DNA of 64,000 bases, taken from assembly GCA_023701285.1 (NCBI GenBank), contig JAMPXH010000002.1, forward strand, positions 1 to 64,000, written 5' to 3'. The notes beneath the pieces were generated by a model that ran no database searches, had not been told where the DNA came from, and saw only the letters and a list, made by a program, of their open reading frames with translations. The stretch is from Candidatus Didemnitutus sp. Lineage in GTDB: Bacteria > Verrucomicrobiota > Verrucomicrobiia > Opitutales > Opitutaceae. Positions 1 to 64,000 of the stretch are shown here, piece by piece; positions within the stretch are counted from its first letter, which is position 1, and every line of letters begins with the position of its first letter. The translations under genes and the position numbers were made by a program.

Positions 1-283
1 CGCCGGCGTCGAGCAACGCCGTGACCTGCGCCAGCGCGACGCGCGCCCGCGCGTCCGCCGGCAAGCCCTCGTCCGCGCGCAACGCACCGTAGATCGCCGC
101 GGCGACCGACGGGAAACCCGCCTGCAACGCGCGCTCGGCCTGCGCCTCCGCCACGAAGCCGCCCGCCGGAGTCGTCGCCGCACTGGCACGCTCGGGCGCG
201 AGCGGGCTCGGGCTCGCCGTCTGCGCGAGCCCGACGCAAGACCAACACAGCAGCAGCGTGAGCCAGCGCACAGGGAGTCTCAT
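1..283 (-). CDS. Partial exported protein with repeat-like (TPR-like) helical content, C-terminus outside the window
   Basis: Reverse-strand open frame from ATG at 283 to the window edge, MRLPVRWLTLLLCWSCVGLAQTASPSPLAPERASA..., with signal peptide; absent from ORF track because no stop lies in the window. Confidence 0.55.
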   Translation of the reverse strand, partial: MRLPVRWLTLLLCWSCVGLAQTASPSPLAPERASAATTPAGGFVAEAQAERALQAGFPSVAAAIYGALRADEGLPADARARVALAQVTALLDAG

Positions 284-427
284 GGAAACGCGCGCATCGT
301 GCGCACGCCCTCCGCCAGTGGCAAGCTCGTCATCCAAACCCGGCCCTTCCGTGTAACTGAAAACTGCTCGCGCCACCCGCCCGCTTCCGGCAATTCTCCC
401 TGCGTTCGTCCTCAACCCGCCAACGCC

Positions 428-1021
428 ATGATCATCGCCCTGCTCGTCCTCGCCGGTCTCGCCGCCATCCTCTTCTTCTGGATCGCCGGCTCCTACAACG
501 CCCTCGTCACTCTGCGCAACCGCTTCAAGAACGCCTTCGCCCAGATCGACGTCCAGCTCAAGCGCCGCTACGACCTCATTCCCAATCTCGTCGAGACCGC
601 CAAGGGCTACATGAAGCACGAACGCGAGACGCTCGAGGCCGTCATCAAGGCGCGCAACATCGCCTACACCGCCGCCCAGGGCGCCGCCGCGAACCCCGCC
701 GACGCCGGCGCGATGAAAAACCTCCTCGGCGCCGAAGCCGGCCTCGGCGGCGCGCTCTCCCGCCTCATGGTCGTCATGGAGCAATACCCCGACCTGAAGG
801 CCAATCAGAACATGATGCAGCTCACGGAGGAGCTCACCTCGACGGAGAACAAGATCTCCTTCGCGCGCCAGGCCTACAACGACGCCGTCACCGTCTATAA
901 CACCAAGCGCGAGGTCTTCCCCACGAACCTCATCGCCGGCATCTTCAACTTCGCCGAGGCCCAGCTCTTCCAAGTCGACAACGCCGCCGAGCGCGCCGCC
1001 CCGCAGGTGAAGTTCAGCTGA
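428..1021 (+). CDS. lemA: LemA family protein
   Basis: MIIALLVLAGLAAILFFWIAGSYNALVTLRNRFKNAFAQIDVQLKRRYDLIPNLVETAKGYMKHE is characteristic of LemA; start re-set from 299 to ATG 428. Confidence 0.92.
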   Translation: MIIALLVLAGLAAILFFWIAGSYNALVTLRNRFKNAFAQIDVQLKRRYDLIPNLVETAKGYMKHERETLEAVIKARNIAYTAAQGAAANPADAGAMKNLLGAEAGLGGALSRLMVVMEQYPDLKANQNMMQLTEELTSTENKISFARQAYNDAVTVYNTKREVFPTNLIAGIFNFAEAQLFQVDNAAERAAPQVKFS

Positions 1022-1042
1022 GGCTCTGCACAGTCCCTGGAT

Positions 1043-1492
1043 GTGACTGGGTTTATCTTCATCGCTGCGAGCATCTGTCTGCTCAGTCTCACTGTGTCCT
1101 TATGGTCCCTCAGGTGGCCAATCACCAAGGGAAGAGTGAATATCTCGATCTTCGATCAGGAATGGGAAGCCGTCGCCAGTAAGACTGACGTAAGGGTCGA
1201 AAAGCAGGAAAAATTCTATCTCTCCTACTCCTACAACGTTGCCGGTATTGACTACGCCAGCGGTCGTCTCGCTCCGCTCGTGGAATTCGATTGGCACATC
1301 GGTAATGTGGATAGCGGTGCTCGCAACAAGAGCCGCTGGTATCGCGAAGGCGCGATTGTCGATGTCTACTATTGTCCCATGTGGCCCGCTTGGTCGTGCC
1401 TCGAACCAGGCGGTTTCATGATGACCGCCCTGTTGATTCTGGCATCAGTGCTCAGTGGAGTTGTCCTCCATTCCTCAGGGTTAACCCACTAG
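1043..1492 (+). CDS. Small membrane protein, DUF3592-like
   Basis: N- and C-terminal TM segments with central YSYNVAGIDYASGR...V(D)VYYCP pattern; lower GC than neighbours. Confidence 0.6.
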   Translation: MTGFIFIAASICLLSLTVSLWSLRWPITKGRVNISIFDQEWEAVASKTDVRVEKQEKFYLSYSYNVAGIDYASGRLAPLVEFDWHIGNVDSGARNKSRWYREGAIVDVYYCPMWPAWSCLEPGGFMMTALLILASVLSGVVLHSSGLTH

Positions 1493-1503
1493 GCATCGAA
1501 CTC

Positions 1504-3468
1504 ATGGACTTCTTCGAGGCCCAGGAACGCGCGCGAAAGCGCACCACGAAACTCGTGGTGCTTTTTTCGTTGGCGGTGCTCGCCACTATTTTCGCGAGTT
1601 ATGTAGCGGCGCTGTCTGTCGGCGGTCTCTTGAGCGCTCGCAGTGCTTACATTCCGTGGTTCTACTGGGACCCGCAGCTAGCCGGCTACATCAGCGTCGG
1701 CGTGATCGGCATCGTCGCCATCGCCTCGCTCTATAAGTGGTCGCAGATGCGCCACGGCGGCAGCGCCGTCGCCGTGATGGTCGGCGGGCGCCGCGTCGCG
1801 ACCAACACCACCGACCTGCGCGAGCGCCGCCTGCTCAACATCGTCGAGGAGATGGCCATCGCCTCCGGCGTGCCCGTGCCCGCCGTCTATGTGCTCGACG
1901 AGGAGCCCGGCCTCAACGCCTTCGCCGCCGGCCTCACCACCTCCGACGCCGTCGTGGCGGTGACGCGCGGCACGCTGGAAAAACTGAACCGCGACGAGCT
2001 CCAAGGCGTCGTCGCCCACGAATTCAGCCACATCCTCAACGGCGACATGCGGCTGAACGTGAAGCTCACCGCCATCGTCTTCGGCATCCTCGTCATCGGG
2101 TTGATCGGCCGCGGCATCCTCCGCTCGCTCGGCCGCGGCCGCATCCGCTCCGGCGGCGGCAAGAACAAGGGTGGCGGCATCGCCCTCATCCTCGTGATCG
2201 GGCTGGCGATGATGATCATCGGTTACTTCGGCTATTTCTTCGGCCGCCTCATCCAGGCCGCCGTGTCGCGCCAGCGCGAGTTCCTCGCCGATGCCTCCGC
2301 CGTGCAATTCACGCGCAACCCGACCGGCATCGCCGGCGCGCTGAAGAAGATCGGCGGCTACGCCCTCGGCTCGCGCCTGCTCGACAACCGCAGCGCGGAG
2401 ATCGGCCACTTCTTCTTCGCCCAGAGCTTCCGCTCCAGCCTCGGCGGGCTCTGGGCCACGCACCCGCCCCTGCCCGAGCGCATCCGCGCCATCGAGCCGC
2501 GCTGGGACGGCGAACTGTTCGAACCGCCCGAACTCGTCGCCGTCGAACGCGAATCCTTTTCCTCCGCCGGGCTCGCCGGCTCAGGTGGCAGCGGTCGGCG
2601 CGGCCGCCCTGCCTCCGCGTCGGCCCGCACTCCGGTTGCGTTCGATCCCATCGCCATCGTCGCCGGCATCGGCGCGCTCACCGAAACGCACTTCACCCAG
2701 GCGCAGGCCAAGCTCGCCGCGCTTCCGCCCGGCCTGCGCGACGCCGCGCACGACACCGCCGCGGCCCCGGCGCTGGTCTTCGCCCTGCTCGTGGGCGGAG
2801 CGACCGCGGATTTGCGCGAGCGGCAACTCGCCACGATCAAGCAACACTCCGGCGAAGCAGCCGCGAGCGCCACGTCGCACCTGCTCGGCGACATCGCGCA
2901 ACTGCCGGCGGACGCCCGCCTGCCCTTGTTGCAAATCTGCCTGCCGACCCTGCGCGCACTCGACCGCGCCGCCCTCGACCGTTTCGTCGGCACGCTCGAC
3001 GAGCTCGTGCATGCCGATGCCAGCGTCTCCGTCTTCGAATTCGCGCTGCAAAAGATGCTCGTGCATCAGCTCGACCTGCTGCGCCGCCCGCGGCAGGCTG
3101 TGGAGTTCCACAGCTTCCGCGCCGTCGTCCCCGACGTGAACGCCGTCCTTTCGACCCTTGCCCGCCTCAACGCCGGCGACGAACCGACCGCGCAAGCGGC
3201 CTTCGCGGCGGGCGCCGCACAGATTCCGCTCATCGCCGAGCAACTCCGCCTCGCGACCGCGGCCGGCACCACGCTGGAGCGGCTCGATACCGCGCTAGAC
3301 CGGCTCGCCCTCAGCTCGCTGCCGATCAAGCAACGCGTGCTCGTCGCCGCAGCGCAGGTCGTCGGGGCCGACCGCACGGTCAGCGTGGAGGAAGGCGAGC
3401 TCTATCGCGCCATCGCCGCCGCGCTCGATTGTCCCGTGCCCGGCCTCGCGGTTGCGCCCGCAGCCTGA
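1504..3468 (+). CDS. M48 family metallopeptidase (HtpX-like)
   Basis: Zn motif VVAHEFSHILNGDMRLN, several TM segments, adjacent to lemA. Confidence 0.92.
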   Translation: MDFFEAQERARKRTTKLVVLFSLAVLATIFASYVAALSVGGLLSARSAYIPWFYWDPQLAGYISVGVIGIVAIASLYKWSQMRHGGSAVAVMVGGRRVATNTTDLRERRLLNIVEEMAIASGVPVPAVYVLDEEPGLNAFAAGLTTSDAVVAVTRGTLEKLNRDELQGVVAHEFSHILNGDMRLNVKLTAIVFGILVIGLIGRGILRSLGRGRIRSGGGKNKGGGIALILVIGLAMMIIGYFGYFFGRLIQAAVSRQREFLADASAVQFTRNPTGIAGALKKIGGYALGSRLLDNRSAEIGHFFFAQSFRSSLGGLWATHPPLPERIRAIEPRWDGELFEPPELVAVERESFSSAGLAGSGGSGRRGRPASASARTPVAFDPIAIVAGIGALTETHFTQAQAKLAALPPGLRDAAHDTAAAPALVFALLVGGATADLRERQLATIKQHSGEAAASATSHLLGDIAQLPADARLPLLQICLPTLRALDRAALDRFVGTLDELVHADASVSVFEFALQKMLVHQLDLLRRPRQAVEFHSFRAVVPDVNAVLSTLARLNAGDEPTAQAAFAAGAAQIPLIAEQLRLATAAGTTLERLDTALDRLALSSLPIKQRVLVAAAQVVGADRTVSVEEGELYRAIAAALDCPVPGLAVAPAA

Positions 3469-3504
3469 GCGTCGGCATCACCTTCGCGCCGCCCGGATCT
3501 GCGC

Positions 3505-3804
3505 TCAGTGCCGGATCTGGTTGATGGCGATGGCGAGCAGGATGGAGCCGAAGAGCAGGCTGCGCGCGAGGATGCGGCGCTTGCCCTCGTCGGGCAGCCA
3601 GCGCTCCTCGCGCTTGGCGAGCCAGCCGAAGAGCACCGCCGGGATGATGAGCACGTAGAGCCAGTGCACGCCCAGCGAGTGGAGCAGCCGGCCGAGCCCG
3701 CCCGCGATGGAGGCGCCCAGCACGACGGAGGCGAACAGGGCGGAAAACGTCACGCTGTGTCCGCGCAATCCCCGCCAAAACCACGTGACGACGCCGATGT
3801 TCAT
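3505..3804 (-). CDS. Hypothetical small membrane protein
   Basis: MNIGVVTWFWRGLRGHSVTFSALFASVVLGASIAGGLGRLLHSLGVHWLYVLIIPAVLFGWLAKR...; hydrophobic, in the gap between convergent/divergent neighbours. Confidence 0.5.
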   Translation of the reverse strand: MNIGVVTWFWRGLRGHSVTFSALFASVVLGASIAGGLGRLLHSLGVHWLYVLIIPAVLFGWLAKREERWLPDEGKRRILARSLLFGSILLAIAINQIRH

Positions 3805-3870
3805 GTCTCCCGCAGTCAACGCTCCCGGCCGCTGCTTGCAAGCCGGCGCACGGCGGCCCACGCTGCCCGC

Positions 3871-4293
3871 GTGACCGTCGCCGAACGCCAGCAACAGATG
3901 CTCGCCGATCTCCTCCTCATCGAGGACGCGCAGGAACGCCTCGCCGCCATCGTCGACCGCGCCCGGCCGCGGCTCGCGCCGTCGCGCTCCGAGCACATCG
4001 ACGCGCACCGCGTGCGCGGCTGCGTCTCCCTTGTCTGGCTCGTGGGCGAGTGGCGCGACGGCCGCTGCCATTTCCGCAGCGACGCGGAATCGCCCCTCGT
4101 GCGCGGACTCGTGGCGCTGTTGTGCGACCTTTACAGCGATGCGGAGCCGCAGGACATCCTCGCGCAGGAACCGGCGCTCCTCGAGCAACTCGGCCTGACG
4201 CGCACGCTGTCGCCCACGCGCCTGAACGGCCTGCGCAGCGTGCGGGCGCGCATCCGGGAATTCGCCGCGCAGCAACTCCCCGCGGGCGGCTGA
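3871..4293 (+). CDS. sufE: SufE family Fe-S cluster assembly protein
   Basis: VRGCVSLVWLVGEWRDGRCHFRSDAESPLVRGLVALL contains the conserved SufE GC(Q/V)S...V.G...D(S)(D/E)A..V(R)G motif; GTG start at 3871. Confidence 0.85.
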   Translation: MTVAERQQQMLADLLLIEDAQERLAAIVDRARPRLAPSRSEHIDAHRVRGCVSLVWLVGEWRDGRCHFRSDAESPLVRGLVALLCDLYSDAEPQDILAQEPALLEQLGLTRTLSPTRLNGLRSVRARIREFAAQQLPAGG

Positions 4294-4393
4294 GCCGGGA
4301 TCATGCAGGAGGTGGGCGTCGGTGTCCCTACCGACGCCTGTCGCCGCTGGGACAGCGGCGACCACCCCATTGTCAGGAGCTCATCAGTCGGGA
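4293..4393 (+). repeat. 101-bp dispersed repeat, copy 1 (perfect inverted copy at 43494-43594), tandem-hairpin structure
   Basis: agccgggatcatgcaggaggtgggcgtcggtgtccctaccgacgcctgtcgccgctgggacagcggcgaccaccccattgtcaggagctcatcagtcggga equals the reverse complement of 43494-43594. Confidence 0.97.
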
Positions 4394-4430
4394 ATCGCGT
4401 CCAACTGCATGAGTCCGGCTGAGCGGTCGC

Positions 4431-4877
4431 TCAAACGTCCGAGAGCCGCTCCGGTTCGTCGGCGCCGGGCTCCCAGAGGGAAGGGATCACCGGCTGCTTC
4501 GCCTCGAGGAAGCGGCGCCCGTGCGTGTATTCCCACAGCCAGCAAGATTCGTCGTGGCTGTCGTGCACGAGCAGGAAGGGCGGCGACACGATCTCGTGGC
4601 TGCTCCGGATGCTGTAGCGGTGCTCCGTGAGGTCCTCGATCGTGTCCGCGATATGCCGCAGCAAGGTGGAAGGCTGCAGCGTCACGGTCCAGTGCCCGGC
4701 CAACACCACCGGGTTGCGCACCGCGAGGTAATAACCGATGAAGCGCGCCGGCTCGTAATGACCGTGGATGCCCAGCAACCGCGCGTGCTCCTCCACCGCG
4801 TGCGTGAAACGCAGCCGCCGCGCGAGGTCGCGCGGGAGCTTCAGTTCAGGCAGATCGATCAGCACATTGTCCGTCAT
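4431..4877 (-). CDS. Hypothetical protein
   Basis: MTDNVLIDLPELKLPRDLARRLRFTHAVEEHARLLG...; complete ORF in an otherwise uncoded interval. Confidence 0.65.
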   Translation of the reverse strand: MTDNVLIDLPELKLPRDLARRLRFTHAVEEHARLLGIHGHYEPARFIGYYLAVRNPVVLAGHWTVTLQPSTLLRHIADTIEDLTEHRYSIRSSHEIVSPPFLLVHDSHDESCWLWEYTHGRRFLEAKQPVIPSLWEPGADEPERLSDV

Positions 4878-4990
4878 GGACCGGTTTTCTTCCGTGATTA
4901 GCTTCCTTCATCGGCACGGGCCCCGCCGTCTTTAGCCCGGCACCCAATTCCGGCTGTCCTCCCGCCCGCCGCTGGGACTAGGCTGCGTCC

Positions 4991-5839
4991 GTGCCGCCGC
5001 TTTACGACGCTCACAATCATCTCCAAGACGAGTGGCTCCTGCCGCACCGGGCCGGGATCGCCGCCACGCTCGCCCACCTCGGCGTGCGCGGCGCTGTCGT
5101 CAACGGCACCTGCGAGACCGACTGGCCGACCGTCGCCGCGCTCGCCGCCGAGCATGCGTGGATCAAGCCGAGCTTCGGGCTCCATCCGTGGGACGCCGGC
5201 AACCGCACGCCGGACTGGCTTGAGCGGCTGCGCGCCCAACTCGCGGCGCACCCGCACGCCGCCGTGGGCGAGATCGGGCTCGACCGCTGGATCCTCGACA
5301 GCGCCAAGCCCGACGACCCGCGCCTCGCCGGCCTGCGCCGCGCCCCGCTGGAGGAACAGGGCGAAGTCTTCCTGAAACAGCTCGCCCTCGCCACCTCCGA
5401 AGATCGTCCGGTGACGATCCATTGCCTCCAGGCCTACGGCGCGTTGGACGGCGTGCTGCGCCACGTGAACACGCCTCCCCGCGGCTTCCTCCTGCATGCC
5501 TACGGCGGCCCGGCCGAGATGGTGGCCGGCTTCGCCGCGCGCGGCGCTTATTTTTCCTTTAACGGCGCGTTCCTTGAGGAGCGCCATCGCGCCAAACGCG
5601 AAGCCTTCCGCCTCGTGCCCGCGGACCGCTTGCTCGTCGAGACCGACGCTCCCGCCATGCCGTTGCCCGCCGCGTGGGAACGTCATGCCCTGCCGGCCGC
5701 GCCGGATGGCAGCCGCATCAATCACCCCGGCAACCTCGTGGGAGCCTACGCCGGCCTGGCCCAGATCCGCGGCGTCCCGCTGGAGGAGCTCGCCGCCCAA
5801 GTCGCCGAGAATTACGCGCGCCTCTTCGGTCCGCTGTGA
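4991..5839 (+). CDS. TatD family hydrolase
   Basis: YDAHNHLQDEW, AVGEIGLDR, PVTIHCLQAYGAL, LVETDAPAMP metal-dependent hydrolase motifs. Confidence 0.88.
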   Translation: MPPLYDAHNHLQDEWLLPHRAGIAATLAHLGVRGAVVNGTCETDWPTVAALAAEHAWIKPSFGLHPWDAGNRTPDWLERLRAQLAAHPHAAVGEIGLDRWILDSAKPDDPRLAGLRRAPLEEQGEVFLKQLALATSEDRPVTIHCLQAYGALDGVLRHVNTPPRGFLLHAYGGPAEMVAGFAARGAYFSFNGAFLEERHRAKREAFRLVPADRLLVETDAPAMPLPAAWERHALPAAPDGSRINHPGNLVGAYAGLAQIRGVPLEELAAQVAENYARLFGPL

Positions 5840-5984
5840 ACCGGCCGAACGCCCGTCCCGCGTCGGACGGACGATAAGCCGCGCTTTTCGCGCGCAGAAA
5901 ATCCCGTGCAAGCACGCGCCCGGGATTCAATTTCCCCGGCCGGTGCGCCGATGAGGGGGCAGGAGCGCCTTGCGCGCATTTTTC

Positions 5985-6368
5985 ATGATGAAACTCCGTT
6001 GCTGTCTGCTGCCCTTGGCGGTGTGGGCCTGCCTGGCCTTCGCCGCTCCGATCCAAGCCCAATCTGTCGACAGTGTGTCCGACGCTGTCGCGAAGTTCGA
6101 CGTGCCGCCGCAGCCGTTGAAGACCAAGCCGCCGCGCTATCCGGCCGACATGCGCGCCGCCGGCGTGACCGGCGCCGTGGTCGTGCGCATCGTCATCGAT
6201 GAGTCGGGCAAGGTCATGGCGGCGGACGTCGCCAAGGCCTCGCACGACGGCTTCCGCGAAGCCGCCATCGACGCCGTGCGCGAGTGGACGTTCAAGCCCG
6301 CACAAGTCGGCGGCAAACCCGTCCGCGCCCGCGTCAACGTGCCGCTGAATTTCAGCATCGACGAGTGA
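5985..6368 (+). CDS. TonB family protein (TonB C-terminal domain)
   Basis: Signal peptide; PPRYPADMRAAGVTGAVVVRIVIDESGKVMAADVAKASHDGFREAAIDAVREWTFKPA. Confidence 0.88.
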   Translation: MMKLRCCLLPLAVWACLAFAAPIQAQSVDSVSDAVAKFDVPPQPLKTKPPRYPADMRAAGVTGAVVVRIVIDESGKVMAADVAKASHDGFREAAIDAVREWTFKPAQVGGKPVRARVNVPLNFSIDE

Positions 6369-6372
6369 GCGC

Positions 6373-7161
6373 TCAGGTCGCGCAGAGCGCGATCCGCCGC
6401 ACCACCTCGCCCGCCGCCGCAAAGCCGAAGGCACCGGTCACGCTGACCAACGTGCCGAAACCGCTCGCGCAATCGAGTTTCAGGCTCGTCCCAGGCTCGG
6501 GCTCCGTTGCGCACGTGCCGTCGGCCCACGGGAACACCGGCTTCTCGTTCGAATACACGCACGGGATGCCGTAAACATGGCCCTCGCCGCGCGCGAAGCC
6601 GTGGTCGCGCCGCAGCTTCTTGCGCACGAGCCGCAGCAGTTCGTCGCCCTGCGCCTCGCCGAGGTCGCCGAGGCGCACGCGGGTCGCGTCGCGCTTGCCG
6701 CCCGCGCCGCCGACCGTGAGCACCGGCTGCCCGCGCTCCACGCACGCCGCGAGCAGGAGCGCCTTGTTCGCCGTGCCGTCGATCGCATCGACCCACCAAT
6801 CCGCGCGCTCCGTCAGCAGCCGCACGGCGCTCTCCGCGGTGAAGAATTCTCCCCGCGTCGCCACGCGACACTCCGGGTTGATCGCGCGCACGCGCTCGGC
6901 GAGCACCGCCACCTTCGGCCGGCCCACGGTGTCGGCCAGCGCGTGCGATTGGCGGTTCGTGTTGGTCACGCAGACATCGTCGAGATCGATCAACGTCAGC
7001 GCGCCCACGCCCGAGCGCGCCAGCGCCTCGACGATCCACGAGCCCACGCCACCGACGCCCACCACCGTAACCTGCGCCGCGTGCAGCCGCGGCAGCGCCG
7101 CCGCGCCGTATAGCCGGCCCAGCGCCCCGAACCGCGCCTGGTAGTCGTCGCTCATCGTCAT
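6373..7161 (-). CDS. tcdA: tRNA threonylcarbamoyladenosine dehydratase / ThiF-like E1 family
   Basis: VTVVGVGGVGSWIVEALARSGVGALTLIDLDDVCVTNTNRQ ... YGIPCVYSNEKP. Confidence 0.88.
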   Translation of the reverse strand: MTMSDDYQARFGALGRLYGAAALPRLHAAQVTVVGVGGVGSWIVEALARSGVGALTLIDLDDVCVTNTNRQSHALADTVGRPKVAVLAERVRAINPECRVATRGEFFTAESAVRLLTERADWWVDAIDGTANKALLLAACVERGQPVLTVGGAGGKRDATRVRLGDLGEAQGDELLRLVRKKLRRDHGFARGEGHVYGIPCVYSNEKPVFPWADGTCATEPEPGTSLKLDCASGFGTLVSVTGAFGFAAAGEVVRRIALCAT

Positions 7162-7387
7162 CGCGCGAAGCGAAGGTTGCGCGACCGCGACCGCAAGCGC
7201 GAATCCCCACCGCGCGTGCAAGGCCTGCGCGCCGGTCCGCACACCGGCCACCGTAGGATTACGCCGTGAGTTCGTCGCATCGTTGCGCTCCCGCATGCTA
7301 TTAGCGCGGTGCCTGCCATGCAGAGACAGCGGTGATGATGCGCGTCCGGCCCGGCATTGCCCTTCTCCGACCGCGGGTGGCGGGAGT

Positions 7388-9052
7388 ATGCTGCCGCAGA
7401 TCCCCAGTCCCATGAAAAGTCCCCATCTCTCCGGCAGCCGCGGCGTCGCGTTGTTGCATGATCCTCTGTTCAACAAGGGCACGGCCTTCACCGACGCCGA
7501 GCGCGATGCGCTCGGCCTGCGTGGTCTGCTCCCGCCGCGCGTCGCCACGCAGGACCAGCAGCTCGAGCGCGTGCTGGGGAACTTCCGCCGCAAGGAAAAC
7601 GCGCTGGAGAAATACATCTACCTCATCTCGCTCCAGGAGCGCAACGAGTCGCTCTTCTACCGCCTCGTGATGGAGCACCTCGACGAGATGATGCCCATCA
7701 TCTACACGCCCACGGTCGGTCTCGCCTGCCAGAAATACGGCCACATCTTCCGCCGGCCCCGCGGTCTTTACATCACCAAGAACGACAAGGGCCGGGTGAA
7801 GGCCATCCTTCAGAACTGGCCGCACGACGACGTGCGCATCATCGTCGTGACCGACGGCGAGCGCATCCTCGGCCTCGGCGATCTCGGCGCCAACGGCATG
7901 GGCATCCCCGTCGGCAAGCTCTCGCTCTACACCGCCTGCTCCGGCATCCCGCCCGCCCAGTGCCTGCCCATCATGCTCGATGTCGGCACGAACAACTCCT
8001 CGCTCCTCGCCGATCCGCTCTACCTCGGCATCACCGAGCCGCGCCTCCGCGGCCCGGCCTACGACGAGCTCGTGGAGGAACTCGTCCAGTCCGTGCAGGA
8101 AATCTTCCCGCGCGCCTGCCTCCAGTTCGAGGACTTCGGCAACGCCAACGCCTTCCGCCTGCTCCACCGTTACCGCGACGAGGTCTGCACGTTCAACGAC
8201 GACATCCAGGGCACCGCCGGCGTCACGCTCGCGGGCCTGCTCTCCGCCGAACGCCTCACGGGCATCCCGCTCAAGCAGCAACGCATCCTCTTCCTCGGCG
8301 CCGGCGAGGCCGGCATCGGCATCGGCGACCTCATCGTCGAGGCGCTCAAGCTCCAAGGCGTCCCCGAGGCCGACGCGCGCCGCCAGTGCTGGTTCGTCGA
8401 TTCCAAGGGTCTGGTCGTCAAGAGCCGCACCGACCTCGTCGAGCACAAGCTCCGCTTCGCCCACGACCACGCGCCGCTCGGCTCGCTCCTCGAAGCCGTG
8501 CACGCCCTCAAGCCCACCGCGCTCATCGGTGTCTCCGGCATGCCGCAGACCTTCACCGAGGAAGTCGTCCGCGCCATGGCCGCCGCGCAGGCGCGCCCCA
8601 TCATCTTCGCGCTCTCCAACCCGACTTCGAAGGCCGAGTGCACCGCCGAGCAGTGCTACACGTGGACCGACGGCCGCGGCATCTTCGCCAGCGGCAGCCC
8701 GTTCGCCCCCGTCACGCTCAACGGCGTCACCCACGTGCCCGGTCAGGGCAACAACAGCTACATCTTCCCCGGCGTCGGCCTCGGCGTCATCGCGACGGAA
8801 GCCGCGCACGTGACGGACGAGATGTTCTACGTCGCCGCCCGCAAGCTCGCCGACCTCGCCACACCGGAGGACCTCGCCCTCGGCCGCATCTTCCCCGATC
8901 TGCAGCGCATCCGCGAGGTCTCGCTCGAGATCGCCACCGCCGTCGCCGAGGTGGCGTTCCGCCGCAACCTCACGCGCCTCCCCCGCCCCGACGACCTGCG
9001 CGCCCACCTGCGCGGGATGATGTTCGATCCGAAATACCCGGACTACGTCTGA
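7388..9052 (+). CDS. maeA: NAD-dependent malic enzyme
   Basis: NKGTAFT, MPIIYTPTVGLACQKYG, FNDDIQGTAGVTLAGLLSA, RILFLGAGEAGIGIGDLI. Confidence 0.93.
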   Translation: MLPQIPSPMKSPHLSGSRGVALLHDPLFNKGTAFTDAERDALGLRGLLPPRVATQDQQLERVLGNFRRKENALEKYIYLISLQERNESLFYRLVMEHLDEMMPIIYTPTVGLACQKYGHIFRRPRGLYITKNDKGRVKAILQNWPHDDVRIIVVTDGERILGLGDLGANGMGIPVGKLSLYTACSGIPPAQCLPIMLDVGTNNSSLLADPLYLGITEPRLRGPAYDELVEELVQSVQEIFPRACLQFEDFGNANAFRLLHRYRDEVCTFNDDIQGTAGVTLAGLLSAERLTGIPLKQQRILFLGAGEAGIGIGDLIVEALKLQGVPEADARRQCWFVDSKGLVVKSRTDLVEHKLRFAHDHAPLGSLLEAVHALKPTALIGVSGMPQTFTEEVVRAMAAAQARPIIFALSNPTSKAECTAEQCYTWTDGRGIFASGSPFAPVTLNGVTHVPGQGNNSYIFPGVGLGVIATEAAHVTDEMFYVAARKLADLATPEDLALGRIFPDLQRIREVSLEIATAVAEVAFRRNLTRLPRPDDLRAHLRGMMFDPKYPDYV

Positions 9053-9074
9053 ACCGCGCCACCGCGCTCCCCTT

Positions 9075-9116
9075 GATAATCTAAGGAAAGGCTTGCCAAG
9101 CCTGCCTTAGATTATC
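9075..9116. promoter_or_regulatory. Near-perfect 42-bp palindrome just upstream of a padR gene, candidate operator
   Basis: gataatctaagg-aa-aggcttg-c-caagcct-g-ccttagattatc; ATG of padR at 9130. Confidence 0.7.
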
Positions 9117-9129
9117 TAGGTGAGCAGAC

Positions 9130-9459
9130 ATGGCCGCCAAGAACGAACTCCTCCCCGGCACGCTCGACATGCTCGTGCTCCGCGTCCTCGCACGCGGCGA
9201 GCTCCACGGCTGGGGCATCACGCAGAAGCTCGAGCAGCTCTCGCAGAGCGCGCTCCAGGTCGACGAGGGCTCGCTCTACCCGTCGCTCTACCGCATGGAG
9301 GGCAAGGGCTGGATCGAGGCCGAGTGGCGGATGACCGAGAACAACCGCCGCGCCAAATACTACGCCCTCACCCGCACCGGCCGGAAGCAGCTCGAGAAGG
9401 AGCAGCAACTCTGGGACCGCATGAGCGCGGCCATCGCGCTCGTGATGCAGAACGCCTGA
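9130..9459 (+). CDS. PadR family transcriptional regulator
   Basis: LLPGTLDMLVLRVLARGELHGWGITQKLEQ...LYPSLYRMEGKGWIEAEWRMTENNRRAKYYALT. Confidence 0.95.
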   Translation: MAAKNELLPGTLDMLVLRVLARGELHGWGITQKLEQLSQSALQVDEGSLYPSLYRMEGKGWIEAEWRMTENNRRAKYYALTRTGRKQLEKEQQLWDRMSAAIALVMQNA

Positions 9460-9473
9460 GCCAGCCGCATCCG

Positions 9474-10649
9474 GTGAAACCCTCCGCCTGTCCCGCCGTC
9501 CGCCGCAGCTCCGCGGCCGCCTTCGCTCGCCGGGCGATGCTGGCGGGCGTCGGGTTGGCGGCGACCGCGGCCCGTGTGGACGCGGAGGAGATCCAGCGCG
9601 CCGCCGACCTCCGGTTTGGTCGGGCCGTGCATGCCGTCACGGCGCTCGCCGACGGCCGATTCCTTGTCACCGGGGGATTCTCCGTGCAGCCGGAGCCAGT
9701 CCCGCTCGCGGAGATTCTCGATCCTGTGGAAGGTGCGTTCCGGGTGATCGGTCCCATGGCGGTGCCGCGCTTCGGCCACACCGCCTCGCTGCTCCCCGAC
9801 GGGACGGTGTTGATCGCCGGCGGGTGGGATGGATCCGGCTCCGTGCTCGCCGCGGCCGAGATCTTCGACCCCGCAACGGAAACTTTCCGGCCGCTGCCGC
9901 CGCTGCACGAGGCCCGCGCCGGCCATGGCGCGATCGTGCTCGCCGACGGTCGCGCGTTGCTGATCGGCGGCGCCGGGGCCGGACAGATCTTCCTCGCGAG
10001 CGCGGAAACCTTTGATCACCGCACCGGCCGGTTCACCCCCGTCGGCAGCATGAGCGAGGCGAGGGAAAATCACGCCGCGGTCCGCCTGGCCGATGGGCGG
10101 GTATTGGTTAGCGGCGGACATCAGGGGCGCCGCGACGCGCGCCGGATTCTCGCTTCGGCGGAACTCTTCGATCCCAGCACGAACCGCTTCACCCCTGCCG
10201 GTCCGCTTCGTTTCGCCCGCCACAAGCATGATGCCGTGCTCCTGCGCGACGGTCGCGTGCTCATCACCGGTGGTGCCAGCCGAGGCGACACTCCCAGTGA
10301 CACCTCGGAACTCTACGATCCCGATCAGGGCGCTTTCTCCTCCGGTCCCCGTCTGCAGCGCAGCCGGTTCAAACACTACGGCACCTCCGTGCCGCTCGAT
10401 GATGGCACTGTCCTCATCCTGGGCGGTGCGAGCCAACCGGAGCGCTTTCTGCCCGCCGCCAACCGCTTCGAATTGCTGACGTCCGCCTGGCTCGGCGGGG
10501 CGGAAAGCTACGCCGCGACTGCGCGCACCGGGCAGGGAGACATCCTGCACACCGGCGGCTACGGCGACGATATCCGCGGCGCCAAGACCGCGTGGCTCAT
10601 TCGCCCGGCCACCTCCGCTCTGCCCTTCCCTCCTTTATCCAACCCATGA
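9474..10649 (+). CDS. Exported kelch-repeat protein
   Basis: Repeated L.DGRVL(I/V)(T/S)GG...(S)AE(L/I)FDP motifs; signal-like N-terminus; stop overlaps next start (ATGA at 10646-10649). Confidence 0.85.
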   Translation: MKPSACPAVRRSSAAAFARRAMLAGVGLAATAARVDAEEIQRAADLRFGRAVHAVTALADGRFLVTGGFSVQPEPVPLAEILDPVEGAFRVIGPMAVPRFGHTASLLPDGTVLIAGGWDGSGSVLAAAEIFDPATETFRPLPPLHEARAGHGAIVLADGRALLIGGAGAGQIFLASAETFDHRTGRFTPVGSMSEARENHAAVRLADGRVLVSGGHQGRRDARRILASAELFDPSTNRFTPAGPLRFARHKHDAVLLRDGRVLITGGASRGDTPSDTSELYDPDQGAFSSGPRLQRSRFKHYGTSVPLDDGTVLILGGASQPERFLPAANRFELLTSAWLGGAESYAATARTGQGDILHTGGYGDDIRGAKTAWLIRPATSALPFPPLSNP

Positions 10650-13282
10650 ACCTCCGCCGCCGCCTGCGTTCCCTCTTCCGCCGCCGCGACCTCGAAGCCG
10701 AGATGGCCGAGGAGATGCGTTTCCACCTCGAGCAACGCGCCGCCGACCTCGCGGCCGACGGTCTCGCACCGGACGAGGCGCGCCTCGCCGCGCAGCGCAG
10801 GTTCGGCAACACCGCCGCGCTGCAGGAGCACGCGCGCGACACCTTCGGCTGGGGCGCGCTCGAACGCTTCGCCCGGGACCTGCGCTTCGCCGCGCGCCAG
10901 CTCAGGCGCTCGCCGGGCTTCACGGTGCTCGCCGTCGTCACGCTCGCCCTCGGCATCGGCGCCAACAGCGCGATGTTCAGCATGCTGAACGGCATCATGC
11001 TGAAACCCCTGCCCTACGCCCACCTCGATCGCCTCGAGCGTCTCTGGCGGGCCACGCCGCAATACCGCGAGGGCAACTTCTCGCCGGCTGACTTCGGCGC
11101 GCTGCGCGAGGCCGGGGCCGCCTACGGCGAATTCGCCGCCTACCGTCCGCGCGCCGCCAGCCTCGCCGATCCCGGCGCTCCGGCCGAGCTCGCCTCGTCC
11201 GCGCTGGCCTCCACCAACCTGTTCGCCGTGCTCGGCGTCCAGCCCGAGCTCGGCCGCAGCTTCCATCCCGACGAGAACACGCCCGGCCGCGACAAGGTCG
11301 TCATCCTCAGCCAGCGCGTCTGGCGCAACCGCTACGGCGCCGACCGCGCCATCCTCGGCCGCATCGTCCGCATCGACGGCGAGCCGCACGAGGTCATCGG
11401 CGTGCTCTCCGCCGCCTTCAACGACTGGCGCTACCTCGGCAACGTCGACTTCTTCCGTCCCTTCGCGCTCACGCCGGAGTTCGCCGCGAACCGCAGCGAG
11501 CAGAACCTCCGGATCGTCGGCCTCCGCGCCCCCGCGACCGATCCCGCCCGCGCCGCCGCCTTCCTCGCCGACCTCGGCGCGCGTCGCGCCCGCGAGCATC
11601 CGGCCGAAAACGCCGGCACCGCCTGGTGGAGCCAGGATCTCATCGTCGCCGCCTATGGCTCGCCCGCCACGCTCTCGCTGCTCATCGCGCTGTCGGGCTT
11701 CGTGCTCCTCCTCGCCTGCGCCAACCTCGCCAACCTTTACCTCGTGCGCACCCTTGCGCGCACCCGCGAGTTCGCCGTGCGCGCCGCCCTCGGCGCCTCG
11801 CGGCTCCAGCTCGTCCGTCCGCTCATCGCCGAGTCGCTCCTGCTCTGTGCCTCCAGCGGTGCGCTCGCGCTGCTCGTCGTCGAGGGCTTCCACCACTGGG
11901 CGCGGCTGCGTTCGACCGGCGACAACGGCGAACAGGTCAACTTTGCCCTCGATCCCAAGGTCCTGCTCTGGACCGCCGCCGCCGCGCTCGTCACGGCCGT
12001 CGCCTTCGGGTTGATGCCCGCGCTGCACGCCCGCCGCATCGACCTGAACGAGACACTCAAGTCCGGCGCGCGCGGCTCCACCGGCGGACGCGGCGCGCAA
12101 CGTTTCCGCCGCATCCTCATCGTCGGCCAGTTCGCGCTGGCGCTCGTGCTGCTCGCCGGCGCCGCCCTCTTCATCCGCGGCCTCGACGATCTGCACACGC
12201 GCCGCGGCGGCTGGGACGCCTCCCGCCTCGTCACCGGCACGATCGCCCTGCCGCCGGCCACTTACCGCGACGACGCAGCCGTGCTCGCGTTCCACCGGCT
12301 CGCCCTCGAGCGCCTCCGCGGTCTGCCGGGCGTCGAGTCGGCCTCGCTGGCGTCGTTCGAGCCGTATTTCTTCTGGTCCGAGATCCTCAAGCTGCAGGTC
12401 GAAGGCGGACCGATGCCCGCACCCGGCAGCGAACCGGCCGCGCGGCTCAACACCGTCGACGCCGGCTACTTCGCCACGGTCGACACGCCGCTCATCGCCG
12501 GCCGGCTGTTCGGGCCGGGCGATACGATAGCCAGCCCGCACGCCTACCTCGTCAGCCAATCCACGGCACGCGCGCTCTTCGGCTCGGAATCCGCGGTCGG
12601 CCGACGCCTCGCGCCCGCGACCGACGGCGCCCCCGCGTGGGGCGAGATCGTCGGCGTCGTCGCGGACGTCGAGAACGTCGAGCCCGATGCCAACACCGTC
12701 GCGCTGCAGGTTTATCAACCGCTCGCGCAGCACCCGCGCCGGGACTTCGAGCTGCTGGTGCGCGCCCGGGACGTGGCGCCATCCGCCCTCGTGCCGGATA
12801 TCCGCGCCGCGCTCGCCGGGCTCGATCCCGACCTGCCGGTCCGCGCGCTGCGTCCCGCGCAGACCTCGATCGAGCGCTCGCTCTATCAGCTCGGCGTGCT
12901 GCGCGACATGCTCGCCGCCTTCGGACTGCTCGGCCTCGCACTCGCTGCGCTCGGCATCTACGGCGTGCTCGCCCGCACGATGGCCCAACGCAGCGGCGAG
13001 TTCGCCATCCGGCTGGCGCTGGGTGCCACCGCGCGCGAGATCGCCCGCCTCGTGTTCGCTTCGGGTGCGCGGCTCGCCGTGATCGGCGCCCTGCTCGGGC
13101 TCGTAGGCGCGGCCGGCGTGGCGCGCGTGTTGACGGCGAATTACCCCGGGCTCCGCGCCAACAGCCCGCTCATTCTCGCTCTCGCGACGCTGTTCCTGCT
13201 CACGGTCGCGCTCCTCGCCTGCTGGTTGCCCGCCCGCCGCGCCGGCAAGGTCGATGCCATCGCCGCATTGCGCGCGGAGTGA
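10646..13282 (+). CDS. ADOP-type ABC transporter permease (MacB/FtsX-like)
   Basis: MNLRRRLRSLFRRRDLEAEMAEEMRFHLEQRAADLAADG permease prefix domain, then LRRSPGFTVLAVVTLALGIGANSAMFS and duplicated FtsX-like TM blocks. Confidence 0.93.
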   Translation: MNLRRRLRSLFRRRDLEAEMAEEMRFHLEQRAADLAADGLAPDEARLAAQRRFGNTAALQEHARDTFGWGALERFARDLRFAARQLRRSPGFTVLAVVTLALGIGANSAMFSMLNGIMLKPLPYAHLDRLERLWRATPQYREGNFSPADFGALREAGAAYGEFAAYRPRAASLADPGAPAELASSALASTNLFAVLGVQPELGRSFHPDENTPGRDKVVILSQRVWRNRYGADRAILGRIVRIDGEPHEVIGVLSAAFNDWRYLGNVDFFRPFALTPEFAANRSEQNLRIVGLRAPATDPARAAAFLADLGARRAREHPAENAGTAWWSQDLIVAAYGSPATLSLLIALSGFVLLLACANLANLYLVRTLARTREFAVRAALGASRLQLVRPLIAESLLLCASSGALALLVVEGFHHWARLRSTGDNGEQVNFALDPKVLLWTAAAALVTAVAFGLMPALHARRIDLNETLKSGARGSTGGRGAQRFRRILIVGQFALALVLLAGAALFIRGLDDLHTRRGGWDASRLVTGTIALPPATYRDDAAVLAFHRLALERLRGLPGVESASLASFEPYFFWSEILKLQVEGGPMPAPGSEPAARLNTVDAGYFATVDTPLIAGRLFGPGDTIASPHAYLVSQSTARALFGSESAVGRRLAPATDGAPAWGEIVGVVADVENVEPDANTVALQVYQPLAQHPRRDFELLVRARDVAPSALVPDIRAALAGLDPDLPVRALRPAQTSIERSLYQLGVLRDMLAAFGLLGLALAALGIYGVLARTMAQRSGEFAIRLALGATAREIARLVFASGARLAVIGALLGLVGAAGVARVLTANYPGLRANSPLILALATLFLLTVALLACWLPARRAGKVDAIAALRAE

Positions 13283-13304
13283 TCGCCGCAACGCGCTGGG
13301 GTCC

Positions 13305-13329
13305 CGCAGGCGGCGCGACGCCGCCTGCG
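13305..13329. terminator. Hairpin between convergent genes (perfect 11-bp stem)
   Basis: cgcaggcggcg-cga-cgccgcctgcg; no strong T tract. Confidence 0.45.
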
Positions 13330-13352
13330 TGCACGCTGCCGCGCGGCGCGGA

Positions 13353-13787
13353 TCAGAAGCTTTCCTGCGCCAGCCGCACCACGCCGACCTCGAGCAACAG
13401 GTTCGCGAAGCGACGCTGCTCGCCGGTGGCGATCATCAGCGTCGTGCGCGGCGAGGCGATCTTCTCGTAGAACGCCCAACGCTCCATCTGCGTCCAAGCG
13501 ACGTTCGCACCCAGTTTCTCCCGGTAGAGAGCGAACAGGGGCGGCGTGAAATCCGCCGGCGGCTCCATCACGGTCGCCGCTTGCACGGGCACGGCGGTGA
13601 GGACGGCGTCGAGCACGGTGAGCGCATCGACGGTGCCGGGCACGAGATTCAGGTGGACGACGCGCGCGTTCGGTCCGCGGTTGCCCGCCACGGGGAAATT
13701 GCCGTCCGCGATGAACACTTGGGAAAAGTGGCCCGAGGCGGCCAGCGCCGCGAGGATCTCGGGGTGGATGAGACGCGTCTTCAGCAT
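13353..13787 (-). CDS. RbsD/FucU family sugar-binding/mutarotase protein
   Basis: MLKTRLIHPEILAALAASGHFSQVFIADGNFPVAGNRGPNARVVHLNLVPG. Confidence 0.85.
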   Translation of the reverse strand: MLKTRLIHPEILAALAASGHFSQVFIADGNFPVAGNRGPNARVVHLNLVPGTVDALTVLDAVLTAVPVQAATVMEPPADFTPPLFALYREKLGANVAWTQMERWAFYEKIASPRTTLMIATGEQRRFANLLLEVGVVRLAQESF

Positions 13788-13855
13788 GGTGTCCGCAGCA
13801 CACCCGGGAGCGCCCGCGGGCACAAATCCAATTCTGCCGCGCGGCGCTCGCCGCC

Positions 13856-14404
13856 TCAGCCGGCGAGCGCCTGCCGGATCGCGGCGAGCGCGGCGCGCTC
13901 GCGTGCGGCCCAGTCGCCGCGGATCCACACATAGGGCAACCCGCGTCGCTCCAGCGCGCCGTGCCAGATGCGCCGGCACTTCTCCCGGTCTTCCGCGTCG
14001 GGAAAACAGCGTTGCGGATCGGGCGCGAAGGGCACGTCGGTATCGAGCAGCAGGTAGAGCGCGTAGCCGCGGCAGCGTCGCTCCGCCCCGCGGCGCAACG
14101 CCTCCGGTGCCGTGCCGTAAAGGAGATCGCTCCAGAGCATGGTCGTGAGGGCATCCGTGTCGCACACGATACCGGGCGCGCCGCTGGCGCGGGCCTGCTC
14201 CGCGGCCGCGTCCTCGCGACGCCATTGCTCCTGCGCGACGGGCAGCATGTCCTCGAGCCCGAGCACGCCACCCTGCTCGTCCCAGCGTTCGCGCGCGTAT
14301 TCGCGGACGAGCGGGACGCCGAGCTGCGCAGCGAGCCGCTCGGCCAGCATCGTCTTGCCGGTCGACTCGGGGCCGAAGACGGCGATACGGCGCACGTCGC
14401 TCAT
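13856..14404 (-). CDS. NadR-like nicotinamide riboside kinase / AAA ATPase
   Basis: RIAVFGPESTGKTMLAERLAAQLG...VREYARERWDEQGG...; only the kinase domain is present; overlaps pnuC. Confidence 0.82.
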   Translation of the reverse strand: MSDVRRIAVFGPESTGKTMLAERLAAQLGVPLVREYARERWDEQGGVLGLEDMLPVAQEQWRREDAAAEQARASGAPGIVCDTDALTTMLWSDLLYGTAPEALRRGAERRCRGYALYLLLDTDVPFAPDPQRCFPDAEDREKCRRIWHGALERRGLPYVWIRGDWAARERAALAAIRQALAG

Positions 14405-14973
14405 GCGGAGACTCCCGTCATCGAGCGGCGCCACTCGCGCCAACCCCACAGCGCCATGCCCCAGAACACGACGTAGAGACCGGCCGTGAGGTGCAGGTCC
14501 TTCGCCCAATAGACGCCGATGGCGACCGTGTTGACCGCGAGCCAGCCGGGCCAGCACTCGAGCCGCTTCTGCGCCTGCCAGCCTTGGGCGATGAGGCTGC
14601 CCACGAGGATGCCGGCATCCCAATAAGGCAGCGCCGCATCGGTCGTGCGCGCCATCAACGTGCCCCAACCGACCGCCGCACCGGCACCGATCACCAGCCA
14701 GAGCGCGAGCGCAACCGGCTCGAGCCGCGTCACGGGCAGCGTGCTGCGCGTCGCCACATGCGCGCCGCGCAGCCAATGCACCCAGCCGTAGAGCTGGATA
14801 CCGAAGAAGCACAGTTGCAGCAGCGCATCGGAGTAGAGCTTCACGTCGTAGAAGACCCACGCATAGACCGCCACCTGCATGAGGCCCACGGGCCAGCCCC
14901 AGATGTTCTGCCGGACCATCAGCGCCACGCCGATTATGCCCAGCACCGTGCCGATGATTTCCCAGGGACTCAT
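14401..14973 (-). CDS. pnuC: Nicotinamide mononucleotide/riboside transporter PnuC
   Basis: SPWEIIGTVLGIIGVALMVRQNIWGWPVGLMQVAVYAWVFYDVKLYSDALLQLCFFGIQLYGWVHW. Confidence 0.9.
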   Translation of the reverse strand: MSPWEIIGTVLGIIGVALMVRQNIWGWPVGLMQVAVYAWVFYDVKLYSDALLQLCFFGIQLYGWVHWLRGAHVATRSTLPVTRLEPVALALWLVIGAGAAVGWGTLMARTTDAALPYWDAGILVGSLIAQGWQAQKRLECWPGWLAVNTVAIGVYWAKDLHLTAGLYVVFWGMALWGWREWRRSMTGVSA

Positions 14974-15117
14974 GCGCCGCCCAGTCGAGCGCGCCGTGGC
15001 ACGGTTGTCGATGCCGCGGTGGGGCCGGTCAGCGGCCGGCCGGCCAAGGTGCCGCGCGAAAGGACGATCGCGGACTTGGGCGCGCGCGGGCGTCCCGGGA
15101 CCAGGCAGAGACCGATC

Positions 15118-15921
15118 CTATTTTTTCGTCTCGGCCAGGAATGCCTCCATCGCCTCCCGCGTGATGACGTGCGCCGCCGCACAGCGCGGACATTGCACCT
15201 GGATCGCCTCGTCGTCATGGAACATCCCGGCCATGTCCTCGCGCGCCGCCGGCGCGAGCGCCCCGAGGATTTTTTGCTGATTGCAGCCGCAGTTCCAGCG
15301 GTAGGCCCGGCGCTCGATGCGGGGGAGCGTTTCGGTCTCGGCCAGGGTCTTGACGCCCGCCAGGTCCACCGCGCGCAGCCACGCCTCGTCGCAATCCGGA
15401 TGAGAGACCAGCATCGCGTAGTGATCGTCGCCGAGATCGAAGTAGCGCGCCGTGCGCTGCTCCGACTCCGCGTAGTAAGTCTCCACCGCGCGGAACATGT
15501 CCGCACCGTCGAAGTTCACCACGCTGCGACGCTTCTCCGCGCCGCGCCGCGGCAGCAGGTCCGAGTAGAACACGTTGCGCTCGGCCTCGCGCACGTTCTC
15601 CGTGAAGACACGTCCCGCCACGGTGCAGTCCTCGTTGTCGCCGGTCAGGAACAGGTTCAAGCGCGGGTCCTGCAGGCCGATCGTCCACGCGAGGTGCTCG
15701 AAGCGCGGCCGCGAGGCGCAGTGCAGCGCGAAGGCGGCGAGCGCGTCCTTGAACAAGCGGTCGTGCGCCGGCGCGGGGTGCAGCTTGTGCTCCGCGAGAT
15801 GCAGGTAGTAATCGACGAAGAGCGGGCTGAGGTCGGCGCGCACGAGCAGGACGTTGCGGTGACGCACGAAATCGATCGTCACTTCGGCTCCGGACGGCAG
15901 GGCGGCGGATGGTTCGGACAT
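15118..15921 (-). CDS. hslO: Hsp33 family redox chaperone
   Basis: C-terminal WNCGCNQQK ... VQCPRC zinc-ligand pattern with Hsp33-like core. Confidence 0.82.
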   Translation of the reverse strand: MSEPSAALPSGAEVTIDFVRHRNVLLVRADLSPLFVDYYLHLAEHKLHPAPAHDRLFKDALAAFALHCASRPRFEHLAWTIGLQDPRLNLFLTGDNEDCTVAGRVFTENVREAERNVFYSDLLPRRGAEKRRSVVNFDGADMFRAVETYYAESEQRTARYFDLGDDHYAMLVSHPDCDEAWLRAVDLAGVKTLAETETLPRIERRAYRWNCGCNQQKILGALAPAAREDMAGMFHDDEAIQVQCPRCAAAHVITREAMEAFLAETKK

Positions 15922-16089
15922 GTCGCGGAGTTTACGCCGAACCGGCGAATTGCAAGACCCGGCCCGCGGCGCGCAGTAGCGGAATCGCTCGACCGCGTGA
16001 GTTTCCTTGCTGAATGCCGGCGCGCGCCGCCGGCCGGTTGACCGTTCCTGCGCCGCGCCCGATGCTGGAAACTCGTTACCCGTCTGCCC

Positions 16090-16785
16090 ATGAACATCCG
16101 CCGCCTTAGCTGCCGGTTTGCCCTGCTCCTGCTGCCCGTCAGCTCCGCCTTCGCGCAATTCTCGCTCGTGGAGACCGGCGGCACGTTCCGCACCGACGCC
16201 ACCAACCTCGCCGCCGCGAGCCAAGGCGCGACCGCCATCGGCTTCGACGAGCTGGGCACGCCGAACCACCACTACATCGCCAACGTCAACGACGGCCTCT
16301 ACGGCAACTACGCCAGCTGGATCGGCCTGAACGACAGCATCTCCTCCACCGCCTCGTGGGTCGGCGTGCGCTTCGCCTCGCCCGTCAGCATCGGCGCCTT
16401 CGCCTTCGGCCGCGACAATCTCGGTGCCTTCGCCGATCGCGCCACCGTGGCGCCTTACCGCATCGAGTTCACCACCGACGCCACGGTCTACACCGATCCC
16501 GCGGCCGCCGTCTGGGAACTCGTCGGCGTCATCGACCACACCGCCGCCGGCACGCCGCAACCGCACCTGCGGCACCTCTACAATCTCACCACGGCGGAGC
16601 CGCTCACCAACGTCCTCGCCTTCCGTCTGCTCACGTCCTCGGGCATGACCTACGGCAACGCCATCGACGAACTCGAGGTTTACGGCAGCGCGACGCCGAT
16701 CCCGGAACCCGCCGCGGTCGCGACGCTCCTCGGCCTCGCGGCGCTCGCGCTCGGCGCGCTGCGTCGGCGCATGCAGCGCCACTGA
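16090..16785 (+). CDS. PEP-CTERM sorting domain protein (paralogue A)
   Basis: Signal peptide; C-terminal TPIPEPAAVATLLGLAALALGALRRRMQRH. Confidence 0.88.
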   Translation: MNIRRLSCRFALLLLPVSSAFAQFSLVETGGTFRTDATNLAAASQGATAIGFDELGTPNHHYIANVNDGLYGNYASWIGLNDSISSTASWVGVRFASPVSIGAFAFGRDNLGAFADRATVAPYRIEFTTDATVYTDPAAAVWELVGVIDHTAAGTPQPHLRHLYNLTTAEPLTNVLAFRLLTSSGMTYGNAIDELEVYGSATPIPEPAAVATLLGLAALALGALRRRMQRH

Positions 16786-16857
16786 GCAACTCCGCGCAAC
16801 GTCACGGCGCTGCGCCCGACGTCGCGGCGCAGGACCGCGCGCTCAGGCGCGGATTCG

Positions 16858-17535
16858 CTATCGCCCCTCGCCTTGCAGCAACCGCACCACCGCTTCGGTG
16901 CGCGAGCGCACGCGCCATTTGCCGTAGATCGAGGCAAGTTGGTTCTTCACGGTCGAGACCGCGATGCCGAGGCGTGTGGCGACCTCCTTGTCGCTGAGAC
17001 CGCTGGCGACGAGCGTGAGCACCTCGTGCTCGCGCGGGGAGAGTGAGCACAGTTCCTTTGCACCCGCAGAAGGACTCGCCGCCGCGGGCGCGATCGCCGG
17101 CCGGCGCAACAGTTCCAGCACGCGCCGCGCGATGCCCGGCGACATCGGCGCACCGCCGTCCACGGCCTCGTCAACGCAGGCCACGAGGTCATCCGAACCG
17201 ATGCCCTTGAGCAAATAGCCGCTCGCCCCGGCACGGATGCATTCCAGCAACGCGTCGTCGCGATCGACCCCGGTCAACATCACCACCTTCAAATTCGCGT
17301 CCTGCGCCAGAAAGCGTTCGACCGCCTGCGCGCCGCTCACGCCCGGCAGACGCAGGTCGAGCAACAACACCCGCGGCTTCAACTTCGCGACCTGCACCAA
17401 TGCGGCGTCGACCTCGGCCGTCTCAATCTCGACGCGGTAACGCCCGGTCGCCGCGAGCAACTGCGCAACATAACGGCGGAACGGCGCGTCGTCTTCGACG
17501 AGCCCCACGGGGATCGATTCCGTGGCGCGGTTCAT
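16858..17535 (-). CDS. LuxR/NarL family response regulator
   Basis: REC domain PVGLVEDDAPFRRYVAQLL...VLLLDLRLPGVSG and HTH LSPREHEVLTLVASGLSDKEVATRLGIAVSTVKNQLASIYGKW. Confidence 0.92.
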   Translation of the reverse strand: MNRATESIPVGLVEDDAPFRRYVAQLLAATGRYRVEIETAEVDAALVQVAKLKPRVLLLDLRLPGVSGAQAVERFLAQDANLKVVMLTGVDRDDALLECIRAGASGYLLKGIGSDDLVACVDEAVDGGAPMSPGIARRVLELLRRPAIAPAAASPSAGAKELCSLSPREHEVLTLVASGLSDKEVATRLGIAVSTVKNQLASIYGKWRVRSRTEAVVRLLQGEGR

Positions 17536-18950
17536 GCGACGACAGGCTCCGTTGCCGCGGGCAATTCCACCCAGAAGACGCTGCCGCCCCCGTTGCTGGC
17601 CGGATCGCAGCCGACGCGCCCGCCCATTGCTTCCGCCAGACGCAAGGCAAACGCGAGCCCGAGACCGTGACTCGCTTCGCCGCCGGTCGGTCGCGCCGCG
17701 CCGCGCCCGAATTTCCGGAACAGATGCGGGCGGTCCTCCGGCGCGATGCCCGGACCGGCATCGATGATCACCGCGCGCCACCCCGCGGCGCGACGCTCGA
17801 TGCCCAGCCGGATCGTCGCGTCAGGCGGCGAATACTTCAGCGCGTTGGTGAGGAAATTATCGAGCACCTGGCCGAGCAGCGATGCGTCCGCGGTCACATC
17901 CGGCTTTTCGTCCGGCAGCGGCAGCAGCGCGAGACGCTGGCGCTTGGCGGCCGCCGTGGCCGTGTGCCGCGACGAGGCTTCGCGCAACTCCCCCGCCAGA
18001 TCGAGGCGCGCCAGGCGCGCCTCCGCGGCGCGGCCCTCCGCGGCGTGCGCGCCGAGGTAGTCGGTGACGAGCCCGAGCATGCGCGCGGCCTGCTGCCGGA
18101 TCTCGGCGAGCGCGGTTTGCCGCGCTTCCGCCGTCGGCAGTTTGTCCGCTTCGAGCATCTCCGCGAATCCGCGCACGATCGCCAGCGGGGCGCGCAGATC
18201 GTGCGCAGCGATCGTCATGAACTCCGCCTGCTCCGCGCTGAGGCGCGCGAGCCGATCATTCGACACCGCCAGCTGCGCCGCGAGCTGGCGCGCGTGCTCG
18301 CGCTGGGCGAACATCGCGCGCTCTCCTTTTTCGCGCCACCAGCTCAAGACCAGCACGGCGGTGCCGATGCCGACGAAGCTGCTCGTGATGAGGTTCACCC
18401 CGTAGGTCTGCGCGGCCGGCAGCGTCAGCGCGAAGAACATCCACATGCCGCCCAGGCTCGCCAGCGTCACACCCGCGATCTGCACGAAACGGAATGGCAG
18501 CGCGAAGATCGAAAGCACCAGCACCGTCAGCGAGTCGAGCGCGACATTGCCGGGCCACCCGCCGTTCGGGAAATACCACGAGTGGTGCCAGTTCATCAGC
18601 GCCAGCCCCCAGCAGGGCAGCACGGTCGCGGCCGCGTTGATCCACTCCGAACGCCGGCGATTCTCCGGCAGGAACGTGCCGAGAAACATCAGCAGCCACG
18701 CCGGCACGACGATGAAAAACCGGTGCTGCAACGCGAGGGCGATGAACTCAGGGGCGCGCGCGCCGGAGATGCGCGCGTCGTTCCAGCCGACCGCCGCGAC
18801 CACCAGCAGCGCGACCGCCGCCATCGCCCGCTGCCGCAGCAAGGTGGCCGCGTGGCGTTCGTTGAGAAACCGCGTCTCGACGGCGGGGTCGGAAAAGCGC
18901 AGGCGCTTGGCCTGTTGCTCCAGGCTGGACGTCGTGGAAGGCGAACTCAT
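17532..18950 (-). CDS. Membrane sensor histidine kinase
   Basis: Multiple TM segments, H-box MTIAAHDLRAPLAIVRGFAEML, G boxes; overlaps the response regulator by ATGA. Confidence 0.92.
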   Translation of the reverse strand: MSSPSTTSSLEQQAKRLRFSDPAVETRFLNERHAATLLRQRAMAAVALLVVAAVGWNDARISGARAPEFIALALQHRFFIVVPAWLLMFLGTFLPENRRRSEWINAAATVLPCWGLALMNWHHSWYFPNGGWPGNVALDSLTVLVLSIFALPFRFVQIAGVTLASLGGMWMFFALTLPAAQTYGVNLITSSFVGIGTAVLVLSWWREKGERAMFAQREHARQLAAQLAVSNDRLARLSAEQAEFMTIAAHDLRAPLAIVRGFAEMLEADKLPTAEARQTALAEIRQQAARMLGLVTDYLGAHAAEGRAAEARLARLDLAGELREASSRHTATAAAKRQRLALLPLPDEKPDVTADASLLGQVLDNFLTNALKYSPPDATIRLGIERRAAGWRAVIIDAGPGIAPEDRPHLFRKFGRGAARPTGGEASHGLGLAFALRLAEAMGGRVGCDPASNGGGSVFWVELPAATEPVVA

Positions 18951-19059
18951 CGGGGCGCGCGCAGCCAATTGCACCACGCCGCCCCCGTCCATAGTTCTTT
19001 TGCGCTAGTGCGTCTGCCGGATCGCCCCGCCGCGCGCCGCGGGTTTGTTCGTCCGCGCC

Positions 19060-20205
19060 ATGAACCGCACCCCACGAATCACCCTTCCCCTGCTGGCGCT
19101 GGCTTTTCTCTCCGGCGTGCCGACCACCGCGCTGGCCCAGTTTTCGCTCGTGCAAACGGGCGGGACCTTCCGCACGGATGCGACCAATCTCGCCGCCGGC
19201 GGCACCGCGTTCTCCTCCAGCGAAATCGGCGTGGCTCCCCACACCACGGCCGGCCTGAACGATGGCGTCTATGGCAACTCGAGCAGCTGGATCGGCGACG
19301 GGTCCACCAGTTCCGCCGGCATCCTGCTCGGCACCGGCTCGACGCTCAGTTCGTTCGCCTTCGGCCGCGACAATACGGCCGTCTACTCCGATCGCAGCAC
19401 AGGCAATTACACGTTTTACTACACGACCGACCCCGGCCTGAACTCCGGCAACGCGCTCTCCGCCAACTGGACCTCGCTCGGCTCGCTCACCTATCCCGGA
19501 ACCACCTCGCAGCCCTCGCTCCGCAATCTCTACAACCTCGACAGCCCGGTCTCCGGCGCGACGGGCTTCCGCATCGTCTCGCCCGGCGGCACCGCCATCG
19601 ACGAGATCGAGCTTTACTCCACCACCGCGGTCACTCCGCCGCCGAGTCCCGGCGTCAGCAATCTCGCCGCCGGGGCCCTCGGAGGCATCACGCGCGCGCA
19701 GAATCAGTTTATCGGTCAGGCCTTCACCACCGGCACGGGCGCAGGGTTCCACCTCGACCACGTGACGCTTGGCTTCGGCTCCGGCACCGGCCCGATGAAT
19801 TTTTCCGTCACGCTCCGGGCCAATACCGGCGGCAATCTGCCCGGTGAAGTTCTGGCCACCCTGAGCGGACCGACCACCGTTTCGAGCGGCCTGCTGAATT
19901 ACTCCGCCGAGGGCGTGACGCTCGATCCGGAGACCATGTATTGGGTCACCTGGGGCTTCACGTCAGGCACGGGCAATTTCCTGACCAACACCGGCAGCGG
20001 CGTCACCGAAGGGGCCTGGACCCTCTACAACCGCTACGCCGTCTCCTTCAACGACACGACTTGGTTTGAGTCCTCCCAAGGTTACTACATGCAGTTCGCA
20101 GTCGCCGCCACCGCCATCCCCGAGCCATCGACCTATGCGGCGCTGGCCGGACTCGCAGCCCTCGGGCTTGCGCTCTGGCGGCGGCAGAAGACGCGCGGCG
20201 CTTGA
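19060..20205 (+). CDS. PEP-CTERM sorting domain protein (paralogue B)
   Basis: N-terminal region AQFSLVQTGGTFRTDATNLAAGG closely matches paralogue A; C-terminal AIPEPSTYAALAGLAALGLALWRRQKTRGA. Confidence 0.88.
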   Translation: MNRTPRITLPLLALAFLSGVPTTALAQFSLVQTGGTFRTDATNLAAGGTAFSSSEIGVAPHTTAGLNDGVYGNSSSWIGDGSTSSAGILLGTGSTLSSFAFGRDNTAVYSDRSTGNYTFYYTTDPGLNSGNALSANWTSLGSLTYPGTTSQPSLRNLYNLDSPVSGATGFRIVSPGGTAIDEIELYSTTAVTPPPSPGVSNLAAGALGGITRAQNQFIGQAFTTGTGAGFHLDHVTLGFGSGTGPMNFSVTLRANTGGNLPGEVLATLSGPTTVSSGLLNYSAEGVTLDPETMYWVTWGFTSGTGNFLTNTGSGVTEGAWTLYNRYAVSFNDTTWFESSQGYYMQFAVAATAIPEPSTYAALAGLAALGLALWRRQKTRGA

Positions 20206-20273
20206 GGCAGATTGACGTCCACCGCAGTCGCAGGACCAATCCGGTGAGGGCGCTGCCCCGCCCCACCGCGCGC

Positions 20274-21284
20274 TCAGGCGCACATCAGGAAGTCCGCGCC
20301 CTCCCGCCGGCCGGTGGCGAGCAGGCTGGTGCGGATGAAATCGCGCGCTCCGCGCACGCCGACGTAGCCGAGCACGAAAGTCTCCTCCGCCGGCGGCAAT
20401 TCCGCGGGCGGCACGACGGGCACGCCGCCGATCTTCTTGCCGGTCTTCTTCGCATCGACGTCGACATAGCCGGCGATGCGCACGCCTTTCTCGACCAGGT
20501 GCGCCACGCGCTGCCGCGTGGGCCGGCCCGAGCCCCACACCCAGACCGGACGCGCCGGATCGTTCTCCCGTTTCAGCCACTCGGCGATCCACTGCGCCTT
20601 CAACCGGAAGAAGGCCTCCGGAGCGTAGCGCGGATCCGTGCGCGAGAGCCGGTCGGGGGAATCGTTCCACGTGACAAGTTCCTCGGGCAGCTTCGCCATG
20701 TGCACGTCGGCATCGAGCCAACGCAGCCACAACTCGTAATCCTCCGGGAAATCGCCCGCGCGGTAGGCACCGTGATCCTCCACGAGGTGCCGCCGGAACA
20801 TCACGCTCGGATGCGCAAAGGGCGACTCGACGAAGCGGTTCAGCGCGATCTCCTCCGGCGTGAGCAGCGAATTGAGCCAATCCACGTGCAACGCGTAGCC
20901 CGCCTGCGCGGCCCGGTCGCCGCCGTGGCGCACGCGGCAACCGACGAGGCCGATGTCCGGATGCAGCCGCAGATACTCCGCCTGCGCGGCGAGGCGCGCC
21001 GGCTCGGACTCGTCGTCCGCATCCATGCGCGCGACGAATTCGCCCGTGGCGGACTGCAACCCCGCGTTGAGCGCCGCGACGATGCCGCCCTTGGTGCGCA
21101 GGATGCGGATGCGCGGGTCGATCTGCGCCATCTCGATGAGCACGAAGCGCGACGCGTCCTTGGAGCCGTCGTCGATCGCGATGAGTTCCCAATCGGCCAG
21201 GGTCTGGCTTTGGATGCTGGCGACGGCACGGGCGATGGTGGCGCCCGCGTTGCGCACGGGCATGACGACGGAGACTAACGGCAT
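20274..21284 (-). CDS. Family 2 glycosyltransferase
   Basis: PLVSVVMPVRNAGATIARAVASIQSQTLADWELIAIDDGSKD...VARMDADDESEP. Confidence 0.92.
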   Translation of the reverse strand: MPLVSVVMPVRNAGATIARAVASIQSQTLADWELIAIDDGSKDASRFVLIEMAQIDPRIRILRTKGGIVAALNAGLQSATGEFVARMDADDESEPARLAAQAEYLRLHPDIGLVGCRVRHGGDRAAQAGYALHVDWLNSLLTPEEIALNRFVESPFAHPSVMFRRHLVEDHGAYRAGDFPEDYELWLRWLDADVHMAKLPEELVTWNDSPDRLSRTDPRYAPEAFFRLKAQWIAEWLKRENDPARPVWVWGSGRPTRQRVAHLVEKGVRIAGYVDVDAKKTGKKIGGVPVVPPAELPPAEETFVLGYVGVRGARDFIRTSLLATGRREGADFLMCA

Positions 21285-21405
21285 GCCCGCACGCTAGGTG
21301 AATGGCCGGGGATTCGGCGAGCCGCGAAACGCGGCGCCGCGGATCATCGGCCCGTTTTCCCGGATCGCCGCCGGCGAGCGAGCCGGCGGAACGGCGCCAC
21401 CGCCG

Positions 21406-22032
21406 TCAGTTCGCCGTGCGCTCGGGCGCGATCGCGCCCTTCTGCTGGAGCTTCTTCACCTTCGGCTTGATGACGAAGGTGCAGTAGCGGGCGTTGGGGT
21501 TGTTCTTGAAGTAGTCCTGATGGGAGGCCTCGGCGTCGTAGAATTTCCCGAGCGGCGTGATCTCGGTGACGATCGGGTCGTCCCACTGGGCCTGCGCGGC
21601 GATCTTGGCGCGGGCGGCCGCGCGCTGCTGCGCCTCGTTGGCGTAGAAGATGGCCGAGCGATACTGCGTGCCCTCGTCCGCGCCCTGGCGGTTGAGCGTG
21701 GTCGGGTCGTGCGAATCGAAGAACAGCCCGAGCAGCTGCTCGTAGCTGACGACCGCCGGATCGAACTCGATGCGCGTGGCCTCCGCGTGCCCCGTGGTGC
21801 CGGCGCAGACCTGCTGATAGGTCGGGTTGGCGACGTGGCCGCCGGTGTAGCCGCTGACGACGCGCTTCACGCCGGGCACGTGCTCGAACACCGCTTCGGT
21901 GCACCAAAAGCAGCCGCTGGCGAAGACGGCCGTCTCGGTCTGGCCGGTGCCGCCGGCCGCGGAGGTGGGATTCGTGGTCATCAGGAAAAGCGCCGCGAGC
22001 GCGGCGGGAAGGAGGCGGGAGGTAAGGGACAT
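21406..22032 (-). CDS. msrA: Peptide-methionine (S)-S-oxide reductase, exported
   Basis: AVFASGCFWCTEAVFEHVPGVKRVVSGYTGGHVANPTYQQVCAGTTGHAEATRIEFDP with signal peptide. Confidence 0.94.
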   Translation of the reverse strand: MSLTSRLLPAALAALFLMTTNPTSAAGGTGQTETAVFASGCFWCTEAVFEHVPGVKRVVSGYTGGHVANPTYQQVCAGTTGHAEATRIEFDPAVVSYEQLLGLFFDSHDPTTLNRQGADEGTQYRSAIFYANEAQQRAAARAKIAAQAQWDDPIVTEITPLGKFYDAEASHQDYFKNNPNARYCTFVIKPKVKKLQQKGAIAPERTAN

Positions 22033-22088
22033 GCTTGAAGATACGAGCGACGGCGGCGGACGGATATTCCGCGCCGGCGCGAGAGGGT

Positions 22089-22478
22089 TCAGCGGGCGGG
22101 CTGGATCAGCTCGACCTCGTAGCCCTCGGGGGCGTCGATGAAGGCGATGAGTGAGCCGCTGCCGGTCTGCGTGGGGCCGTCGCTGAGCGCGAAACCCTTC
22201 CGCTGCAGCTCCACGGCGAAGGCCGCCAGATCCTCCACCTCGAACGCGAGGTGCATCAGGTCGGGCTGCACCTGCACAGGCGGGGCCATGCCGGCGGGCA
22301 TCTGGCAAAGCTCGATCTCCTCATCGCTGTTCGGCGTGGCGAGGAACACCAGCTGCGCCCCGCGCGGCGACGTGTGCCGGCGCGTCACCTTGAGGCCGAG
22401 CGCCTGTTCGTAGAACCGCACCGTGCGCTCGACATCGTTCACGCGCAGGCGGGTGTGGAGGAGTTTTTTCACGACCAT
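22089..22478 (-). CDS. VOC family (glyoxalase-like) protein
   Basis: LLHTRLRVNDVERTVRFYEQALGLKVTRR...MHLAFEVEDLAAF...GYEVELIQ. Confidence 0.88.
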   Translation of the reverse strand: MVVKKLLHTRLRVNDVERTVRFYEQALGLKVTRRHTSPRGAQLVFLATPNSDEEIELCQMPAGMAPPVQVQPDLMHLAFEVEDLAAFAVELQRKGFALSDGPTQTGSGSLIAFIDAPEGYEVELIQPAR

Positions 22479-22547
22479 GCCGGCACCCTAGGCCAGAGCG
22501 GCCGGAAGGCAAATCCTGCGCAGCCTGCGTCGCGCAACCGCGCGCGC

Positions 22548-23372
22548 TCAGGGTTTCCCGGCGGGCGCGGGAGCGCTCGGCGCCGGCGAGACCGGCGCAA
22601 ACGCAGGCACCACACGCTCGGACGCCGGGTCGACGGTCGGCGTCACCGGTGCGGATTCGGCGGGCGCGGGCGTCGCCGGCGGTTGGTCCGCCTTGCGGTC
22701 GCGCGGGCGGCGCGCATCCCAGCTGAGCGTGGCGATCGCATCGAGCGGCACCGCCGCCGCGCGCTTGGTTTCCGGATAATACAGGAAAACGAACCGCGCC
22801 GTCGTGCCGAGCAACGTCACCTCGGCTGGCGCCGCACCTTCACGCGCGCCGACCTTGAACTCCACGGTCACGGACGGGAAACCGCCGGCGCGCGCGCGCT
22901 TCGCCTGCCAGCTTGAGTAGAGCATGGTGAACAGCGCCGCGTAGGTGATGATGAACGCCGCCTGCATCGACGGCGCCAGGCGCCGCGCCTTCTCGCGGCT
23001 CTTGGCCAGCTTCTCGTCGCTGCCGCGCAGGCGCGGCCAGCGCCGGAACACCTGCGCCATGATCCCCAGCGTCGCCCGCATGTAAGCCCAGTAGAACACC
23101 AGCCCGAGCGAAGCCATCGCCACCGTCAACGGCTCGCGCACGACGACCATCAGGAAGTCCGCCGCGTCGCTGAACTCGAGCACGTTGAGCTGGAAGCGGC
23201 GGAAGAACAGGAACTGGTAGAACAACCCGACGACCGAGAGCGCAAGATACACCGTCGAAAGGACGAGGCCGGGATTGTCGCGCAACCAGCCGGGCACGCG
23301 CAGGCGCGGCCGCCAGATTTCCCAATCGGGCGCCGTCGAGGGCAGGTCTTGTTCCGGAGGCAAGGAATTCAA
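22548..23372 (-). CDS. Hypothetical membrane protein with Ala/Pro-rich C-terminus
   Basis: Several TM segments; no family recognised. Confidence 0.65.
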   Translation of the reverse strand: MNSLPPEQDLPSTAPDWEIWRPRLRVPGWLRDNPGLVLSTVYLALSVVGLFYQFLFFRRFQLNVLEFSDAADFLMVVVREPLTVAMASLGLVFYWAYMRATLGIMAQVFRRWPRLRGSDEKLAKSREKARRLAPSMQAAFIITYAALFTMLYSSWQAKRARAGGFPSVTVEFKVGAREGAAPAEVTLLGTTARFVFLYYPETKRAAAVPLDAIATLSWDARRPRDRKADQPPATPAPAESAPVTPTVDPASERVVPAFAPVSPAPSAPAPAGKP

Positions 23373-23490
23373 ACCGCGCGGAAGGTGAATCAGCGCGCGC
23401 GCGAGTCAACGCCACAGGCGCCGCCACGCCCTCCGCCGTAATTTTTGGTGTCTCTCTGCGCCGCTTTGTGGCCAAATCCCGCCTCCTGCC

Positions 23491-24444
23491 ATGTCGCTGT
23501 CGTTCGCCGAAATCACCGCCGCCCGCGCCCGCATCGCACCGCACATCACGCGGACTCCCGTGCTGGTGCACGAAGGGATCGATGCCGAGTGCGGCGCCCA
23601 GCTCTTCTTCAAGTGCGAGAACCTCCAGGCCGCCGGCGCCTTCAAGACGCGCGGCGCCTGCAACGCCATCTTCGCGCTCAGCCCGGAACAGGCCGCGCGC
23701 GGCGTCGTCACACACTCCTCCGGCAACCACGGCGCCGCCATCGCGCGCGCGGCGCAGCGGCGCGGCATCCCGGCACACATCGTCATGCCGCACAACGCGC
23801 CGCAGGCGAAGATCCGTAACGTGCAGGGCTTCGGCGGACGCGTCGTGTTCTCCGAGCCGAACCTCACCGCCCGCGAAGCCGCCTGCGCCGCGATCGTCGC
23901 GGCCACCAGCGCGCGGCTGATCCACCCCTTCGACGACTACGACGTCATGGCCGGCCAGGGCACCGCGACCGTCGAGCTGCTCGAGGATGCACCCGCGCTC
24001 GATTTCCTGCTCGCACCCGTCGGCGGCGGCGGCCTCCTCTCCGGCAGTGCGATCGCCGGCCGGCACCTGCGCCCGGAGCTGCGCGTGATCGGCGTCGAGC
24101 CCGCACTGGCGGACGATGTGGCGCAATCCTTCCGCGCCCGCCGGCGCATCGCCATCGCCTCCGCCCCCACGATCGCCGACGGCCTGCGCACCAATCTCGT
24201 CGGCGAAAAGACCTTCCCGCTCATCCTGGAAAACGTCGCCGACATCGTGACGGTGTCCGAGGCGGAGATCGTCGCCGCCATGCGCGAGCTCTGGGAAAAG
24301 CTGAAGCTCGTCGTCGAGGCGTCCAGCGCCGTGCCCTTCGCCGCGGTGCGCGCAGGCAAGGTCGACGTCCGCGGCAAACGCGTGGGCCTCATCCTCACGG
24401 GCGGCAACGTCGACCTCGACCAAGTCCCGTGGCTGAAAACCTGA
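23491..24444 (+). CDS. PLP-dependent threonine/serine (hydroxyaspartate) dehydratase family
   Basis: FFKCENLQAAGAFKTRGACNAI lysine motif, SSGNHGAA, GGGGLLSG. Confidence 0.9.
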   Translation: MSLSFAEITAARARIAPHITRTPVLVHEGIDAECGAQLFFKCENLQAAGAFKTRGACNAIFALSPEQAARGVVTHSSGNHGAAIARAAQRRGIPAHIVMPHNAPQAKIRNVQGFGGRVVFSEPNLTAREAACAAIVAATSARLIHPFDDYDVMAGQGTATVELLEDAPALDFLLAPVGGGGLLSGSAIAGRHLRPELRVIGVEPALADDVAQSFRARRRIAIASAPTIADGLRTNLVGEKTFPLILENVADIVTVSEAEIVAAMRELWEKLKLVVEASSAVPFAAVRAGKVDVRGKRVGLILTGGNVDLDQVPWLKT

Positions 24445-24457
24445 GAGCGTCCGCGCC

Positions 24458-25612
24458 ATGAGTTCCGTCTTCCCTGCCCGCCCCGTCTCCGCCCTCGACC
24501 GCCTCGCCACGCCCTGCCTCGTGCTCGAGCGCGGCCGCCTGGCCCGCAACCTCGCGCGCATGGCCGCCACGCTGGCGATCCGCCGCGTCGGCTTCCGGCC
24601 GCACCTGAAGACCGCCAAGTCCGCCGACATCGCTCGCCTCGCCGCCCCGCCGCCCGAGGGCGCGCTCACGGTGTCGACGCTGCGCGAGGCGGACTACTTT
24701 GCGCACCACGGATGGAACGATCTCTTCTACGCGGTCGGGCTCGGGCCCGGGAAACTCGGGCAGGTCGGCGCGTTGCTGCGGCGCGGCGTGCGACTGCTCA
24801 CGCTGGTCGACCACGTCGAGTCGGCGCAGGCCCTGCACGATTTCGCCCGCCGCGAGGAATTGCCCTTCCGCGCCTTGATCGAGATCGATTGCGGCGACCG
24901 GCGCGGCGGCGTGCCGCCGCAGAGCGACGAACTGCTCGCGATCGCCCGCGCACTCGGCGCCGGCTTCGCCGGCGTCGCCACGCACGGTGGACAATCCTAC
25001 GCGGCGCGCGATCGCGCGGGCTTCGCCGCCGCGGCGCAGGCCGAGGCCGATGCACTCCGGCTCGCCGCGGCGCGCCTGCAGGCGGCGGGTTTCCCGAGCC
25101 AGATCCTTAGCCTCGGCTCAAGCCCCACCGCGCTCGCCGACGTCGACCTCACCGGCATCACGGAAGTGCGCGCTGGCGTCTACATGTTCTGGGATTGTTA
25201 CCAAGCCGGCATCGGCGCGTGCGAGCTCGGCGATCTCGCGCTGTCCGTGCTCGCGGAAGTGATCGGCCGGCCCGCGGCGCGCCCGCACGAATTCCTCATC
25301 GACGCCGGCGCCTTCGCGCTCTCGAAGGACCGCTCCACCGCCGCGCTCGGCGACGGCCGGGATGTCGGCTACGGGCTGGTCTGCGATCTCGACGGCGAGG
25401 TGCTGCCCGGACTGCGCGTGGAAAAAGTCTGGCAGGAGCACGGGCTGGTCGTGAGCCCGATCCCGTTGCCGGCGGAGCGCTTCCGCCCCGGCGACCGCGT
25501 GCGCATCCTGCCCAACCACGCCTGCCCCACCTCCGCCGCGCACGACCGCTACTTCGTCGTCAACGGCACCCGCGAAGTCCTCGCCGAGTGGACGCGCGTG
25601 AACGGCTGGTGA
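24458..25612 (+). CDS. DSD1-family fold-III PLP enzyme (D-threonine aldolase / hydroxyaspartate aldolase-like)
   Basis: LDRLATPCLVLERGRLARNLARMA...FRPHLKTAKSADIA N-terminal PLP motif; C-terminal PNHACPT metal motif. Confidence 0.88.
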   Translation: MSSVFPARPVSALDRLATPCLVLERGRLARNLARMAATLAIRRVGFRPHLKTAKSADIARLAAPPPEGALTVSTLREADYFAHHGWNDLFYAVGLGPGKLGQVGALLRRGVRLLTLVDHVESAQALHDFARREELPFRALIEIDCGDRRGGVPPQSDELLAIARALGAGFAGVATHGGQSYAARDRAGFAAAAQAEADALRLAAARLQAAGFPSQILSLGSSPTALADVDLTGITEVRAGVYMFWDCYQAGIGACELGDLALSVLAEVIGRPAARPHEFLIDAGAFALSKDRSTAALGDGRDVGYGLVCDLDGEVLPGLRVEKVWQEHGLVVSPIPLPAERFRPGDRVRILPNHACPTSAAHDRYFVVNGTREVLAEWTRVNGW

Positions 25613-25946
25613 ATCCGCCCGCCTCGGCCCGCAGCTCGGCCAACGATCCGCACTGGGGCCGAAACCCTGTCCGTGCAGCGGCTTCGGCCCAAACAAAGGA
25701 ATCTCCGCCGTCCAGCCCGGGGCGCGTCCTGCTGGGAGGGCTTCGCGTCATACCCTGAAACGCGCGATTGACGGCGGGCCACTCCTCGTTGCACGCTCGC
25801 ACCATTCAATGACTCAGGTTCGCGCCAACGTTTCGCTTAATTCGACGCCGTGGTTTGCCACGACGAAAAAAGCTATTTCGCGAACTCTCCCGGGCGCCCT
25901 GTAGTCCTTTTTAAGCACACCAAGACTTAAAATCCCTTTCCAAAAC

Positions 25947-25982
25947 ACAGGCCGCCCAATCCAGGGCGGCCTGTTTGTTTTT
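25947..25982 (+). terminator. Intrinsic terminator-like hairpin plus T tract, ending 5 bp before an ATG
   Basis: acaggccgccc-aatcca-gggcggcctgt followed by ttgttttt; next ORF starts at 25988. Confidence 0.8.
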
Positions 25983-25987
25983 CACCC

Positions 25988-26302
25988 ATGAACAACACCA
26001 TGTCCACGCTCGCCACCGTCCCCGCTGCCGCGCCCGCCGCGCGGGTCCATGCCGGATTTCCCCGGCTGTCGACCCGCCTCCCGGCCAATGCCGGCGGCCC
26101 GAATCACCATCTCTACAACAACAACGGGACCTGGTTCATCCACTACACGCTCTATCCGGATCCGTTCACCAAGCAGCGCGTGCGCGTCTCGCTGAAGACC
26201 GCCTCGCTGGACGAGGCGCGCTCCAGGCGCGACGCGTTCTTCGGTCAGATCCCCGGCGGCGAATCGCTGCTGCGGGGCATGGCGCGCGCCTCCGCCGCCT
26301 GA
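25988..26302 (+). CDS. Small protein resembling a tyrosine-integrase N-terminal Arm DNA-binding domain, no catalytic domain
   Basis: HHLYNNNGTWFIHYTLYPDPFTKQRVRVSLKTASLDEARSRRDAFFGQI resembles AP2-like/Arm integrase domains (NG.W.I.YT....T..RVR.SL.T.....A...R). Confidence 0.55.
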   Translation: MNNTMSTLATVPAAAPAARVHAGFPRLSTRLPANAGGPNHHLYNNNGTWFIHYTLYPDPFTKQRVRVSLKTASLDEARSRRDAFFGQIPGGESLLRGMARASAA

Positions 26303-26321
26303 CTTCAGCCCTAGGACGCCC

Positions 26322-26351
26322 CGCCGCGCATTCGGTGCAGAATGCGCGGCG
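26322..26351. terminator. Perfect 12-bp stem hairpin between convergent genes
   Basis: cgccgcgcattc-ggtgca-gaatgcgcggcg, with outer gacgc/gcgtc arms at 26315 and 26356. Confidence 0.6.
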
Positions 26352-26391
26352 CGGAGCGTCGTTGGTCGCGCGCCGGCCGGGCGATCACCGC

Positions 26392-27453
26392 CTACTCGCC
26401 GAGCAGGCGCTGGAGCGCGGCTTCGAGCTTCGGGCCGTGCGTTTCGGTCGTCACGAGCAGCCCGTCCTTCCCGAGCAGGAAAGTCGCGGGGATGCTGCGG
26501 ATGTTGTATTTCAGGCCGAAGGGATTCTTGCCGCCCGACTCGTTGAACCAGTGCGGCCAGTTCAGCTGCTCGTCGGCGACGAACTTGATGAGCTTCTCCT
26601 TGTCGCCGATCCGGTCGAAGGAGATGCCCACGACGGCGAAGCCCTTGTCTCCCCACTTGGCGAGCGCGGCCTTGATGGCGGGCAGTTCCTTGACGCAGGG
26701 CACGCACCACGTGGCCCAGCAATCGACCAGCACCACCTTGCCGCGGTAATCGGCGAGGTCGACGGTCGTGCCGTCGAGCGCGGTGAAGCGGAGCTCCATC
26801 GGCGTCGTCTTGAGCTGATGGATCGCGAGCTGGCCCTGGCCGAACTTCGCCAGATCCTCCACGTCGCTGCCGGCGAGCTTGGTCAAGTGCGCCGCGACGG
26901 CCTCGGGCTGGAGCTGTTCGAGCCAGCGCACGTATTCCTGCTCGAGGAAGGTGCGGTAAGACGAGGCGGGCACGCGCGCGGTGATGGTGTCGATGCGCGC
27001 GCGCAGCGCGGCGAGATCGGGCTTGCCGCCGGCGGCGACCTGGATGGCGATCTCGTTCTTCGCCGCGACCCAGTGCAGACCGGCCCAGACGTTGTCGGGC
27101 CAGGTTTTGTTCTGCAGCGCGTCGGCCATCGCGCGACGCAGGTGCTGCTGCCACCCGGCGCGCAGCGCGTCGGTGCGCTCATCGCCCTCCATCCAGCCGC
27201 CGAAGCTGGCGAGGTTGAAAAGGATGCCGCCCACGCGGCGCTCCTCGGGGAACTTCTCGAAGAATTCGAGCGCCTTGCCGGTGACGAGGTTGAAGTCGAC
27301 GCCGGCGCGGCCGTCGCTGCGGTCGCCCATGCCGCGCGCGTGCTCGGACCAGATCGCGGTGGCGACGGGATCAAGCACGGGACGCGCCTCCTGGGCGAGC
27401 AGGCGGGCGCTGCTGGAACACAGCAGCAGGGTGCAGAGGATGCGGATCAACAT
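26392..27453 (-). CDS. TlpA-like thioredoxin-fold protein, exported
   Basis: C-terminal VDLADYRGKVVLVDCWATWCVPCVKELPAIKAALAKWGDKGFAVVGISFD. Confidence 0.9.
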   Translation of the reverse strand: MLIRILCTLLLCSSSARLLAQEARPVLDPVATAIWSEHARGMGDRSDGRAGVDFNLVTGKALEFFEKFPEERRVGGILFNLASFGGWMEGDERTDALRAGWQQHLRRAMADALQNKTWPDNVWAGLHWVAAKNEIAIQVAAGGKPDLAALRARIDTITARVPASSYRTFLEQEYVRWLEQLQPEAVAAHLTKLAGSDVEDLAKFGQGQLAIHQLKTTPMELRFTALDGTTVDLADYRGKVVLVDCWATWCVPCVKELPAIKAALAKWGDKGFAVVGISFDRIGDKEKLIKFVADEQLNWPHWFNESGGKNPFGLKYNIRSIPATFLLGKDGLLVTTETHGPKLEAALQRLLGE

Positions 27454-27514
27454 GGGGAAAAGAAGACCGGGCGGCGACCGGCGGACCTGCCGCCGCCCGG
27501 GAGAGGTGGAGGGA

Positions 27515-30500
27515 TTACAGGCTCTTCTTGACCGACAGCGTGACGTAGCGCTGGCGCGGATCCTCGAAGCGGCTGTAGGGGCTGTAGACGTCAGTGCGGA
27601 AGGAAGGCTCCTTGTTGAAGACGTTGCGGACGCTGAGGGTCCACTTCGTGTTGTCGAACCAACGCTGCCAGCCGTCCTTGCCGCGGCCGGCGGGGATTTC
27701 GTAGCTCACCTGCATGTCCCAGAGCGTGGCCGACGAGATGTGGCTGCCGTCGAGCCCGTTGGCCGTCGGATAGACGACCGTGGGCGTGGTAGTCGGCGTG
27801 CTGTAGGAATCGATGTAGGTGACGGTGACGCCGCTGGTCCACCGGCCGTATTCCCAGAACACGGAGCCGTTGCCGCGCCATTCGAGCGGGCTGCTGGCGG
27901 TGGTGCCGGTGGTGCCGACGCGCTCGACGATGGGATTATTCGATAGGATTTGGTCGCGGAACGAGTCGGTCCACGTGAGCGACGCGAGCGCGGTCAGCCT
28001 GTTGCGGGCGCCGAGTTCGTGCGTGTAGCGGACCTTGGCATCGACACCCGAGGTCTTGGTGAAACCGACGTTGACCGGACGGTAGTCGATCGAGAGCACG
28101 GGCCCGAGCCAGCCGTTGGTGATGTCGGTCGCCGAGGGCGTGTCACGGATGACGCGACCGGGATAGGAATCGGGCGAGGCGAGGATGGCGGACGGACCGG
28201 AGGGGATGAGGATGGCGTCGATCTTCTCGATCTCCCAGAAATCCAGGGTGAGCGTGAGACCGGGCAGGACGCGCGGCGTGAGGATGATGCCGTAGTTCCA
28301 CGAAGTGGAGAGCTCGGGCTTCAGGTCGGGATTACCGCCGGAGATTTCCTCGTGCACGTAATTGTAGAGCAGGTTGCCGCGCGCCGGATCGGTGAAGGGC
28401 GTGATGGCTGCGGGGTTCACGCGCGGGCTCTCGTAGTTGGATTGGTCGGGCGGAAAGAAGCCCTCGGCATACGACACGCGGAAGGCGACGTCCTTGGTCG
28501 GCGCCACGCGCAGCGCGACGACCGGGCTGGTGGCGCTGGTGGAGTCGTCGGTGTTTTCCCAGCGCAGACCGGCGTTGAGCTCGGCGGACTCGATGGGGAT
28601 CGGGCGCCACTTCGAGCCGACGAGCGGCACGACACTCTCGAGGAAGACGGATTCCGTGCGGCGGCTCTGGTTGGCCGTGCTGTCGCTCGGCCCGATGATG
28701 CCCGTGGGGATGGCGGCGCGGATGGCGTCGCTGACACGGACGGTGGCGTTCGTGCGATACTTGCTCCAGATGACCTCGGCGCCCGGCGAGACGACGAGCG
28801 GGCCGGCAGGAAGATCGAAGATCTCGCCGACGGCGCGGAAATTCACCTGCGAGAGACCGTTGTAGTAGGTGTATTCGCGGCGGTATTCGAGATAGTCGGC
28901 CATGACGTCACCACGCGGGAAGACGGTGTGGTCAGCGAGCGGGTTGTAGAGCGCGCGACGCTGGGCTTGCGTGAGCGTGCCGACGGCGGTGCTGCTGACG
29001 AAGGTGTTGAGGTTCTGGTTGGTGTTGATGCCGGTCGAGTGGCTGCGGCCGTATTCGCCGGTGCCGTCGAGCGACCATTCCCACTTGTCGTTGAGCCGGC
29101 CCTTGAAGCCGAGCAACGCCCGCGCGCCCTGGCGCTCCTGGAAGAGTGACGGATCAGGCAGGTCGGCGGGATCGTAATAGACGGTGACAGGGACGCCGAC
29201 GAAGCCGGGCGTGACGTTGTTGCGGAAGGGATTGAGCGGATCCGTCGCGGAGAGGCTCAGCGTCGAAAGGAACATCGGGAAGCTATACTCCGAGCGGAAG
29301 TAGGTGACGCCCGCCTCGGCATACATGGAGAGCTTGTCCTTCACGAACTCGTGTTCGAGCTGCGAGCTGAACGAGTAGCGATCCTCGGGGCGGTAGATGA
29401 TGGAGCGATTGTAGCGCTCGCCGAGATTCGCGCGGCCCGCGCCGGCGACGAACGAGGCGGGTGTGAGCCCGGTGCCGTCCTGGTTCGCCGGGATGGCGGC
29501 GTAGCGGGCGCCGGTGACGCCGGGGATCGGCAGGGTGCCCGTGGTGGAGTTGATGAGGATGGTGCCGGGCATGCCGTTGAAGGCTTGCAGAATGTAGACC
29601 TCGTAGGCGGAGCGGCCGTTGACGGTCGCCGTGGTGTTGGCCGGATAGCGTGCGAGGAGGTTGTCGAGGTAGTTGCGCTGGTTGTTGTAGAGCGGGGCGC
29701 TGTGCTGGTAATCAACGGTGAAGGAGAACTGCGTCTTCCCGTCGTTGAGCGTGCGGCCCTCGAAATACGTCAGCTGGTAACGCTCGGCGCCGCCGTCCGT
29801 GCTCGTGCCGGCGCTGACCGTCAGGTCGCGACCGGTGTAATCGCGGCGGAGGATGATGTTGATGGCGCCGCCGATCGCCCCGCCGCCGTAGATGGCGGAG
29901 GCCGAGGACGGCAGGATCTCGATGCGCTCGATCGCGGCGGTCGGGATGCGATTGAGATCGGGTCCGGCGGTGAGGTTGCCGCGCTGGAGGCGGCGGCCGT
30001 TGACGAGGATCGTGGTCTGCAGCGAGGAGAAGCCGCGGAGCTTCACCTCGGAGTTCTGGTAGGTGGCGCCGCCGGCGAAGGCGGGGTTCATCGCCGAGCC
30101 CTGCAGGGACTGGCTGCCGTAGTCGCTCGTCTGGCCGACCATGCGGAACAGCTCCTCGATGGACGTCACACCCATGCGCTCGATGTCGACGCGGCTGATG
30201 ACGTCATAGGCCAGCGCGCCGGCCTCGTCGGTGCGGAAGACCGTCTGGTTGGCCAAGCCGTTGATGCGCGAGGTCGAGACCTCCAAGTTGGCCAAGCGGA
30301 CCACGCCGTCGGGGCCGCGTTCCAAGCTGCCCGACTCTTGGACCGCGGGCGCCACGCGGCGCACGGTGAACGACCCCGTGCCCTCGTCGCGCACCGCGGT
30401 CAGCCCGGTGCCTTCCAGCAATTGCTGGAGCGCGGGACCGATTTCAAGTTCGCCGCGCACGGCGTTCGTGCGCACGCCCTGCACGACCTCGGTGGGAAAC

Positions 30501-30685
30501 AGGACCTGCTGGCCGGCCTGCTCGGAAAAACGCTTCAACGCCCGCTCCGCCTCGTCGGCGGGCAGGTCGAAACGGCGCACCGCCTCCGCCGCAAAAGCGA
30601 CGGCGGCAAGCAGGCCGGCAAGGGTGACGGTGGCGAGCAGGCGCAAGGCCCGGCTCGGTGGACGCGAGGTGACGCGGTTCATCAT
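27515..30685 (-). CDS. TonB-dependent receptor with N-terminal STN (secretin/TonB) domain
   Basis: RRFDLPADEAERALKRFSEQAGQQVLFPTEVVQGVRTNAVRGELEIGPALQQLLEGTGL STN domain; plug VKLRGFSSLQTTILVNGRRLQ; C-terminal YVTLSVKKSL. Confidence 0.93.
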   Translation of the reverse strand: MMNRVTSRPPSRALRLLATVTLAGLLAAVAFAAEAVRRFDLPADEAERALKRFSEQAGQQVLFPTEVVQGVRTNAVRGELEIGPALQQLLEGTGLTAVRDEGTGSFTVRRVAPAVQESGSLERGPDGVVRLANLEVSTSRINGLANQTVFRTDEAGALAYDVISRVDIERMGVTSIEELFRMVGQTSDYGSQSLQGSAMNPAFAGGATYQNSEVKLRGFSSLQTTILVNGRRLQRGNLTAGPDLNRIPTAAIERIEILPSSASAIYGGGAIGGAINIILRRDYTGRDLTVSAGTSTDGGAERYQLTYFEGRTLNDGKTQFSFTVDYQHSAPLYNNQRNYLDNLLARYPANTTATVNGRSAYEVYILQAFNGMPGTILINSTTGTLPIPGVTGARYAAIPANQDGTGLTPASFVAGAGRANLGERYNRSIIYRPEDRYSFSSQLEHEFVKDKLSMYAEAGVTYFRSEYSFPMFLSTLSLSATDPLNPFRNNVTPGFVGVPVTVYYDPADLPDPSLFQERQGARALLGFKGRLNDKWEWSLDGTGEYGRSHSTGINTNQNLNTFVSSTAVGTLTQAQRRALYNPLADHTVFPRGDVMADYLEYRREYTYYNGLSQVNFRAVGEIFDLPAGPLVVSPGAEVIWSKYRTNATVRVSDAIRAAIPTGIIGPSDSTANQSRRTESVFLESVVPLVGSKWRPIPIESAELNAGLRWENTDDSTSATSPVVALRVAPTKDVAFRVSYAEGFFPPDQSNYESPRVNPAAITPFTDPARGNLLYNYVHEEISGGNPDLKPELSTSWNYGIILTPRVLPGLTLTLDFWEIEKIDAILIPSGPSAILASPDSYPGRVIRDTPSATDITNGWLGPVLSIDYRPVNVGFTKTSGVDAKVRYTHELGARNRLTALASLTWTDSFRDQILSNNPIVERVGTTGTTASSPLEWRGNGSVFWEYGRWTSGVTVTYIDSYSTPTTTPTVVYPTANGLDGSHISSATLWDMQVSYEIPAGRGKDGWQRWFDNTKWTLSVRNVFNKEPSFRTDVYSPYSRFEDPRQRYVTLSVKKSL

Positions 30686-30802
30686 GTTCGGTGTGTTAGG
30701 TCAGGTGAGACGGCCCGAAGGGGCCCGGCCGGCTCAACAAGGACGACGCGCCAGCGCGCGAAATCAGTTACAACAATGTGGCGGACCAGCCGCGCCCGTG
30801 TG

Positions 30803-31849
30803 TCACGGTGCGCGCCGCAACAGGATCTCGCCCGTCTCCCGCCGCTCCACGCTCACGCCCGAAAGCTCGAGCAGCCGCACGAAATCCTCGACCTTGTCCG
30901 CGATCACGAGGCCGCTGACGCGCAGATCGGCCAGGGTCTCGTCCGCGATGCGCAGTTGCTCGCGATTGTGGCGGTTCACCTGCGCGACCGCATCCGCCAG
31001 ACGCGTGCCCGAGAAATCCAGCCGCACCACCCGCCACGCGAGCCGCTCGCCCAACTCGGCCACGCTGACCGGCTTGATCTCCGGCGCGATGGGCTCGGCC
31101 CCGACATTCAACCGCACCAGCACGCGGCTGCCCGCGGGCACGACGGGCACGGAGCCGTCAGGCGCAATCAGGTCCGCGGAGTTGGCCGAGCCTTCGGGGC
31201 GGCCGACGGCCACGCGACCCTCGGTCACGAGCACCTCGACCTCGGTCGGCGCCAGCCGCACCGCGAACGCCGTGCCGACGGCACGGACCTCGAGGCCGTT
31301 CGCATCGACGATGAAGGGCCGCCGCCGGTCCTTCGTGACGGCAAAATGCGCCTCGCCGCGCAACAACCGCACCCGGCGAAGCTCGGCGGTGAACTCGACG
31401 GCAATCTCCGCCTCCTCGAGCAAGTCGACGACAGAGCCATCGGGCAACGTCTGCACCCGGCTGGGCGCCGCCGCGATGCTGGCCGGTGCCGCGGCGGGCA
31501 CGACCGTCGCCGGAGCCGGGCCGCTGCGCCACCACCAGCCGGCCGTGACGAGCATCAGGCAGGCGGCCAGACCGGAAAGCATCGTGCGGCGCACGTGGCG
31601 TCGGTGCGCGCGCCGGGCCAGCGCCGCCTCGGCCGCCGGGGCCGCGCCGTGGACCTGCGGGCCATCGAGCCGGCGCCACGCGGCGGAAAGCTGCGCCAGC
31701 GCCGCGGCATGGCTGGCGTCGGCTCCGACCCAGCGGGCCAGCTCCGCCTGCTCGGCCTCGGAGAGGCCGGCATCGAGCCGCGCGACCCACTCGGCCGCGC
31801 GCGTGCGCACGGCTGGGGCGATGGCGACGGAGGAGCGGCGGGGAGTCAT
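30803..31849 (-). CDS. FecR-like anti-sigma/signal transducer
   Basis: WVARLDAGLSEAEQAELARWVGADASHAAAL; FecR domain RRVRLLRGEAHFAVTKDRRRPFIVDANGLEVRAVGTAFAVR. Confidence 0.92.
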   Translation of the reverse strand: MTPRRSSVAIAPAVRTRAAEWVARLDAGLSEAEQAELARWVGADASHAAALAQLSAAWRRLDGPQVHGAAPAAEAALARRAHRRHVRRTMLSGLAACLMLVTAGWWWRSGPAPATVVPAAAPASIAAAPSRVQTLPDGSVVDLLEEAEIAVEFTAELRRVRLLRGEAHFAVTKDRRRPFIVDANGLEVRAVGTAFAVRLAPTEVEVLVTEGRVAVGRPEGSANSADLIAPDGSVPVVPAGSRVLVRLNVGAEPIAPEIKPVSVAELGERLAWRVVRLDFSGTRLADAVAQVNRHNREQLRIADETLADLRVSGLVIADKVEDFVRLLELSGVSVERRETGEILLRRAP

Positions 31850-32424
31850 CGTTTCACGCCACGACGGCGGAGGAATTCTTCGCATTTCTTCACGCCCCGG
31901 GCGATCTGCACCTGCACGGTCTGTTCGGACAGGCCGAGCCGGGCCGCGATTTCTTTCTGCGGCAGACCCCGGAGCTTGCGAAGGATGACGATTTCACGGC
32001 AACGCGGTGGCAGGGCGTCGATCGCAGTCACAAGCAGCGCGGTCTCTTCCGCGATGCTCGCCGCCTCGGCGACACCCGTCCTGTTATCTACGACGGGCAA
32101 GGCGGACAAATCAGTTACCGCGTCGATCGGCGACACGCGGTCGTGGCGCAGCCAGTCCAACGCCAGATGCCGGGCCACGCGGAAGAGGAACGCCCGCGCG
32201 GAGCGGATCGGCTCGGCGGTCTTCGCCTTCCAGACCCGCACGTAAGACTCCTGCACGACGTCGTCGACATCCCGCACCGTCGGGAACGAGCCGCGCAGAT
32301 ACGCGCGCAGCGAGGAATCGTGCGCATGCACTTCCTCGACGAACCAACGGGATCTCTCGGCATCCGGTTCGCTCACGATTAAGGTGACCGCGCGGTTGAT
32401 GCGGTCGACGAAGCGACCTGACAA
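31846..32424 (-). CDS. ECF RNA polymerase sigma factor (FecI-like)
   Basis: DVDDVVQESYVRVW region 2; LPPRCREIVILRKLRGLPQKEIAARLGLSEQTVQVQIARGVKKCEE region 4; ATGA overlap with fecR. Confidence 0.94.
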   Translation of the reverse strand: MSGRFVDRINRAVTLIVSEPDAERSRWFVEEVHAHDSSLRAYLRGSFPTVRDVDDVVQESYVRVWKAKTAEPIRSARAFLFRVARHLALDWLRHDRVSPIDAVTDLSALPVVDNRTGVAEAASIAEETALLVTAIDALPPRCREIVILRKLRGLPQKEIAARLGLSEQTVQVQIARGVKKCEEFLRRRGVKR

Positions 32425-32476
32425 GCCTCATCCGCCGCGGTGACGCAGTTCCCCGCCACCGCGCGGCCCGCCATCT

Positions 32477-32977
32477 TCAGCTCAGGCCCGGCATCGGCAC
32501 GGGCGGCAGGTCGATGCGGAACTTCGAACCCTCGCGCACCACGACGCGGTGCTCCAGCCAGCGGCGATAAGCCGTCCAGTGCACGTAGGCCGTGACGAAG
32601 GTCACCGCGCCGAGCACATCCGCGAGCCAGTCATCGAGGCTGCAAAACCGCCCGGGCGTGAACGCCTGGTGCACCTCGTCCGTGATGCCGAACGCCGCCA
32701 CCATCAGGATCGACGACATCGCGCCGAGCGGCACGCGTTCCTGCACGAAGCGGAGGCGCGCGATCAGCAGCGCCATGATGCCGTAGACGAAGAAGTGCAC
32801 GACCTTGTCCCATTGCGCCATGATCGAGCCAAATTCGCCAGGGATCGGCCGGCTCGAAGCCACAAACACAGTCAGCGCCAGCAGGACGGGGAGAATGGCC
32901 CGCCAATGGCCTTCAGGTGATTCTTTGAGTGCGGTCGAGTTCACAGGTAAAGGGTCCCAGCACTGAGCCGCTTCCAT
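32477..32977 (-). CDS. VanZ family membrane protein
   Basis: WDKVVHFFVYGIMALLIARLRF...AFGITDEVHQAFTPGRFCSLDDWLADVLGA; start uncertain. Confidence 0.8.
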   Translation of the reverse strand: MEAAQCWDPLPVNSTALKESPEGHWRAILPVLLALTVFVASSRPIPGEFGSIMAQWDKVVHFFVYGIMALLIARLRFVQERVPLGAMSSILMVAAFGITDEVHQAFTPGRFCSLDDWLADVLGAVTFVTAYVHWTAYRRWLEHRVVVREGSKFRIDLPPVPMPGLS

Positions 32978-33009
32978 GCCCCCGCAACGGGGAAATACGG
33001 CGCACCCTC

Positions 33010-33043
33010 GGTTAGGACAGTGTTCCCCCACCCGTCCTTAACC
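33010..33043. promoter_or_regulatory. Imperfect inverted repeat upstream of VanZ-like gene
   Basis: ggttaggac ... gtccttaacc (one inserted base) in an AT-richer intergenic region. Confidence 0.35.
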
Positions 33044-33292
33044 AAAGCTAATGTCCGACGACAGCCAGATTCCGCCGTTAGATACTAAAGGAGAATATCT
33101 TGCATAATCATCCTTCTCCCATCCATCCAACCTTTCACGCCCCGCGAACCGCGAAATGGCGCGCGCTAATACCCATTCCCGGCCGAGGTCCGCCGCCCGC
33201 GATCGCCGCGCAAACGCCCCCGGAGCACCGCTCATTTACCCGCCCCAAAACCGCTCGGAGCGATCGGACAGCGTCGTCGCATCCTCATTAAT

Positions 33293-33376
33293 TGGTGCTC
33301 GGGGTGGGACTCGAACCCACACGCCTTGCGGCACGGGCTTCTAAGACCCGCATGTCTGCCATTCCATCACCCGAGC
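33293..33376 (-). tRNA. tRNA-Leu (anticodon UAG), CCA encoded
   Basis: Reverse complement GCTCGGGTGATGGAATGGCAGACATGCGGGTCTTAGAAGCCCGTGCCGCAAGGCGTGTGGGTTCGAGTCCCACCCCGAGCACCA folds as tRNA; anticodon loop CTTAGAA. Confidence 0.93.
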
Positions 33377-33453
33377 GAGCGCGATTGCGGCGGGAGCATG
33401 GCGAAGCCGGCTTCGGCGAAGCAAGTGCCGTTTGCACCCGGCTCCGGCGCCCC

Positions 33454-33491
33454 AAAAAAAACAGCCGCCGGACCCGAGGGCCCGACGGCTG
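33454..33491 (-). terminator. Intrinsic terminator downstream of PEP-CTERM gene
   Basis: Reverse strand CAGCCGTCGGGCCCTCGGGTCCGGCGGCTGTTTTTTTT. Confidence 0.8.
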
Positions 33492-33535
33492 GACGTAACC
33501 GGAAGAAAGGCGTGGTTCTCTTCCCCTTGCCCCGC

Positions 33536-34327
33536 TCAGGCGCGGGCTTGGCGGCGGCGGTAGGCGGCGAGCGCCAGCGCGGCGGCGCCGGCGAGCAGCG
33601 CGTAGGTGGACGGCTCCGGGATAGCCGAGACGCCGTTGACCTGCACGTTATCCAGCATGAACACGACGTCGCTGGAGATCACGCCGACGAGCGTCGATTC
33701 CTGGCCGTAGAACGTGGACGGCAGGTCGAGCGTGTAGGCGGTGTGCGTGTTGCCGCCGGCGATCGTCGTCATGCCGATCGAGGCGCTGTTGTAGAACCAC
33801 TCGATCGAGACCGCGCTATCGGCCGCAGCGGAGAACGAGAAGTTCGCCACGTTGCCGTTGAGCGCGGGGTCGAAGTCGGCGAAGCCGGCCAGATTCGTCG
33901 TCACCGTGAACGATTTGCCGGACATGCCGGCGAAACCGAGCGCGAGCGACGCCGGATCGGCGAACGAATTGCTCATCAGCGTGCCGGGGAAGTCGGCCAT
34001 GCCGCGGTTCTGCGTCGAGTCGCGCAGGTTGGAGATGGCGTAGACAAGGTTGGCGTCGGCATCGGCGAGCGCCCAGCCGATCGAGCCCGTGCCGGCGCTG
34101 ATGGGCGAGTTGTCGCCGTAGTGCGTGCTCACCGGGTTGAAGGCGCCGACGGACGAGTAGTTCGCCGGGATGCTGGTGGCGTTGACGAAGCTCGAGTCGT
34201 TCTGCGTGAACGCGAAGCCCTCGAATGTGAACTGGGCGAAGTCCCAACCGGCGACGAGCTGGACCTGCGCGTGGGCGAGGACCGGCGCGGCGAGGAGGAC
34301 CAGCGTGGGGAGGAGTTTGTTTTTCAT
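33536..34327 (-). CDS. PEP-CTERM sorting domain protein
   Basis: Signal peptide; C-terminal AIPEPSTYALLAGAAALALAAYRRRQARA. Confidence 0.9.
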   Translation of the reverse strand: MKNKLLPTLVLLAAPVLAHAQVQLVAGWDFAQFTFEGFAFTQNDSSFVNATSIPANYSSVGAFNPVSTHYGDNSPISAGTGSIGWALADADANLVYAISNLRDSTQNRGMADFPGTLMSNSFADPASLALGFAGMSGKSFTVTTNLAGFADFDPALNGNVANFSFSAAADSAVSIEWFYNSASIGMTTIAGGNTHTAYTLDLPSTFYGQESTLVGVISSDVVFMLDNVQVNGVSAIPEPSTYALLAGAAALALAAYRRRQARA

Positions 34328-34351
34328 GGTTACGACAGGGGGCGGGAGGGC

Positions 34352-35941
34352 TTACTGGTTGCCGCGCGTGACGAGGACGCCGCGCTTGTTGAGGGCGGTC
34401 CAACCGGTGGTCCAGAGATCGCTGGTCTTCACGGACGGGAAGGCGCCGCGGTAGGTGACGGTCGCGAAGAACGGGCTGTTGGGCAGCGCCGCGACGGGCG
34501 TGAGGCTGGCCGGGCTGCCACCCTGGCCGGTCTGGAGGGCGACGGGATTCACGCCGTTGGCGGCGGCGAGGTTCCAGGCCTTGAAGCCGGGGCTGGCGAC
34601 GCTGTTGTTCCAGCCGCTCGTGGCGGAATCGAAGGTGCCGGTGACGGAGCCGGTGGACTTGGTGAACGAGAGCGTGTTGGCGGTGTTGCCGTTGGCGGTG
34701 TTGGAACGGAGCACGATCTCGCCCGTGAGGGCGCGGGTGCGGGCGTCGAAGCCGTCGCTCTCGGAGCCGGTGGCGGCGTCGATGCGGAAGGACTGGTTGC
34801 AGCCGACGACGAGGCTGTTGAGCACCTCGCCGCCGAAGCCGGCGCGCATGCGGATGCCGTTGCCGGCGGTGCCGCCGAGGGCGGCGCGGCCGACGCCGGT
34901 GAGGTTGCTGATGACGCAATACTGGAAGGGACGGCCATTAGCGGTCATGCGGCTGGCGCCGCTGCTGCCGTTGGTCGGGTCCTCGTCATGGCCGTCGGCC
35001 TCGACGAGAGCGTCGCCGAAGGCGGAGTGCTGGAGCACGAAGAGGAACTGCGCGCCGCCGGTCCAGCCTTGGTCGACGTCGAAGCCGTCGTCCTCGACGA
35101 AGTTGATGTTGAGGTAGCGGACGTTGACCGTGCCGCCGAAGATCTCCACGCCGTCGTCGAGGTTGCAATAGACGTCGATGAACTCGACGAGCGTGCCCGC
35201 GCCGACGCCGGCGAGGGTGAGGCCGTTGATCTCGTTGTTGGCGGCGAGATTGTTGCCGCCGTGGCGGATGGAAATGTAAGCGAGCTTGCCGGAGCTGTGG
35301 AACGGATAGATGCCGCCGTAGGAGGTGGCGTCGGTCTCGGGCAGGCCCTCGATGTAGGCCTCGCCCTCGGCGTAGAAGCCGCCGCCGAGCGCGACGGTGT
35401 TGTCGCGGTTCGTGGGCGCCTCGCCGAGCACGATGATGCCGCCGGCGAGGCCGGCCATCGGGACGTTGGCGCTCACGACACCGGGGACGAGGTCGCCGGT
35501 CTGCTTCACGTAGGTGGGCGCGAGCGGCGCGGTCTTGGGATTGGCGTCGAGGAAGGTCGCGCCGACGGTCCAGCGGTCGGCGATGTTGTCGGCGTTGGCG
35601 TCGAGCGGGCGGCCGGTGCCGTCGTTCACGGCGGCGGTGGTGAAGATGATGGGATTGGCGGCGGTGCCGACGGCGTTGATCTTGCCGGACTTCGTGATGA
35701 CGAGCGTGCCGGGGTTGTAGGTGCTGCTGTTGGTGCGCGGCTGGCCGCGGATGATGGTGCCGGGCTCGATGGTGAGCGTGGCATTCTTCACGAAGACGAT
35801 GCCATTGAGCACGTATTCGTTGGACGCGGTCCAGGTGGTGTTGGTCGTGATGTCGCCGCCGGCGACTTCGACGATGGCAGCCTGCGCGGAGGCGGCGAAG
35901 AGGGCCGCGAGGGCGGCGAGTTGGATCAAGGTCTTTTTCAT
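34352..35941 (-). CDS. Exported right-handed beta-helix-like protein
   Basis: MKKTLIQLAALAALFAASAQA signal peptide; LTIEPGTIIRG...GTLVITKSGKINAVGTAANPIIFTT and repetitive parallel-beta-like segments. Confidence 0.72.
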   Translation of the reverse strand: MKKTLIQLAALAALFAASAQAAIVEVAGGDITTNTTWTASNEYVLNGIVFVKNATLTIEPGTIIRGQPRTNSSTYNPGTLVITKSGKINAVGTAANPIIFTTAAVNDGTGRPLDANADNIADRWTVGATFLDANPKTAPLAPTYVKQTGDLVPGVVSANVPMAGLAGGIIVLGEAPTNRDNTVALGGGFYAEGEAYIEGLPETDATSYGGIYPFHSSGKLAYISIRHGGNNLAANNEINGLTLAGVGAGTLVEFIDVYCNLDDGVEIFGGTVNVRYLNINFVEDDGFDVDQGWTGGAQFLFVLQHSAFGDALVEADGHDEDPTNGSSGASRMTANGRPFQYCVISNLTGVGRAALGGTAGNGIRMRAGFGGEVLNSLVVGCNQSFRIDAATGSESDGFDARTRALTGEIVLRSNTANGNTANTLSFTKSTGSVTGTFDSATSGWNNSVASPGFKAWNLAAANGVNPVALQTGQGGSPASLTPVAALPNSPFFATVTYRGAFPSVKTSDLWTTGWTALNKRGVLVTRGNQ

Positions 35942-36005
35942 GCGATGCAGGGTTGGCGTGGTGTCCGGGGACTCAGGTTCAGGCCGCCAGCTTGCCAGCC
36001 GCGTG

Positions 36006-36060
36006 TGACAAAACGGTGCGCGCCGCGTGACGAAACCCTGACGATTGCGTGACGAAACGG
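36006..36060 (-). promoter_or_regulatory. Five-unit 11-bp direct repeat array (Pho-box-like) upstream of the beta-helix-like gene
   Basis: TGACAAAACGG TGCGCGCCGCG TGACGAAACCC TGACGATTGCG TGACGAAACGG; four of five units start TGAC, exact 11-bp period. Confidence 0.7.
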
Positions 36061-36132
36061 GCCGCCCGTAACAGTGCGCCGCGCACGGATAACGCGGTGC
36101 TCGCGCCGGCATGCGCGTGCACTGCGGCTGGA

Positions 36133-36164
36133 AAATAAAAAAGGCCGGTCGCAGGGACCGGCCC
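36133..36164 (-). terminator. Intrinsic terminator downstream of TonB receptor
   Basis: Reverse strand GGGCCGGTCCCTGCGACCGGCCTTTTTTATTTTC. Confidence 0.8.
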
Positions 36165-36221
36165 GAGGGAGAACGAACGACGCCCTGCACGCGTCGCGCG
36201 CCGGGCAAGTGAACGCGCAGC

Positions 36222-39143
36222 TCAGAAACGCCGCGAGAGCGTGAGCGAGAAATCGCGGCCGGCGCGGTAATGCGTGCGCTCGTAAGTCTGCACGGTCGCG
36301 GCCGGATCGTAGATGAGCCCGCGCGCGGGGTTGACGAGGTTCTTGGCGGAGAACTTGAGCGTCCACGCCTCGCCGAGGCGCTGCGAGAGATTGAGGTCGT
36401 AGCGGTCGTAGCCGCGCTCGTAGAGGTCGAACTCCGGCGGGTAACCCGAACCGGGCAGCGTGAGCACGTCGCTGATCGCGTAGTAGGCGAGCGTGAGCTC
36501 CGTGCCCCACTTCACCTGCCGGTAGGTGAGGTCGGCGTTGACGAGCCAGCGCGGCTGGTCGAAGAGCGGGCGCGACACCGGCAGCAGCGCCGGGTCGAGG
36601 TAGACGACGTTGCGCAGCTGCGCGATCGTGGTGGGATGCAGCGGCACCTCGGCGTCGATGCGGGTGAAGTTGCCGCCGACGGTCGTCGAGTCGAAGAAGC
36701 GACCGAGGAAACCGAGGCTCTTGCGCACCTCGATCTCCCAGCCCTCGAGCGTGGCGTCGCCGGGATTGTTGGCCCAGCTCTCGAAGCGGCCGAGGGTGGC
36801 GTTCTCGAAGAGGAGCTTCTCGATCGGACGCGCGATGTCCTTCCGGAAAACGCTGACCGCGAGCAGGTCGTTGGCGCCGCGGCCGAAGAACCACTCGGCG
36901 CGCGCGTCGTAGTTTTCCACTTCGCTGGGTTCGAGCGCAGGGTTGCCGAGCACGAGGTTGCCGGTGTCGATGCTCTGCGAGAAATACGCGCCGACCTCGC
37001 GGAACGACGGCCGGGCGCGCGTCGCGGAGTAATTGAGCCGCAGGAAGACGCGGCGGTGCGGGTTCCACGTGAGCCCGAGCGCGGGCAGCGCGTCGTCGCG
37101 GTCAAGGCGCGTGGCGAGACGGTCAGGCGTGGTGCCGAGGATCGGCTGCACGCCGGCCTGCTGGTAGATGTTGGCCGCGGTCTCGTTGCCGAACTGGCCG
37201 AGGCCGTCGGAGTTCATCTGAAAGGTCTCCCAGCGGAAGCCGCCGGCGAGCTTGAGGGCCCAGGGCAGCTCCAGCACGGCGGATGCGTAGAGCGCCTCGA
37301 TCTCGCGACGGCCGCGGGAGGAGGAAAGTCCGTCGTTCGAGCCGGCCTCGACGAGCAGGCGGTCGTAGAGTCCCTGCGCGGTCGAGGCGACGAAACTGGT
37401 GCCGGAGGGCGGCGCATAGACGGAGGCCTGGCCGTCGTTGGCGCGGTCGGAGGCTTCGCGCGCGGCGCCGAGGCGGAGCGTGGAATCCTCGCGACCGAGG
37501 CCGCGGAAGGGCAGCGCGAAGTCCGCGCGCGCGATGTCCTGGCGCTCCAGCGTGTCGCTCCACGTGCGCACGAGCGGCTCGGGCGCGACGTTGGTGGCGG
37601 GCAACAGGTAGGTGCCGGGCGTCGCCTCGCCAGCGGCGCCGAGTTGCTGCGCGTAGGTGGCCTCGGTGTAGTGCGGCTCCTTCTGGTAGGTCTTCGCGCG
37701 CTGGGCGGACCAGCTGGCCTTCAACTCGCGGCTGCCGAGCGGGAACACGTGCTCGCCGCGCACTTGGAAGGCGGTGAGGTGGCGCTGGCGGTAATAGGTG
37801 ACGTCGCGCTTCCAGCTGTAGTCGGCGAGCTCCGAGATGTTCACCACCGGGTCGAATTGCTGCGACTCCACGACGTCGATGCCGCTGCGCGAGACGAGCG
37901 CGGTGAACCCGAGCTGGTGTTCGGGCGTCAGCGTCACGCCGATGCTCGCGAGCGCGCCGAGCGTGGTCTCGTATTCGCCCTGCGTGTAATGACCCGAGCC
38001 GAAATCGGAGGCGGGCAACAGGATCCCCTGCTCCATCGTGCTCGGTTGGGCCGGGCGCGGCGGCGGCGGGAACGGCCGCGCGGGCTGGCGGTTGCGCGAG
38101 GTGAGCGCGGTCTTGCTCCCGCGCTCGAGCGTCACGCCGTGGTCGTAGGTCAGCGCGGCGAGCACGCCGACGGTGCGGCCGGCGATCTCGAAACGGTCGC
38201 CATAGACGAAACTCGCCTTCTGTCCGGGCTCGGGATTGCTGCGGCCGGGCACGACCTGGAACGCCGCCCGCTCGCCGCGCGCCGGGCGGTCGCCCTCGCC
38301 GCTCGCATAGCGGTCGCGGTTGCCGCGCGTGCCGTAGTCCGGCACCCCGCCGCGGCCGGCGCCGTCGTGCCACTTGAGGCCGAGCGCCAGCTCGATCTCG
38401 CGCTGATCGGGGATGAAGCGCGTGTTCAGATCCACGCTGCCACCGGACGTGTCGCCCCACATCTCGGGCATGAAGGCCTTGCTGACCACGATGGTGTCGA
38501 GGAGCTTGGCGGGGAACAGATCGAGTTGCACCGCCTGCTTCTCCGGGTCGGGGCTCGGGAGCTTGAGCCGGTTGAGCAGCGTGTTGCCGTAGCGGTCGCT
38601 CAGGCCGCGCACGACGGCGAACTCGCCGCCGGCGAGCGAGACGCCGGGGAGCCGGATGAGCGCCTCGGCGGCGTCGCTCGCGGCGAATTTCGACAGCATC
38701 TCCGGACTCACCGCGTCGATCGGCACCTCCGTGCGCCGGCGCAGCGCCAGCACGCCGGCCGCGGAATTCTCCGCAATGCTCGATTTCACCTCGAATTTCT
38801 CCATCCGCACCACGTCATCGCGCACCCGGTGCAACTGCATCGTCACATAGGCCGCGCGGCCGGACTCGACCGCCACGTCGCGCAACTGCGCGGGCTGGAA
38901 GCCGTCCTTCGCGAACTCCAGCTGCACCACACCAGCGGGCAGCGCACCGATGAGGAAGCGGCCCGTCAAGTCCGTCACCGCGGACTCCTCCGTGCCGGCC
39001 ACACGCACCGTGGTCCCGAGCAACGGCGTGCCCGTGCCGGCGTCGTAAACCTGACCGGAGACGACGCCGGCGGCGAGGACGCGACCAACGAGGCCGAGAC
39101 CGAGAAACGAGAGAACGAGGAGGAGGCGAAGACGCGAGGACAT
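36222..39143 (-). CDS. TonB-dependent receptor with N-terminal carboxypeptidase-regulatory-like domain
   Basis: VVSGQVYDAGTGTPLLGTTVRVAGTEESAVTDLTGRFLIGALPAG; plug VSLAGGEFAVVRGLSDRYGNTLLNRLKLPS; C-terminal FSLTLSRRF. Confidence 0.93.
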   Translation of the reverse strand: MSSRLRLLLVLSFLGLGLVGRVLAAGVVSGQVYDAGTGTPLLGTTVRVAGTEESAVTDLTGRFLIGALPAGVVQLEFAKDGFQPAQLRDVAVESGRAAYVTMQLHRVRDDVVRMEKFEVKSSIAENSAAGVLALRRRTEVPIDAVSPEMLSKFAASDAAEALIRLPGVSLAGGEFAVVRGLSDRYGNTLLNRLKLPSPDPEKQAVQLDLFPAKLLDTIVVSKAFMPEMWGDTSGGSVDLNTRFIPDQREIELALGLKWHDGAGRGGVPDYGTRGNRDRYASGEGDRPARGERAAFQVVPGRSNPEPGQKASFVYGDRFEIAGRTVGVLAALTYDHGVTLERGSKTALTSRNRQPARPFPPPPRPAQPSTMEQGILLPASDFGSGHYTQGEYETTLGALASIGVTLTPEHQLGFTALVSRSGIDVVESQQFDPVVNISELADYSWKRDVTYYRQRHLTAFQVRGEHVFPLGSRELKASWSAQRAKTYQKEPHYTEATYAQQLGAAGEATPGTYLLPATNVAPEPLVRTWSDTLERQDIARADFALPFRGLGREDSTLRLGAAREASDRANDGQASVYAPPSGTSFVASTAQGLYDRLLVEAGSNDGLSSSRGRREIEALYASAVLELPWALKLAGGFRWETFQMNSDGLGQFGNETAANIYQQAGVQPILGTTPDRLATRLDRDDALPALGLTWNPHRRVFLRLNYSATRARPSFREVGAYFSQSIDTGNLVLGNPALEPSEVENYDARAEWFFGRGANDLLAVSVFRKDIARPIEKLLFENATLGRFESWANNPGDATLEGWEIEVRKSLGFLGRFFDSTTVGGNFTRIDAEVPLHPTTIAQLRNVVYLDPALLPVSRPLFDQPRWLVNADLTYRQVKWGTELTLAYYAISDVLTLPGSGYPPEFDLYERGYDRYDLNLSQRLGEAWTLKFSAKNLVNPARGLIYDPAATVQTYERTHYRAGRDFSLTLSRRF

Positions 39144-39358
39144 GGAGTGGTCGCACGCGCCGGGACGATGGCCGCCGGCACGCGCGCGCCACTCACAACC
39201 AGCGTGCGCCGCGCCTCCGCAAACGCGAAGCGCCGTCGCCACACAATCTTCACCGGCGCGTCACCGCTCCGGCACAAAGGTGACATTTTTCACGCCGCCT
39301 GCGTGCATACGCTACGACGCGCCACGTCACACATCCGCCCGCGCCGCCGGCCTCCGCG

Positions 39359-40270
39359 TCAGCCGATCGCTTCGCCGAGGCGCTCGCCCATGCGCGCGTA
39401 AACCTCGAGCTGGTTGGCGCTGTGCGTGAGCAGGTCGGCGTCGAAGCGGATGCGGTTCTTCTGGAACAGCGTGATCACGCACGAGCCGCCGAACTTGAAG
39501 AGCCCCTTCTCCGCGCCCTTCTCCACCGCGCGGCCCGGGACGTAGTTCTGCATGATGCTGCCGACCATCGTGGCACCGATCTCACACACGGCCACGCGGC
39601 CGAACTGCGGCGTATCGACCCGCGTCACCATGCGTTTGTTTTCCCACAGATAATTCAGGTTCCGCCGCAGCGCGATCGGCGACACGGAATAGAGCCAGCC
39701 GTTGAGCAGCTTCGCCTCGGCGGGCGTGCCCGCGACCGGGAAGTGGAACCGGTGGTAATCCACCGGGCACAGGCGCGAGATGAGCATCGCTCCACCGGCG
39801 AACTCCTCCGCCAGAGCCGCATCGCCGAGAAAGCTCGCGAGCGAAAATTTCTGCCCCTTCGCGTAGAACGACTCCGCCGCCTCGACGTCCGGCAGCACCA
39901 GATGCCGGCCGTCCGCGGGCAACACCGCCACGCGCTCGCCCGGCGCAATCGGCCGCGCGCCGGGTTTCAGCGCCCGGTAGAAGAACTCGTTGAAGGTGTT
40001 GAACGCGAAGGCGCTCTTCGCGAACTCGTCCACGTCGAGATTGTAGTCGACGATGAAGGGGATCACGTGCCGCCCGCTGCTGCGGCGCGTCATCTGCCAG
40101 CCATAGTAACGCGAGAGCCACGCCCGCTTCACCAGCAGCTCCAGCGCCGCGCGGCCGGGCGCGGTGCCGTAGGTCCAGCGCAGCCATTTTTCGCCATAGA
40201 CGGCCTCGGTCTCGATCACCTGCTTGGCGCGGTGGAAATAGCGGATGGGCTCGGAGGATGGCGCGGACAT
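39359..40270 (-). CDS. psd: Phosphatidylserine decarboxylase
   Basis: [50 protein letters not shown] pyruvoyl-serine region. Confidence 0.9.
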
Positions 40271-40421
40271 GCGCCGGCACGTTCGCGCAAATCCCGGGCG
40301 GCAAAAAGCGCAAAATGCGCGAAATCGCCCGCGCCGGCCGGGGCGCCGGCGGCGGTTTTTCCGGCCCCTCGCCCCCGAATTCGGGTTGCGAACCTCGCCC
40401 GGCTCGCCGGAATTCCCTGCC

Positions 40422-40910
<489 letters not shown>

Positions 40911-40938
40911 GCGCCGCGCACCGGCGCCCCGCGCCGGC

Positions 40939-41951
40939 TCAATCGTAACTCAGGTCGGTCGCCTTGCCGCGGAAGATGCGGTAGGCCAGCACCGTGTAGC
41001 CGAGTAAAAACGGCAGCACGAACACCGTCCCGGCGAGGATCACCGCCAGCGACGCCGGCGCGGCGGCGGCCTCCGCGATGCGCAGCCGCCCGGGGATGAT
41101 GTAGGGATAGAAACTGTAAACCAGCCCCACGAACCCGAGGACGAAGATCACCACTGCGATCGCCAACGGCATCCAATTGAGCCGGTCGCCGGGCAGCGGC
41201 AGCACGCCGAGCAGGAAATGCAGGATCAGCGTCAAGGCGACCGACGCCACCGGCAGCGCGATCACCAGCGCCAGCTCCGGAAACACGAACATCCGCTCGT
41301 AGAGCCGCGTGTCGACGAACACCGCCGCCACGCTGCTGACGATCGCGCCGAGCGCCATCGTCCAGATCGCCCGCCGCGCCCAGCCCACCGCGCGCAGTTG
41401 CAGCGCGCCCTCGGTCTTGTGGATCAGCCACGCCGCGCCCATCAGCACGTAACCCGCCACGACCAGCGCGCCGAAGGACGCCGCGAACGCCACGCTCGCC
41501 GCGCCCGCCTGGAAACCGACCATGAAACGCCCGACCATGTAGCCCTGCGTCAGCGCGACCGTGAGCGAACTCGCGAAGAACACCCGGTCCCACCACGCCT
41601 TCCGCTCCGGCGGCGTCTTCTTGCGGAAGTCGAACGCCACGCCCCGGAACACCAGCGCCACGAGCATCAGCGCCACCGGCAGATACAGCTCCGCCAACAC
41701 GACGCCGTGCGCCATCGGGAACGCCACCAGCAGCAGGCCCACGCCGAGCACGAGCCACGTCTCGTTCGCATCCCAGAACGGCCCGATCGACGCGATCATC
41801 CGGTCGCGCTCCTCCGGCTGCACCCGCGCCGACAGGATGCCCACGCCGAGATCGTAGCCGTCGAGGATCGCGTAGAGCAGCATCGCCAGCCCGATCAGGA
41901 ACGCGAACGCATAGGGCAGCCACGGCGCGCCGTGTTGGAAAAATTCCGCGA

Positions 41952-41955
<4 letters not shown>
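40939..41955 (-). CDS. cydB: Cytochrome bd oxidase subunit II
   Basis: LYAILDGYDLGVGIL, GPFWDANETWLVLGVGLLLVAFPMAH. Confidence 0.95.
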
Positions 41956-43277
<1,322 letters not shown>

Positions 43278-43379
43278 GTCCGGCAATGTCGCCACGCCGC
43301 CCCCAAACACAACCGCCGACCGCGGCACCAAGCCTCCACCACGCGGCTAGTAGCCACACTGGGCCGAATCCCACAGCCC

Positions 43380-43500
43380 GCCTAATCCAAGCCGCCGCCG
43401 GCCGCGCCGCCAAAGCCTTCGTCGCCAACCTCCTTGCCCCCGGTGACGAAGTGATCGTCTGCACCACCAAGCCCGACAAATACGACCGCGACCTCCCGAC
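43380..43500 (+). pseudogene. Coding-like fragment truncated at the 101-bp repeat
   Basis: Frame reading RLIQAAAGRAAKAFVANLLAPGDEVIVCTTKPDKYDRDLP with strong G/C third positions, running into repeat copy 2. Confidence 0.3.
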
Positions 43501-43594
43501 TGATGAGCTCCTGACAATGGGGTGGTCGCCGCTGTCCCAGCGGCGACAGGCGTCGGTAGGGACACCGACGCCCACCTCCTGCATGATCCCGGCT
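43494..43594 (-). repeat. 101-bp dispersed repeat, copy 2 (inverse orientation to copy 1)
   Basis: Exact reverse complement of 4293-4393. Confidence 0.97.
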
Positions 43595-43707
43595 AAGCTC
43601 CGGGAAACAAGACCATGAGCAGACTCATGTATGGATTAACCTTACGGTCGTTCGGTTAAACTGTCATTCCTCGCGTCGCCGACGGGCCGCCGTTCCCTGC
43701 TCTCCCC

Positions 43708-43739
43708 ATCGGTGTTCATCTGTGTGCATCTGTGGTTCG
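43708..43739. repeat. Approximately 10-bp-periodic phrase, possibly a dispersed repeat
   Basis: atcggtgttcatctgtgtgcatctgtggttc; internal period gtgttcatct/gtgtgcatct/gtggttc. Confidence 0.5.
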
Positions 43740-43765
43740 CCGGTTTGAGTTGAGTCGAGCTTGAT

Positions 43766-43789
43766 GGCGCCGCTGGGGACAGCAGCGCC
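43766..43789. repeat. Hairpin sharing the core of the 101-bp repeat (possible degenerate copy)
   Basis: ggcgccgctg-ggga-cagcagcgcc; compare gtcgccgctg-gga-cagcggcgac in the 101-bp repeat. Confidence 0.4.
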
Positions 43790-44095
43790 CACCTCGATCA
43801 CCGACCTCGATTGCTGAACCGCCATGCAGGCGTCGCACCGCTGTTCTCAAATGCAGGCTTTAGACTGCTTAATTTGATTTTCCGGCGGGCTTTACCTTGC
43901 TGCGGATCGGGAAGACTTCGGACCGCTGCTGGCTTTCGCGCAGAGTTGATGAGACGAACTGGAGACGCCGGGTGATCGGCTGCAGATTACACGCGAATCC
44001 AGCCGGCGATTAGCCGGCTCCTTTACTGATCGCGCAGGCGATAAGCCGGAGCCCCTGACTCAGGATTTCGCCCGTTGGCGAAATCGATTAGCGGT

Positions 44096-46681
<2,586 letters not shown>

Positions 46682-46821
46682 GGGATTTCTCCTCTGCACG
46701 GGGCGGGCCAAGCTAAACTTACCCCGTCCCGAGCGAAACGCCACGTCCGCTTCGCCGCGGCTGTGTCACCCTGCGCCGTCGGTGTGTCCCACCTGGGCCA
46801 AAGCGCCCCGACAGCCGCGCG

Positions 46822-47175
46822 TCAGCGCTTCCGCTTCGGCCGGTTCTTGGCGTCGAGCAGCACGACGGTCGGCCGGTGGGTCTCAGCCTCGGCCGGCTCG
46901 AACTCCGCATAGGCGGCGATGATCACTTCGTCGCCGGGTTGCACCAGCCGGGCGGCGGCACCGTTGAGCATGATCTCACCGCGCTTCTGGCTGCCGATCA
47001 CGTAGGTCGCGAAGCGCGCGCCGTTGTTCACGTTGTAGATTTCCACCCGCTCGTGCAGGAGGAATCCCGCGGCGCGGCGCAACTCGGGCGCGATGGCGAT
47101 CGAGCCCTCGTAGTTCAGGTCCGACGCCGTGACGCGCGCGCGGTGGAGTTTCGATTTCAGGAGCGTGAGGCGCAT
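46822..47175 (-). CDS. panD: Aspartate 1-decarboxylase
   Basis: LKSKLHRARVTASDLNYEGSIAI self-cleavage motif; NGAAARLVQPGDEVIIAAYAEF. Confidence 0.96.
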   Translation of the reverse strand: MRLTLLKSKLHRARVTASDLNYEGSIAIAPELRRAAGFLLHERVEIYNVNNGARFATYVIGSQKRGEIMLNGAAARLVQPGDEVIIAAYAEFEPAEAETHRPTVVLLDAKNRPKRKR

Positions 47176-47185
47176 GGGAAAAAAC

Positions 47186-47962
47186 TCAGGCCGTGGCGTT
47201 CAGCCGCGCGGCGTGGCGCAGGCCGAGCAACACCAGCTCCGGCACGACCTCGTCGAACAGCCGCTCGGCTTCGAACATCCGGGCGAAGCCGCCGGTGCCG
47301 ACGACGACCGGCTTCGACCCGGCGAAGGATTCCGCCGCCAGCGTCGCCAGCAAGTGCCGGATCGCCCCGGCGTGGCCGTGATAAAGCCCCGACTGGATGC
47401 TCTCGACGGAAGTGCGACCGAGGGCCGCCTCGGGCCGCGCGATCTCCACCGCCGGCAGCTTGGCCGTGCGCGCCGACAACATTTCCGCGGACAACCCGAC
47501 GCCCGGCATGATCGCGCCGCCGAGATAGTCGCCGGCTGCCGTCACGACGTCGAAGGTCGTGGCCGTGCCGCAATCGACGACGATCGCGTCGCGTCCCGGA
47601 TGGCGCTGGGTCGCGGCGATGGCGTTGGCGACGCGGTCGGCGCCGACCTCGGCCGGATTGCGGTAGCGGATCTTCAGGCCCGTCTTCACGCCCGCCTGCA
47701 GCACGAAGGGCTCGGCCCGGAAATACTTCACGCTCGCCGCGCGCAGCGCGTAGGCCGCCGGCGGCACGACCGAGCAGATGGCGACCTGCGCGATTTCGCG
47801 CGGGTCGACGCCGTTCTCGCGCAGCACCGCGGCGAAGAACACGCCGAGTTCGTCGGACGAGCCGAGCGGATGCGTGGACTTGCGGAACTGCAGTTTCAGC
47901 GCGTCGCCGGCGAAGACGCCGCCGTGGAGCTGGGTGTTTCCGACATCAAGACAGAGGAGCAT
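47186..47962 (-). CDS. coaX: Type III pantothenate kinase
   Basis: LLCLDVGNTQLHGGVF, GADRVANAIAAT, DAIVVDCGTATTFDVV, GGAIMPGVGLSAEML. Confidence 0.95.
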   Translation of the reverse strand: MLLCLDVGNTQLHGGVFAGDALKLQFRKSTHPLGSSDELGVFFAAVLRENGVDPREIAQVAICSVVPPAAYALRAASVKYFRAEPFVLQAGVKTGLKIRYRNPAEVGADRVANAIAATQRHPGRDAIVVDCGTATTFDVVTAAGDYLGGAIMPGVGLSAEMLSARTAKLPAVEIARPEAALGRTSVESIQSGLYHGHAGAIRHLLATLAAESFAGSKPVVVGTGGFARMFEAERLFDEVVPELVLLGLRHAARLNATA

Positions 47963-49229
47963 GGGGAGGTGGGGTTGCGGGGGTGGAATCGGGATTCCGG
48001 ACCGGTGCGGGAGGCGCCGCCCGGACGAGCCACTGTTCGAGCACGGCGGCCAGCTCGCCGCGCGACGGGCAGGTGAGCACCGCGCCGTCGGCGGCGTGCA
48101 AGGTCGCGGGGAAACTGTCCGGCGCCGCGCCGCGTTCGGCGAGATCGTTGTGCACGACGGCGTCAACGCCCGCCCGGACGAAGAGCGTCCGCACCGCCGC
48201 GTCCGCCTCGGCCGCGGACGCACCGTTGGTCAGCTTGAACGCGACGATCCGCACCGGCGCCGAGGCCCGCGCGCGCAAGGCGTCGACGAGCTTCGGATGC
48301 GGGCGCAGGCGCAGCAGCGGCGGCGTGGCGGTGTCGAGCTTGCCGGTCCCGGCCGGATGCACCCGGCCGTCGGCATCGACGAGTTCGACCCCGTAGTCGC
48401 TCACCGCGGCGGCATGAACGATCGCGTCGAAGGCCTGCGCGGCGAGCAACCGCGTCAGCGCTGCATCGAGCTCGGCGAAGGTGAAAAACATTTCCTCGCG
48501 CACTGCGCCGCCCGCTGGCCGCACGGCCGACCGCGCACGCAACAGCGTCACGTCGTGCCCGCACCGGGCGAAATGCTCCGCGAGCAGCGCACCGGTTGCG
48601 CCGGTGCTGGTGTTCGTCAGCACGCGCACGCCATCGACCGGCTCCGCCGTGCCGCCGCTGGTGATGAGCACACGCAAGCGGCGCGCCGGCCTGGCCAACG
48701 CGGCCTCGACCGCGGCGACGATTTCCGGCGGCTCGATCATCCGCCCCTCGCCCACTTCGCCGCAGGCCGTCCGCCCCGCGGCGACCGGCAGCAGCCGCAC
48801 GCCCCAGCCTTCGAGCTTGGCGACGGCGGCCCGCGTCGCGGGGTGCGCCCACATCGCGGGATTCATCGCCGGGGCGACCAACCACGGTTTACGCCGGTCG
48901 TGGGCGAGGAAGAGCGCACCGGGGAGATCATCGGCCAGCCCGGCGGCAAAGCGCGCGATCGTGTGGGCCGTGGCCGGGCAAACCAGCACGGCGTCGGCCC
49001 AGCGGGTCAGCCCGATGTGCTCGAGCGCCGCTCCGGGCTCGAACATGTCGGACAGCACGGCGGCTCCGCTAATTCCCTCGAGCGTCGCGGGACCGACGAA
49101 TTTCAGCGCCGCCGCCGTCGCGACGCAGCGCACACGGTGGCCGCGTTGCACAAGGCGCGAGACGACGTCGCAGGCCTTGGCCGCGGCGATCGAGCCGGTG
49201 AAGATGACGAGCAGGTTAGAGCCGGACAT
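47946..49229 (-). CDS. coaBC: Bifunctional phosphopantothenoylcysteine decarboxylase / phosphopantothenate-cysteine ligase
   Basis: VIFTGSIAAAKACDVV, VAPAMNPAMW, VLITSGGTAEPVDGVRVLTNTSTG. Confidence 0.94.
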   Translation of the reverse strand: MSGSNLLVIFTGSIAAAKACDVVSRLVQRGHRVRCVATAAALKFVGPATLEGISGAAVLSDMFEPGAALEHIGLTRWADAVLVCPATAHTIARFAAGLADDLPGALFLAHDRRKPWLVAPAMNPAMWAHPATRAAVAKLEGWGVRLLPVAAGRTACGEVGEGRMIEPPEIVAAVEAALARPARRLRVLITSGGTAEPVDGVRVLTNTSTGATGALLAEHFARCGHDVTLLRARSAVRPAGGAVREEMFFTFAELDAALTRLLAAQAFDAIVHAAAVSDYGVELVDADGRVHPAGTGKLDTATPPLLRLRPHPKLVDALRARASAPVRIVAFKLTNGASAAEADAAVRTLFVRAGVDAVVHNDLAERGAAPDSFPATLHAADGAVLTCPSRGELAAVLEQWLVRAAPPAPVRNPDSTPATPPPHAPLS

Positions 49230-49977
49230 TGTCGATGAGTCGGACGCCTCCGAGATGCACCGCGCCGAGCCGCACGCCGTCGCGTTCGGCCACATAGTCG
49301 ACCGCGAAGCCCGCATCGCGCAGGGCCTGCGCCGCGGCCTCGGGAGTGGCCGCCCGCAGGAGCCGCGGAAACGCCGCCGCCCGCGCCCGGTCGGCCGGAG
49401 CGAGCCGGCGATTGCGCGAACTCATGGCCAGCCCATCCTCCTCGCGCACGGTGGGGCAAGCGACGATCGCGCAGGGCAGGAAGAGCGCGTCGACCATGCC
49501 GCGCACGAGCGCGAGTTGCTGCCAGTCCTTCTCGCCGAAGTAGGCGCGCGTGGGCTGCACGAGATTGAGGAGCTTCAGCACAACGGTGAGCACGCCGTCG
49601 AAATGCCCGGGACGGTGCGCACCTTCCAGCTCGCGACTGGCCTCCAGCTCGGTCACGCGGTAGCGGTAGCGGTCCGGATACATTTCCTCCGGCGGCGGCG
49701 CGAACACGTCGGTCGCGAGCCCGTCCGCGAGCGCGACGTCCTCCGCCAGCGTGCGCGGATACTTGGCGAGATCAGCGGGGTCGTTGAACTGCGTAGGGTT
49801 GACGAAGACGCTCAACACCACGCGCTCGTTCTCGGCGCGGGCGCGCTCGAGCAACGCGCGGTGTCCGGCGTGCAATGCGCCCATCGTCGGCACGAAACCC
49901 ACCGTCCGGCCGGCGAAATCGGCGCCAGCGCGGGCCTGGCGCCAGGCGGCGACGGAGTGGAACAGGCGCGGCTTCAT
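49216..49977 (-). CDS. panC: Pantothenate synthetase
   Basis: VGFVPTMGALHAGHRALLERARAENERVVLSVFVNPTQFN, YFGEKDWQQL, CPTVREEDGLAMSSRN. Confidence 0.96.
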   Translation of the reverse strand: MKPRLFHSVAAWRQARAGADFAGRTVGFVPTMGALHAGHRALLERARAENERVVLSVFVNPTQFNDPADLAKYPRTLAEDVALADGLATDVFAPPPEEMYPDRYRYRVTELEASRELEGAHRPGHFDGVLTVVLKLLNLVQPTRAYFGEKDWQQLALVRGMVDALFLPCAIVACPTVREEDGLAMSSRNRRLAPADRARAAAFPRLLRAATPEAAAQALRDAGFAVDYVAERDGVRLGAVHLGGVRLIDNVRL

Positions 49978-50789
49978 GCGAGGATCTCCTCCCGCGCGGG
50001 AAAACCCGCCGCGCGCACGTCGGCCGCGTAGGCGGCGAGGGCGCCTTGCACGAGCTGCGCGCCGTCGAGGTAGCGGCGGACAAACCGCGGCCGGAAATCC
50101 GGATCAAGCCCCAGCAGGTCGGTGATCACCAAAATCTGGCCAGCCGTCTCCGCGCCCGCGCCGATGCCGATCGTGGGCACCGAAAGTTCTGCCGTGATCG
50201 TGGCCGCGAGGGCGGCGGGCACGCACTCGAGCACGAGGGCGAACACGCCGAGTTCCGCTGCTTGGCGCGCCGCCGCGCGGATCGCCTCCGCGTCGTCGAC
50301 CGAGCGCCCCTGCACCCGATAGCCGCCGAGCAGGTGGACCGATTGGGGCGTGAGCCCGAGGTGTCCCATGACGGGGATGCCGCTGCCAACGAGGTGCGCG
50401 ATCACGTCCTCGTGCCCGGCCAAGCCCTCGAGTTTCACGGCGGTGGCGCCGGCCTGCACTAGGGCGCCCGCGGCCTCCGCAGCCGCCGCGCAGCCGCGCC
50501 GGTGCGCGAGAAACGGCAGGTCGGCCACGACCACGAGGTCGGGCGCCCCGCGCCGCACGGCGGCGGTGTGGGCGCACATCATTTCCAAGGTGGCGTGGAC
50601 GGTCGACGGCAACCCGTGCACGGCCATGGCGACGCTATCGCCAACGAGCACGGCGTCGATGCCGGCGCGGGCGGCCAGGCGCGCCTGCAGCGCGTCGTAG
50701 GCCGTCGTCATGACGATAGGTCGGGCGGCGGCGCGCGCCGCGGCGAAATCGAGGATGCTCTTCACGGCGCCGAAACGGTTTTCCGACAC
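49974..50789 (-). CDS. panB: 3-methyl-2-oxobutanoate hydroxymethyltransferase
   Basis: IVMTTAYDALQARLAARAGIDAVLVGDSVAMAVHGLPSTVHATLEMMCAHTAAVRRG; VPTIGIGAGAETAGQILVITDLLG; GTG start inferred at 50789. Confidence 0.95.
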   Translation of the reverse strand: MSENRFGAVKSILDFAAARAAARPIVMTTAYDALQARLAARAGIDAVLVGDSVAMAVHGLPSTVHATLEMMCAHTAAVRRGAPDLVVVADLPFLAHRRGCAAAAEAAGALVQAGATAVKLEGLAGHEDVIAHLVGSGIPVMGHLGLTPQSVHLLGGYRVQGRSVDDAEAIRAAARQAAELGVFALVLECVPAALAATITAELSVPTIGIGAGAETAGQILVITDLLGLDPDFRPRFVRRYLDGAQLVQGALAAYAADVRAAGFPAREEILA

Positions 50790-51052
50790 CGGAAAACCCG
50801 CGGGCGCGGGAGCAGGAAGGACGGGAGTGCTTGTCGCATGGCGATCAGGCCTGAAGGTCCGAGGACGGGAGTTGAAGTTGAGGAAGTCCGGTCGCGCACG
50901 AGTTCGCGCCAGACGCCGGCAAAGTTCCGCCGTCCCCGCCGCGGTGCAAACGAAATCTGTGTCCCACAAGCGGCGCGCAGGGTTGGCCAATGGGGGCACA
51001 GCCGGCGCCCGGCTGGCACGTGATAATGCTGGCCTCACCGTTCCGCCCGTTG

Positions 51053-52042
51053 ATGAACCTGACGACGAACTACCTCGGCCTGCAACTCCAGCACCCGATC
51101 ATGGCCGGGGCTTCGCCGCTTTCGAACCGCCTGCATTCCATCCGCGAACTCGCGGCCGCCGGCGCCTCGGCGATCGTGCTCGCCTCGCTCTTCGAGGAGC
51201 AGATCCACGACGAGCAGGTCGACCGGCTGAAACGCGAGAACCGCCTCGCCGAACTCGACGCGCCCGAGCAGTTCTTCGCCGGCTCCGAGCCCTACGCCTT
51301 CGGCCCCGACGAATACCTTGAGCACATCTACCGGGCCAAGCTCGCCGTCGACATTCCCGTCATTGCCTCGCTCAACGCGCGCCAACCTTCCAGCTGGGCC
51401 GACTTCGCCCGCAACGTGCAGAACGCCGGCGCCGACGCCATCGAGCTCAACCTCTACTTCCTGCCGTCCGACGCCGAGGTCTCCGCCGCCGAGATCGAGC
51501 AGCGCATGCTCGGCATCGTCGCCTCCGTGCGCGAGCACAGCAGCCTGCCGCTGGCGGTGAAGCTCTCGCCCTTCTTCTCGTCGCTGCCCCACTTCGTCGC
51601 GCGCCTGCACCGCACCGGCGCGCAGGCCGTCGTGCTTTTCAACCGCTTCTACCAACCCGACATCAGCGCGCGTTTCCAAGAGGTCTCGCCGCACCTGGAA
51701 CTCTCCGATTCCAGCGAACTGCTGCTACGCCTGCGCTGGCTCGCCCTGCTCAGCGGCCGCACCCCGATGCAGCTCTCCGCCTCGGGCGGCGTGCACACGC
51801 CGGAGGACGTGCTCAAGGCTCTGCTCGCCGGAGCGGACACGGTGCAGGTCGTCTCCGCGCTGCTGCGCCACGGTCCGGGCCATCTCCGCGGGTTGCTCGA
51901 CGGCCTCGCCGACTACATGGCCGAGCGTCACCTGCGCTCGATCGACGAACTGCGCGGCAAACTCAATCTCGCCCGCGCGCAGAACCCCGAGGCCTACGAG
52001 CGCGCCAACTACGTGCATTCCCTGCTGTTCTGGGACCGCTGA
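51053..52042 (+). CDS. Dihydroorotate dehydrogenase-like protein
   Basis: LTTNYLGLQLQHPIMAGASPLSNRLHSIRELAAAGASAIVLASLFEEQI; TIM-barrel DHOD-like. Confidence 0.88.
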   Translation: MNLTTNYLGLQLQHPIMAGASPLSNRLHSIRELAAAGASAIVLASLFEEQIHDEQVDRLKRENRLAELDAPEQFFAGSEPYAFGPDEYLEHIYRAKLAVDIPVIASLNARQPSSWADFARNVQNAGADAIELNLYFLPSDAEVSAAEIEQRMLGIVASVREHSSLPLAVKLSPFFSSLPHFVARLHRTGAQAVVLFNRFYQPDISARFQEVSPHLELSDSSELLLRLRWLALLSGRTPMQLSASGGVHTPEDVLKALLAGADTVQVVSALLRHGPGHLRGLLDGLADYMAERHLRSIDELRGKLNLARAQNPEAYERANYVHSLLFWDR

Positions 52043-52145
52043 CCCGGCCGACGCGGCGGTGGCGGGGCCGCGACTGACATCGGCGTGGGGGTGCGCCGCC
52101 CTACCCGTTTGACTCGCGCCTCCGCCCGGCGCACCGTCTTGTCTC

Positions 52146-53459
52146 ATGGCCGATTTCCTGACCGATCAAAAATCCACGCAGCGCGCCTACCTCGTGGGCC
52201 TGCAGACCGCCCGCATGACCGCGGGCGAAGGCGCGGAGCTGCTCGGCGAGCTCGAGGAACTCGTCCAGAACCTCGGCATCGAGATCCTCCACAGCACGCT
52301 GGTGAACCTCCGCGAGCCGCAGCCGAAATTCCTCCTCGGCTCGGGCAAGGCCGCCGAACTCATCCGCGAGGCGAAGGAACTCGGCGCCGACGTCATCATC
52401 GTAGACGAGGAGCTTTCCCCTGCCCAGCAGCGCAACTGGGAGGCCGAGTCGGGTCTCGCCGTGATCGACCGCCAGGAAGTCATCCTCGAGATTTTCGCCG
52501 ACCGCGCCCACACCCGCGAAGCCGTGCTCCAGGTCGCGCTCGCGCGCATGGAGTATTCGCTCCCGCGCCTGAAACGCGCGTGGACGCACCTTTCGCGCCA
52601 GCGCGGCAAGGGCGCGATGGGCGGCGAAGGCGAGACCCAGCTCGAGCAGGACCGCCGCCTCGTGCGCGACCGCATCGTGAAACTCAAGGAGGAGCTCGCC
52701 TCCGTCCTCCAGCAGCGCGAGGTTCAGCGCCGCCGCCGCATGCGCAAGCCCGTGCCCGGCGCCGCCATCGTCGGCTATACCAACGCCGGCAAATCCTCCC
52801 TCCTCAACAAGCTCACTGGCGCGCAAGTCCTCGCCGCCGACAAGCTTTTCGCCACGCTCGACCCGACCACGCGCCAGCTCGCACTGCCCGACGGCCGCAC
52901 GCTGCTCATGACGGACACCGTCGGCTTCATCCGCCGCCTGCCGCACCGGCTCGTCGAGGCCTTCAAAGCCACGCTCGAAGAGGTCGTCGTCTCGGACTTC
53001 ATCATCCACGTGCTCGATGTCGCCAATCCGAACGTCGAGCACCACTTCGCCACGACGATGGAAGTGCTCGGCGAACTCGGCGCCGCCGAGAAGCCGATGA
53101 TCATCGCCTTCAACAAGGTCGACGCGGCCGACGCCCAGGCGCTCGCCCTCATGCGCGCGCGCCATCCGGAAGCGCTCTTCATCAGCGTGCGCACCGGCGA
53201 AGGCCTCCCACGCCTGCTTGCCCGCTGCGCCGAGTTGGCGACGGACGACCAGCTCTCCGCCGACCTGCTGATCCCGCACCACCGCTACGACCTCGTGGGC
53301 AAACTGCACGAGCTCGGCACCGTGCGCTCCCAGGAGACGCGCGACGACGGCGTTTTCTTCTCCGCTCGTTTCCCGCTCAAGCACCGGACGCTCTTCGAGC
53401 CGTTCGCCGTCGCGCCTGCCCCGGCCAAGCGCGCCAAGCGCAAGTCGGCGAAGGCCTGA
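52146..53459 (+). CDS. hflX: GTPase HflX
   Basis: SRQRGKGAMGGEGETQLEQDRR; GYTNAGKSSLLNKLTG; DTVGFIRRLPHRLVEAFKATLEE. Confidence 0.96.
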   Translation: MADFLTDQKSTQRAYLVGLQTARMTAGEGAELLGELEELVQNLGIEILHSTLVNLREPQPKFLLGSGKAAELIREAKELGADVIIVDEELSPAQQRNWEAESGLAVIDRQEVILEIFADRAHTREAVLQVALARMEYSLPRLKRAWTHLSRQRGKGAMGGEGETQLEQDRRLVRDRIVKLKEELASVLQQREVQRRRRMRKPVPGAAIVGYTNAGKSSLLNKLTGAQVLAADKLFATLDPTTRQLALPDGRTLLMTDTVGFIRRLPHRLVEAFKATLEEVVVSDFIIHVLDVANPNVEHHFATTMEVLGELGAAEKPMIIAFNKVDAADAQALALMRARHPEALFISVRTGEGLPRLLARCAELATDDQLSADLLIPHHRYDLVGKLHELGTVRSQETRDDGVFFSARFPLKHRTLFEPFAVAPAPAKRAKRKSAKA

Positions 53460-53507
53460 GCGTCTGAATTCTCAGGGCGAGGTCTCCCTACCCAAGGAGC
53501 GCGGCGC

Positions 53508-54251
53508 TTACTGCTCCGCACCCTGCGTCTCGACCCAGCGGACGGCGTGGCGCACCAAGGCGGTGTTCTCGGTGATGCCGAGCTTGCCCTTGATGTTGGC
53601 GCGGTGCACGTCGACGGTCTTGGTGCTGAGATGGAGCTGCTCCGCGATGTCGTGCGTGCTGCGGCCGAGGCCGATGAGCCGGAAGACCTCAAACTCGCGG
53701 TCGGTCAGCTTGGCGATCGGCGAATGCGAGGCGCGCGGACGTCCGCCGGATAGATTCTCCAGAATGCGCGCGGAGAGCCGCGGGCTGACATAGACCTCGC
53801 CGCGCAACACTTGGCGCAGGGCTGCCAGCAACGCCTCGCCGCCGGCCTCCTTCATGATGTAGCCGCGCGCGCCGGCGCGGAGCATGCGCTCGGCGTAGAT
53901 CGACTCGTCGTGCATGGAGATGACGAGGACGGGCAACTGCGGGTGCAAGGCGAGCAGATCCTTGATGAACTCCGCGCCGCTGCGGCCCGGCATGGTGATG
54001 TCGCTCAGCACGAGATCCGGCTGGCAGCGCGGCACGGCTTGCAGGGCCTCGGCGGGGTTGCCGGCCTCGCCGCACACCTGCATGTCGGGCTGACGGTCGA
54101 TCAACTGCGCGAGCCCGGCGCGCATGAACGGGTGATCGTCCACGACGAGGATCTTGCGCCGCACGGTGGCCGCTGCCGGCGCGGGCGCGGACGGCGCAGC
54201 GGCAGACGCGCGGGAGGAAGGGGATTTTTTCTGACGGGCCCGGGCTTTCAT
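53508..54251 (-). CDS. LuxR/NarL family response regulator
   Basis: KILVVDDHPFMRAGLAQLI...LSDITMPGRSG; LTDREFEVFRLIGLGRSTHDIAEQLHLSTKTVDVHRANIKGKLG. Confidence 0.94.
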   Translation of the reverse strand: MKARARQKKSPSSRASAAAPSAPAPAAATVRRKILVVDDHPFMRAGLAQLIDRQPDMQVCGEAGNPAEALQAVPRCQPDLVLSDITMPGRSGAEFIKDLLALHPQLPVLVISMHDESIYAERMLRAGARGYIMKEAGGEALLAALRQVLRGEVYVSPRLSARILENLSGGRPRASHSPIAKLTDREFEVFRLIGLGRSTHDIAEQLHLSTKTVDVHRANIKGKLGITENTALVRHAVRWVETQGAEQ

Positions 54252-55303
54252 GCGGGAAGGGGCAGGCGGCAACTGACGACGACTCCGCCGCCGCGCTTGG
54301 TCTTGATCGTGAGCTCCGCGCCGATGAGCTGCGCGCGGTGGCGCATCAGGCCGAGCCCGGCGCCCTTGCCCTCGCTCTCGCGCACGAGACCGACGCCGTC
54401 GTCCTCGATCTCGAGGAGCACGGTGCCCGCCTTGCGGGCGAGGCGCAGGCCGATGTGGCGGGCGCGCGCGTGTTTCACGGCGTTGTTCACCGCCTCTTGG
54501 GCGATGCGATAAAGGTGTCCGGTCGCCACGGCGTTGCCGATTTCCACGACGCCGGTCGTCTTGAAGGTGCAGGTGGTGCGGCCGAGGCCGTTAGTGCGGT
54601 CGGCGAGCGCCACGAGGCCGTGGTGCAGCGCGTCGGGGCCGCCGCCGACGGGGACGAGGCCGCGGGCGAGGAAGCGGGTCTGCGCCACCGCCTCGCGCAG
54701 CATGCCGCCCATTTGGTCGAGCCGCACGGCGAGCGGCGGATCGATGCGGGCCGCATCCTCCTTCAACGCGGTGCACATGAGCTCCACGGCGGTGAGCAGC
54801 TGGCCGAGGCCGTCGTGCAAGTCGGCGCCGATGCTGTGGCGTTCGCGTTCGCTCGCGGCGAGGACTTCGTGTTCGAGGCGCGTGCGCTCGATCTCGGCGG
54901 CCTTGAGCGCGCGTTCGCGGGCGAGGCCTTCGAGGGAGCGTTTCACCACCGCCGGGAGGAGGTCGAGCATGGCGGTGTCCTTCATCACGTAGTCGAGTGC
55001 GCCGCGTTTCATCACTTCCACGGCCACGCGTTCGTCGCCCTGGCCGGTGACGACGAGGAAGGGCACGCGCGTCTCGGCGCGCTGGAGTTTTTCCAGCAGG
55101 TCAGGCGCATCGACATCGCTCAACTTCAGGTCGAGCAGCATGAGGTCGGGCGTGCGCTTCTCCAAGCTGGCGAGGGCGGCGCGGCCGGAGAGCGCGGTCT
55201 CGACCTGGTAGCCCTCCGCGCCGAGCGCATCGGCCATCAGGATGCCGAGGCCCTCGTCGTCGTCGACGATGAGGATGCGGACGTTGGCTTCGGGCGTGGG
55301 CAA
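54248..55303 (-). CDS. REC-domain / HisKA_3 histidine kinase fusion
   Basis: RILIVDDDEGLGILMADAL...MLLDLKLSDVDA then ERERHSIGADLHDGLGQLLTAVELM and HATPase DDGVGL. Confidence 0.92.
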   Translation of the reverse strand: MPTPEANVRILIVDDDEGLGILMADALGAEGYQVETALSGRAALASLEKRTPDLMLLDLKLSDVDAPDLLEKLQRAETRVPFLVVTGQGDERVAVEVMKRGALDYVMKDTAMLDLLPAVVKRSLEGLARERALKAAEIERTRLEHEVLAASERERHSIGADLHDGLGQLLTAVELMCTALKEDAARIDPPLAVRLDQMGGMLREAVAQTRFLARGLVPVGGGPDALHHGLVALADRTNGLGRTTCTFKTTGVVEIGNAVATGHLYRIAQEAVNNAVKHARARHIGLRLARKAGTVLLEIEDDGVGLVRESEGKGAGLGLMRHRAQLIGAELTIKTKRGGGVVVSCRLPLPA

Positions 55304-55309
55304 GCGCGG

Positions 55310-55753
55310 TCAGGTGCGCGCCACGGGCGGCACGAGGAGCAGCATGACGAAGAGGCCGAGCCGGCGGATCGCCTCGGTGAACTTGTCGTAGTCGACCGGT
55401 TTCTGGATGTAGACGTTGCAGCCGAGTTCGTGGCAGCGCTCGACCTCGCGGGAGTCGTCGGTCGTGGTGAGCATGATGACCGGGAGCTTGCGCAGCTGGG
55501 GATCGCCCTTGATGCGGCGGAGCACCTCGATGCCGTCGACCTTGGGCATGCGGATGTCGAGCAGGACGAGGTAGGTGCCGTCGTGGCCGCGCACGACGTT
55601 GCCGTCGCGGTCGAAGAAATAGTCCAGCACCGCCTGCCCGTCGCGGAAGTGCTCGATGGTGTTTTTGAGGCCGGCCATCTCGAGGTTTTCCCGGATGAGG
55701 ATGGCGTGGCCTTCATCGTCTTCGACGATGAGGATCGTGGGTGTGGTATTCAT
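55310..55753 (-). CDS. Single-domain response regulator (Rcp1-like)
   Basis: TILIVEDDEGHAILIRENLEMAGLKN...YLVLLDIRMPKVDGIEVLRRIK...YIQKPVDYDKF. Confidence 0.92.
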   Translation of the reverse strand: MNTTPTILIVEDDEGHAILIRENLEMAGLKNTIEHFRDGQAVLDYFFDRDGNVVRGHDGTYLVLLDIRMPKVDGIEVLRRIKGDPQLRKLPVIMLTTTDDSREVERCHELGCNVYIQKPVDYDKFTEAIRRLGLFVMLLLVPPVART

Positions 55754-55771
55754 GGCGTGGTCCGGCGGGCG

Positions 55772-57010
55772 TTACTCCGCCGGCAATGAAACGTGGAAAG
55801 TCGAACCGCCCTCGCCGGTGCTCTCAACCCAAATCCGTCCGCGCTGGCGCTCGAGCACGCGCTGGGCGATGGCGAGGCCGAGGCCTTCGCCGGGCGAGTC
55901 GTTGGGGTTCAGCCGGTGGAAGATCTCGAAGATCTTGGCCTGGTGCTGCGGCGAGATGCCGAGGCCGTTGTCGGCGAAACTGTAGATGACCTGCCCGCGC
56001 TCGACGCGGCCGGTGACGGTCACGCGCAGCGGGCGCAGGGGCGAGCGATACTTGAGCGCGTTGTCGAGCAGGTTGGTGAAGACCTGGCTGGTCTGCACGG
56101 AGTCGCCGATGCAGCGGGGCAGCGGCTCGACGCGCACCTCGGCCTTGGCCTCGTTGAGCTGGAACTTCATCGCCGCGACGATCTCGCCGAGCATGGCGTT
56201 GAGGTCGAGCGGGCGCAGGTGCAGGGCCACGCGGCCGAGGCGGGAATACTGGAGCAGGCCGGCGAGCAGCGCCTCCATCTTGGTGACGCCGGCGTTGATG
56301 AAGCGCAGCGCCTGCGGGATCGCGACGTCGACGGGTTTGCGCAGCGGCTCGGCCGGCACCTGGCCGTCCGTGGCGGTGGCGAGCGTGGCGCGGATGGATT
56401 CGCAGGCGCGCGTGAGCTGGCGGCTGAAGCCCTGGACGTTCACGAGCGGCGAACGGAGGTCATGGGAGACGGTGTAGACGATGGCCTCGAGTTCCTTGTT
56501 CTTCTCCGCGAGGTCGGCGGCCGTCTGCTGGAGCGTGAGCTCGTCCGCCTTGCGCTGCGTGATGTCGGTGCGGATGGCGACGTATTGCACCGGGCGGCCG
56601 GTGCCGTCGAGGAAGGGGAAGATCGTCGTGTCCACCCAGTAGAGGCTGCCGTCCTTGGCGCGGTTCTTGATCTCGCCGTGCCAGACACGGCCGGAGGAGA
56701 TCGTCGACCAGAGTTCGTGGAAGAATTCCCGCGGGTGGAAGCGGGAGTTGATGATGCGGTGGTCCTGCCCGAGCAGCTCCTCGCGCGCGTAGCGGGAGAT
56801 GGCGCAGAACTTGTCGTTGACGTAGGTGATGCGACCGCGGGGATCGGTGATGGCGACGATGGAGTGCTCGTCGAGCGCAGCCTTCATGCTGCGCAGCTCG
56901 CGCACGGTGGAGAGCAGCTCCGTCTCGAAGGCGGCATGCTCGCGCTCGAGCTGCTGGAGACGCGTGACGAGCTCTTCCTTGGTCAGGGTGGCGGGATCGG
57001 GGGAAGACAC
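55772..57010 (-). CDS. PAS/PAC domain sensor histidine kinase
   Basis: [58 protein letters not shown]. Confidence 0.93.
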
Positions 57011-57182
57011 GGGGCAAAAACTGCGCAGCGGCGCGCGCGATGCAAGGGCGGAAGCCTCCCCGCCGTCACTCGGAAAACCCGCCGCGGCCCGGGGCCGGCG
57101 GCGCGCGTCTAGGGATTTCCTTTAGTCGGATATGGCGCCGATGCCAATTACCGGACTGCGCAAGTTTTGCTATTTTCACGGC

Positions 57183-58157
57183 ATGCAAGCGATCCACGCC
57201 GCCCTGCCCACCGCCCCTTCCACCGCCCCTGCGCCCGCGCCTGCCGCCCCGGCTGAACGCACCCGCAGCGTCGTCAGCCAGCTCCAGCGCTCGGAGATCT
57301 TCCGCGAATACCAAAGCGCCTTCGAGCAGACGACCGGCCTGCCGCTCGGCCTCCGCGCCGCCGGCTCCTTCAACTTCCCGCTCCAGGGCTCGAAGCGCGC
57401 CAATCCCTTCTGCGCGCTGATGGCCGGGTCCAACAAGACCTGCGCCGCCTGCCTCCAGCTCCAGCAGCAGGTCGAGGAGAGCGCCACGACCTCGGCCAAG
57501 ACGATGAAGTGCTTCGCCGGGCTCAACGAGTCCGCCGTGCCCGTCCGCGTCGGCGAGAACGTCGTCGGCTACCTCCAGACCGGCCAGGTGCTCCTCCAGC
57601 AGCCGACCGAGGCCGGCTTCAAGGCGATCAAGCGCCAGCTCAACCCCGCGACGCCCGCGACCGAGCTGAGCCAGATCCGCCAGGCTTATTACAAGACCCG
57701 CGTCTTCACCCGCACGCAGTTCGAGTCCGTCGTCAGCCTGCTCTCGATCTTCGCGCAGCACCTCGCCTCGCTGAGCAACCAGCTCATGGTGCGCGAGGAC
57801 ACCTCCGAGTCGCCCGTCGTGGCCAAGGCCCGCGCCGTCATCTTCGAGCGCTACACCGGCGAGCTGTCCGTGTGCGAGGTCGCGCGCGCGGTGAACATGA
57901 GCACGTTCTACTTCTGCAAGGTCTTCAAGCAGGGCACCGGCCTGACCTTCACCAACTACCTCGCGCGCCTCCGCGTCGAGGCGGTGAAGCAGCACATGCT
58001 CAACCCGCACGTGCGCGTCAGCGAGGCGGCCTTCGCGGCCGGCTTCCAGTCGCTCTCCCAGTTCAACCGCGTCTTCCGCCGCATCGCCGGCGAGTCCCCG
58101 AGCGATTACCGCGACCGCCTCCACGGCGCCACCGCCTCCTGCGGCCGCGCCGCCTGA
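57183..58157 (+). CDS. AraC family regulator with PocR-type sensory domain
   Basis: NPFCALMAGSNKTCAACLQLQQQ...MKCFAGLNESAVPVRVGENVVGYLQTGQVLLQ (PocR) plus AraC HTH FYFCKVFKQGTGLTFTNYLARLRVEAVKQ. Confidence 0.92.
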   Translation: MQAIHAALPTAPSTAPAPAPAAPAERTRSVVSQLQRSEIFREYQSAFEQTTGLPLGLRAAGSFNFPLQGSKRANPFCALMAGSNKTCAACLQLQQQVEESATTSAKTMKCFAGLNESAVPVRVGENVVGYLQTGQVLLQQPTEAGFKAIKRQLNPATPATELSQIRQAYYKTRVFTRTQFESVVSLLSIFAQHLASLSNQLMVREDTSESPVVAKARAVIFERYTGELSVCEVARAVNMSTFYFCKVFKQGTGLTFTNYLARLRVEAVKQHMLNPHVRVSEAAFAAGFQSLSQFNRVFRRIAGESPSDYRDRLHGATASCGRAA

Positions 58158-58185
58158 GCCCCCTCGCTTCCGGCCCGCCCTTGCC

Positions 58186-58581
58186 ATGTATTTCTACACC
58201 GAACGCCGCCCCGCCCCCTCTGTCCGCCTGCGCCCGGGCACGATGCCGGTCGTTATCTTCTACGAGGACATCGCCGCCGCCGAGCGCGCCCTGCGCTCGC
58301 TGCGCGACTACCTCCGCAGCCGCGGCGACCCGCGCGAGTTGCAGCCGATGCTCTGGCAGACCGGCCTGCTCGAGCACGCGCACTGGATCCGCCTCGCCAC
58401 GCTCGACGCCGCGCAAGCCGAGATCTGCATCGTCTCGCTCAGCCACCGGAGCGGCTCCGCGGGGATCACCGACTGGTTCCGCGAACTCGCCCCTCTCAAC
58501 GCCGCGCGCTGGATCACGCTCTCCCCCTTCGAGGCGATCGCGGACCGTCACGATTTCCTGCGCGCCCCGGCCTCGGCCTGA
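58186..58581 (+). CDS. Hypothetical protein
   Basis: MYFYTERRPAPSVRLRPGTMPVVIFYEDIAAAERALRSLRDYL...; co-oriented with AraC-PocR gene; 3' end overlaps convergent PAP2 gene. Confidence 0.65.
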   Translation: MYFYTERRPAPSVRLRPGTMPVVIFYEDIAAAERALRSLRDYLRSRGDPRELQPMLWQTGLLEHAHWIRLATLDAAQAEICIVSLSHRSGSAGITDWFRELAPLNAARWITLSPFEAIADRHDFLRAPASA

Positions 58582-59309
58582 GCCCGCTCCGGGCACACGA
58601 GCACCGCCCACGCCACCGCCACCAGCGGCGCAAGCAGCTGCGTGGTCAGCGTGTGGCTCAGGTAGTGCGCGCCCTTGAGCATCTGGTAGCCGCCCATCCA
58701 CCAGCCGAGCGCGAGGGCGCCGAGGATGACCGCGCTGCGCCAGCGCCGCGAATCCCTCGCCCAGAAGAAACCGGCGAGCGCGAAGCCGCCGCTTGCATGT
58801 CCCGCCGGGAAACCGTGCCCGCGTTGCTCCGGCCGATCATCGGCCGGATAGGCGGCAAAGGCCTTCACGTAGGGGAAATCGCCGCCGTAACGCCGCACTT
58901 CCGAAGGGCAGAAGACGTTGCTGTATTTCTTCCCGAGTCCCACGAGGGCGGGCAACGTCGCCAGCGTGAGCACGGCCACGCCGAGACCGCGACGCGACCA
59001 GCCGCCGCCCCGGCGCCAACGCTCCGGGCCGACGAGCAGCGTCAACACCCCGAGCCCGATCACCCACACGAGCGCCTTCGGCCCGTTGTAGAACCAGAAG
59101 CGGCCCGCCGCATCGCGCGCATCCACGCGCCAGGCCCGGGCGCCGAAGTCGTAGCACGCATCCTGCACGCGGAGATCGAGGTCGGTCCACTCGAACAGCA
59201 GCGTGACGAGCACCAACGCGACCGCGCACAACGCGGCGACACGCCCCCGGCTCAGCCGTCGCGCGGGCGCAGCGGGGAATTTTTCCGGCGGCAACATCGC
59301 GGGGCTCAC
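58548..59309 (-). CDS. PAP2 superfamily lipid phosphatase
   Basis: RGHGFPAGHASGGFALAGFFWA and GAHYLSHTLTT phosphatase motifs with TM segments. Confidence 0.92.
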   Translation of the reverse strand: MSPAMLPPEKFPAAPARRLSRGRVAALCAVALVLVTLLFEWTDLDLRVQDACYDFGARAWRVDARDAAGRFWFYNGPKALVWVIGLGVLTLLVGPERWRRGGGWSRRGLGVAVLTLATLPALVGLGKKYSNVFCPSEVRRYGGDFPYVKAFAAYPADDRPEQRGHGFPAGHASGGFALAGFFWARDSRRWRSAVILGALALGWWMGGYQMLKGAHYLSHTLTTQLLAPLVAVAWAVLVCPERAQAEAGARRKS

Positions 59310-61399
59310 GGTGCGACGGCCGCCACATCGCCATGGGAGCCGCGCTCCGCCGGCGCCCAGCGGGCCAGTTGCCGGCCGAGTTCGGTGTAGCGGCGGAATT
59401 CCTCCGGCGTCAGCGCTTGGTAGGTGCGCTCGCGATAGACCCAGCTCGCCGCGGCGTAGAAGGCGATCGTCTCGCCCAGCGCGTCCGGGTCGGCCGGGAT
59501 CGGGCGCAGGGCGCCGCGCGGCAGATCGACGCGATAGGCGCTGACCTCGCGCTGCGGTTTCAACACCACGAATTCATTCTCCTCCAGATGGCCGAGCTTC
59601 TGGTAGTTGCCGATCAGCGCATGCGCATCGTCCGCCTCGACCCGCCGGACATCGTGGCCGAAAAACCGCGACGGATAACTCCAGTTCAACAATCCCAGCA
59701 GCGTGGGCGCGTAATCCATCTGGCTCGTCAGCGTGGCGATGCGGCCGGGCGCGATCTGTCCGCCGGGCGCGAAGACGAGCAGCGGGATGTGGTAGTTCTG
59801 CACCGGCAGCTCCGTCTTGCCGGCGCTCGAGGCGCAGTGGTCCGCCACGATGACGAAGACCGTGTCGCGATACCACGGCTTGCTCGCGGCGGCGCGCAGG
59901 AACTCTCCGATCGCATGGTCGGTGTATTTCACCGCGCCGGCGCGGCCCGAGACCTTCGACGGCAGATCGATGCGCCCCTCGGGATAGGTGTAGGGGCGGT
60001 GGTTGGAGGTCGTCATCACGAAGAAGTGGAACGGCCGGCCCGCCGCGTGCGCCGTGTCGGCCTCGCGCAACGTCCAGCGGTAGAGGTCCCCGTCGCAGGC
60101 GCCCCAGGCGTTGGCGAAGGTGATGTCGTCGCGCGCGACGCTGCTGCGGTCCACGACGCGGTAGCCGTTCTCGCCGAAGAAATGGTTCATGTTGTCGAAG
60201 TAGCCGTAGCCGCCGTAGAGGAACGCGGTGTCGTAGCCCTTCGCGCGGAAGACCGAGCCGAGCGTGAACAGGTTCTCGTTGGCGGGCCGCTTCACGAGCG
60301 AGCGCCCGGGCGTCGGCGGGAGCGAGAGCGTGAGCGCCTCCATGCCGCGGTCCGTGCGCGTGCCGGTGGCGTAGAAATTCTCGAAGACGAGGCTGCGCGC
60401 CGCGAGAGCGTCGAGGTTCGGCGTGAGGCTCGCCGCCCCATCGCGGCTCCCGAGGAAATCCGCGCTCAGGCTCTCGACGGTGATCTGCACGACGTTGAGC
60501 CGGAGCTCGGGGCCCGTGCTGGCGACATAGCGCAGGCTGTCGCGCTCGCCGGCGCGGAGGAGAAGGGAGCCGTCCTCCACGAGCTCCCGCTGCAGGCGGG
60601 CGAAGGCCTCGTCGGCGGGCACCGTGCGGTAGAAGCGGTCGAAATCGAGCACGTTGCTGCGGAACGCCGCGAAGAGCGACCAGAGGCCGTTCTTCGCCAG
60701 CTCGCGGTGGTAGTTGTTGGCGAAGGCCGGCAGCTGCGCCTCGTTCAATCCCACGCCGAGCGCCAGCGCCAGCGCGCCCCACGCTGCGCCCCGCCGCACG
60801 CGCACCCGCAGCGGTTCCTGCGCCTGCGCCAGCCAGGCGGACGGCCAGCCGGTCGCGAGCAGCACCGCGCCGGCGATCAGGGTCAGCGCGGCCACGCCGG
60901 TGAGCAGGAACGGGAGATTGTAGGACTCGCGGATGTTGCCGATCACCTCGGTCGTGTAGACGAGGTAGTCGACCGCGATGAAGTTGAAGCGGACCGCGAA
61001 CTCATCCCAGAACGTCCACTCCGCCACCGCGCCGAAGAGCAGCGCAAAGAGGATCACGAGGCCCGCGGCGTGGGTCAGCCCGCGTTGCCAGGTGCGCGCC
61101 CCCCACCCGGCCGGCAGGAACGTCAGCAGCACGATCAACGGCAACGCCGCGAAGGCCGCCGCCCCGAGATCGAACAGCAGCCCCCAGCCGAACGGCGCCA
61201 ACAGCGCCCACGACCACGTCACCTCGGACGAGGCCTTGAGCAGGAGCGCGAGGCGCGTGAGCAGGGCGACACCCAGGAAAAGACCGGCGAAGAGCACCAG
61301 GCCGCCGTGGCGCGAGCGCAGACGCGCCGCAAGCCAGCGACCGGGAAGTTGACGCACGGCGCCGAGCCGGGAGCGGAGGTGGAGCGGGAACCAAGGCAT
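59306..61399 (-). CDS. LTA synthase / sulfatase-family membrane phosphotransferase
   Basis: N-terminal TM bundle then NVVQITVESLSADFLG, YATGTRTDRGMEAL, FFVMTTSNHRPYTYPEG, DTVFVIVADHCAS. Confidence 0.92.
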   Translation of the reverse strand: MPWFPLHLRSRLGAVRQLPGRWLAARLRSRHGGLVLFAGLFLGVALLTRLALLLKASSEVTWSWALLAPFGWGLLFDLGAAAFAALPLIVLLTFLPAGWGARTWQRGLTHAAGLVILFALLFGAVAEWTFWDEFAVRFNFIAVDYLVYTTEVIGNIRESYNLPFLLTGVAALTLIAGAVLLATGWPSAWLAQAQEPLRVRVRRGAAWGALALALGVGLNEAQLPAFANNYHRELAKNGLWSLFAAFRSNVLDFDRFYRTVPADEAFARLQRELVEDGSLLLRAGERDSLRYVASTGPELRLNVVQITVESLSADFLGSRDGAASLTPNLDALAARSLVFENFYATGTRTDRGMEALTLSLPPTPGRSLVKRPANENLFTLGSVFRAKGYDTAFLYGGYGYFDNMNHFFGENGYRVVDRSSVARDDITFANAWGACDGDLYRWTLREADTAHAAGRPFHFFVMTTSNHRPYTYPEGRIDLPSKVSGRAGAVKYTDHAIGEFLRAAASKPWYRDTVFVIVADHCASSAGKTELPVQNYHIPLLVFAPGGQIAPGRIATLTSQMDYAPTLLGLLNWSYPSRFFGHDVRRVEADDAHALIGNYQKLGHLEENEFVVLKPQREVSAYRVDLPRGALRPIPADPDALGETIAFYAAASWVYRERTYQALTPEEFRRYTELGRQLARWAPAERGSHGDVAAVAP

Positions 61400-61527
61400 G
61401 CCCGACCCTACCGCCGGGACATGAACCGCCAGTGAACGGCGCATGAAAATCCGTTCATGTCGACCGTGCCGCAGGTTTGGGCGGATTGGGCGTGCACAGG
61501 CGGCCGGTATCGCCACCTTGCGGACTC

Positions 61528-61893
61528 ATGTCACCCACCCTGCTTCTCCGCATCGAAGGCCTGGCCGTGCTGCTGCTCGCCGTGGCAGGTTACGCGCAAA
61601 CCGACGCCAGTTGGTGGCTGTTCGCCGCGTTCTTCCTCGCCCCCGATCTCACGCTCCTCGGCTATCTCGGCGGCGCGCGCACCGGAGCGGCCCTCTACAA
61701 CGCCGGCCACACCTCCCTGCCGGCCCTCGCGCTCGTCGCGGCCGGCTGGCACTTCGCGGTCCCGGGTCTGCTGTCCGCCGGGCTGATCTGGGTCGCGCAC
61801 ATCGGCTTCGATCGCGCACTGGGTTACGGCCTGAAAATGCCGGGAAGTTTCCGCGAGACCCATCTCGGCCCCGTCGGCCGGCGCTCAGACTGA
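61528..61893 (+). CDS. DUF4260-like membrane protein
   Basis: LLRIEGLAVLLLAVAGYAQTDASWWLFAAFFLAPDLTLLGYLGG...YNAGHTSLPALAL...WVAHIGFDRALGYGLK. Confidence 0.85.
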   Translation: MSPTLLLRIEGLAVLLLAVAGYAQTDASWWLFAAFFLAPDLTLLGYLGGARTGAALYNAGHTSLPALALVAAGWHFAVPGLLSAGLIWVAHIGFDRALGYGLKMPGSFRETHLGPVGRRSD

Positions 61894-63267
61894 CGCGCTG
61901 CGCGTCGCCGGCAGCCGCACGATCAGGCGCAGGCCGCTGCGGTCGCTGCGGTTCTCCGCGCGCACGCTGCCGCCGTGCAGTTCGGCGATGGCGCGGCAGA
62001 TCGCCAACCCGAGCCCGTGGCCGCGCCGCTCGCCGGCGACCGCGCCGGGCGCGTGCTCGAAACGGAAGAAACGCTCGAAGACCTTCGCCAGCTGCGCCTC
62101 GGGCAGCCCCGGCCCCTCGTCGGTCAGCACGAAAAGCCACTCCTCCTCCCCGGCGCTCCACTCGAGCGTCACCCCGCCGCCCGGCGGCGTCACCGTCACG
62201 GCGTTGGTCACGAGGTTGAGCAGCAACTGGCGCAGCAGCTCGGGTTCGCCGCGGAGTTCCCCATCGGGGCCGCCCGCGAGCCGGAAGCCGACGCCGCGAT
62301 CCTCCGCCAGCGCCGCGGCGTCCTCGGCCAGCGCGCGCAGCAACGGCGCCACCGCCACCGCCCGGAACTTCGGCGTGAGCGCGCCGCTCTCGGACTTGGC
62401 GATGAAAAGCAGCGTCTCGATCACGCGGTTCAACTGGTCGATCTCCTCGAGGATGTCCTCCAGCGCCGCCTGCGCCTCGGCGTCGCCGGACAGCCGCGTC
62501 CGGATCTTCTCCGCGTTGAGGCGGATGAGCGCCAGCGGCGTCTTCAACTCGTGCGACGCGTCCGCGGTGAACCGGCGCACTTGCTCGAAGGACGCCTCCA
62601 AGCGGTCGAACATCCCGTTGAGCAGCCGGGTCAGCGCCGCGAGTTCGTCGCGGCCCGAGGGCACCGGCACGCGCTCGCCGAGGTTGTCGGCGCGGATGCG
62701 CCGGGCGGTCGCCTCGATCGCCCGGATCGGCCGCAGCGTGTCGCGGCTGAAGCCGTAGCCGAGCGCCACGCTCGCGAGCGCCACGCCCAGGATCAGCATC
62801 AGGCTCACGCGCGCGTATTCGCCGAGCAGGCGCTCCGAAGGACGCAGCAGGCTGCCGATGTGGATGCGCCAGGGATCGATGTCGAAGACCGACAGGTGCA
62901 CGCGGCCGACATAAGGCAATCGCGTCGTCCAGTGCGTGGCGCCGTCGCTCGGGGCCGGGAGGATCGTCTCGCCGAGGTTGGCGGAGCGGAACAGGACCTC
63001 GCCGTCGCGCCGCTCCACCTGGATGAGGAAGAGCGCGGCGTCGCTGTCGGCATCCATCTTGATGCGGCCCGCCACGGCGGCGGGCGTCAACGCGGCGTCG
63101 TGGCCCAGCAGGCCGCCGAGTTCGGTCGCCTCCACCTCGTGCAGCATCTCGAGCCCGTGCTCGACCTGGTGGTCGAGCAGCAGGCCGCCCGCGATCAGCA
63201 CGACCGCGGTCGTCGCCGTGACGAGCAGGGCGAAACGCAACGTGAGGCGGAAGGTGAAGGATTTCAC
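61885..63267 (-). CDS. Sensor histidine kinase (HAMP, HisKA, HATPase)
   Basis: FTADASHELKTPLALIRLNAEKIRTRL; HAMP LRPIRAIEATARRIRADNLGERVP; GTG start inferred at 63267. Confidence 0.93.
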   Translation of the reverse strand: MKSFTFRLTLRFALLVTATTAVVLIAGGLLLDHQVEHGLEMLHEVEATELGGLLGHDAALTPAAVAGRIKMDADSDAALFLIQVERRDGEVLFRSANLGETILPAPSDGATHWTTRLPYVGRVHLSVFDIDPWRIHIGSLLRPSERLLGEYARVSLMLILGVALASVALGYGFSRDTLRPIRAIEATARRIRADNLGERVPVPSGRDELAALTRLLNGMFDRLEASFEQVRRFTADASHELKTPLALIRLNAEKIRTRLSGDAEAQAALEDILEEIDQLNRVIETLLFIAKSESGALTPKFRAVAVAPLLRALAEDAAALAEDRGVGFRLAGGPDGELRGEPELLRQLLLNLVTNAVTVTPPGGGVTLEWSAGEEEWLFVLTDEGPGLPEAQLAKVFERFFRFEHAPGAVAGERRGHGLGLAICRAIAELHGGSVRAENRSDRSGLRLIVRLPATRSASV

Positions 63268-63932
63268 GCCAGCTGGTAACCCGTCCCGCGCACGGTCTTG
63301 ATGAAGGGCGCCTCGCCGTCGCGCTCGAATTTCTGCCGCAGCCGCCGCACGTAGACGTCGATCAGGTTCGTCTCGAGATCGTAGGAGGCGTCCCAGACCT
63401 TTTCCGCGATCAACGTGCGCGTGAGCACGCGGCGCGGGTTTTGCAGGAAGAGCTCCAGCAGCGCGAACTCGCGGCTCGTCAACTCCACCGGCTGCCCTCC
63501 GCACTCGGCCGTGCGCGCGAGCAGGTCGAGCCGCACGCCGCGGTGTTCCAGCACCGTGTGCCGCGGACCCGTGCTCTGGCGGCGGAGCAGCGAGCGGATG
63601 CGCGCCACGAGCTCGTCGACGCTGAAGGGCTTCGGCAGGTAGTCGTCCGCGCCGAGGTTGAGGCCGCGGATGCGGTCGTCCACGGCATCGCGCGCGCTCA
63701 GGATCAGCACCGGCTCGTTGAAACCCGCCGCGCGCCACTCGCGCAGGAGTTCGAGTCCGTCGCCGTCGGGCAACCCGAGGTCGAGCACCACCGCGTCGTA
63801 GGGCGACTCCGCCAGCGCATCGCGCGCGGCAGCGAGCGTCGGCGTCACGCGCACCGTGTAGGCCTGCTCGCGGAGCGCCTGCTCGATGAACTGGCCGACC
63901 TTGCGCTCGTCTTCGACGATGAGGATTTTCAT
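63264..63932 (-). CDS. OmpR-family response regulator
   Basis: MKILIVEDERKVGQFIEQAL...VVLDLGLPDGDG...PKPFSVDEL; winged helix NLIDVYVRRLRQKFERDGEAPFIKTVRGTGYQLA. Confidence 0.95.
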   Translation of the reverse strand: MKILIVEDERKVGQFIEQALREQAYTVRVTPTLAAARDALAESPYDAVVLDLGLPDGDGLELLREWRAAGFNEPVLILSARDAVDDRIRGLNLGADDYLPKPFSVDELVARIRSLLRRQSTGPRHTVLEHRGVRLDLLARTAECGGQPVELTSREFALLELFLQNPRRVLTRTLIAEKVWDASYDLETNLIDVYVRRLRQKFERDGEAPFIKTVRGTGYQLA

Positions 63933-64000
63933 TCCGTGGGTTTCGCTGCGGCTGACTTGTGCCATGTTTGCACGTGCCGCGCCAGCCCAACCACCACGTC

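Follow-up and report, generated by a model that had tools for sequence, protein, structure and literature searches.

Organization of the Locus

The window (the whole 64-kb stretch of DNA that was analysed) carries on its minus strand a TonB-dependent receptor gene, followed by the genes of an exported beta-helix-like protein and of a PEP-CTERM protein (Table 1). An array of 11-bp repeats precedes the beta-helix gene, and an intrinsic terminator separates this array from the receptor. The preliminary description had placed the PEP-CTERM ORF 24 bp behind the beta-helix ORF; this gap is correct, and the two genes are probably co-transcribed. The receptor ORF is given as listed, with its true start probably located further in.

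Just downstream of the cluster, another TonB receptor, with an STN domain, is accompanied by a FecR gene and an ECF sigma gene (27515-32424). No 11-bp array was found in this region. An OmpR-family response regulator gene is located near the window end (63270-63932), 27 kb from the array.

Table 1. Features of the beta-helix/TonB receptor locus in the window.
Feature	Position	Strand	Basis or remark
PEP-CTERM protein, 24 bp downstream of the beta-helix gene	33536..34327	-	ORF and domain match
Exported beta-helix-like protein, 529 aa, ElpS/FI-FII-like	34352..35941	-	homologues, synteny, AlphaFold
Putative -10 element CAAGCT	35989..35994	-	spacing inference; weak hexamer
Proposed PhoB operator with an 11-bp period (extended Pho box)	36006..36060	-	pattern and matrix scan
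Intrinsic terminator, GGGCCGGTC-loop-GACCGGCCT, T-rich tail	36142..36164	-	separates the receptor gene from the array
TonB-dependent receptor (CarboxypepD_reg domain); its pairing with the beta-helix gene is conserved	36222..39242	-	ORF as listed
Degenerate array of 11-bp units before the TonB receptor gene, oppositely oriented	39223..39277	+	matrix scan and pattern

The Exported Beta-Helix-Like Protein

The 529-aa protein belongs to no family of Pfam or NCBIfam, and no relative was identified by a sequence search of the PDB. A signal peptide is recognizable by eye at the N-terminus, and the same inspection reveals no lipobox, as the cleavage site (MKKTLIQLAALAALFAASAQA-AIVE) is without a cysteine. 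The AlphaFold model is strand-rich (pTM 0.86, mean pLDDT 79). Its top Foldseek matches are beta-helix proteins (tailspike, polygalacturonase, chondroitinase B), although weak ones, with a best E of 1.2e-3 and TM of about 0.2-0.3.

Homologues were detected by tblastn in Alteromonas (2e-26), Indioceanicola (3e-24) and Sphingomonas (E 1e-16). The plasmid-borne homologues of the first two cover 92% of the query, that of Sphingomonas 48%. In Alteromonas, the gene order is phoR, pstS, oxygenase, beta-helix homologue, TonB receptor, ExbB; in Indioceanicola, the homologue is followed by a TonB receptor and a type II secretion system (T2SS), and in Sphingomonas, it likewise precedes TonB receptor and T2SS genes. 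Canonical CTGTCAT boxes before the plasmid-borne homologues reach at best 11 of 14 matches (Alteromonas, Sphingomonas), which is suggestive only.

Two known systems resemble this arrangement. ElpS (CC0170) of Caulobacter crescentus is made under phosphate starvation, and its gene adjoins the TonB receptor CC0171 and a T2SS (PMC2996285). As in the window, an exported surface protein is encoded next to a TonB receptor gene, and the order beta-helix protein, TonB receptor, T2SS is that of the alphaproteobacterial homologues of the window protein. In the window, on the contrary, the order is reversed, with the receptor first; no T2SS genes were seen adjacent, a PEP-CTERM gene lies downstream, and the protein has a plain signal peptide. 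The second system consists of FI and FII, which are encoded beside TonB transporters and which, in Flavobacterium, rank with the proteins that respond most strongly to phosphate starvation by induction; a modest homology to ElpS has been claimed for them, and they were modelled on polygalacturonase (PMC8115612). The PUSIII and PUSIV loci of Flavobacterium johnsoniae combine a beta-helix (pectin-lyase-fold) surface protein with a CarboxypepD_reg TonB transporter, as the window does with its putative beta-helix protein, and PUSIII additionally includes genes for FecR and sigma factors, such as are present 1-6 kb downstream in the window (PMC8115612). FI and FII differ in being Bacteroidetes lipoproteins, and the likeness is one of description. 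No Pho box is reported for PUSIII/PUSIV in the main text of that study (PMC8115612).

Because the lipoprotein signal is missing, the 529-aa protein is labelled ElpS/FI-FII-like and not a member of either group. This assignment is suggested by synteny and moderate similarity, ElpS and FI/FII being set beside it by description. The protein had been called unannotated, which is true as far as domain families go, but its kind is not new. By analogy, the beta-helix protein and the importer would form a pair for phosphorus scavenging of the kind described in Caulobacter and Flavobacterium.

The 11-bp Array and the Putative Promoter

The array, situated 65-119 bp before the start codon (ATG base 35941), had been presented as five consecutive 11-bp units. 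Its coordinates and letters are exact, and on the gene strand it reads GTCACGCAATC GTCAGGGTTTC GTCACGCGGCG CGCACCGTTTT GTCAC. However, the second unit of that description, TGCGCGCCGCG, is degenerate, with only two of its four core bases fitting the consensus. As this unit misses the consensus, the array is made of three consecutive perfect cores (GTCA), a degenerate one and another perfect one, with 18 of the 20 core bases matching.

In the E. coli Pho box, A/T-rich positions precede the core, and the same is seen in the window array. The E. coli box consists of tandem 11-bp direct repeats (PMC3978041), and the array shares with it the direct repeats of this period near a -10 element and the TGTCA/GTCAC core. 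Instead of two units, three to five are present here, and the core is GTMAC, with GC-richer spacers, instead of CTGTCAT.

The array was compared with pst promoters by means of a unit matrix derived from six other genus genomes (G001, G004, G005, G006, G007, G010), from which the window's own genome and its near-identical relative were excluded. Over the whole window and both strands, the array is the top position with 19.7 bits; the next score, 3.1 bits, is that of the same array read in reverse. The spacing and orientation are also those of pst promoters: the last GTCAC is 10 nt from the putative -10 hexamer CAAGCT, and seven pst promoters have the same distance from their last unit to a TANNCT-like hexamer, their arrays being oriented as the one before the beta-helix gene. 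No sigma-70 promoter passes in a promoter scan. When the genome is searched with the complete 38-position pst model, with matches accepted up to E 10, the promoter of pst is recovered (E 1e-5) and, with a weak score, the lipid-remodelling operon described below. The model misses the window array, in which the spacers and one unit (GTCAG) are different.

A chance origin of the repeats in GC-rich intergenic DNA, with no role in regulation, is very unlikely. In 8.4 Mb of first-order random sequence, the unit matrix reaches a maximum of 10.7 bits, so that none of 8.4 million random positions attains the score of the array, the matrix having been trained on other genomes. The exact array is moreover kept in the sole close relative possessing the gene (97% identical protein). 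The pattern GTCA-N7-GTCA-N7-GTCA with at most one mismatch is matched once in the window, for 0.17 expected from shuffles, and its exact form is encountered in only two places of the 4.02-Mb genome, the window array and a reversed array at C17:11529-11565. What would fit a chance origin is the degenerate unit and the behaviour of the loose pattern: with two mismatches allowed, the genome has no excess, with 15 arrays versus 18 in the backwards-read control. The genome search for arrays comprised patterns, one sequence-only model and targeted stretches.

Arrays at Phosphate Genes

The same motif is present before phosphate genes of the same genome. A one-mismatch match (C85:4795-4820) corresponds to the promoter of an operon that starts with a Porin_5 gene and continues with pstS, pstC and pstA, and a four-unit array is located upstream of an operon encoding a glycosyltransferase, a PlcP-like metallophosphoesterase and an MGDG-synthase-like protein, i.e., a lipid-remodelling cluster. 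Pho boxes have been proposed for lipid-remodelling clusters of similar kind (PMC4796936). The array of the porin-pst operon is found upstream in all six other genus members for which the operon start and flanks were retrieved (for example, TTCGTCACACGGCCGTCACGAAGCCGTAACAATCG), and the 11-bp phasing is thus conserved in pst promoters across the genus.

Conservation of the Gene Pair

A search of 141 related genomes recovered homologues of the beta-helix protein in 39 of them. At the retrieved loci, a same-strand TonB receptor gene is the usual neighbour. Seven of the 34 order-level pair loci adjoin pstS or a pst-linked porin. At these 34 loci, the density of arrays per 10 kb is 8.2 upstream of the TonB receptor and 13.9 upstream of pst genes, for 0.82 (one hit) upstream of the beta-helix gene and 0.14 elsewhere. 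Across the order, arrays are enriched before the receptor of the same pair, where they are about 58 times denser than elsewhere. Several of the matches counted as elsewhere are themselves phosphate promoters, such as the porin promoter in L133.

The exact array of the window is common to only the one close relative mentioned above. A homologue of 42% identity, from another family, has its own array, but the majority of the distant beta-helix homologues lack one immediately before the gene. As the arrays of most relatives, where seen, precede the receptor, they may serve both genes.

The receptor of the window also has its own array. In the matrix scan with four or five units, it is the next separate place after the main array, and it was recovered as well as two overlapping pattern matches. 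Arrays before the receptor of the pair are mostly reversed, in eight of ten matches (L120 included); examples are the one in the window and those in L122, L128, L130, L131, L139, L141 and L144. The reversal in L141 is explained by a phytase-like gene running divergently there; no close divergent gene was seen near the reversed arrays of L128, L131 and L144.

Proposed Function

The array is most likely a Pho box for the PhoB-type regulator of the host, switching on the beta-helix and PEP-CTERM genes under phosphate starvation. This reading had been put forward in the preliminary description. It is favoured by the matrix rank and the pst-like spacing, by the array enrichment upstream of receptors, by the phosphate context of the pair and the layouts of its homologues, and by the resemblance to the phosphate-starvation pairs already described (PMC2996285, PMC8115612). 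When phosphate is scarce, the GTCAC units beside the -10 element would be occupied head to tail by phosphorylated PhoB, and the beta-helix gene would be activated together with the PEP-CTERM gene that follows it. The exported protein would work with the neighbouring TonB-dependent receptor in a division of labour; at the cell surface, it would probably bind or cleave a substrate containing phosphorus, which is then imported. The array is, on the sequence evidence, very probably a phosphate-starvation on-switch for a secreted beta-helix protein whose gene accompanies that of an outer-membrane importer.

As a terminator lies between the two genes of the pair, it is probably the beta-helix and PEP-CTERM genes that the array drives. 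The receptor transcript probably ends at this terminator, transcription being restarted at the beta-helix gene by the strong array. This is reminiscent of Caulobacter, in which starvation induces elpS while the receptor gene is constitutive (PMC2996285). The earlier idea of a system that perhaps includes the adjacent receptor must be qualified: the pair is conserved, but a terminator lies in between, and the receptor has a weaker, reversed array of its own.

It is also conceivable, but quite unlikely, that an array bound by PhoB represses or has another role, such as setting separate programmes for the receptor and beta-helix genes. PhoB does repress at some site positions (PMC10294691), and the reversed array of the receptor, with its mostly reversed counterparts in relatives, would suit such a role. 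So would the separate expression of constitutive cc0171 and starvation-induced elpS in Caulobacter (PMC2996285). At the beta-helix gene, however, orientation and spacing are those of pst promoters, for which activation is expected.

More tentatively, and with considerable doubt, this could be a lineage-specific extended Pho box of three to five GTMAC units at 11-bp intervals, with the same operator reversed at the TonB receptor promoters, so that a single regulator would control importer and surface protein from arrays of opposite orientation. We know of no such layout of oppositely oriented arrays for PhoB.

The system appears to be of a known kind in a little-described place. The phosphate-starvation beta-helix/TonB receptor pair of Caulobacter and Flavobacterium would be extended to another lineage, and the question of the substrate of ElpS/FI-FII-like proteins becomes testable in more organisms. 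In the full-text literature searched, Verrucomicrobia, PhoB and the Pho box are seldom treated together; if the host belongs to this phylum, as its gene content may suggest, its Pho regulon is little described. The operator matrix is usable for mapping the phosphate regulon of this lineage.

Candidate Regulators

The best PhoB match in the genome scores 249 bits, below the curated cut-off of 296, which no regulator reaches. The gene of this candidate (C191:25841-26539) is followed by that of a PAS-containing kinase; its recognition helix, RTVDTHVRRLR, is presumably like that of E. coli PhoB. A regulator linked to a VWA protein has a different recognition helix, RTLDQHVAQLR. Its operon (VWA protein, histidine kinase, OmpR-type regulator) is preceded by the reversed four-unit GTCA-N7 array at C17:11529-11565 (L057:8530-8566), possibly for autoregulation by this other regulator.

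The window array could alternatively be the operator of a different OmpR-family regulator, for instance the VWA-linked one, and the pair would answer another signal. The only other exact array of the genome indeed precedes that operon, and the window unit GTCAGGG scores 12.7 with the VWA matrix versus 3.2 with the pst matrix. Nevertheless, the array of the VWA operon runs the other way and is built of another unit (TTGTCAG), and the four good units of the window sum to 28.6 with the pst matrix versus 20.4 with the VWA matrix. Array orientation, -10 spacing and gene family point to phosphate, and this alternative is considered unlikely. Both the VWA-linked regulator and a chance origin were thus judged less likely than the Pho box.

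Arrays similar to that of the VWA operon are present in other genus members (L089, L094, L104). In L097, L102 and L111 (G010, G006 and G008), 11-bp GTCA arrays are located close upstream of receiver-domain response-regulator genes, with one unit degenerate in those of L102 and L111.
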